From Chryseobacterium gleum (GTDB lineage: Bacteria > Bacteroidota > Bacteroidia > Flavobacteriales_D > Sanyastnellaceae): a stretch of 36,852 nt of DNA. The notes under the pieces were generated by a model. That model worked only from the letters and a program-made list of their open reading frames with translations, had not been told where the DNA came from and made no database searches. Positions 1 to 36,852 of this stretch are shown one piece after another. The stretch lies in the NCBI GenBank assembly GCA_945869405.1, contig CAMBPD010000007.1, positions 1 to 36,852 on the forward strand, written 5' to 3'. The translations under genes and the position numbers were made by a program. Numbering within the stretch: the stretch's first letter is position 1; the number at the start of each line of letters is the position of its first letter.

Positions 1-1
1 A

Positions 2-2743
2 TGGGTTAACACCGATTTCAACGACATCTTTGGTTTCTTTATCAGCGGTCCGGGAATAAATGGAATCTATGCGAATAATGCCGACAACATAGCTCGTGTG
101 CCTGTCACGAATGCTCCGGTAGCCATCGGCTCCATCAACAATGGCAATGGCAACATAGGCCCATGCGTGAGTTGCGAGTACTTCAACCAAGATGGTCAAT
201 ATGGCACTCTTGTATTTGACGCAGAAGAACATACCGACCCGTTCTACATGCAAATGGACGGCTACACAGACGTGCTAACGGCTACAGCCATTGTTCAGTG
301 CGGGGAAACCTTTCACATCAAACTGGCTATTTGTGACACCAGCGACCCACAATACGCTTCAGCGGTATTTCTTCAGCGCGACTCCTTCTCGAGCAACTTA
401 GTTGTGCAGGCCCAGCTAGACCTAAACGTAAGCGGGCCCAATGAAGATACTATGTTTGAGGACTGCGGCGATGGGTACATTGTCTTTCAACGCCCGCAAA
501 GTGGAAACCCCGAAACCCAACTAGTCGCAAACCTCGAATTCACAGGCACGGCGACTGCAGGCACAGATTACACATCGCTCCCTACCGAAGTGGTGTTCGC
601 ACCCGGTGTTATGGAAGTTTCCCTTTATGTCGATGCTTTTGAAGACGGAATTACGGAGGGGAACGAAACAGTAATCATGAACATTACCAACATTGCCGAA
701 TGCGGAGAATCACTCATCTCTTCTTCCTTCGAATTTTTTATAGCGGATGTTCCAGATCCGCTGGTAGTGCAAGGAGTAAACTACGAGATTTGCCAAGGTG
801 CCATCCAAACACTTGAACCCATCATCACCGGAGGCTATGCAAACTATGGCTTCACTTGGAGCACAGGCGAAACAACAGGCACTATCGACGTTGCGCCTTT
901 GGCACCAACTACGTATTTCCTGACCGTATCCGACACGTGCGGCCTGCCTGGCGCCGACAGCGATTTTATCGTGAATGTGCTCGTAGCACAAACACTTACC
1001 GTTTCTATCGAAGACACGGATGCTGCGCTGCCTCTGGACTGCGGTGATTTCGCGAACATATACGCCAACGTATATGGAGGCATTGGCCCCTACGTTTTCA
1101 ACTGGACAGATGACGATGGAAATCTACTGTGGGGGTCCGAAATTCTTGGAATAAGTTCGTGGAACTCGGGAATAATCAACTTAATCGTAACCGATGAATG
1201 CAACTTCGAGGCTGAAGATAACATCGAGATTTTGGTGAATGCCCCGGCCCTTTCCGCAGTCTTGCCCGAAGTGCACACCGTTACCTGTGGCTCCAATTGC
1301 GACCTCACAGTAACCCCAATTGGTGGAAGCACTCAAGGATTAGGATACACCTATGAATGGCAGTTCGACGGCACCACCGACTGGAACTTCTGGGGACTCA
1401 CCACCTATAGCGCTGCAGCAATTGCAGAGGGGACCATCACGGTAATTGTTTCCGATCAATGCGGACAATCGGTTGAAGTTGAATGTCAGCTCATCATTGA
1501 AAGTCCCGAAATCATTCTTTCCTTGCCACAAGACAATGCAGGGAACTGCGCAACAATTTTTACCTTGAACCCCCTCATTGAAGGAGGAAGCGGTAACCCA
1601 AACAATTGGATATACAACTGGACGGGCAACGGCACTGCCTTTAGCACTGCAACTGCCCTGAACTCGACCTTCGCTGAAGACACGCATATCGTACTCAACG
1701 TAACGGATGTATGCAGCGCAACAGCAACAGCTGAAACCGACATCGACATTGAGAACCCTCCTATCGCTGTTGGCATTGGAGACGACATTAGCGCATCGTG
1801 TATAGACAATACCGCATTGTCTGCCGACATTCAAGGGGGAAGTGGTGGTGTTGAATACGCATGGATTGTAGACGGCTCGGTGGAAGGAACTGCTCCGTCG
1901 TTTAACCTGCAAAGTTTTCAAACGATTAATGTAGCCTTGCTCGTTACAGACGCTTGCGCTGAAACAGCAAGTGACACCTTAACCATCTTCATACCCGACA
2001 CTCCCTTGACAGCAATAACCGCGGCCGACACTGCTATTTGCCCGAACCAAACAGCCTACGTTTGGACAATTGCCTCGGGTGGTGAGGGCCCCTACATTGC
2101 TCAATGGAATGATGATTTTCTCGGCGATTCCCTTGCCGTTTATCCGGCATCAAGCAATAGCTATCACTTGGTACTGCGCGACATATGCGGGCGCCAATTG
2201 GAAGAAGATGTATTTGTGGAAGTGCTGCCCATCACAGCCAATTTCGACGTAATTTCATTGGGCAACGACACCTATGAGTTCACTGCAAACCCGACACCTG
2301 AATGTCCGGAATGCCTTGTGTACTGGCAATTTGGTGATGATGAAACCAGCAACGACTGGACGGTAACGCATGCCTACGACGGCCTTAGCGACTACACACC
2401 ACAACTCACTCTCATCAATGAATTGGGTTGCACCAATACCCAAAACTATCTGGTAGTAAGTTCCGCTTTCTTCTACATCCCAAACTCCTTCACCCCAAAT
2501 GGTGACGGACTTAACGACGTATTTCAAGTGGTAGGCCGAGGTTTCGCAGAATACGAGCTAACCATTTTCAATCGATGGGGCAATGTAATCTTCCACTCTA
2601 CCGACCCAAACGAAGTGTGGGTGGGTGAAGGTGGAGAAAGTGACTTCTATGCGCAAAATCAGGCATACAATTTTGTTGTTCGCGTGAAAGGGTTTGATAC
2701 CGAAACCATACAACGCACTGGGTCTATTAAGATACTGCGTTAA
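2..2743 (+). CDS. T9SS surface protein, choice-of-anchor L, Calx-beta and type B sorting domain (5' partial)
   Basis: The frame is open from the left edge, so the signal peptide and N-terminus lie outside; about 913 residues are visible. It begins inside a choice-of-anchor L domain (FGFFISGPGI at nt 29-58, then GYTDVLTA and HIKLAICD up to about nt 350). A Calx-beta-like repeat follows (about nt 446-700), then several Cys-containing Ig/PKD-like beta-sandwich repeats of about 100 residues, a PKD-like domain (WQFGDDE, HAYDG, nt 2320-2460) and a gliding-motility-type C-terminal domain (SFTPNGDGLNDVF, IFNRWGNVIF, from nt 2476). By family knowledge such proteins cross the inner membrane by Sec and the outer membrane by the type IX system, where the type B tail is the export signal. 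An adhesive or matrix role is inferred only. It converges with the potassium transporter gene, 13 bp apart, with no terminator seen. Confidence 0.9.
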   Translation, partial: WVNTDFNDIFGFFISGPGINGIYANNADNIARVPVTNAPVAIGSINNGNGNIGPCVSCEYFNQDGQYGTLVFDAEEHTDPFYMQMDGYTDVLTATAIVQCGETFHIKLAICDTSDPQYASAVFLQRDSFSSNLVVQAQLDLNVSGPNEDTMFEDCGDGYIVFQRPQSGNPETQLVANLEFTGTATAGTDYTSLPTEVVFAPGVMEVSLYVDAFEDGITEGNETVIMNITNIAECGESLISSSFEFFIADVPDPLVVQGVNYEICQGAIQTLEPIITGGYANYGFTWSTGETTGTIDVAPLAPTTYFLTVSDTCGLPGADSDFIVNVLVAQTLTVSIEDTDAALPLDCGDFANIYANVYGGIGPYVFNWTDDDGNLLWGSEILGISSWNSGIINLIVTDECNFEAEDNIEILVNAPALSAVLPEVHTVTCGSNCDLTVTPIGGSTQGLGYTYEWQFDGTTDWNFWGLTTYSAAAIAEGTITVIVSDQCGQSVEVECQLIIESPEIILSLPQDNAGNCATIFTLNPLIEGGSGNPNNWIYNWTGNGTAFSTATALNSTFAEDTHIVLNVTDVCSATATAETDIDIENPPIAVGIGDDISASCIDNTALSADIQGGSGGVEYAWIVDGSVEGTAPSFNLQSFQTINVALLVTDACAETASDTLTIFIPDTPLTAITAADTAICPNQTAYVWTIASGGEGPYIAQWNDDFLGDSLAVYPASSNSYHLVLRDICGRQLEEDVFVEVLPITANFDVISLGNDTYEFTANPTPECPECLVYWQFGDDETSNDWTVTHAYDGLSDYTPQLTLINELGCTNTQNYLVVSSAFFYIPNSFTPNGDGLNDVFQVVGRGFAEYELTIFNRWGNVIFHSTDPNEVWVGEGGESDFYAQNQAYNFVVRVKGFDTETIQRTGSIKILR

Positions 2744-2756
2744 AATGTTCCGTGCG

Positions 2757-4697
2757 TTACTGTGATTCGCTTCGCTTCAACATGATACGCTGTGCCGGAT
2801 TCACAACGAGCGGAACCTTTTCGAGCACTGTATCACTTTCCTCTAAGCCCCACGCGTCGATGTCTGTCAAACTCACATGTTTCAGGGCTATGTATGCATT
2901 GGTGATGAAACTATCGCGAACGCTCAGTTCATTGTCTGCAGAAAGGAACTTCTCTAGAACGACAAACTTGAAGTCGTGCTCATCGTTATACTTGGCATAA
3001 GGCTCTGGCTTTGCCTTGAGATCAATCTCTCCACGTTCCACCATTTCATCAACAATGAATCGGAAGAAATTGTGCAAGCGAGGTTGCACACGGAAACCCA
3101 GCTTTATGTTGATTTTTATTACCAAGTCATTCTCCAACTCATCGACAGTATACTCTCTGGTATAGGGTTCATTCGACCGGTCTACGTGCACAAACCAATA
3201 GATATCGGCGCGCTTGGGAGTTTTGGCTAGAATACTCTCCATGATTTTCTTTTCAACCTGGTGGTGGAAGTTGGCCTTTGTGAGGAATACTACGTGTGTT
3301 GCGTACTTGGGCACTTCCTTGTCGTTAGAAAGTTCGCGCAGCGTTCCAACGTAGTTATCAAGGTCTTCGAACTGCAGAAAATAATTGCTCATTTTACGGT
3401 ACATGAAAGTCACCCACATGACGTGAAGCAATATCACATAGACGATGAGCATCATCCAAGCCTCGCGAAGCTTGATGATGTTGGCAACAAAAAATGAAGA
3501 CTCTACAATCATGAACACGGCGAAAAGCATACCTACCAACCAAGCGGGCCAATGCAGCTTGTATTCAAGAAAATAGATAAGCAATACAGTGGTCATCATC
3601 ATCGTCACGGTGATGAAGAAACCGTAGGCCGCGCCCATTGCCGAGGAGGTTTGGAAATAGAGCACAACACCAATGCATCCTGCATAGAGCAACCAGTTTA
3701 CACTTGGTATATACAGTTGTCCCTTTTGTTCGGTAGGAAACTTCATGCTCACCTTGGGCCAGAAATTCAAGTTAACCGCCTCACTCACCAGCGTGAATGA
3801 ACCGGAAATCAAGGCTTGAGAAGCAATGATAGCCGCCATCGTTGCAATCAAAACTCCCGGAACTACAAACCATTCCGGCATGATGGAATAGAAAGGATTC
3901 TTTCCCTCCAGTGAAGGCTGTGAGATGATCCAAGCCGCCTGCCCCAGGTAATTCAGCACCAACGTTACTTTTACAAAAATCCACGACACGCGTATGTTAT
4001 CGCGACCGCAATGCCCCAAGTCTGAATAGAGTGCTTCCGCTCCTGTAGTGCATAAAAACACAGCTCCCAACAGCCAGAATCCTCCCGGATAATCCATCAA
4101 CAAACGAATGGCATACATCGGATTCAATGCGTTCAACACCTCGGGGCGAGCCACTATTTGATTCAACCCCAAAATGGCCAACATCGAGAACCAGACAAGC
4201 ATTATGGGACCGAATGTTTTGCCCACCAACTTGGTTCCGTATCGTTGAAAAACAAACAGCAAGGTTATGATGACGATAACAATGGGTATGACGGGCAAAT
4301 CTGCCTTGAGAATTTTAAGCCCCTCCACTGCCGACGAAACAGAAATCGGTGGCGTGATCATGCCATCGCAGAGAAGTGTTGCCGCGCCTATCATCGCAGG
4401 CCAAAACAACCAGCGTCCCTTGCGCTGCACCAATGCATAGAGCGAAAAAATACCACCCTCACCTCGGTTATCAGCCTTTAAGGTGAGAAAGATGTACTTG
4501 AACGTAGTTTGAATAGACAAGGTCCAAAAAACGCACGACACAGCGCCAAACACTAACTGCTCGCTGATGATACCATGCGCATGATTCATGATCTCGCTCA
4601 TCACATAGAGAGGAGAAGTTCCAATATCACCGTAAATAATACCTAGGGAGACCAGCGCCCCTGCTGCGCTGAACTTTTGCAAATGAGAAGACGACAT
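2757..4697 (-). CDS. kup: Kup-family low-affinity potassium uptake transporter
   Basis: Predicted inner-membrane K+ transporter (KUP/HAK/KT family) of 646 residues, close to the roughly 620-residue E. coli Kup. The N-terminus has the family signature GIIYGDIGTSPLYV right after the start, followed by about 12 hydrophobic helices and a soluble C-terminal domain of about 150 residues. The open frame extends 32 codons upstream, but that part is polar and unlike the family; the ATG at 4697, giving MSSSHLQKFSAAGALVSLG, is the natural start. A promoter-like box TACATTCG lies 18 nt upstream of it. The gene is divergent from tatA and convergent with the surface-protein gene. No regulatory RNA (for example a c-di-AMP riboswitch) was recognised in the short leader. 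Confidence 0.93.
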   Translation of the reverse strand: MSSSHLQKFSAAGALVSLGIIYGDIGTSPLYVMSEIMNHAHGIISEQLVFGAVSCVFWTLSIQTTFKYIFLTLKADNRGEGGIFSLYALVQRKGRWLFWPAMIGAATLLCDGMITPPISVSSAVEGLKILKADLPVIPIVIVIITLLFVFQRYGTKLVGKTFGPIMLVWFSMLAILGLNQIVARPEVLNALNPMYAIRLLMDYPGGFWLLGAVFLCTTGAEALYSDLGHCGRDNIRVSWIFVKVTLVLNYLGQAAWIISQPSLEGKNPFYSIMPEWFVVPGVLIATMAAIIASQALISGSFTLVSEAVNLNFWPKVSMKFPTEQKGQLYIPSVNWLLYAGCIGVVLYFQTSSAMGAAYGFFITVTMMMTTVLLIYFLEYKLHWPAWLVGMLFAVFMIVESSFFVANIIKLREAWMMLIVYVILLHVMWVTFMYRKMSNYFLQFEDLDNYVGTLRELSNDKEVPKYATHVVFLTKANFHHQVEKKIMESILAKTPKRADIYWFVHVDRSNEPYTREYTVDELENDLVIKINIKLGFRVQPRLHNFFRFIVDEMVERGEIDLKAKPEPYAKYNDEHDFKFVVLEKFLSADNELSVRDSFITNAYIALKHVSLTDIDAWGLEESDTVLEKVPLVVNPAQRIMLKRSESQ

Positions 4698-4715
4698 AGT
4701 GTAGGATTGACGCGA

Positions 4716-4723
4716 CGAATGTA
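4716..4723 (-). promoter_or_regulatory. candidate -7 box of kup
   Basis: On the minus strand this reads TACATTCG, one mismatch from the Bacteroidota -7 consensus TAnnTTTG, 18 nt before the kup ATG. No convincing TTTG -33 element is seen. Inference only. Confidence 0.35.
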
Positions 4724-4793
4724 GGCCTATAGCAAGCGATGTTGTCCTGTACCCTATTGTTTTTTTTCGCTCCTCAAATTCATTTCGCCGCAC

Positions 4794-4801
4794 TACATTT
4801 G
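4794..4801 (+). promoter_or_regulatory. candidate -7 box of tatA-alkB
   Basis: TACATTTG matches the consensus TAnnTTTG exactly. Only 4 nt (CGAC) separate it from the GTG at 4806, so the transcript would start at or within a few bases of the start codon (leaderless). The -33 element is not obvious. Confidence 0.5.
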
Positions 4802-4805
4802 CGAC

Positions 4806-5093
4806 GTGAGCTCGGGCGAAATTGTCATAATCCTATTTGTATACCTGCTATTCTTCGGGGCGAAGGGCATTCCATCGCTTGCACAGACGCTGGGCAAAGC
4901 GGTGTATCAATTTCGCAATGCCACCAAAGATGTTCAGGATGAAATAATGAAAGGAGCAAACGAAGTGCGCCGGCAGACTTCTACCTTACGGCTCGACCAG
5001 CTCGACATCGAGGAAGCACCGAAACCCAGAGTAGACACCGACCCCGTCACAAACGAGGCAAAAGCATCACCCAACGATAGCGCTCATTCATGA
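4806..5093 (+). CDS. tatA: TatA/Hcf106-type Sec-independent translocase subunit
   Basis: A 95-residue protein with a short hydrophobic helix (IVIILFVYLLFFGAKG, about residues 6-21), the FGxKxxP hinge variant FGAKGIPSLAQTLGKA, then an amphipathic helix (about residues 25-55) and a charged tail. This is the TatA/TatB layout; these proteins line or gate the twin-arginine route for folded proteins. The start is GTG; no upstream in-frame ATG gives a family-like N-terminus. Its stop overlaps the next gene's start in an ATGA, so the two are co-translated. No tatC is present in the window. TatA and TatB cannot be told apart with certainty in this phylum. Confidence 0.82.
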   Translation: MSSGEIVIILFVYLLFFGAKGIPSLAQTLGKAVYQFRNATKDVQDEIMKGANEVRRQTSTLRLDQLDIEEAPKPRVDTDPVTNEAKASPNDSAHS

Positions 5094-5653
5094 AAGGCTT
5101 GGTAATCTTCGAGAACGGTGCACAACGTCTAATCTATTACCCCGATTTTTTTTCAGATTCTATCTTCGACCGCTTGCGCGATGATTTGCCTTGGCAACAA
5201 AATGATATTCGTGTTTTTGGCCGCTTGCACAAAGAACCCCGCCTAACCTGTTGGTTCGGTCCTGCATACCGCTACAGCTCCATTCAATGGCCGCTAACAC
5301 CCTTGCACGCTACCGTTTCAGAATTACAACAGCAAATGAGCACGGTGACTCCCTTTACCTTCAATGCCGTGCTTGCCAACTACTACCGCAACGGCAACGA
5401 CAGCATGGGGTGGCATAGCGACAATGAGCCTGAAATAGATACGAGCCTTATTGCATCGGCCACCTTTGGCGGTAAACGGGTGTTCAAAATGCGCAATATT
5501 CAAGCCGAGCAAAAGATTGACCTCGAACTGGCCGATCGCTCTCTACTCTTGATGTACGATCTTCAAAACGGCTGGCAACATTCTCTTCCAAAGTCAAAAA
5601 CACGACTTACACCACGCATCAACCTGACCTTTCGCCACGTTCATGCGTTGTAA
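5090..5653 (+). CDS. alkB: AlkB-like 2-oxoglutarate/Fe(II) dioxygenase
   Basis: A 187-residue protein of the AlkB family, which oxidatively removes alkyl groups from bases in DNA or RNA. The double-stranded beta-helix signature is complete: NYYRNGNDSMGWHSD carries Fe ligands His109 and Asp111, the third ligand is His164 (GWQHSLPK), and PRINLTFR supplies the 2-oxoglutarate-binding arginines (Arg176, Arg182). The short length and the RLTCWFGPAYRYS region resemble the eukaryote-like ABH2/ABH3-type bacterial homologues more than E. coli AlkB. Substrate is not deducible. The start codon overlaps the tatA stop by 4 bp, an odd pairing of protein export with nucleic acid repair. A palindromic terminator follows 9 nt after the stop. 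Confidence 0.92.
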   Translation: MKGLVIFENGAQRLIYYPDFFSDSIFDRLRDDLPWQQNDIRVFGRLHKEPRLTCWFGPAYRYSSIQWPLTPLHATVSELQQQMSTVTPFTFNAVLANYYRNGNDSMGWHSDNEPEIDTSLIASATFGGKRVFKMRNIQAEQKIDLELADRSLLLMYDLQNGWQHSLPKSKTRLTPRINLTFRHVHAL

Positions 5654-5662
5654 GCCATAAAA

Positions 5663-5686
5663 AAAGGGTCGCCTAGGCGACCCTTT
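5663..5686. terminator. bidirectional rho-independent terminator between alkB and secDF
   Basis: A perfect 24-nt palindrome: 10-bp arms AAAGGGTCGC and GCGACCCTTT around CTAG. A-rich sequence lies on its left and T-containing sequence on its right, so it can end the alkB transcript and the converging secDF transcript. Confidence 0.85.
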
Positions 5687-5706
5687 CAATTTCATTCTAG
5701 TTAGGA

Positions 5707-8700
5707 TTAGGCTTGTGCCTTTCTTCCTGCCCAGTTGCGCATGTCGACTACAATTGGTGATGCAATGAAGAGCGTTGAATACACTCCAGAGATTACACCG
5801 ATTATCATCGCAAAACAAAATCCGCGAATGTCGTCGCTACCGAACACGAACATCACCACAAGCGTCAACAATACCGTCATCGACGTGTTGATAGAACGAC
5901 CAAGAGTGCTGTTCAATGCATCGTTGATAGTCGCCTCGATTGCCGTGTGCTTTTTCGCATTCAAGTATTCACGTATACGGTCAAAGATTACCACGGTATC
6001 GTTGATAGAGTAACCAATGACAGTGAGGATTGCTCCGATAAAGTTCTGATTCACTTCCAATGAGAATGGCACTACACCATTCAACAATGTAAAGGCAGCA
6101 ATTACGACCAATGCATCGTGCAACAAAGCCACGGAAGCACCCAGTGCAAAGTCCCACTTGCGGAATCGAAGCATGATGTATGCACCCACCAAAATGAGTG
6201 AAAGAATTGTAGCCCACGACGCTTGTTTGCGGAAGTCGTCACTCATTGTTGGATCCACTTTGTAGGAAGAGCCCACTGTGAAATCGGGGTTAACCTTCGA
6301 GAAGCCTTCCGCCATCTTGGCACTCACCATATTCTCAACCTCAGGATTTTCTGAGTCGATCATGTAATTGGTGGTCACTTTGTAGCTTTTGCTACCGCTT
6401 CCAATGCTTTGCACTATAACAGAAGCTGGACTTCCGTTCTCTTCTACCAACACAGCGCCGACAGAAGATCTCAATTGATCTACATTGACATCTGAGGTAA
6501 AATCAACGCGTACCGAAGTACCACCGGAGAAGTCAACCCCTGTATTGAAGCCGCGTGTCATCCAAGAAACGGCACCTGCAAGCAAGACAACCATTGAAAT
6601 CACGTAGAACATTTTACGCTTAGACACAAAGTCGAAGTTCACTTTGGTAAACCAATCCTTGGTGATATTGCTGTAGAACGTGATTGGTTTTTTGTTTTCC
6701 AAACGACGGTACAAAATCAAACGCGAAATGATCAAGGCAGTGATGAGTGTTGTGAAAATACCGATAATCAAGGTTGTAGCGAAACCCTTGATAGGGCCCG
6801 TTCCAACGACCAACAAGATAACACCGGTGATTAATGTAGTAGCGTTACCATCGATGATCGCGCTCAATGCTTTCACAAAACCATCTTTCATCGCTGCACT
6901 GATTCCCTTGCCTGCGCGAAGTTCTTCTTTTACACGCTCATAGATAAGTACGTTGGCGTCTACTGCCATACCCATTGTGAGCACGATACCTGCTATACCA
7001 GGAAGAGTAAGCGAGCCTTGCATTGAAACCAAGGCACCAATCATGAAGAACAAGTTGGCTATCAAAGCTACGTTCGCAGCCCATCCGGCCCATGCGTAGT
7101 AGAAAACCATGTACATCAGAATGAGGACGAACGCTATTATGAACGACATCACACCGGCGTTGATATTTTCTTCACCCACTGATGGGCCTACCGTTACTTC
7201 GTCGATAATCTTTGCAGGAGCAGGCAATGAACCCGCTTTCAACAAACCTGCGAGATCCTTCGCCTCTTGTTCGAGCTTAGGTTGGTCTGCGCCTGTTGCA
7301 GCGCGGCCAAACTGAATGACTGAACTTCCATTAGGAATTTCACTGTTCACACTTGGTGCAGAAAACACGAGATTGTCCATAACGATCGCAATCGAACGCT
7401 TGTTGTCTGCTGCATTTCTGCGAGTCATTTCTCTCCACACAGCTGCACCTTCAGAGTCCATGGTCATGTTTACCTCTACCTCTCCGGTTATCATGTTGAA
7501 GTCTTGACGGGCGTCTACTATTGACTTACCGTCCAACTCTGCCTTACCACGAAGGCTATTGTCTTTTATACCATAAAGGGTAACGACATTCTTTTCTGGC
7601 TTTGCACCCCACAACAAACGCAAGTCCTGCGGAAGAGACTGCTTCGCTACCTCCATGTTGAGGTATTTGTTGATTTCCGCAGTATCGCTTACCATAGCAA
7701 ACGCTATGACCGGAGACCCCGCTTGTGGATTGATTTGCATTTTGCGCAACGGATATTTGCGACTGAGTTCTGTTTCGCTCAACAAGCTATCTGGACGAAC
7801 GGTTTTATCGCTGTATGCTGTGCGAATAGAGTCTTGCTGTGGTGCCGTCAATGAAGAATCCTTCAAGGCCACCATCATAAGGGAGTCTTTGCTAGCACGG
7901 TCAGGATCTTGTGAGTACAAATCGGGAGCAACCTTCTTACCGATAGTACCATACAACTCGTACATTTTCATGAACACTTCGTCCGTGCGGTACGTATCCC
8001 AAAACTCCAGGTTGGCAGTTGCTTTCAACGTTTTGCGAACACGCTCACGATCGTCTATTCCCGGCAATTCAACCACGATGCGACCAGTAAGCGACTGACG
8101 CTGCACGTTGGCTTGCGTTACACCGAAAGGCTCAATACGCTTTTTAATAATATTTTCTGTGTTGTTCAGCGCGTCGTCGGCCTCTTTGCGTAGAATTTCA
8201 ATTACATCATCATCGCTGGATTTTGCGGGAAACTTGCCCTTGTTTTCCATGGTATCAAAAACGCGCCACATCTCTAGGCCTGAGGTATTGTTCTGCTTCC
8301 AAGCATCGTAGAACAAATCGACATAGGCTTTTGAAGAGCTACGTTGAGCCATTTTGGCGTCTGTAATCGACTTAGCGAAAACGGGATTGGTATTGTTGTC
8401 GGCGAGAGCCACAAACAAATCAGGGATTGACACTTCGAGCACAACGCTCATACCACCTTTCAGATCGAGACCTAGATTAAGTTCGCGCTCCTTCAAGTAG
8501 TTATAGCTGTGTCCGAACACCGGCAATGCCGTAGCATCTGAGCTATCGCGCAACACCTTGCGGTAAAGAGCCGTGTAAGCTGAATCGCCAACTGAGTAAG
8601 GAACACCAGCGGTGCTCAACGAATCCTCTACGAGTTGGCCAATTTTCTTTTCATAGCTGCGGGCTACAAATCCGAACGACAGTACATATACTACCGTCAA

Positions 8701-8745
8701 GGTGAGAAGGATCACGAAGATCCACAAAAGCGATTTATTACGCAT
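5707..8745 (-). CDS. secDF: fused protein translocase subunit SecDF
   Basis: A 1012-residue fusion of SecD and SecF, the proton-driven RND-type motor that helps the Sec channel pull proteins across the inner membrane. The first helix spans residues 7-28. SecD hallmarks are LGLDLKGGMSV near residue 93, DANVLIYERVKEEL and the TM segments around GTGPIKGFATTL. SecF hallmarks follow: FNTGVDFSGGTSVRVDF near residue 750, NDTVVIFDRIREYL and LNSTLGRSINTSMT. Both halves are in one frame, as is usual for Bacteroidota, and the length is normal. A large insertion in the first periplasmic domain (about residues 120-380) is also typical of the group. It is a single-gene unit with a promoter-like box 41 nt upstream and a terminator behind it. 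Confidence 0.97.
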   Translation of the reverse strand: MRNKSLLWIFVILLTLTVVYVLSFGFVARSYEKKIGQLVEDSLSTAGVPYSVGDSAYTALYRKVLRDSSDATALPVFGHSYNYLKERELNLGLDLKGGMSVVLEVSIPDLFVALADNNTNPVFAKSITDAKMAQRSSSKAYVDLFYDAWKQNNTSGLEMWRVFDTMENKGKFPAKSSDDDVIEILRKEADDALNNTENIIKKRIEPFGVTQANVQRQSLTGRIVVELPGIDDRERVRKTLKATANLEFWDTYRTDEVFMKMYELYGTIGKKVAPDLYSQDPDRASKDSLMMVALKDSSLTAPQQDSIRTAYSDKTVRPDSLLSETELSRKYPLRKMQINPQAGSPVIAFAMVSDTAEINKYLNMEVAKQSLPQDLRLLWGAKPEKNVVTLYGIKDNSLRGKAELDGKSIVDARQDFNMITGEVEVNMTMDSEGAAVWREMTRRNAADNKRSIAIVMDNLVFSAPSVNSEIPNGSSVIQFGRAATGADQPKLEQEAKDLAGLLKAGSLPAPAKIIDEVTVGPSVGEENINAGVMSFIIAFVLILMYMVFYYAWAGWAANVALIANLFFMIGALVSMQGSLTLPGIAGIVLTMGMAVDANVLIYERVKEELRAGKGISAAMKDGFVKALSAIIDGNATTLITGVILLVVGTGPIKGFATTLIIGIFTTLITALIISRLILYRRLENKKPITFYSNITKDWFTKVNFDFVSKRKMFYVISMVVLLAGAVSWMTRGFNTGVDFSGGTSVRVDFTSDVNVDQLRSSVGAVLVEENGSPASVIVQSIGSGSKSYKVTTNYMIDSENPEVENMVSAKMAEGFSKVNPDFTVGSSYKVDPTMSDDFRKQASWATILSLILVGAYIMLRFRKWDFALGASVALLHDALVVIAAFTLLNGVVPFSLEVNQNFIGAILTVIGYSINDTVVIFDRIREYLNAKKHTAIEATINDALNSTLGRSINTSMTVLLTLVVMFVFGSDDIRGFCFAMIIGVISGVYSTLFIASPIVVDMRNWAGRKAQA

Positions 8746-8786
8746 GTAACTGAACTAATTGGTGAGTCTTAATTTGACAAAGGTTG

Positions 8787-8794
8787 CAAATATA
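8787..8794 (-). promoter_or_regulatory. -7 promoter box of secDF
   Basis: Minus strand TATATTTG is an exact TAnnTTTG match, 41 nt before the secDF ATG. A TTTG lies 16 nt further upstream (8811-8814), a little closer than the usual spacing for a -33 element. Confidence 0.5.
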
Positions 8795-8872
8795 GCACAG
8801 CAGTGCCGTTCAAAGGTGTACGCATTGAAACTTTCAACATACACCCTGTTTGTAATAGAACGTGTATCAAAG

Positions 8873-8901
8873 AAAAAGCACCGCATTGCGCAGTGCTTTT
8901 T
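8873..8901 (-). terminator. rho-independent terminator of rpmB
   Basis: Arms AAAAAGCAC and GTGCTTTTT enclose an 11-nt loop that can itself pair CGC with GCG. It lies 18 nt beyond the rpmB stop. On the minus strand the stem is followed by a T-rich run. Confidence 0.75.
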
Positions 8902-8918
8902 ATTTTTTACATGTCCGG

Positions 8919-9155
8919 TTATGCTATATAGCCTAATTCCTTGGCTTGCTTCATGGCAGCCATCAGACCTAATTTGTCGATGGTCTTCATTCCTTTCGGA
9001 GTCACACGAAGCTCAACAAAACGTTTCTCTTCTTCAAGCCAAAAACGCTTGTATTGCAAGTTTGGATAAAATTTGCGCTTAGTCTTATGGTTTGAGTGAG
9101 ACACTTTGTGTCCTGACTGTGTGGTTTTTCCTGTTATCTGACAAACACGTGCCAT
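8919..9155 (-). CDS. rpmB: 50S ribosomal protein L28
   Basis: A 78-residue basic protein with the L28 start [20 protein letters not shown] and the conserved [17 protein letters not shown] and [10 protein letters not shown] segments; the full family length is present. It is a structural protein of the large ribosomal subunit. In many Bacteroidota rpmB is followed by rpmG; here it stands alone, with a terminator directly behind it and cinA 53 bp upstream on the same strand. The spacing suggests it may be transcribed from its own promoter in the cinA-rpmB gap, where an imperfect box TTTATTTG is visible on the minus strand. Confidence 0.97.
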
Positions 9156-9208
9156 AGCAATAATCTTTTTAAAATGGGCGGCAAATAAACGACAATTTTT
9201 TCTAAATG

Positions 9209-10474
9209 TCAGACTTTTTGATTTAAAATTTCTTTTCGCAGTAAATTCAGTACTGCCAATGAGGCCATATCCATGTTGTTGTCGCGACGTTTACCCAGCC
9301 TTAACTCTATTGACTTGCAATGATTTGCCCCGGAAACAGCCACGTAAATCAATCCAACCGGATGGTTTTCCGTTGCCCCTCCAGGCCCGGCAATACCCGT
9401 TGTGGCCATTGCCCAATCTGAGCCAAATCGAAGTCGAGCACCCTCAGCCATGGCCTCAGCCACTTCGGCACTCACCGCATTCATCCCGTCGATAAGTTTT
9501 GAATCAACATTCAATAGCGATGTTTTGACCTCGTTGGTATACGCTATCACTCCACCCAAAAAATAATCGCTTGAACCTGGCACCGAAGTAATCAACCGCG
9601 ACAGGGTGCCTCCCGTGCAGCTTTCCGCCACAACAAGCGTGTTGTTACCTTCACGGAGCAATCCGCCAATAATTTCCTGTAACGTGTCTTTGTCATAACC
9701 AAATATAAATTCGCCCACGAGCCTGTGCAGTTCCTGCTCGCACTGGTTAAAATCTTCCTCAACATTTCTTCCTGCTTCACTATAGCTCGACATGCGAAGC
9801 TTCACTACGCCGGGTGATGGCAAGTAAGCCAGCGATATTTGTCTTTCTTCCAACATATCTTCCCAAGTGCCGAGCTGGTTGGCTAAAAAGGATTCTCCCA
9901 CTCCTGTGGTCAGCACTGTTCTGTGGCGTATGACTGGTCTTTTGAAAAAGGCCGCGAGCTTATCAAAAACCTCGTCCTCCATCATCCCCTTCATTTCATA
10001 GGGCACACCGGGCATCGAGATAAACACACGACCACCTCGCTCGAACCACATCCCGCAAGCCGTTCCTCGATGGTTGTGTATAACGGTGCACGCAATTGGG
10101 AGCGCTGCCTGTTGAAGATTGACCTCAAGCACGGGCAAGCCCCTGCGATTGAAAAAATCGGCTATGCGCTCAAGCGCTTGCTCGTTTATCTGCAATTCAG
10201 TATTGAAGTAAGAGCACAAAGTGTGCTTTGTGATATCATCTTTTGTTGGACCTAGGCCCCCCGTCATGATGATGATTTGCGAGCGAGACGAAGCCTCATC
10301 TAGCGCACTGACAATTTCATCTCGGTTATCAGAGATTACCAACGACCGATGTACCTTCACACCAATCGTGTTGAGTTGCTCTCCCAACCATGACGCATTC
10401 GTATTGATGGTTTGACCAATGAGTAACTCGTCGCCTATGGCAATAATTTCAGCCCTTATTTGCTCTTGCTGCAT
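9209..10474 (-). CDS. cinA: CinA-family protein (NMN deamidase / ADP-ribose hydrolase type)
   Basis: A full-length two-domain CinA of 421 residues. The N-terminal molybdopterin-binding-like domain (about residues 7-175) has [31 protein letters not shown] and the [12 protein letters not shown] loop. The C-terminal PncC-like domain (about residues 265-415) has [20 protein letters not shown] with the catalytic serine region and TTGIAGPGG. Family members deamidate nicotinamide mononucleotide in pyridine nucleotide recycling, and some hydrolyse ADP-ribose; the competence link of the name applies to other phyla. The start ATG is preceded by a run of A on the minus strand. It lies upstream of rpmB on the same strand and divergent from the BNR-repeat gene. 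Confidence 0.95.
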
Positions 10475-10515
10475 TTTTTTTTCTTGTTCATTGCTTCAAC
10501 AAGCAACAGTTCTTT

Positions 10516-10523
10516 TACTTTTA
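10516..10523 (+). promoter_or_regulatory. candidate -7 box of the BNR-repeat gene
   Basis: TACTTTTA has one mismatch to TAnnTTTG, with a TTG at 10491-10493 (22-nt spacing). It predicts a leader of about 25 nt before the ATG at 10554 and so argues against the upstream in-frame start at 10419. Confidence 0.4.
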
Positions 10524-10553
10524 GCCAAATTAACCTCAAACAACTTAGTTATA

Positions 10554-12410
10554 ATGAGAAGACTATACATCCTCACAATTGCAACGCTATTCGCTGCTTC
10601 GGCTGCAGGGCAATTGCGAAAATCAATCGCTCCCGTGGACGGGCCTCAACGCAAGGTTCATATAGAACAAAGTACGTTGCAAAACACTCCTGCGGCCAAT
10701 TTGGTTCAGAAGAGTAAAAACAAGCCTGCGGTATACCCAATCAATCCTGCAGCGAAATCGATGGTTTTGTGGGAGCAGGTAATTGGAACAACCACCTACG
10801 ACAACCAGTCGAACAACTCGAACCAAAACCGCGTGGTAGTTGATGCCAATGGTATGGCTCACGCAACCTGGATTTTTAGTTCTGCCGCCAACTCTACCAC
10901 ATGGCCTGATCGCGGAACAGGATACAATATGGGACAGGAGGAAAACTGGGGCGATGAACCCGCTGATCGGTTAGAAGATTATCGCTGCGGATGGCCGGGA
11001 ATCATGCTTACAAATGATGGAGGTGAAGCTTACGTAAGCCACCTAGGTGTTGATTCTATTGCATTTGCAAAAAGAACTCCTGCGGGAACTGGTGATTGGA
11101 CACTTAGCCGCATTCCGGGCACCGTTGCAAACGACTTCTTGTGGCCGCGCGCAAGTGTTGACGGAAACACAATTCACCTCATTGCCTTGAGCGCTCCCTC
11201 TGGCCTTGAGGGAACACCCTTGTATGGTATCGATGGCAACTTGGTATACTGGCGTTCTAGCGACAATGGCGCTTCTTGGGATGTTCAAAACCAAGCTTTT
11301 CCGGGCATCGACTCTTTGAACTTCAAAAATATCGAGGCCGATTCATACGCCATCGATGCACGCGATGGAAAAGTTGCTGTTGCGCTGTTTAGCGAAGATT
11401 GCGATACGCAATTGATGACGAGCGAAGATGGTGGAAACACATGGAACACACAGCTAATCTGGGACTTCCCTATCTTCGGATACGAAGGTGACTCATTGAG
11501 CGATATCGACCTCGATGGCATTGCAGACACCATCGTCACTGCGGACGGAGTAGGTGCATTGCTCCTCGACCAAAATGGCGTAGCTCACGTAACATTCGGA
11601 CTGTATCAGTTCTTGGACGACGTGTCGGGCGATGAGCAATACACCGTTTTCCAGCGCGAAGAACTCGTGTATTGGAACAGCAATTGGCCAACCGATTCAC
11701 TCTACGTTATCGGTATTCCCGAGGAAAGTGTAAACGATACCGATGAGTTGTTCGACTACACTATCGATAACGTGCCAGACTATCGCGCAAGTATCTCTTC
11801 TATGCCAACGATGGCTGAGGGTGATGACGGAAAAATCTACGTTGTGTTCCGCACCGCCGATGAAGAATACCTTGGCGACCAATTATTCAGTCACCTGTAT
11901 GCCGTGGTCAGCGCTGATGGTGGTGACACTTGGGGCCCACAAACCGAACTCACTCCCGACGCCGAATTCAACGAGTACGAATACGCATTTCCTTCCATGC
12001 ACAACCGAGTGACAGATAAACTTCACATCGTTGCGCAACGTGATACTGAACCTGGCTTGAACGTACGTGGTGACCTAGATTCTTGGGACAACAACGACAT
12101 CATTTACCTCGCAATCAGCAATGATCTTGACATTACTGAGAACGTGAGCGAAATACAGGTAAGCGATCTAAACCTTTTCCCTAATCCATCGAACGGTGTC
12201 ATCCAAATTACAGGTACTGATCTTGCCAACGCACCAGTGCGTGTTTTCAATGCGATAGGTCAAGAAATCGTGTATACGCGCATCAGCAAAAACTTCAATG
12301 CAAGCGATCGCGAATCGTTTGACTTCACCTACCTGCCAGCAGGTAGCTACACACTTACTATCGGCGCAGGTGCAAACCGCACAAGCAAAGAGTTTGTGAT
12401 ACAACACTAA
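10554..12410 (+). CDS. T9SS-exported BNR/Asp-box repeat protein with type A sorting domain
   Basis: A 618-residue protein starting at ATG 10554 with a clean signal peptide (MRRLYILTIATLFAASAAGQ). The open frame runs further upstream, but that part overlaps cinA and lacks sense as a leader. The body carries at least three Asp-box motifs of the sialidase/BNR type (SSDNGASW, SEDGGNTW, SADGGDTW), so a beta-propeller is likely; a short Asp-rich stretch (DIDLDGIADT) may bind calcium. The last 80 residues (LNLFPNPSNGVIQI to the end) are a type A type IX secretion sorting domain. No sialidase catalytic arginine triad was identified, so enzymatic activity is not claimed. A strong terminator follows, so it is a one-gene unit. 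Confidence 0.88.
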   Translation: MRRLYILTIATLFAASAAGQLRKSIAPVDGPQRKVHIEQSTLQNTPAANLVQKSKNKPAVYPINPAAKSMVLWEQVIGTTTYDNQSNNSNQNRVVVDANGMAHATWIFSSAANSTTWPDRGTGYNMGQEENWGDEPADRLEDYRCGWPGIMLTNDGGEAYVSHLGVDSIAFAKRTPAGTGDWTLSRIPGTVANDFLWPRASVDGNTIHLIALSAPSGLEGTPLYGIDGNLVYWRSSDNGASWDVQNQAFPGIDSLNFKNIEADSYAIDARDGKVAVALFSEDCDTQLMTSEDGGNTWNTQLIWDFPIFGYEGDSLSDIDLDGIADTIVTADGVGALLLDQNGVAHVTFGLYQFLDDVSGDEQYTVFQREELVYWNSNWPTDSLYVIGIPEESVNDTDELFDYTIDNVPDYRASISSMPTMAEGDDGKIYVVFRTADEEYLGDQLFSHLYAVVSADGGDTWGPQTELTPDAEFNEYEYAFPSMHNRVTDKLHIVAQRDTEPGLNVRGDLDSWDNNDIIYLAISNDLDITENVSEIQVSDLNLFPNPSNGVIQITGTDLANAPVRVFNAIGQEIVYTRISKNFNASDRESFDFTYLPAGSYTLTIGAGANRTSKEFVIQH

Positions 12411-12434
12411 TCAGGCAGATTTTTTTGCCAATCT

Positions 12435-12465
12435 AAAAAAGACCGCTTAGGCGGTCTTTTTTTTT
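12435..12465 (+). terminator. rho-independent terminator of the BNR-repeat gene
   Basis: A 12-bp stem (AAAAAAGACCGC with GCGGTCTTTTTT) closes over a TTAG loop and continues into a T run ending at 12465. It starts 25 nt after the stop codon. Confidence 0.9.
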
Positions 12466-12528
12466 CAATGGACAGTACTCAAAGAGCGGAGTTCCGGCGG
12501 GGTGTTCAATCCGGAGCCGACTATTGAT

Positions 12529-12547
12529 AAGGTATTTCATACCTTCG
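12529..12547 (+). promoter_or_regulatory. inverted repeat over the -7 box of the holin-like gene
   Basis: AAGGTAT-TTC-ATACCTT is a perfect 7-bp inverted repeat (12529-12545). It overlaps the candidate -7 box TACCTTCG (12540-12547), which ends 4 nt before the ATG. This layout suits an operator for a dimeric repressor; no cognate regulator is identified. Confidence 0.4.
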
Positions 12548-12551
12548 CGAA

Positions 12552-12944
12552 ATGCCCCGTCAAGACCGTCTGAAAACAACTCTGCTGCAACTGATAAGCA
12601 CTTCGGTTGCTCTGTTAGTTGCCGACTACCTCATGGATAGTATTCGCTTTGAACAACCTTGGGTAGCAATAATTACGGCCGTTGTGCTTGCTCTACTCAA
12701 CACTTTTCTGAAACCACTGCTGGTGCTTCTCACCATTCCTGCAACGCTACTTACACTTGGTATTTTCCTTCTGGTAATCAATGCCGCCATCCTCATGATT
12801 GCAGATCAGTTGGTAGAAGGTTTTGTGATTGAAGGCTTTTGGTCGGCAGTGCTACTCACCATTTTCATTTCGCTTGTAAACGGGCTACTTGGGGGAAATG
12901 TGCAAGTGGTAAAGCATTCTCAGCATGATGAGCTTGATCAATAG
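12552..12944 (+). CDS. phage-holin-superfamily-IV-like small membrane protein
   Basis: A 130-residue protein with four hydrophobic helices (about residues 13-30, 36-60, 63-85 and 95-118) and the family pattern TLLKPLLVLLTIPATLLTLG (here FLKPLLVLLTIPATLLTLG). This matches the YvlD-like family that databases name mycobacterial 4-TMS phage holin. Such proteins are common in bacterial chromosomes, without any phage genes nearby, as here; the function is unknown and lysis should not be assumed. ATG 12552 is the only sensible start. The gene is followed by a weak hairpin and then the aldolase gene. Confidence 0.8.
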   Translation: MPRQDRLKTTLLQLISTSVALLVADYLMDSIRFEQPWVAIITAVVLALLNTFLKPLLVLLTIPATLLTLGIFLLVINAAILMIADQLVEGFVIEGFWSAVLLTIFISLVNGLLGGNVQVVKHSQHDELDQ

Positions 12945-12962
12945 CCTCTAAGAATGAAGAGT

Positions 12963-12989
12963 GGAGAGCCCATTGCGCAACGGTTCTCC
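12963..12989 (+). terminator. possible terminator hairpin behind the holin-like gene
   Basis: GGAGAGCC and GGTTCTCC form an 8-bp stem with one G-U pair around a loop containing the palindrome TTGCGCAA. A pyrimidine-rich tract (TTTCTCCCTTCTTC) follows instead of a pure T run, so termination is uncertain. Confidence 0.35.
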
Positions 12990-13103
12990 TTTCTCCCTTC
13001 TTCACTAACAACGCATCCTCGCCCTTCCCTGCCATCGTCATTTGCCTTACTGGTTTTTATCGACATCCCATGAACATCGGTTCATTCATGGTACGGTGAA
13101 GTT

Positions 13104-13111
13104 TACTTTCG
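13104..13111 (+). promoter_or_regulatory. candidate -7 box of fsa
   Basis: TACTTTCG, one mismatch to TAnnTTTG, lies 17 nt before the ATG at 13129. It supports that start rather than the longer open frame from 13042. Confidence 0.4.
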
Positions 13112-13128
13112 CGACTAATTCGAACCCC

Positions 13129-13788
13129 ATGAAATTTTTTATAGACACTGCTAACCTCGCTCAAATCCAAGAAGCCCACGATTTGGGAATTTTGGATGGC
13201 GTAACCACCAACCCCTCTTTGATGGCCAAAGAAGGCATCACCGGAAAAGACAACATCATGAAGCATTACAAAACCATCTGCGAAATTGTAGGCGACGGTG
13301 ATGTGAGTGCGGAAGTTATTGCGACTGACTTTGAGGGAATGGTGTCCGAAGGCGAAGAGCTAGCTGATCTTCACCCCAACATTGTGGTGAAGATACCCAT
13401 GATTAAGGAGGGTGTAAAAGCACTCAAATATTTTAGCGACAAAGGCATTCGCACCAATTGTACATTGGTATTCTCTGCAGGCCAAGCATTGATCGCTGCG
13501 AAAGCAGGAGCGTCTTTTGTGTCGCCGTTTATTGGGCGTTTAGATGACGTCTCAACCGATGGGATTGAACTCATTGAACAGATTCGAATCATTTTCGATA
13601 ATTACGGTTACGAGACAGAAATTTTAGCAGCGAGCGTGCGCCATCCCATGCACATCATCAAATGTGCAGAGATCGGAGCAGATGTAATGACAGGCCCACT
13701 TAGCGTAATCATTGCTTTGATGAAACACCCCCTAACCGACAATGGTCTTGCGCAGTTTTTGGCAGACCACGCGAAAGCCGCAAAATAG
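13129..13788 (+). CDS. fsa: fructose-6-phosphate aldolase / TalC-type transaldolase
   Basis: A 219-residue class I aldolase of the small transaldolase group. [20 protein letters not shown] and [14 protein letters not shown] are signature N-terminal segments; VVKIPM carries the Schiff-base lysine; [20 protein letters not shown] and SPFIGRLDD complete the barrel. Family members either cleave fructose 6-phosphate to dihydroxyacetone and glyceraldehyde 3-phosphate or act as transaldolase in the pentose phosphate path, and sequence alone does not decide which. The open frame begins 29 codons earlier, but family length and the promoter box favour ATG 13129. A strong hairpin starts 7 nt after the stop, and the YciO-like gene follows 63 bp on, so the two may share a transcript. 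Confidence 0.93.
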
Positions 13789-13794
13789 AGTCTG

Positions 13795-13835
13795 CGCTGC
13801 GGGGACTGTGTGCGAGGCACCAAGTCCCCTCAGCG
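13795..13835 (+). other. strong stem-loop between fsa and the YciO-like gene
   Basis: CGCTG and GGGGACT pair with AGTCCCC and CAGCG around one mismatch. Past a 2x2 internal loop the hairpin continues as GTGC-GAG-GCAC. No T run follows, so it looks like a structured spacer, processing site or mRNA-stabilising 3' hairpin rather than a standard terminator. Confidence 0.55.
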
Positions 13836-13851
13836 TATTGCTCACATCCAC

Positions 13852-14469
13852 ATGCTTCTAACCATACATCCCGACAACCCCGATGCGCGAAAAATCGCTC
13901 AGGTAGTGGATTGCCTGAAACAAGGAGGTATCATTGTGTACCCTACCGACACCGTTTACAGCATGGGATGCGACATGCTCAACAGCAAGGCGCTAGAGAA
14001 ATTGGCACTCATCAAACAGATAAAACTCGACAAGGCAAATTTTTCGCTGGTGTGCCATGACCTCAGTAATCTGACCGAATACAGCAAGCAACTGAGCAAC
14101 CCTGTATTCAAGATGATGCGAAACTCGCTTCCTGGCCCGTACACTTTTATCCTTGAAGCAAGCAAGGCCATTCCCAAAATTTTCTCTGACCGAAAAAAAA
14201 CAGTTGGTATCCGAGTGCCCGATAATGCCATCGCTCGTGCCATTGTAAAAGCACTTGGGCATCCTATTGTATCTACTTCAGTGCACGACGATGATCGTAT
14301 TGTGGACTACACCACTGATGCAGAACTTATCTACGAGAAATGGAGCAATCGTGTGGATATTGTAATCGACGGAGGGCCAGGAGGGCTCGAGCCATCGACC
14401 ATTATCAGTTGTGTGAACGATCAAATTGAGGTGCTCCGTGTTGGAAAAGGGAGTGTTGATATGCTTTAA
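13852..14469 (+). CDS. YciO-like protein of the Sua5/YrdC/YciO family
   Basis: A 205-residue protein resembling E. coli YciO along its length (IHPDNPDARKI, GGIIVYPTDTVYSMGCD, LPGPYTFILEASK, VGIRVPDNAIARAI, DGGPGG). True threonylcarbamoyl-AMP synthases (TsaC/Sua5) share the fold and make the first intermediate of the tRNA t6A37 modification. Here the Ser-x-Asn motif of YrdC is replaced by STSVHDD and the KxR motif by KQIK, as in the YciO branch, whose role in t6A synthesis is weak or uncertain. The start at ATG 13852 is preferred to the GTG at 13810, which lies inside the hairpin. Its TAA overlaps the nnrDE stop codon in the shared TTAA (4-bp convergent overlap). Confidence 0.85.
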   Translation: MLLTIHPDNPDARKIAQVVDCLKQGGIIVYPTDTVYSMGCDMLNSKALEKLALIKQIKLDKANFSLVCHDLSNLTEYSKQLSNPVFKMMRNSLPGPYTFILEASKAIPKIFSDRKKTVGIRVPDNAIARAIVKALGHPIVSTSVHDDDRIVDYTTDAELIYEKWSNRVDIVIDGGPGGLEPSTIISCVNDQIEVLRVGKGSVDML

Positions 14470-15983
14470 CCTTCTTGGCTGTGCGCCTCGCGAATGAATG
14501 CATAGGCGTCGCCAATGTACTCAATGATATCGCGCGCAATAAGCGACTCCATGCCACGCGTATCGGCGGCTATATCTCCGGCCAAACCGTGTAAAAACAC
14601 ACCGAGCAATGACGCGTCATGGGCGCTATATCCTTGCACGAGCAGCCCCCCAATAATACCACTCAACACATCACCGCTTCCGGCAGTGGCCATGCCCGGA
14701 TTGCCCGTTGCATTGATGTAAACCGCTCCAAGTGGTGTTGTGATGCGCGAATTCGCGCCTTTTACCACTATGGTAACGTTCAACTCTGATGAGGCCCGCA
14801 ACTGCGTTTCCAATCGTTCAAAATGATTGTTGTGCTTCCCAAATAACCGATCAAACTCGCCTATATGAGGAGTTAATATGGCCCCCTTAGGAATTCTACT
14901 CTGCCAGCCTTTTCGGGCAATGATATTAAGCGCATCGGCATCGATGAGCAACTGCGTATGCATCAGCGAAAGAACTTGATCAACGAGCGCTGTTGCATCC
15001 TTCCCTAAGCCACAGCCAGGGCCTAGTAACAGCGCATTCACGCCTTCTACCCGAGTAAAACCAGCGAGTTCATCATCTCCATCCACCACGCTGCAGAGCA
15101 CTTCAGGCACCGCCGTTTGCAACACATACAGCCCACCCTGGGTAACACTTGCCGTAACCTTTCCTGCACCTGTTCGCATTGCCGCATAACAGGCCAACGT
15201 GCAAGCCCCCATCATACCTCTGCTTCCCGCAATAACATGCAAGTGACCATAACTCCCCTTGTGAGCGAACTTTTGGCGCTCAAGCAGGAGCGGTCTCACT
15301 TCCGCATCATCGAGGTATTTCCATGCGCATGGAGTTTCAACATGAAAAGACTCATCGAGAGCGAGATGCACCACAATCATTTTTCCCACATACTTGTCGT
15401 TCTCTGCAAACAACATGGATCTCTTGGGCAATTCAAGTGTTAGAGTATAGTTGGCGGAAATAATTGCCCCCGACTGTTCCACGAGAGCATCGGCCATCAA
15501 CCCAGAGGGAACATCGATAGAAACGACGCAATTGGGCAGCTCATTGATGGTCATTATCAACTGCGCTATCCACCCCTCTATCTTTCGATTCAAACCCAGT
15601 CCGAAGATGGCATCAACAACTACAGCATCCTTATCCAAATTGAGCTCAGAGGGAGCGGCATTCATAAAATGAAGCGGTAAATCGCCATCGATGGCATGTT
15701 GAAGGTTTTGGCGAAAATCTGCGCTACCACGAGCTGGATCGCCCACGACAATAACATGCACCGCAATTTGCTGGTTGTGCAAGAGATGAGCCATGGCCAA
15801 GCCGTCGCCACCGTTGTTGCCCGTGCCACAAAAAAACACATACATGCTCCCCTGCGCACAATCAAGAAGCGTCTCTGTGCATAGGTTAGCAGCCACTTGC
15901 ATCAACTCAGATGATGCATTGTAATGGCGCTCAATTGTGGCACTGTCCCACAACTGCAACTGCTCACGTGTGAAAAGTTTCAT
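14466..15983 (-). CDS. nnrDE: bifunctional NAD(P)HX epimerase / ADP-dependent dehydratase
   Basis: A 505-residue repair enzyme for hydrated NADH and NADPH. The N-terminal epimerase domain (YjeF_N, about residues 1-210) has FCGTGNNGGDGLAMAHLL and VVDAIFGLGLNRKIEG. The C-terminal ribokinase-like dehydratase domain (about residues 225-500) has GSYGHLHVIAGSRGMMGA, LTPHIGEFDRLFG and the nucleotide-binding GNPGMATAGSGDVLSGIIGG. The epimerase equilibrates R and S forms, and the dehydratase restores the S form using ADP (in bacteria). Length and both active sites are intact. It converges with the YciO-like gene and is divergent from the TPR gene with a 170-bp spacer. The ATG at 15983 gives the usual MKLFTREQL start. 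Confidence 0.95.
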   Translation of the reverse strand: MKLFTREQLQLWDSATIERHYNASSELMQVAANLCTETLLDCAQGSMYVFFCGTGNNGGDGLAMAHLLHNQQIAVHVIVVGDPARGSADFRQNLQHAIDGDLPLHFMNAAPSELNLDKDAVVVDAIFGLGLNRKIEGWIAQLIMTINELPNCVVSIDVPSGLMADALVEQSGAIISANYTLTLELPKRSMLFAENDKYVGKMIVVHLALDESFHVETPCAWKYLDDAEVRPLLLERQKFAHKGSYGHLHVIAGSRGMMGACTLACYAAMRTGAGKVTASVTQGGLYVLQTAVPEVLCSVVDGDDELAGFTRVEGVNALLLGPGCGLGKDATALVDQVLSLMHTQLLIDADALNIIARKGWQSRIPKGAILTPHIGEFDRLFGKHNNHFERLETQLRASSELNVTIVVKGANSRITTPLGAVYINATGNPGMATAGSGDVLSGIIGGLLVQGYSAHDASLLGVFLHGLAGDIAADTRGMESLIARDIIEYIGDAYAFIREAHSQEG

Positions 15984-16153
15984 GGCTTGGAAAGATTCTG
16001 ATTTCGAACGACAAGATGCAAAGTCGACACCTCAATTCCATCCACTAATCAAAATACATTTCACATTGGCTCGTTCGCAAGTTTGACTAACGTAAAAATC
16101 TTCGTCGATTCAAGACGTTAATTTCACAAGTTGGTAAAAACCGCTGTAGAACT

Positions 16154-19100
16154 ATGAGAACGTTCCTCCTGATATTCACGCTGCTCGCATGTGTTTTAAC
16201 ACTCGATGCCCAGCCGCCCATTGCACTATACGACAACACCCGCCTTTACCGCGAGGCCCTAGAGCTTTTCGACCATGAGAAGTATGTGGCCGCCAAAGAA
16301 AAATTCCAAGAGTTTATTGCTTTGGAAAAAGACCCGCAACATGCGCTGCGCATCAACTCGGAGTACTACAGTGGCATCTGTGCACTTTACCTTTTCCACA
16401 AAGATGCAGAGTACCAACTCGAGCAATTCGTGCTAGACCACCCCGACTCGCCCTGGAAGAAGCGTGCATTTTTTGAACTAGCGACCTTCAACTATCAAAA
16501 AAAACAATACAAGAAATCGATCGAGTGGTTCAAGCAGGTTGACGAGCGCGATTTGAATGCTGAAGAGAAGAACGAAATGCGCTACAAGCGCGGGCACAGC
16601 CTATTCGAAACGGGTGATGTCTCGGCAGCACGACAAGACTTCTTTGAGGTGAAAAAAGAGGAAAGCGAATTTCAAAAAGCAGCGATTTATTATTACAGTC
16701 ACATCGCCTATGAACAGAATGACCTACAGGTTGCACTCGATGGATTCAAAAAGCTCGAAGGCGATGCATCCTTTAAAAGCCTTGCTCCCTATTACATTAC
16801 TTACATCTACTACAAACAAAAAAACTACGACGAAGTACTTAACTATGGTCCAGGCGTGCTGCAACAGGCCGAAAGCAATTCTACCAAGCGCGTACCTGAA
16901 ATCTCGCGTATCATCGGCGACAGCCACTGCATGAAAAAACAATACGCAGAAGCCATCCCATTTCTTGAAACCTATCACAAAGCAGCAACCTCTGGCGACA
17001 TTACACGCGAAGACCACTACCAGCTCGCCTATGCCTACCAACGAAGCTCGCAGTGGGAAAAAGCCGTCACAGAATACAAACGGTGCACGGAAGGAAAAGA
17101 TGAGCTCCATCAAAAAGCTTCTTACAACCTGGGAGAATGCTACTTGAAAATTGACCAGAAAGAATATGCGCGGAATGCATTTTCAGAGGCCGCCGATATG
17201 GCTGTGAATGCAGACATTCAAGAAGATGCCCTCTTCAACTATTCTAAGCTTGCTTTTGAACTCTCTTACAATCCTTTTCACGAAGCCATTACAGCGTTTG
17301 AAGACTACCTCAACAAATACCCCACAAGCAAACGCCGTGATGAGGCCTACGAGTTTCTGCTGAATGTATATATGCGCACACGCAACTACGAGAAGGCGCT
17401 CGCATCACTTGATAAGATCCAAAACAAAGACAACCGCGTTAAGGAGGCGTACCAAGTGGTTGCTTACAACCGTGGTGTTGAGCTGTTTCAGGCAGAAAAA
17501 TTTCCTGACGCAGAAAAATTCTTCGACAGAGTAGCCACGTATCCTGTCAATCCAACCGTTAGCGCTGACGCGAAATTTTGGAAAGCAGAAATTAGCTACC
17601 GTCAGAATGAACACAGCAAATCTGTTCAGCGCTACAACGCATTCATCAATGAACCGGGGGCATACAATTCCGAATTTTATGGAACTGCTCATTACAGCCA
17701 AGGCTATGCCTATTTCAAACTAGCCAATGCAGAAGAAAACGACGAAACTGCAATGGCTTGGTACAATAATGCCAACACTTCGTTTAGAAAATACATCGAC
17801 GGAAGCCATGGCAAGGAAGCCAAAAAAGAGAGTGACGCCTGTGCGCGCGCGGGCGATTGTTTCTATGTGAATAAAAACTACTCGCAAGCCATCCTTTATT
17901 ACGACAAATCCATAGCGCTCAACAAAACAGGCTCTGAATATGCGATGTACCAAAAAGCGATGTGCTATGGATACGATGGGCAGCCCGAGAAAAAATCGTG
18001 GGTACTCAAAAACCTTATTACCGAAAGCCCCGATTCCAAATTCGAAATTGACGCCAAGTACGAAATCGCGAAAACGTATTTGCAACAAGACCGACTCGCG
18101 GAGGCTAAACCCTATTTCAGCGACATCATGAAAAACCACACTACCTCGCTGTATGCAAAAATGAGCATGCGCGACATGTGCTTAATTTATGTGAAGGAAG
18201 GCAGCACAGAACAAGTCAAGGAATCGTGGGTTGCCATCAAAAACAAATACCAAAAAGACCCCGTAGTTTGTGATGCCTATCAAATTTGTAAGTCGGTACT
18301 TATTGAAGATACCGAGTTCCAAAACGATGCTGTAACGATTTGCGGCGCATCTAAAAACGAACTGGAAGAGGATGTATATCGAAAGGCTGTAAGCTATGTG
18401 CAGGATGGAAATTGTGAAACAGGAGTTACCAAACTAACCGACTACCTCACCAAGTTTCAACCCGCCTATCATGCGGTGGATGCAAGCTACTTTTTGGCCA
18501 ATTGCTTTTATGATAAAAACGACTTCAATAAGGCACTTGAATACTGCAACTTCATCATTGGCCAAGGAAGCTCAAACTACCGGGAAGAATGCTTAGTGAT
18601 GGCAGCTACTATCTCCTACAACAACAAAGATTACTCGCAAGCGCTCACCCACTATCGCGACTTAGAGCAAGTAGCTGTTTCAAAAAACAATGTGCTCGAA
18701 GCTCAAATTGGTTTAATGCGTTGCAATTACTTCCTCAACGAGTTTGCCGATGCGAGAATGTATGCCGACAAAGTGCTTATTAACGACGCAACTCCCGAGG
18801 ATATCAGATACACTGCGCTGCTTTGGCGCGGACGCATTCTTCACATCAATGGAAGCTATGATGAATCAATTACCGATCTTAAAGAAGTTGTGAAGCGCGG
18901 AGGTTCTGCCGGCGCAGAAAGCAAATACCTTATCGCAAGCTCATACTATTCGAAAGAAGAGTTTAAGAGCGCAGAAACAGAGATCTTCCAACTGATCGAG
19001 AAGTTCTCTGCGTTCGATGAATGGAAATACAAAGGGTTCCTGCTACTCATCGATGTTTATATCTCCTTGAAGGATTATTTCCAAGCCAGAGCGACCATCA

Positions 19101-19249
19101 ATGCCATATTGGACAACGTGACAGAAGCATGGGTGATAGATGCCGCAAATGCAAAAAAGGCCACTCTCGATCAACTTGAAAACCCTGCGCCTTCCGAGCC
19201 CTCTGTAAATGACGTCGAAATAGACCTGCAACCCAACCCGGAAAACTAG
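16154..19249 (+). CDS. large periplasmic or secreted TPR-repeat protein
   Basis: A 1031-residue protein with a signal peptide (MRTFLLIFTLLACVLTLDAQ); it has no lipobox cysteine at the cleavage site. Almost all the rest is tetratricopeptide-type helical hairpins, for example YREALELFDHEKYVAAKEKF near residue 31, AFFELATFNYQKKQYKKSIE near 109, and similar units to about residue 1000, with an acidic, Pro-rich end. TPR superhelices bind other proteins. The stop lies 13 bp before the start of an outer-membrane barrel gene, so the two are one operon. This large TPR plus barrel pairing is, from memory, common in Flavobacteriia but not functionally described. It is not an obvious match to the T9SS TPR lipoprotein SprE/PorW. 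An imperfect box TAATTTCA at 16119-16126 may be the promoter. Confidence 0.82.
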   Translation: MRTFLLIFTLLACVLTLDAQPPIALYDNTRLYREALELFDHEKYVAAKEKFQEFIALEKDPQHALRINSEYYSGICALYLFHKDAEYQLEQFVLDHPDSPWKKRAFFELATFNYQKKQYKKSIEWFKQVDERDLNAEEKNEMRYKRGHSLFETGDVSAARQDFFEVKKEESEFQKAAIYYYSHIAYEQNDLQVALDGFKKLEGDASFKSLAPYYITYIYYKQKNYDEVLNYGPGVLQQAESNSTKRVPEISRIIGDSHCMKKQYAEAIPFLETYHKAATSGDITREDHYQLAYAYQRSSQWEKAVTEYKRCTEGKDELHQKASYNLGECYLKIDQKEYARNAFSEAADMAVNADIQEDALFNYSKLAFELSYNPFHEAITAFEDYLNKYPTSKRRDEAYEFLLNVYMRTRNYEKALASLDKIQNKDNRVKEAYQVVAYNRGVELFQAEKFPDAEKFFDRVATYPVNPTVSADAKFWKAEISYRQNEHSKSVQRYNAFINEPGAYNSEFYGTAHYSQGYAYFKLANAEENDETAMAWYNNANTSFRKYIDGSHGKEAKKESDACARAGDCFYVNKNYSQAILYYDKSIALNKTGSEYAMYQKAMCYGYDGQPEKKSWVLKNLITESPDSKFEIDAKYEIAKTYLQQDRLAEAKPYFSDIMKNHTTSLYAKMSMRDMCLIYVKEGSTEQVKESWVAIKNKYQKDPVVCDAYQICKSVLIEDTEFQNDAVTICGASKNELEEDVYRKAVSYVQDGNCETGVTKLTDYLTKFQPAYHAVDASYFLANCFYDKNDFNKALEYCNFIIGQGSSNYREECLVMAATISYNNKDYSQALTHYRDLEQVAVSKNNVLEAQIGLMRCNYFLNEFADARMYADKVLINDATPEDIRYTALLWRGRILHINGSYDESITDLKEVVKRGGSAGAESKYLIASSYYSKEEFKSAETEIFQLIEKFSAFDEWKYKGFLLLIDVYISLKDYFQARATINAILDNVTEAWVIDAANAKKATLDQLENPAPSEPSVNDVEIDLQPNPEN

Positions 19250-19262
19250 AACCAACAACCGC

Positions 19263-21068
19263 ATGAAGCACATTCATATATCACTGGCACTAGCACTTTT
19301 CATCGGTGCTAGCGTGTCTATAGTGGCTCAAACCGACACCACGAAAACACTCGAGTACGACTTCCTCATTGAAGGCAACAGAAGGCTGTTTTTGCGCGAT
19401 GCAAACAAAATAACGGTATGGCCACAAACCAAAGACAGTGTGGTACAAATGACGCGTATTCAATATACGACCCTTCCCACGCCGACGGCCATAACCATAG
19501 AGCCTCGACTCATTCCTGCAGCGAAAATCAACGTTGAAGAAAAGTTGGGCTACCTCTACCGAGGTTACATAAAAGCTGGGTGGGGCAGCTACAATACGAC
19601 GCCTGTTGATTTCTACTACACCGATGGGCGGTCTAAAAAAGGAACCTATGGTGTGCACTATCAATTGCTCCGTGGCGATGGTGTGTCGCTAGATGATGCC
19701 GACAGTATACCTGACAGATACAGCAACAATAGCGCAGAAGCTTGGGGTAAGTGGTTCTTCAAAAAAACACAGCTACTCGGTAAATTCAATTGGGAACGCA
19801 ACGTGACGCATTGGTATGGCGTGGATCTGAAGAATGAATACGTCGGACCAGCGTTCGATAGTCTGCGTTTCGACCAACGCATGAATACCCTCGGGGGAGG
19901 TCTCTCTTACCTCAGCTATCAGCGCGACACAGGTGAGTTCAACTTCAATGCAGATTTAGGTCTTCGCAATACAACAGACATCAACAACAACTCGGAAACA
20001 CATTTCAACGTGCTCGCGCACGGACGAATGCTTAAAGACAGCACCCTTTACCAGGCCGATGTAGGGGTGAATTATAACTCATTCGATTTCTTCGGACCAA
20101 AGCTCACCGGAAGTGACCAGAATTACTACTCCCAAACAGGTCTCGACACCAATTTTGCAAACCGAAGTTCTGAAAACGCTATCATTAAAATTGTACCCTC
20201 GGCTAGCACCACTTGGAAAGGGTTAAGAGCCAAAGTGGGAGCTGGAATATACTTCGATGTGCGCGGCGAACAACGAGGCCATTTTTACCCCCTAGCCGAA
20301 GTTAGCTACAGCATTCTCGATGGAACGATTGTGCCCTTTGCCGGAATCAAGGGTAACATGGAGCCCACGACCTATCTTTCTCTCTACCGTCAGAATCCGT
20401 TCATTCAGAGTTTCCCGGCACTCGTCAACCTCAACAATAAGCTTGACGCATACGTGGGTGTGGGCGGAGCCATTTCGCAGTCGCTTAGCTACAAAGCCGG
20501 TTTTAACTACCGCAAGTATGGCAATTTTGCTTATTTCGTGAACGACAGCATAACCTCGGTGAGAGGCAACTACTACACATGGGGAAATGTATTCAGTGTT
20601 GTCTACGAAGACCTTACAAGCTACAACATCTATGGTGAGTTAGCTCTCTATTCCGGAGAAAAGTGGAAAGCCAACGCACGCGCTGACTTCTTCAAATACA
20701 CTACCGATTCTTCTACCCACGCATGGCACCAACCAGGCGTTCGCATCATGGCCAATGGGCAATACAACTTGAAAAACAAGTTTATCATTAGTACCGACAT
20801 CTTCTACATTGGATCGCGCTGGGCAAAATCTACCGTTCCTGTGTATGGCCATGAAGAGATTAACACCATCCAAAAAGCTGAACAAACAAGCTATGAATAC
20901 AAACTCAAAGGGTTCCTCGATGCCAATTTCAAGGTAGAATACCGCTACAACAAGCGCCTCTCGGCCTGGGTGCAACTCAACAACGCCTTTGGCTTAAAAT
21001 ACCAACGCTGGGGTGGGTATCCAGTGCAGCAGATAATGGCCACGTTGGGGGCTACGTATGCATTTTAG
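19263..21068 (+). CDS. outer-membrane beta-barrel protein paired with the TPR protein
   Basis: A 601-residue protein with a signal peptide (MKHIHISLALALFIGASVSI, cleaved near VAQ) and a long series of alternating amphipathic strands rich in Tyr, Trp, Asn and Gly (for example YRGYIKAGWGSYNTTPVDFY, SLSYKAGFNYRKYGNFAYF), ending in GATYAF with the C-terminal aromatic residue expected for Bam-assembled barrels. Databases often call such proteins TonB-dependent receptors, but I see no plug domain or TonB box, so a simple barrel is a safer name. A short N-terminal periplasmic segment (about residues 25-90) precedes the first strand. It sits 13 bp behind the TPR gene. Function unknown; a TPR-assisted transport or anchoring unit is inference. 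Confidence 0.8.
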   Translation: MKHIHISLALALFIGASVSIVAQTDTTKTLEYDFLIEGNRRLFLRDANKITVWPQTKDSVVQMTRIQYTTLPTPTAITIEPRLIPAAKINVEEKLGYLYRGYIKAGWGSYNTTPVDFYYTDGRSKKGTYGVHYQLLRGDGVSLDDADSIPDRYSNNSAEAWGKWFFKKTQLLGKFNWERNVTHWYGVDLKNEYVGPAFDSLRFDQRMNTLGGGLSYLSYQRDTGEFNFNADLGLRNTTDINNNSETHFNVLAHGRMLKDSTLYQADVGVNYNSFDFFGPKLTGSDQNYYSQTGLDTNFANRSSENAIIKIVPSASTTWKGLRAKVGAGIYFDVRGEQRGHFYPLAEVSYSILDGTIVPFAGIKGNMEPTTYLSLYRQNPFIQSFPALVNLNNKLDAYVGVGGAISQSLSYKAGFNYRKYGNFAYFVNDSITSVRGNYYTWGNVFSVVYEDLTSYNIYGELALYSGEKWKANARADFFKYTTDSSTHAWHQPGVRIMANGQYNLKNKFIISTDIFYIGSRWAKSTVPVYGHEEINTIQKAEQTSYEYKLKGFLDANFKVEYRYNKRLSAWVQLNNAFGLKYQRWGGYPVQQIMATLGATYAF

Positions 21069-21329
21069 GAGAAACGCACAAAGGAGGTATTAGCATTACG
21101 CCGAAGACTGTCGCAAAGTCCTCGCTACATGTAAGGGAAAATGACGACATAACCGTCCATTTTTCCTTTTCTGGCACAGTAAAAAACACGTTGTTTTCAA
21201 ACACGGGAAAAAGAGAATTGAAAATCGGCTCAAAACCCTTGTAAATCAACATCTCTCACCTGTTTGCCAATTGTGAAAAATTGCTCGTTTTTTCCCTTGT
21301 TTCCGTTTTCAAATCCTTCATGCTCGGCG

Positions 21330-21337
21330 TATATTCG
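21330..21337 (+). promoter_or_regulatory. candidate -7 box of gyrB
   Basis: TATATTCG, one mismatch to TAnnTTTG, has TTTC 19 nt upstream (21307-21310) as a possible -33 element. It gives gyrB a leader of roughly 85 nt, long for this window. Confidence 0.35.
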
Positions 21338-21347
21338 TGCACCTAAA

Positions 21348-21375
21348 AAAAACAACCTATAACACGGTTGTTTTT
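21348..21375 (+). terminator. terminator-like hairpin in the gyrB leader
   Basis: Arms AAAAACAACC and GGTTGTTTTT (10 bp) enclose an 8-nt loop and end in five T. If the upstream -7 box is right, the stem lies at the very 5' end of the gyrB mRNA, where it could attenuate or stabilise; otherwise it ends the upstream operon. Confidence 0.5.
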
Positions 21376-21408
21376 CCGGAGAAGAATCTCAATACAAATT
21401 CGTATTAA

Positions 21409-23382
<1,974 letters not shown>

Positions 23383-23384
23383 TC

Positions 23385-23447
23385 AGGTAATAGGTAATAG
23401 GTAATAGGTATTAGGTAATAGGTATTAGGTAATAGGTATTAGGTAGT
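23385..23447. repeat. 9-unit heptanucleotide tandem repeat behind gyrB
   Basis: Nine perfectly phased 7-bp units, AGGTAAT or AGGTATT with a last AGGTAGT. After three AGGTAAT units the two forms alternate, giving a 14-bp higher-order period. It starts 2 nt after the gyrB stop and lies before the terminator, so it would be transcribed. Microsatellite-like; copy number may vary. Confidence 0.9.
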
Positions 23448-23474
23448 GAATAATCTGCAATACTTAAGTCATTG

Positions 23475-23508
23475 AAAAAAAGGCTGCCTGGATTAGGCAG
23501 CCTTTTTT
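23475..23508. terminator. rho-independent terminator of gyrB
   Basis: AGGCTGCCT and AGGCAGCCT (9 bp, extended by A/T pairs) close over a 5-nt loop; T follows on the right and A on the left, so it can act on both strands. Confidence 0.88.
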
Positions 23509-23528
23509 ATGTCGACTTGTTGGTATAA

Positions 23529-23705
23529 TCAAAGCATGCCGCTTGCCTTCTTCAAATTCAAATCGGCAAGTAGGAAGTTATATAATGACTGCACCAAATT
23601 TGATTCCGCGTCCTTGAGTAGCTGCTCTGAACGATTCAACTCGCTCTGCAATAACGTACCAAGGCTAAGTATTGGTTTATTTGACAAACTCTCGACCCAC
23701 CACAT
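23529..23705 (-). pseudogene. C-terminal remnant of a TolC-family outer-membrane efflux protein
   Basis: A 58-codon frame on the minus strand, ATG 23705 to TGA 23529, whose last 48 residues (from PILSLGTLLQSELNRSEQLL, via QSLYNFLLADLNLKKASG, to the stop) look like the final coiled-coil repeat and C-terminus of an OEP/TolC efflux protein, where typical sequence is ...sLtdLLqaq..l..A..nL..A.ydyl.Ak.nLekA.G. The first 10 codons overlap the end of the methyltransferase gene in another frame and do not look TolC-like; an in-frame stop lies just above them. The simplest reading is a decayed efflux gene of which only the 3' end survives, joined to the methyltransferase gene. An alternative is a chance coiled-coil frame. 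Confidence 0.55.
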
Positions 23706-24441
23706 TGAGCACTTTGGTGTACTTCTTCAATGAGCGGAGAGTGATGAATACGGCGAACGACAAGGCTAGAGCAAGAAGCCAAAATGGAGAGATCAAATCC
23801 TTCCAAGTCGAAAATCCATAGTGCACATAATTCTTCATCGTATCGAGAAGTGCGAAAGAAAGAAAAACCGCAAAGAAGCCGTTGTATTCGCGTTTCATCA
23901 CATTGCGCATAGAAAAATCCACTCCCGATGATTTCCATTGCGACAAGCGGGGCCAAAATGCGGGAACCCTTTCCGACCAATCCAAATAGGTAGCTCCGAA
24001 TTTTTTACGCAAGAAAAACTCTTCCGCAAACATGATTCGCTCATAATAAACCCAAAAGAGCAACGAGCAAACCAAGGTAAACCACCAGTTTCCAACGTAG
24101 ATAATGATGCCCAGCCACATGAAGAAATTCCCCAAGTAGAGTGGATGACGAACCACCGAATAAATCCCATTTGTATTGAGCACTTCGGCTACCTGTCCTT
24201 CTTTGGTATTGCGGCCACTAGTGCCCATGGGAGTAAAGCCAATAGTGAGAGAGCGAATAAAGAGTCCGAACAATGAAACACCAATGCAAGCCCAAGCCCA
24301 AGTAGGGTCGAACATCGGCAGATGAACATCAGCCTCAAATAGAATTACCAATGCGGCCAGCACATAAAGGACGAGTGGTAGGAAACTACGCCAGCGAAAG
24401 AGCCAATTTCCCGAACGATCAAATTCTTCTATTAATGCCAT
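23677..24441 (-). CDS. membrane methyltransferase, isoprenylcysteine/phospholipid methyltransferase fold
   Basis: A 254-residue integral membrane protein. Helices lie near residues 17-36, 46-66, 105-140, 185-205 and 220-237. The ICMT/PEMT-type SAM-binding core is visible: TSGRNTKEGQ, then GIYSVVRHPLYLGNFFMWLG (the RHPxYxG motif), then an E-rich amphipathic stretch YYERIMFAEEFFLRKKFGATYLDW. Relatives methylate lipids or prenyl-cysteine; lipid A 1-phosphate O-methyltransferase (LmtA type) is one possible function, unproven. The C-terminal 70 residues with two more helices go beyond the minimal fold. The ATG follows a -7 box by 4 nt. A TolC-tail remnant overlaps its 3' end. Confidence 0.72.
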   Translation of the reverse strand: MALIEEFDRSGNWLFRWRSFLPLVLYVLAALVILFEADVHLPMFDPTWAWACIGVSLFGLFIRSLTIGFTPMGTSGRNTKEGQVAEVLNTNGIYSVVRHPLYLGNFFMWLGIIIYVGNWWFTLVCSLLFWVYYERIMFAEEFFLRKKFGATYLDWSERVPAFWPRLSQWKSSGVDFSMRNVMKREYNGFFAVFLSFALLDTMKNYVHYGFSTWKDLISPFWLLALALSFAVFITLRSLKKYTKVLNVVGREFVK

Positions 24442-24445
24442 GGGT

Positions 24446-24471
24446 CAAAAATAATGCGGAATAAGACCGCA
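24446..24471 (-). promoter_or_regulatory. -7 box of the methyltransferase gene merged with a terminator-like hairpin
   Basis: Minus strand TATTTTTG (24446-24453) is an exact TAnnTTTG match ending 4 nt before the ATG at 24441. Immediately upstream TGCGG and CCGCA form a short stem (24455-24471), so the same T-rich stretch could also end the response-regulator transcript. Confidence 0.5.
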
Positions 24472-24493
24472 AGACACCCTGCGAGCAAGAAGA

Positions 24494-25126
24494 CTAAAGC
24501 AGATTCTCCTTGAGAGCCTTACTCACCGCCCCTGCGAGGGAATGCACATGTAATTTTTCATAGATCTTGCGAACGTGGGCATTAACCGTATGAAACGAGA
24601 TGTTCTCTTTATCGGCAACCATCTTGTAACTCAAGCCATCGACAAGTAAACCAAGCACATTCTTTTCGCGATCTGTAAGCGCGTACTGATTATTGGTGAC
24701 TGGAGCCGATTGGAAAAATTTCAAGACCTTGAATGCCATGTTGGGCGACATCGGTGCACCACCCTGAACAACCTCACGAATGGCTAGAATAATTTTATCC
24801 GGATCAGATTTTTTGAGTAAATACCCTGACGCACCGGCCTTGATACTCTCAAAGAGATTGTCATCATCCTCAAAAACCGTCTGCATTAACACCATGACAT
24901 CCGGGAACTTTGACTTAATCTTTTTAACACCCTCAATACCATTGACATTGGGCATTTGAATATCCATCAAAACAACCATCGGCCTCGTTTCCTCGATGTT
25001 CTTTAAAACATGAGTGCAATCCTCAAATATGCCGACCAGTTCCATGTCTTCATACATTTCCAACAGGTAGCATAAACTATCGCGACGATCCTTACTATCA
25101 TCAAAAATGGCAACTCTAATCGACAT
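24494..25126 (-). CDS. NarL/LuxR-type response regulator
   Basis: A 210-residue two-domain regulator. The receiver domain (residues 1-120) has the acidic pair Asp9/Asp10, the phospho-acceptor Asp55 in VVLMDIQMPNVNG and the lysine in YLLKKSDP. The C-terminal LuxR-type helix-turn-helix (about residues 148-208) reads LTDREKNVLGLLVDGLSYKM and then ISFHTVNAHVRKIYEKLHVHS. It sits 48 bp downstream of the sensor kinase gene on the same strand, so the two form a two-component system. Phosphorylation would promote dimerisation and promoter binding. The target is unknown; the divergent outer-membrane-protein gene is the nearest candidate. Confidence 0.93.
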   Translation of the reverse strand: MSIRVAIFDDSKDRRDSLCYLLEMYEDMELVGIFEDCTHVLKNIEETRPMVVLMDIQMPNVNGIEGVKKIKSKFPDVMVLMQTVFEDDDNLFESIKAGASGYLLKKSDPDKIILAIREVVQGGAPMSPNMAFKVLKFFQSAPVTNNQYALTDREKNVLGLLVDGLSYKMVADKENISFHTVNAHVRKIYEKLHVHSLAGAVSKALKENLL

Positions 25127-25174
25127 ACGCGTTGTTTTTTATTTAATTAAGTGCACATTCAAATAGACAACAAA

Positions 25175-27025
25175 TCAACTGATATGGCTATCACTAATTG
25201 TAGCTATTTGCACCTCCAACTCCAGCCGTGTTCCATTTCCGGGCGACGTGTGTATGAAGAGCTTTCCATGCAATGATTCAGCGCGGCGACGCATGGTGGA
25301 AAGGCCGTTACCCCCGCTAGCTGTATCGATTTCAAATCCTACACCATTGTCGGCAATAGAAAGCACCAAAACCGGGCCTACTAGCCGAAGCATTACCGAA
25401 ACTTCTGATGCTCCGCTATACTTGGTAATATTATTAATAGCCTCCTTGAAGATGAGGTAGATGTTTCGACGAGCCAACATCGTCGGCTGAATATTCTCAG
25501 TATACGGGTCGATATCATATTCCACTTGAATATCCAACGGCGACAACACTTCCCTAGCCTGCGATTTCATGCGGAAAACAATACTCTCTACATTATCATT
25601 TCTGGGATTGATGGCCCAAACGATGTCGCTCATTCGATCCATAATCTCCGTACTACTTTGATTAATGCGCTCAATCAATCGAACAGCCTCAGCCGGATCA
25701 GCATGAAAGCGCTTCTGGGCCGCACCACTGTATATGCGAATACTCGATAACGAAGCCCCAATGTCATCGTGTAAGTCAGAAGCAATGCGATCGCGCTCGG
25801 CGGATACCGCAGCCATGCGATGCTCAAGTGCGCGCAGCTCAAATGCAATCTCATTTTTTCGAAGTTGCTCTTCGTATTCCAACTTCGAAATTCGCTGTCG
25901 CTGTCGGTAGTAATTAAAAAATATGACAATGAGAATGACCAATACAACCGTTAGAATACCGAGGATAATAGCGATGGTACTGCGCAATCGAATTTGATTC
26001 TTTTGAGACAAATCCTGTTCCTTAGCCAATACCAGACGCTGGTTCTTTTCATAGTAATCCTTCAGAATACCCAAGCGCTGATTCTGCTGTTTGTCGATGA
26101 GATTTTTCTGAAGCTGCTTCCACCTGCGGACCAGATCGGCACCACGGTCAAGGGCTCTCAAGGAGATGCAGATATCAGACGCCGCCTCCAAAAACTCACT
26201 CCGCGCGTAATCGGTATTCAGCGGATTCTGCAGCTCAATCATGCCCATATCCATCCAATGATAAACACTGTCCGACTTTCCGGCGGCATTGCTACACTTC
26301 ATAAGGGTGGTATACAGGGTGAGCACCAAATCGCTGTGGGCTGTTGACTCCACCTTAGCTAATCCGTAATGCGCATTCACCATCGAGCTATCGAATTCGC
26401 TCTTGTCCAACCAAGCCTCGGCCAGCATCCAAGAAATAATAGCCTCTCCCCTTACTTTCCCTCGCGCTTGAGCCTCCTCCATACCGAGCTGCGCATAATA
26501 AAAAGCGCTGTCGGGTATGTGCATCTTTAGAAAACACTCACCAGCGTTGGCAAGCACCTGGTAACGATAGCTCAAATATTCTCGCGTATGATCAATAGGT
26601 ATTAACGGAATTGCCCGTCTGAAATGGATCAAGGCTTCGTCGTACTTGTCAAGATTAATGAAGAATAATCCCAGAATATTTTCGATACTACCGATGAGGG
26701 TGTCATTGTGCATTGCCTCTGCCAATTCCAAACTTCGGTAGGCGCTATTAAGACCCTGATCAAACAAGGCATTGTAATACATGATTTCAGCTTCGTAGCT
26801 CAACAAGTAATACAAATCCAAATCAGTATAGCTGACATTGGTTTGAGCAAATGCTTCGTTTAAAACATGTCCAGCCGAATCGTAAGCGCTTACCGCCATG
26901 AACTCCGTGGCGCGGTCAATGACGGCACCCACCGATTCCGTCACATTCAACGGCCTGGTTTGCCCCATTGCCTCATACCAAAGCACAAAGAACAACATCA
27001 CAAGTATGATACTCACACGTTTCAT
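25175..27025 (-). CDS. TPR-type sensor histidine kinase (HisKA_3)
   Basis: A 616-residue kinase starting at ATG 27025 with a signal peptide (MKRVSIILVMLFFVLWYEAM). The periplasmic half (about residues 25-360) is made of TPR-like helical pairs, for example KYDEALIHFRRAIPLIPIDH. A transmembrane helix follows (STIAIILGILTVVLVILIVI), then a coiled coil and the HisKA_3 box RIASDLHDDIGASLSSIRI with the phospho-accepting histidine near residue 430. The ATPase domain has the N box IFKEAINNITKYS, G1 IADNGVGF and G2 NGLSTMRRRAESLHG. A further 13 codons upstream in the frame are less likely to be used. A TACCTTCG box lies 6 nt before the ATG. It is cotranscribed with the LuxR-type regulator; the sensed signal is unknown, probably a protein or envelope state read by the TPRs. 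Confidence 0.93.
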   Translation of the reverse strand: MKRVSIILVMLFFVLWYEAMGQTRPLNVTESVGAVIDRATEFMAVSAYDSAGHVLNEAFAQTNVSYTDLDLYYLLSYEAEIMYYNALFDQGLNSAYRSLELAEAMHNDTLIGSIENILGLFFINLDKYDEALIHFRRAIPLIPIDHTREYLSYRYQVLANAGECFLKMHIPDSAFYYAQLGMEEAQARGKVRGEAIISWMLAEAWLDKSEFDSSMVNAHYGLAKVESTAHSDLVLTLYTTLMKCSNAAGKSDSVYHWMDMGMIELQNPLNTDYARSEFLEAASDICISLRALDRGADLVRRWKQLQKNLIDKQQNQRLGILKDYYEKNQRLVLAKEQDLSQKNQIRLRSTIAIILGILTVVLVILIVIFFNYYRQRQRISKLEYEEQLRKNEIAFELRALEHRMAAVSAERDRIASDLHDDIGASLSSIRIYSGAAQKRFHADPAEAVRLIERINQSSTEIMDRMSDIVWAINPRNDNVESIVFRMKSQAREVLSPLDIQVEYDIDPYTENIQPTMLARRNIYLIFKEAINNITKYSGASEVSVMLRLVGPVLVLSIADNGVGFEIDTASGGNGLSTMRRRAESLHGKLFIHTSPGNGTRLELEVQIATISDSHIS

Positions 27026-27031
27026 AGTAGC

Positions 27032-27039
27032 CGAAGGTA
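27032..27039 (-). promoter_or_regulatory. candidate -7 box of the two-component operon
   Basis: Minus strand TACCTTCG, one mismatch to TAnnTTTG, lies 6 nt before the ATG at 27025, again predicting an almost leaderless transcript. Confidence 0.42.
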
Positions 27040-27121
27040 TAGTATCGTTATTTGAATCACGCAAAATGACAAATAATCGCTATAGATAACCAGTCACAAA
27101 TGTCCCTAGAATTGTAGCACA

Positions 27122-28627
27122 ATGAACATCCTCATCCGCACTATCCTTGGGTTCCTCGCCGGCCCCGGATCCATCTTATGGTATACAACACTTTTCGTTT
27201 TTCCTGCCTCAGCACAAACCGAGTCTACTGCATTTAACTTAACCGGAATGGCCGCATCTACGCCCTTTGCACGCGATTACCAGTCATTAACAATCAATCC
27301 TGCCAACCTCGATTTCGAAACCGGCTACGAACAGCGCAGCGCCCTTGGCTTGTTTGATTTTACGGCTTCTCTCCATACTGAACTTCTCACTAAGCAAGAG
27401 ATCTTTGACAATCTGCTCAAAAAGGAAAAGACACCATTGAGCTATGAACAACAACTCGATCAGATTGATAGACGGACTATGAAGCAATCGGCTGTTGATA
27501 TCGACTTCATGACCTTTGGCAACTCCATCCGAACGAAAAAATCCGGAACCTTTGCTTTTGGTATACGCAACCGTGTCGACTCTTACATGCAACTGGATCG
27601 GCAACTAACCGAGCTTATCTGGTTGGGAAATCAGTCATCCTATTTTGATTCACTTGTTATTGCCACCCAAAGCGGACGCGACAGCACAATCGCGCGTCCC
27701 GACCAGTTCAATCCCGACCAGTTCACAATCCTGCAGGCCTTTATCGCAGCGGACAGTGCACCCTCAGTAAAGGATATTTTAGGCGATTCTAAACTGGGCT
27801 TTACCTGGTATCGCGAGTTCGATGCAGCTTGGGGGAAACGCCTGCTACACAATAGACTCCTCGACTTTCACATCGGTATTGGCGCAAAATTCATGATCGG
27901 ACAAGGCATTATCGAGGTGGATGGTAAAACCGGAGAAGCATTCAGCTCACTCTCACCCATTTTCAAATTTGATTATTCACAACTGGAGAATGCTCCGGAC
28001 AACCCATCTGCGCTGGCAGAAAACGCCCCAAATCTCAAGCCCGTTGGCAAGGGCTTTGGTTTCGACTTAGGCGCCAGCTTGCTGGTGGTCGATCATTTCA
28101 TTATCAATGCCGCCATCAATGATATCGGCAAAATGAGGTGGGATGGTAACGTGTATGAATTAGCCGACGGTAAGCTTACCGATTTGGACGGCCCAGGTCT
28201 GGAGTCGCTCGATTTCACTTCCCCGTTAAATAATTTCGACGGACTAGATGCACTATTGATTTGGAAGGGTGCAGAAACAAGAACCACACAACTGAATACG
28301 ACGGCACGATTCGGTATCGGATACGAGCAGTTACAAAAGCTTCGCATTGGTTTTGACGTGGTCGCTCCGATGAACGACAACAGAGCCAATCTGCAGCGCG
28401 CCGTTTACAATGCCGGTGTAGAATTCACGCCGTGGCCGTGGCTGCATCTTCAATCGGGCTTCTCGTATGGTGGAAATTACGGCCCCCGCATGCCAGCAGG
28501 CATCTATTTTACAACCAACGAAGGAGCCTATGAGTTTGGAGTGGCCACGCGCGATCTTCTCACGTATTTCACCGATGAAAACCCGACACTTTCCATGGCT
28601 TTGGGATTCCTGAGATTCCGTTATTGA
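27122..28627 (+). CDS. outer-membrane barrel protein, DUF5723-like
   Basis: A 501-residue protein with a signal peptide ending near PASAQ (about residue 32). The start of the mature part, GMAASTPFARDYQSLTINPANLDF, is typical of the Bacteroidota family in which NPA-type residues precede a FadL/PorV-like barrel. Strand-like repeats follow (FDLGASLLVVDHFIINAAIN, LNTTARFGIGYEQLQKLRIG), ending in the aromatic LRFRY. This fits DUF5723-type outer-membrane proteins; the role is unknown. It is divergent from the two-component operon with a 96-bp spacer that must hold both promoters. An imperfect box TAGAATTG ends 7 nt before the ATG. The msrA start lies 46 bp downstream, so they may share a transcript. 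Confidence 0.78.
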   Translation: MNILIRTILGFLAGPGSILWYTTLFVFPASAQTESTAFNLTGMAASTPFARDYQSLTINPANLDFETGYEQRSALGLFDFTASLHTELLTKQEIFDNLLKKEKTPLSYEQQLDQIDRRTMKQSAVDIDFMTFGNSIRTKKSGTFAFGIRNRVDSYMQLDRQLTELIWLGNQSSYFDSLVIATQSGRDSTIARPDQFNPDQFTILQAFIAADSAPSVKDILGDSKLGFTWYREFDAAWGKRLLHNRLLDFHIGIGAKFMIGQGIIEVDGKTGEAFSSLSPIFKFDYSQLENAPDNPSALAENAPNLKPVGKGFGFDLGASLLVVDHFIINAAINDIGKMRWDGNVYELADGKLTDLDGPGLESLDFTSPLNNFDGLDALLIWKGAETRTTQLNTTARFGIGYEQLQKLRIGFDVVAPMNDNRANLQRAVYNAGVEFTPWPWLHLQSGFSYGGNYGPRMPAGIYFTTNEGAYEFGVATRDLLTYFTDENPTLSMALGFLRFRY

Positions 28628-28673
28628 CGCAAAACCAATGAACCTCATCTCGGCTTAGTTGTTTGAACTGCGT

Positions 28674-29339
28674 ATGATTAATTTGACAAAATATCTAGCG
28701 CTCTATTTTCCCCTCATGCTTGCTTTTGCAGCATGTTCGCAACCCACATCTTCAACCCACAAACTACAACTAGCCACCATGACCGATCAATCAACCCCTA
28801 CAGACAGCCTTGAAATTGCCACATTCGGAGCAGGTTGCTTTTGGTGTGTAGAAGCTGTATTCCAACAAGTCAATGGTGTTCTGAAGGTTGAAAGCGGATA
28901 CGCAGGAGGACAAATAAAGAACCCTTCCTATAAAGAAGTCTGCACAGGCAGAACCGGCCACGCGGAGGTATGCCAAATTACGTTCGATCCTCGAATCGTT
29001 AGCTACAATCAACTCTTGGAAGTCTTCTTCGGAACACACGACCCCACTACACTTAATAGGCAAGGTGGCGATGCGGGCACTCAATACAGGTCGTCTATCA
29101 TGTTTCACTCAGAGGCGCAAAAAGCCTCCGCAGAATTAGCTGTGCAAGCAGCAAATGCTAGTCTAAACTGGCCCGACCCTATTGTAACTGAAGTAGTGCC
29201 TTTGGATACTTTTTACCTCGCTGAAGATTACCACCTGGACTACTTCAACTTAAACGGAGAGCAACCCTATTGTCAAATGGTTGTGCGTCCGAAAGTGGAA
29301 AAATTCAAAAAGACCTTTTCCGAATACCTGAAAAAATAA
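28674..29339 (+). CDS. msrA: peptide-methionine (S)-S-oxide reductase, lipoprotein form
   Basis: A 221-residue MsrA, which reduces methionine-S-sulfoxide in oxidised proteins. The catalytic motif GAGCFWCVE (Cys55) and the conserved GYAGGQ, GHAEVCQITFDP, FFGTHDPT, DAGTQYRS and YHLDYF segments are present. ATG 28674 gives a lipoprotein-like signal (PLMLAFAACSQ, Cys21), so the enzyme is probably tethered in the periplasm, where envelope proteins are oxidised; cytosolic MsrA lacks this leader. The TTG at 28659 in the same frame is a poorer start. No MsrB is fused or adjacent. Its stop is 2 nt from the convergent SDR gene's stop with no terminator between. Confidence 0.93.
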   Translation: MINLTKYLALYFPLMLAFAACSQPTSSTHKLQLATMTDQSTPTDSLEIATFGAGCFWCVEAVFQQVNGVLKVESGYAGGQIKNPSYKEVCTGRTGHAEVCQITFDPRIVSYNQLLEVFFGTHDPTTLNRQGGDAGTQYRSSIMFHSEAQKASAELAVQAANASLNWPDPIVTEVVPLDTFYLAEDYHLDYFNLNGEQPYCQMVVRPKVEKFKKTFSEYLKK

Positions 29340-29341
29340 TC

Positions 29342-30052
29342 CTATTTGGTCGCTCTGTTGGGACGAATGATGATCTCACTAATCACACTACCTGCAGGCG
29401 ATTCAATAGCATGCACGAGTTGATCGGCGATCATTTCTGGACGCAAACCTGCTGCAAAATAATCCTTGTATTGCTCTAGCATCTGCGCATTGGTGGTGCT
29501 GTCAATGAACGGGGTATCTACTGAGCCCGGACTGATGGTCGTAACACGGAGTTTATCCGACATTTCCAACCGCAAACTATCGCTGATGGCAATCAAAGCA
29601 TGTTTCGTTGCACAATAAACTCCCGAGTTGGGAAATACCTGATGCGAGGCTAAAGACCCCAAGTTGATCACATGGCCTCTAGCCTCAATGAGCGAAGGCA
29701 AGGCTACATGAATACAATTGAGCACGCCCTTGATGTTGACATCCACCATCGTATGCCACTCTTCGATTTTGCCGCCCACCAAGGTGTCGAAATAACCCAG
29801 TCCGGCGTTGTTGACCAACACATCGATGGAACCATGTTTCGCCAAAAAGGCTTCGATGGCTGCCTTAACCTGAACGTAATCGGTAACATCGCATGGAATG
29901 GCCTGTGCGTTTGCTCCAAGTTCGCTAGCCAAGTGCTGCAATTTCTCAGCTGAGCGCGCTATCAATCCTACGCGGTGACCCTTTGCACACAGCATGCGCG
30001 CGGTGACCTCTCCTATTCCGGAACTCGCTCCGGTGATGATGATGTTCTTCAT
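29342..30052 (-). CDS. short-chain dehydrogenase/reductase (classical SDR)
   Basis: A 236-residue NAD(P)-dependent oxidoreductase. The Rossmann glycine motif is TGASSGIGEV near residue 8, followed by LVNNAGLGYFD, the serine region INLGSLAS and the catalytic YCATK (YxxxK). The substrate cannot be deduced; the sequence resembles the YdfG/serine-dehydrogenase-like group. The open frame continues 31 codons upstream, but those codons are encoded by the heptamer repeat, so ATG 30052, right behind an exact -7 box, is the start. The gene converges with msrA. Confidence 0.92.
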   Translation of the reverse strand: MKNIIITGASSGIGEVTARMLCAKGHRVGLIARSAEKLQHLASELGANAQAIPCDVTDYVQVKAAIEAFLAKHGSIDVLVNNAGLGYFDTLVGGKIEEWHTMVDVNIKGVLNCIHVALPSLIEARGHVINLGSLASHQVFPNSGVYCATKHALIAISDSLRLEMSDKLRVTTISPGSVDTPFIDSTTNAQMLEQYKDYFAAGLRPEMIADQLVHAIESPAGSVISEIIIRPNRATK

Positions 30053-30056
30053 GCGC

Positions 30057-30064
30057 CAAAGATA
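30057..30064 (-). promoter_or_regulatory. -7 box of the SDR gene
   Basis: Minus strand TATCTTTG matches TAnnTTTG exactly and ends 4 nt (GCGC) before the ATG. The -33 position would lie within the heptamer repeat that begins 8 nt further on. Confidence 0.55.
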
Positions 30065-30071
30065 GGGGGAG

Positions 30072-30143
30072 AGATTAGAGATGACGGATGACGGATTACA
30101 GATGACGGCTGAATCCGTAATCTGTAATCCGTCATCTGTAATC
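30072..30143. repeat. heptamer-lattice inverted repeat upstream of the SDR gene
   Basis: Ten units of exactly 7 nt. The left part is built from variants of AGATGAC (GGATGAC, GGATTAC); after one or two spacer units the right part holds complementary variants (TCTGTAA, TCCGTCA). It contains a perfect 17-bp inverted repeat, 30087-30103 with 30120-30136, around a 16-nt loop, so the RNA or ssDNA can form a long cruciform. It lies against the SDR promoter and the terminator on its right. Confidence 0.88.
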
Positions 30144-30173
30144 AAAAAAAACCAGGCCCCTTTCGGAGCCTGG
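30144..30173 (-). terminator. strong minus-strand rho-independent terminator
   Basis: On the minus strand CCAGGC, one mismatch, CC/GG pairs and GCCTGG form the stem, followed by eight T (30144-30151). It must serve a transcript arriving from the right, whose only coding candidate is the short frame at 30229-30354. Weaker T content on the other side may allow use from the left. Confidence 0.8.
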
Positions 30174-30228
30174 CTTTGTTTATCAGTTTAAGCACAACAG
30201 GTCACATCACAACCTGCGGTATCGTTAT

Positions 30229-30354
30229 TCAATTCAAACAGTGGTAGAACGTTGGGTATCCCCAATCACTCCCGCACAATTGAATTGCCTCAAATCTTTT
30301 AATGTTGATGCGAATCTTGCATCGCCGATCGTTAGAGTATGGCTTCTTTTTCAT
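30229..30354 (-). CDS. possible small basic protein of 41 residues
   Basis: Frame ATG 30354 to TGA 30229 encodes 41 residues (MKKKPYSNDRRCKIRINIKR, then a Cys/Trp/Tyr-containing end), with codon choice like the neighbours. A second frame, in the register shifted by one base at the A5 run after the ATG, stays open past it to a TAA at 30188, ending NNDTAGCDVTCCA, just 14 nt from a strong terminator. Either this peptide, the frameshifted one, or a non-coding RNA explains the unit. No homology is recognised. Confidence 0.35.
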   Translation of the reverse strand: MKKKPYSNDRRCKIRINIKRFEAIQLCGSDWGYPTFYHCLN

Positions 30355-30485
30355 AGGTGAACAGAAATATTGTTAGGTCGAGTGGTTTAACGCGACCCCT
30401 CATTTAAAGGTTACACCCCTGCTTGATAAAATGTAAGAAACCCACTATAATGCTATACTCCTACAATCCTCTCTGCGATTTAAAC
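30355..30485. other. intergenic stretch with no recognised feature
   Basis: Between the small minus-strand frame and the second heptamer repeat. It should contain the promoter of the small unit; only an imperfect TAACCTTT is seen on the minus strand (about 30408-30415). No RNA gene or ORF is supported. Confidence 0.4.
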
Positions 30486-30558
30486 GTTGAAAGTTGAAAG
30501 TTGAAGGTTGAAAGTTCACGTAAGCCAACCTGCAACCTGCAACTTTCAACCTGCAACC
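30486..30558. repeat. second heptamer-lattice inverted repeat, behind the HMG-CoA-lyase-like gene
   Basis: Four forward 7-nt units (GTTGAAA, one as GTTGAAG), two spacer units, then four reverse-complement-like units (ACCTGCA three times, ACTTTCA once) and a partial one, all in unbroken 7-nt phase. The design equals the repeat at 30072-30143 although the heptamer is different. It lies 17 nt beyond the stop codon of the minus-strand gene, so it would be transcribed and could fold. Confidence 0.85.
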
Positions 30559-30575
30559 GAATCAACCGCCGATAT

Positions 30576-31439
30576 TCAATGACCAGCGAAAACGTTTTCT
30601 GCCAGTTGCAACGACGCCTGAAAAGCGGTTGCATCTATATTCATCTCCACTCCCAAATGCTGCAGGTGCCCAACCATGATCTCGGTGGGCATATTGCCCG
30701 TGAGCTTGTCGGTAGCCATCGGACAACCACCCAATCCTTTTATCGCGCCGTCAAACCGCTTGCATCCTGCCTGAAGGGCAGCCTCCAGTTTTTCGATGCA
30801 ACGATCGGGGGTGGTGTGCAAATGAGCGCCGAACTCTACCTGCGGCAAGGATGGTATGAGGGCATTGAATAAGGCCCCGATTGTGTCAGGTGTTCCTATT
30901 CCAATCGTATCGCTGAGTGCCAACATACGCACATCAAATTCTCTGTAAAGACGTTCACACCATTGCATGGCAAGCTCCGGACTCCATGCATCACCATACG
31001 GATTTCCAAAACCCATTGAAATGTAAACAACCAACTCCTTGTTGCTCTTCACACACAGCTCAGCGAGTTCACCAACTCTGGACAAGGACTCCTCTATTCC
31101 TGCATTGGTGTTGCGCTGCTGGAACGTCTCTGAAATGGAAAAAGGATAGCCCAAGAAATGTATCTCATCAAATGCAACCGCATCTTCTGCCCCGCGCATA
31201 TTAGCCACGATTGCCAACAACTTAGTCTGTGTTTCAGACAACTCAAGTAAACGTAGAACCTCAGCTGTGTCTCGCATCTGAGGAATCGCCTTGGGCGAAA
31301 CGAAACTGCCAAAGTCCAAAGTATCAAAACCAACCCTGAGCAATTGATTAAGATAACTCGCCTTTATTTCAGTGGGGATCCACTCGGATATGCCCTGCAT
31401 GGCATCCCGAGGGCACTCAATGATTTTCACATCAGTCAT
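30576..31439 (-). CDS. hydroxymethylglutaryl-CoA lyase-like enzyme
   Basis: A 287-residue TIM-barrel enzyme of the HMGL-like family. ECPRDAMQG near residue 8 corresponds to the substrate-binding E-x-P-R-D-G-x-Q motif, with Ala in place of the usual Gly. HLHTTPD gives the two metal-binding histidines; DGAIKGLGGCPMATDKLTGN carries the catalytic Cys and the flexible loop. HMG-CoA lyase cleaves 3-hydroxy-3-methylglutaryl-CoA to acetoacetate and acetyl-CoA in leucine breakdown. Related lyases with other substrates cannot be excluded. The gene stands alone, with an exact -7 box 4 nt before its ATG. Confidence 0.88.
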   Translation of the reverse strand: MTDVKIIECPRDAMQGISEWIPTEIKASYLNQLLRVGFDTLDFGSFVSPKAIPQMRDTAEVLRLLELSETQTKLLAIVANMRGAEDAVAFDEIHFLGYPFSISETFQQRNTNAGIEESLSRVGELAELCVKSNKELVVYISMGFGNPYGDAWSPELAMQWCERLYREFDVRMLALSDTIGIGTPDTIGALFNALIPSLPQVEFGAHLHTTPDRCIEKLEAALQAGCKRFDGAIKGLGGCPMATDKLTGNMPTEIMVGHLQHLGVEMNIDATAFQASLQLAENVFAGH

Positions 31440-31443
31440 GCCT

Positions 31444-31451
31444 CAAAAGTA
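31444..31451 (-). promoter_or_regulatory. -7 box of the HMG-CoA-lyase-like gene
   Basis: Minus strand TACTTTTG matches TAnnTTTG exactly and ends 4 nt (AGGC) before the ATG. TTTC lies about 20 nt further upstream (31472-31475) as a possible -33 element. Confidence 0.55.
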
Positions 31452-31531
31452 CTGCAGCAACAAAACAATCCGAAAGCCCCTATCAACACACAACAAAGCC
31501 AGAAGTGATTTGTAGAAACCCAATGCTGCAA

Positions 31532-32860
31532 CTAGAAAGTTCTATTGGGAAGGCCTTCATTAGACTTGAGCCAAAGCTTTTGATACGCGCCCGCGCTATC
31601 GTATTGACGCGCTTGTTTCTCACTATCGAAATAGCGATTTCCCCGAGGATCATTTCCTACTCCAGCAAGATAAGCCCAATTACCCCAGTTGCTAGACACG
31701 TCATAATCTATAAGCTGCTCTTCAAAGTAGGCCGCCCCCAAACGCCAATCCAACTTTAAATCGTTACATAAATAGCTCGCCACAACTTGCCTTCCTCGAT
31801 TGCTCATAAACCCAGTTTGCCGAAGCTCAATCATATTAGCGTCCACAAAATCAACCCCCGTATTTCCACTTATCCAACGATCCAAAGCGTCCTTGCTTTT
31901 GTTTTTGTTTTTGAGCGGCGGTTTACCTTGTATTCCACCTTCCAGAAAAAAATGGTGCTTGTGCTTCTTCATAGCGAATCGAAAATAATCACGCCAAATG
32001 AGCTCAAAGATTAGCCAATACGTTGAGTCATTGGCTTCGTACTCATCTTCATATTCATTGATCCGGGCAACAATTTCGCGGGGTGAAAGACAACCATGAG
32101 CAAGCCAAGGCGAAAACTTCGAGGAGTAATCCCCTCCGACTAAACCATTGCGTGTTTCCTTGTAAGTAGAGAGCAGTTTCGTCTGAAATGTATAATACTG
32201 CAATCGTTCCAAAGCCTTGGATTCACCGCCCACGAACTGCACAACTGCACGTGAATCGATTGGCTCCACCGTGTATCCCAACTCAGCGAGTGAAGGCACT
32301 TCCGTTGGACTCAGAGCTGGTGTACGAATTTCCTCTGGCACAGGCCACACAGAACGAATCGTCGATTCACGCTCTGCACGCTTGCGGAAATCTGTGAAAA
32401 CCTCGGGGATGTCGCGCACACTGAAAGGCAAATCATTGGGGTGGTATAACGTACTCGTACTCACAATCGTCCACTCTATTCCAAGAGAACTCAGTTGTGA
32501 TGAAATGTTTGACTGCAGCTGTAACTCCTCCGTGCCCACCTCCTTTTTCGCAAATACCTCTCTCACTTTATATTCCTGCGAAAGACGCGGAATAATTTCT
32601 GACGGATCTCCAAGAACAACCTGCAAGTGCGCGCCGAGGCTGGCCATAGAGCTACGCAAATCCTGCAATGATTCCAACAAAAACTGAATTCGGCGCGCCC
32701 CCATGCGTTTGAAGCCCCATTGCTCTTTCTTCATCGCTATCACATCTAAACAGTAGACGGGAACAACCGATTCGTACGCATTCAAAGCTTCTTGCAGCAA
32801 TCCGTTATCGTGAAGCCTTAAGTCGGTGGTAAACCAAAGCAATGCAGTTTCTCGTTTCAT
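31532..32860 (-). CDS. cryptochrome/photolyase family protein, DASH type
   Basis: A 442-residue flavoprotein. The N-terminal photolyase alpha/beta domain starts with ALLWFTTDLRLHDNGLLQEA; the FAD-binding helical domain has TYKETRNGLVGGDYSSKFSPWLAHGCLSPR, WRDYFRFAMKKH, FVDANMIELRQTGFMSNRGRQ and DYDVSSNWGNWAYLAGVGNDPR. The last segments (RGRQVVAS and SNWGNW) are typical of cryptochrome DASH, which repairs cyclobutane dimers in single-stranded DNA and may also signal. ATG 32860 is preferred; the 20 codons upstream in the frame are not family-like. It is divergent from tsaE with a 54-bp spacer. The C-terminus shows no long extension. Confidence 0.93.
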   Translation of the reverse strand: MKRETALLWFTTDLRLHDNGLLQEALNAYESVVPVYCLDVIAMKKEQWGFKRMGARRIQFLLESLQDLRSSMASLGAHLQVVLGDPSEIIPRLSQEYKVREVFAKKEVGTEELQLQSNISSQLSSLGIEWTIVSTSTLYHPNDLPFSVRDIPEVFTDFRKRAERESTIRSVWPVPEEIRTPALSPTEVPSLAELGYTVEPIDSRAVVQFVGGESKALERLQYYTFQTKLLSTYKETRNGLVGGDYSSKFSPWLAHGCLSPREIVARINEYEDEYEANDSTYWLIFELIWRDYFRFAMKKHKHHFFLEGGIQGKPPLKNKNKSKDALDRWISGNTGVDFVDANMIELRQTGFMSNRGRQVVASYLCNDLKLDWRLGAAYFEEQLIDYDVSSNWGNWAYLAGVGNDPRGNRYFDSEKQARQYDSAGAYQKLWLKSNEGLPNRTF

Positions 32861-32899
32861 ACAAGTTGAAACACCAAGTGAAGCTTGAATGTTCGCATG

Positions 32900-32907
32900 T
32901 ACTTTTG
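32900..32907 (+). promoter_or_regulatory. -7 box of tsaE
   Basis: TACTTTTG is an exact TAnnTTTG match ending 7 nt before the ATG at 32915. It lies downstream of other in-frame starts at 32885 and 32897, so those are unlikely to be used. Confidence 0.5.
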
Positions 32908-32914
32908 CCACATT

Positions 32915-33334
32915 ATGCAAAATGCATCAAAACAAAGGTTCGAGGCGTCGAGTTTACACGAAATGGAATACGCCGCAAAATGTCTACTGGAGCACTTTCC
33001 TAGCGGTGGTCATTTTGCGGTCTATGGCGACATGGGAGCCGGAAAAACTACCTTTATTCATTGCGTCTGCCGATTGCTAGGCCTTCAATTTGCAGGAAGT
33101 CCCACGTTCTCCATTGTCAACGAATACACATTAGCAAACGGAAGCAAGCTCTTCCACTTCGACCTCTACCGTTTAGAGCATTCAAACGAGTTGACATCCA
33201 TTGGATTTGAGGAATACCTTGAGAACGGCACATACGTTTTTGTTGAATGGCCCCAAATTGCCGGCAAGCATGCAGAAGCCATGCTAAGACTATCCATTGA
33301 GGATAACCAAGGAATACGCTCTGTTGAATTCTAG
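32915..33334 (+). CDS. tsaE: tRNA t6A37 biosynthesis ATPase TsaE
   Basis: A 139-residue P-loop ATPase of the complex that makes N6-threonylcarbamoyladenosine at tRNA position 37. Motifs: Walker A GDMGAGKTTF (residues 38-47), SPTFSIVNEY, FHFDLYRL and the Walker-B-like FVEWPQ. Length and order are those of the family. ATG 32915 is chosen because the -7 box sits just before it; upstream TTG 32885 and ATG 32897 would add 10 or 6 residues. It works with TsaB, TsaD and TsaC; none is adjacent, and the YciO-like gene of this window is not a clear TsaC. It converges with the next gene with 3 nt between stops. Confidence 0.93.
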   Translation: MQNASKQRFEASSLHEMEYAAKCLLEHFPSGGHFAVYGDMGAGKTTFIHCVCRLLGLQFAGSPTFSIVNEYTLANGSKLFHFDLYRLEHSNELTSIGFEEYLENGTYVFVEWPQIAGKHAEAMLRLSIEDNQGIRSVEF

Positions 33335-33337
33335 TGA

Positions 33338-33589
33338 CTAATGAGCTGGCGCCTCAGTGTGTGAGGTATCGGTATGCGCTTCTCCCTTTATGTCAGCATT
33401 TGTGGTATCTGCTTGAGCCACCACTTCTACTTTTTTCAATGGTTCCACCGCTGCGCTTAATCGCTCTGCGGGGCCTTCAATTTTATGATTAAGGTTGGTA
33501 AACAGTAGTGAGACAGCAACTGTTGCCGGAAGAATAAGCCACAAAATGGTTTTTTCGTGCGAAGAATGGTTGGGGTCGTGGTTGGCCAT
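33338..33589 (-). CDS. small single-pass membrane protein of unknown function
   Basis: An 83-residue protein with one hydrophobic helix (TILWLILPATVAVSLLF, residues 14-30), a His-rich polar start (MANHDPNHSSHEK) and a long acidic, Thr/His-rich tail ending HTEAPAH. No homologue is recognised. The gene follows a plausible promoter (TACTTTTG, 26 nt upstream) and keeps a good codon pattern. Its neighbours, tsaE and alanine dehydrogenase, give no functional clue. The His-rich ends suggest metal binding, which is only a guess. Confidence 0.65.
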   Translation of the reverse strand: MANHDPNHSSHEKTILWLILPATVAVSLLFTNLNHKIEGPAERLSAAVEPLKKVEVVAQADTTNADIKGEAHTDTSHTEAPAH

Positions 33590-33615
33590 GGGGTTTACAT
33601 GCGGTTTAATTGGCC

Positions 33616-33623
33616 CAAAAGTA
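33616..33623 (-). promoter_or_regulatory. -7 box of the small membrane protein gene
   Basis: Minus strand TACTTTTG is an exact TAnnTTTG match, 26 nt before the ATG at 33589. Confidence 0.45.
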
Positions 33624-33754
33624 ATGGAAACGTGGCTTACATCCTAAGTGTTTACTTTCAACATTAGATGGTCAAAAGCTATAACATTCGACATGCTATG
33701 GCAGCGAATAACGACCTATTTTTAGAAAGCGGAAAATCAAACTGCGAAACCATT

Positions 33755-34975
33755 ATGGACAACAAACACGATGCTATGAAGGCCTTGGCCAAAGAAGCTG
33801 CGCTCATGCCACAAGAGGAAATGGTAGCAGCGCACAAACGCTATTCTCGACTTACTATAGGCATACCCCGTGAGACCTCCTTTCAAGAGCGTCGCGTGGC
33901 ATTGGTTCCTGAAAGCGTGGCCTTGTTGGTCAACAACGGACACGACGTAGTGGTTGAAACCAACGCAGGAAAAGAGTCCAACTTTCAGGATCACGACTAC
34001 AGCGAAGCCGGTGCGCGTATCGTTTATTCTCCTGAAGACGTTTTTAAAAGTGAGATTATTCTGAAGGTTGCGCCGCCAAGCATGGCCGAAATCGAAATGA
34101 TGCCCGGAAAGCAACACCTCGTTTCCGCGGTGAATTTACCCACCCAAAAAGTGGAAACTTTTCAAGCGCTATCAGCAAAAAAAATTACAGCCGTCGCTTG
34201 GGATTATATCAAAGACGAGACAAACATTTACCCAGTAGTAAGAGCAATGGGTGAGATTGCTGGAAACACAGCTGTGCTCATAGCCGCCGAATACTTGAGC
34301 CACTCTAGCGGAGGACAAGGACTAATGTTCGGTGGGATTTCTGGCGTAAAACCCACAGAAGTCGTCATACTTGGGGCCGGAACTGTAGCTGAGTTTGCCG
34401 TGCGCGCAGCCTTGGGTCTTGGAGCATCCGTGAAGGTCTTCGATAACAGCACCTATAAACTCCGTAGACTCCAAAACGATATTGGCCATCGTTTATGGAC
34501 CAGCACCATTCAACCCTCCGAGCTTCGTAATGCCCTTGACACCGCTGATGTGGCCATCGGAGCTATGCACGCCCGTCGAGGAAGAACTCCAGTTGTGGTG
34601 ACCGATGATATGGTGAGCAACATGAAATATGGCAGTGTGATTGTCGACATCAGTATAGACCAAGGAGGCTGCTTCGAAACCTCTCGCGTAACAACGCACG
34701 ACAAACCTGTGTTTAAAGAGCACGGCGTAATTCATTATTGTGTGCCAAACATCGCTTCACGTGTGTCGCGCACCGCCAGTTATGCGCTTAGCAACATTTT
34801 TGCGCCAACCATTTTATCGATTGGTGACGAAGGTGGCATTGTAAATCTTGTGCGCCAGCAAGAAGGATTTAGACACGGGGTATACATGTACAATGGCACG
34901 CTGACCAATGAGAATATAGCAAACCAGTTCGAACTGCCCTGGAAAGACTTGAACCTTCTGCTCGCAATATTTTAA
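33755..34975 (+). CDS. ald: alanine dehydrogenase (Bacteroidota type)
   Basis: An NAD-dependent enzyme of the alanine dehydrogenase / transhydrogenase alpha family that interconverts alanine with pyruvate and ammonia. Motifs: LTIGIPRETSFQERRVALVP at the start of the substrate domain, ILKVAPPSMAEI, AWDYIKDE, the Rossmann motif VVILGAGTVAEFAVRAALGLGA and DISIDQGGCFETS. The GGCFETS and IHYCVPNIASRVSRTAS parts match the family. ATG 33755 gives 406 residues, the usual size; in-frame ATGs at 33668 and 33698 would extend it. Candidate boxes TACTTTCA (33653-33660) and TATTTTTA (33717-33724) fit the long and short starts respectively. It converges with pheT, 6 nt apart. Confidence 0.9.
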   Translation: MDNKHDAMKALAKEAALMPQEEMVAAHKRYSRLTIGIPRETSFQERRVALVPESVALLVNNGHDVVVETNAGKESNFQDHDYSEAGARIVYSPEDVFKSEIILKVAPPSMAEIEMMPGKQHLVSAVNLPTQKVETFQALSAKKITAVAWDYIKDETNIYPVVRAMGEIAGNTAVLIAAEYLSHSSGGQGLMFGGISGVKPTEVVILGAGTVAEFAVRAALGLGASVKVFDNSTYKLRRLQNDIGHRLWTSTIQPSELRNALDTADVAIGAMHARRGRTPVVVTDDMVSNMKYGSVIVDISIDQGGCFETSRVTTHDKPVFKEHGVIHYCVPNIASRVSRTASYALSNIFAPTILSIGDEGGIVNLVRQQEGFRHGVYMYNGTLTNENIANQFELPWKDLNLLLAIF

Positions 34976-34981
34976 TTCGAT

Positions 34982-36852
34982 TTAGGCCCTCAAGGTTGCA
35001 TTCAATTTCTCTGACAATGCAGTTTGAATGCGCGTCATGATTTGATCGACCTGTTGGTCTGTCATTGTCTTGGTTGAGTCTTGCATAGTGAAAGAAACCG
35101 CATAGGATTTTTTGCCTATCTCGAGATTTTTTCCTTCGTACACATCAAACAGATTTACCTCACGTAGCAATTTGCGTTCGGTATCAAATGCTACCTTTTC
35201 AATATCAGCATAACGCACTGCCTTGTCAATGAGCAACGAAAGATCGCGACGAACGGCAGGGAACTTTTCAGGCTGGCGATACACTACGCGTTTTGCAGGA
35301 ATTGCTTTCAAAACAGCGTCCCAACTCAATTCAGCATACCATACTTCTTGCTTTACATCGAACGCTTTCAGCACCGAAGACTGAAGACCTCCCATGGTGC
35401 CCAATTGAATTTTCCCCATACTCATCTCAATAGCGTCGGTATGAAACGCATGTTCTATCGATTTATATTGAACTCCCGTTATTCCCAAAACAGCAAACAC
35501 ACGCTCTATGGCCGCTCGTAAGTCGGCGAAGGAAACTGCATCCGATGCATTGTTCCAACTTTCTGGCAATCGACTACCAGTGACGACAATGGACACTCTT
35601 CGCTCCTCGTGGTAGGCGCCGTTATACTTGTTGTACACTTTACCGAACTCAAACAATCTCAAATCCGGATTCTTGTGATTCTGATTTAACTCAACAGATT
35701 GCATCGCACCATACAACAGCGATTGACGCATGATTGACAAATCACCACTGAGAGGATTGAGTATTTCCACGGCCACGGCCGCCGACTCCTCTCGCAAATT
35801 CAACTGTTTTTTACTCGACAAACTCATCGACTGCATTTCATTAAAGCCAACCGAGGCGAGCATATCTGAAACACGGTGCTGACAATTTTCAGCATCGGGC
35901 TGAGTCGACTTACTGAGCGAGGCAGTCATTCTCGAAGGTAACTCAATGTTGTTGTATCCATAGATGCGTAGGATCTCCTCCACCACATCGGCCTCGCGCT
36001 GCACATCGGCCCGATAAAGTGGCACCTCCAAGGTGAGGCCCTCCTCTGATTCTCCAGTAATACAAATCTCAAGATCATGTAATATGGAACGAACAGTTTC
36101 TGAAGGAATTTCCTTGCCTATGAGGGTCGTGCTGCGCTTCCAATTAAAGTCAACCTTATGCGATGTCGAAAAATCATTCCTAACATCAAACACCTCCGAG
36201 GCGACTTCCCCTCCGCACTCGGCGATAATCAATTGCACTGCGCGATGCAAGGCCCATAAGACCGCATGCGGATCGCAGCCGCGCTCAAAGCGGAAGCTAG
36301 AATCAGAATGTATGCTCTGGCGCTTGGATGTCTTTCGCACAAAGACAGGATGAAAGTATGCGCTTTCCAAAAACACTTCCGTCGTGCCCTCAGCAACTCC
36401 ACTATCCACGCCTCCTAAAACACCCGCAATACACAAGGCACGAGTATCATCCGCAATCACAAGATCTTGGTCGGTGAGTGTGCGTTCCACACCATCCAGT
36501 GTAACAATCTTTTCACCTTCAGCTGCCAGACGCACACATACCTTACGCCCCTTTATAAGAGCTGCATTGAACGCATGCATGGGCTGACCTATTTCATGTT
36601 GAATAAAATTGGTGATGTCTACCACATTGTTGATGCTCCTTTGACCAATTGCAGCAAGCCTTTCCTTCAACCACTCGGGCGATGGTCCCACATTTACATT
36701 GCGCAACAACACACCCGCATAACGCGGACAGGCCTCTTGGTTATCCACTTGCACATCGAACGCAGCCACATTCGTTGCCGATGCCATCGCAGAAACCTCT
36801 GGCTTCAATAGCACAGAATTGGCAACTACTTTTCCACCGCTATTGCGCAGAG
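34982..36852 (-). CDS. pheT: phenylalanine--tRNA ligase beta subunit (N-terminal part outside window)
   Basis: The frame is open through the right edge; about 623 residues of roughly 800 are visible. The first visible part is the end of the editing-domain linker, then the B3/B4 domain (RYAGVLLRNVNVG, VDITNFIQHEIGQPMHAFNA), the B5 domain (DADV-like DVQREADVVEEILRIYGYNNI), the catalytic-like core (LNPLSGDLSIMRQSLL) and the C-terminal FDX-ACB anticodon-binding domain (FPAVRRDLSLLIDKAVRYADI). It pairs with PheS to charge tRNA-Phe. The N-terminal EMAP-type tRNA-binding domain lies beyond the window. No anomaly seen. Confidence 0.95.
   Translation of the reverse strand, partial: LRNSGGKVVANSVLLKPEVSAMASATNVAAFDVQVDNQEACPRYAGVLLRNVNVGPSPEWLKERLAAIGQRSINNVVDITNFIQHEIGQPMHAFNAALIKGRKVCVRLAAEGEKIVTLDGVERTLTDQDLVIADDTRALCIAGVLGGVDSGVAEGTTEVFLESAYFHPVFVRKTSKRQSIHSDSSFRFERGCDPHAVLWALHRAVQLIIAECGGEVASEVFDVRNDFSTSHKVDFNWKRSTTLIGKEIPSETVRSILHDLEICITGESEEGLTLEVPLYRADVQREADVVEEILRIYGYNNIELPSRMTASLSKSTQPDAENCQHRVSDMLASVGFNEMQSMSLSSKKQLNLREESAAVAVEILNPLSGDLSIMRQSLLYGAMQSVELNQNHKNPDLRLFEFGKVYNKYNGAYHEERRVSIVVTGSRLPESWNNASDAVSFADLRAAIERVFAVLGITGVQYKSIEHAFHTDAIEMSMGKIQLGTMGGLQSSVLKAFDVKQEVWYAELSWDAVLKAIPAKRVVYRQPEKFPAVRRDLSLLIDKAVRYADIEKVAFDTERKLLREVNLFDVYEGKNLEIGKKSYAVSFTMQDSTKTMTDQQVDQIMTRIQTALSEKLNATLRA

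Follow-up and report, generated by a model that had tools for sequence, protein, structure and literature searches.

What makes two intergenic repeats less than 500 bp apart look alike when they share no sequence? The question is raised by a 36,852-nt stretch of DNA, here called the window, which is contig C7 of a fragmented 2.6-Mb assembly of 220 contigs. An earlier note had described two arrays of differing heptamers in it, each with forward units followed by complementary ones, and block reading, TRF and folding all bear out this description. Element B consists of a G-rich left arm (30073..30112, plus strand, units GAT[GT]AC[AG]) and a right arm that is C-rich on the plus strand (30112..30143, minus strand, reverse-complement units GAT[GT]AC[AG]). 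Read in 7-nt blocks from 30072, it runs AGATTAG AGATGAC GGATGAC GGATTAC AGATGAC, then GGCTGAA, then TCCGTAA TCTGTAA TCCGTCA TCTGTAA TC. Element A has a G-rich left arm (30486..30516, plus strand, units GTTGAA[AG]), a 10-nt spacer without strand (CACGTAAGCC, 30517..30526) and a right arm that is again C-rich on the plus strand (30526..30558, minus strand, reverse-complement units GTTG[AC]A[AG]). Its blocks from 30486 are GTTGAAA GTTGAAA GTTGAAG GTTGAAA, then GTTCACG TAAGCCA, then ACCTGCA ACCTGCA ACTTTCA ACCTGCA ACC.

The unit consensus is accordingly GATKACR in 30073-30143 and GTTGMAR in 30486-30558, and TRF assigns period 7 to both; Rfam gave no match within the window. Folding of 30480-30565 (element A) yields −27.9 kcal/mol (z −5.5 against shuffles), and that of 30070-30175, a stretch that includes the terminator adjacent to element B, −55.5 kcal/mol (z −9.7). 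The forward-then-complementary layout claimed as one architecture thus stands, whereas the unbroken 7-nt phase claimed for it is uninformative through the turn because unit boundaries can be rotated. The CACGTAAGCC spacer of element A is kept in three sister species, with a single change in one, and in sister copies of GTTGMAR the spacer, measured between the last GTT and the first AAC, ranges from 9 to 19 nt.

Along the minus strand come, in order, an HMG-CoA-lyase-like gene (30576..31439), whose stop codon (30576-30578) faces element A and lies close to its right arm; element A; a conserved 41-aa ORF (30229..30354) with its intrinsic terminator (30148..30177), which directly adjoins element B; element B; and a short-chain dehydrogenase gene (29342..30052), whose start faces element B. 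The gap between the two arrays is 342 nt, and they flank the small minus-strand unit, as had been noted. The 41-aa ORF, which is context outside the repeats, starts MKKKPYSNDRRCKIRINIKRFEAIQL, has its own terminator and no Pfam match, and is kept in five sister species. A third window array, AGGTA[AT]T × 8.7 (23385..23445, plus strand), has no inverted half; its AGGTAAT/AGGTATT units begin about 3 nt past the gyrB stop codon. The stretch 29342-30180, covering the terminator, element B and the dehydrogenase gene, is 89-94% identical to the sister species G007; the HMG-CoA-lyase-like gene is nearest to that of G001 (80%) and distant from that of G007 (72%). Comparison at this locus suggests that lineages have recombined here, with a junction close to the repeats; element B, the dehydrogenase gene and their flanks would have moved together, as in homologous recombination.

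The earlier note had supposed a class of element set by period and layout and not by sequence, and had proposed a scan of the genome and its relatives, in which either a lack of further arrays or the return of one heptamer, as in a single ordinary repeat family, would speak against it. In 2.28 Mb of DNA from the window's genus, the 208 kb of intergenic sequence hold 91 period-7 and 29 period-8 arrays, against 0.3 and 1.0 per run in a Markov-resampled control (three period-7 arrays in ten resamplings); these counts come from draft assemblies with genes from a simple ORF caller, and arrays below the TRF threshold are missed, as at one compared orthologous site. Among intergenic repeats of the genus, 7 is the predominant period. 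Many further arrays lie in the window's own genome, and those of the genus fall into about 49 unit classes, so the idea of one repeat family copied around is ruled out and the supposed class survives the scan. On the G-rich strand, cytosine makes up only 7% of the units. Of the eight genus genomes, the window genome included, seven contain GTTGMAR triplets and seven contain GATKACR triplets; GTTGMAR triplets are absent from all 32 genomes searched outside the genus. The search of G003 (99% complete), which covered these two patterns and 40 kb, found neither.

Two rules absent from the earlier note emerged from the orientation and position of these arrays. The strand that is rich in G and poor in C points away from the gene next to it, and paired arrays in a gap face each other, often being able to form a hairpin. 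Among neighbouring arrays within 120 bp in the 2.28 Mb, 36 pairs are G-first and one is C-first, with five further pairs in the same orientation and one that could not be oriented; when orthologous copies of elements A and B are counted once, the ratio is about 32 to 1. A whole-genome search for GTTGMAR returned 52 G-first and four C-first matches, all four of the latter in one satellite at G004:C138 6055-6460 (L340, L341). In this satellite, the only place with C-first GTTGMAR neighbours, the hairpins recur about every 90 bp with the spacer CACACCGGC. G-first pairs lie between tandem (13 and 11), convergent (7) and divergent (1) genes, and since polarity holds regardless of the direction of the flanking genes, transcription, R-loops or coding-strand bias do not explain it. 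A general bias of intergenic hairpins is rejected as well, its sign being opposite (55 G-first, 90 C-first). Single arrays without a partner show the same polarity (40:12). As for position, the median distance from a preceding stop codon to the start of an array is 3 nt, with 51 of 81 such arrays starting within 10 nt, and the median distance to a gene is 20.5 nt on the 5′ side of the G-strand versus 91.5 nt on its 3′ side. In repeats with periods of 9-13 and 15, anchoring is absent and polarity is not clear (17:11 and 18:18).

Comparison of orthologous gaps, carried out within the genus, shows that the unit sequence is free and differs among sister species at the same site. Site B holds four kinds of unit in six sister species: GATKACR in the window and G007, ATTAGTC/TGACAAA in G004, AGTACTA plus TTCACCAT in G001 and G005, and CACGAATG in G006. 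In G001 and G005, gains lie on the outer side of a variant unit, and growth is therefore not confined to the centre. Site A carries the GTTGMAR hairpin in four species and none in two; the gene-proximal units GTTGCAG GTTGAAA GTTGCAG are common to the four, among which copy number varies on the spacer side. After gyrB, four species have AGGTAAT, ACTAGTG (two species) or AAGTGCG, with no more than about 7 nt between the stop codon and the start of the array. Three species differ at one convergent gene pair, where each has its own inverted array (7-mers in one, 8-mers in two) that fills the gap from stop to stop. In gaps not picked for arrays, an array in one species makes one in another species more likely, with an odds ratio of about 13 (p 0.0008) that derives from few sites, non-independent species pairs and a looser orthologous-site score at four thresholds, adopted after the strict score had given no shared sites and had missed clear ones.

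How the two arms of a pair relate to each other bears on the suggestion that such elements are copied by template switching at a hairpin. Arms belong to one unit family in 21 of 32 genus pairs, compared with 11% of random pairs, and are unrelated in ten, some of which set a 7-mer against an 8-mer. In a comparison of 14 GTTGMAR hairpins, the two arms of one element have a mirror identity of 0.832, versus 0.845 for arms taken from different elements; in this small sample there is no sign that arms co-evolve toward pairing. The ten unrelated pairs and the mirror identities rule out a fold-back copy as the sole origin, and template switching does not hold as the whole mechanism. Because two thirds of pairs do share one unit family, fold-back may nevertheless start an element, with slippage scrambling the arms later.

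The same features recur outside the genus. The GTTGMAR hairpin pattern matched at least 118 stretches in several phyla, with about one estimated by chance, and the matches listed include records named Bacteroidota, Chloroflexota, Verrucomicrobiota, Acidobacteriota, Cyanobacteria, Firmicutes and others. Across the 859 kb surrounding these matches, with the matched sites excluded, period 7 is again the commonest (131 arrays), the units are quite different, and neighbouring pairs are 34 G-first to 4 C-first; these loci were chosen for one heptamer in G-first layout, several of them come from the same genome, and they are not a random bacterial sample. With matched sites included, 73 of 107 arrays after a stop codon are no more than 10 nt away from it. 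The idea that GTTGMAR hairpins had spread horizontally among phyla was considered and set aside: their hosts carry many other heptamers, and convergent recurrence would suffice.

Any model of these arrays has to meet four demands, namely polarity toward the centre of the gap irrespective of gene direction, anchoring at the gene edge, a free unit sequence and a fixed period. We tentatively read the two window arrays, with somewhat less than even confidence, as members of a general bacterial class of strand-polarised 7- or 8-nt tandem arrays at gene boundaries, with a mutational origin. Such arrays would be built and rebuilt by a mutational process that works on DNA ends within intergenic gaps. 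Where a 3′ end lies close to the edge of a gene, it would be extended in repeated 7-8-nt rounds, by slippage or by short templated synthesis in which the same end, the opposite end through fold-back, or another array serves as template, and the extended ends would then be rejoined. The outer limit would be set by coding sequence, since selection acts against losses that reach into it. Fold-back would give arms of one family, and independent extension unlike arms. The proposal claims no dedicated function or enzyme. The geometry of the arrays is what suggests this scheme: extension of 3′ ends followed by rejoining would fit polarity, anchoring and free sequence; the period of 7-8 nt does not follow from it, nor does it account for the absence of C from the extended strand. 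Neither Ku nor a reverse transcriptase domain (RVT_1) was found in the eight genus genomes, seven of which carry arrays, and rejoining would therefore need another route and extension an ordinary polymerase. A broader version, in which a sequence-independent process general to bacteria extends C-poor 7-8-nt repeats outward from gene edges at DNA ends and leaves scars resembling telomere fusions in the intergenic gaps of many phyla, is rather doubtful; under it the unit would be whatever sequence is at hand, with only period, polarity and gene-edge anchoring fixed. A role of the units as stop-codon back-ups in three frames, given that periods of 7 and 8 shift the frame, was dropped: by eye, many units contain TGA, TAG or TAA, but AAGTGCG and AAGGGCG do not.

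The main rival to end extension is selection, in which slippage would produce arrays at random and intergenic hairpins would be kept as bidirectional terminators or protectors of mRNA 3′ ends. The strong folding of the window elements, the three different stop-to-stop hairpins at one convergent gene pair, the ability of the arms to pair in two thirds of cases and the tolerance of terminators for any sequence are all consistent with it. However, a third of the pairs cannot pair well, the arms show no co-variation, and a canonical terminator already stands beside or between the arms at several sites. A hairpin also works equally well G-first or C-first, so polarity is not predicted, ordinary intergenic hairpins even lean C-first, and arrays with no partner to pair with keep the polarity nonetheless. 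On balance, we regard hairpin selection as unlikely. Mobility offers another route to many hairpins. REP and REPIN sequences are intergenic, form hairpins, occur in many copies, and have a conserved sequence and a partner transposase; the arrays described here resemble them in the first three respects and differ in that their sequence is free. Spread of REP/REPIN-like or MITE-like elements by a Y1 (RAYT-type) transposase would fit the presence of Y1_Tnp in all eight genus genomes, the position of some Y1 genes near arrays and the probable joint transfer of element B and the dehydrogenase gene. Yet arrays are so common that many genes have one nearby, Y1_Tnp also occurs in G003, where GTTGMAR and GATKACR were not found, and the shared element B appears to have moved with its flanks in the manner of homologous recombination. 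No conserved palindrome of the REP/REPIN kind unites the roughly 49 unit classes, the units at one site vary among sister species, and neither fixed ends nor target duplications were seen by eye at the compared orthologous sites. These observations make a mobile origin improbable.

Two further explanations take the polarity itself as their starting point. Chi recognition by RecBCD or AddAB requires a set orientation relative to the entering enzyme, and the arrays are oriented as an enzyme that comes in from the middle of the gap would require. They might accordingly act as oriented recombination hotspots, in which Chi-type units face a fragile centre and shield genes from resection; the units are short, G-rich and C-poor, and a putative lineage junction lies at the window locus. 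Chi, however, is one sequence per species, whereas the genus has dozens of unit classes side by side, and a single genome can hold several, which leaves this explanation very improbable. The arrays also have the geometry of a head-to-head telomere fusion, in which both 3′ ends at the central break would be C-poor and G-rich, as if a telomerase-like reverse transcriptase had added repeats to both ends of a break and Ku-dependent joining had fused them. The lack of RVT_1 and Ku in all eight genus genomes, seven of them with arrays, strongly disfavours this in the genus, and about 49 unit classes would require many templates; we find it scarcely credible.

Parts of this picture were already known. 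Xanthomonas GGGAATC repeats are G-rich degenerate heptamers, about 90% intergenic, with 70-75 convergent pairs per genome; they lie 28 nt from the 5′ neighbouring ORF and 160 nt from the next, and prominent arrays occur at different genes in two species (PMC4692102). The arrays of the genus resemble them in being intergenic heptamers in convergent pairs near the 5′ ORF (36 G-first to 1; 20.5 versus 91.5 nt). That study dealt with one unit family, read as G-quadruplex repeats (PMC4692102), whereas here many units coexist in a genome, arms may carry unlike units, most units are not G4-like, and polarity extends across phyla. The window units GATKACR, GTTGMAR and AGGTAWT contain no GGG tract, and thus fall outside G-tract or G-quadruplex repeats of the Xanthomonas type. 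Several tandem heptanucleotides in one genome are likewise described for cyanobacterial repeats in Calothrix (cited in PMC4692102). TAACTGA arrays in Beggiatoaceae, Cyanobacteria and some Bacteroidetes are, according to the available part of the source, similarly intergenic, mixed with other heptamers in some genomes, and may be lacking from a locus in relatives; they are mostly direct and just upstream of starts, with one indirect repeat in the main genome, and that part gives no polarity rule (PMC4679880). Tandem heptamers were also recognised by SPADE as the most abundant intergenic repeats across a wide range of prokaryotes, matching the present arrays in period, location and wide distribution; in the available part of that report, the authors state that they have no clue to function, and inverted layout, polarity and orthologous-site comparison are not described (PMC6344855).

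Literature searches for the unit sequences returned nothing relevant. As far as the literature searched shows, what is new is that one rule covers many units in a genome, that the arms may be unlike, that units turn over while the site stays fixed, and that unrelated phyla agree in polarity. Three rules summarise the arrays: a period of 7 or 8 with a C-poor strand, a G-strand that leaves the gene edge, and sequence turnover at fixed sites, of which those on period and polarity hold in the window's genus and at loci of several other phyla. Such shared rules explain the likeness of the two window arrays despite their different sequences. The rules make the puzzle of the abundant bacterial 7-letter repeats testable, each rule at scale, and separate a directional mutational origin from selection for hairpins.

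Some loci that came up in the searches have features of their own. At G000:C16 1762-1862 (L058), heptamer arrays have a repeat unit of 38 bp, TGGACGCGCAGCAGCGCGTCCCTGACTTATATTAGCCT, next to them. On L187, a contig from a MAG recorded as 'Chryseobacterium gleum', the hairpin spacer is identical to that of G001:C281 and nearly so to that of G000:C143, and this record may belong, under a wrong name, to a relative of the window's genus. In the Desulfoscipio loci L158, L179, L188 and L203, and also in L208 and L240, GTTGAAAGTTGAAA lies inside the palindrome GGTGCCAGGTGTTGAAAG...CACCTGGCACC, a different REP-like family picked up by the GTTGMAR pattern.
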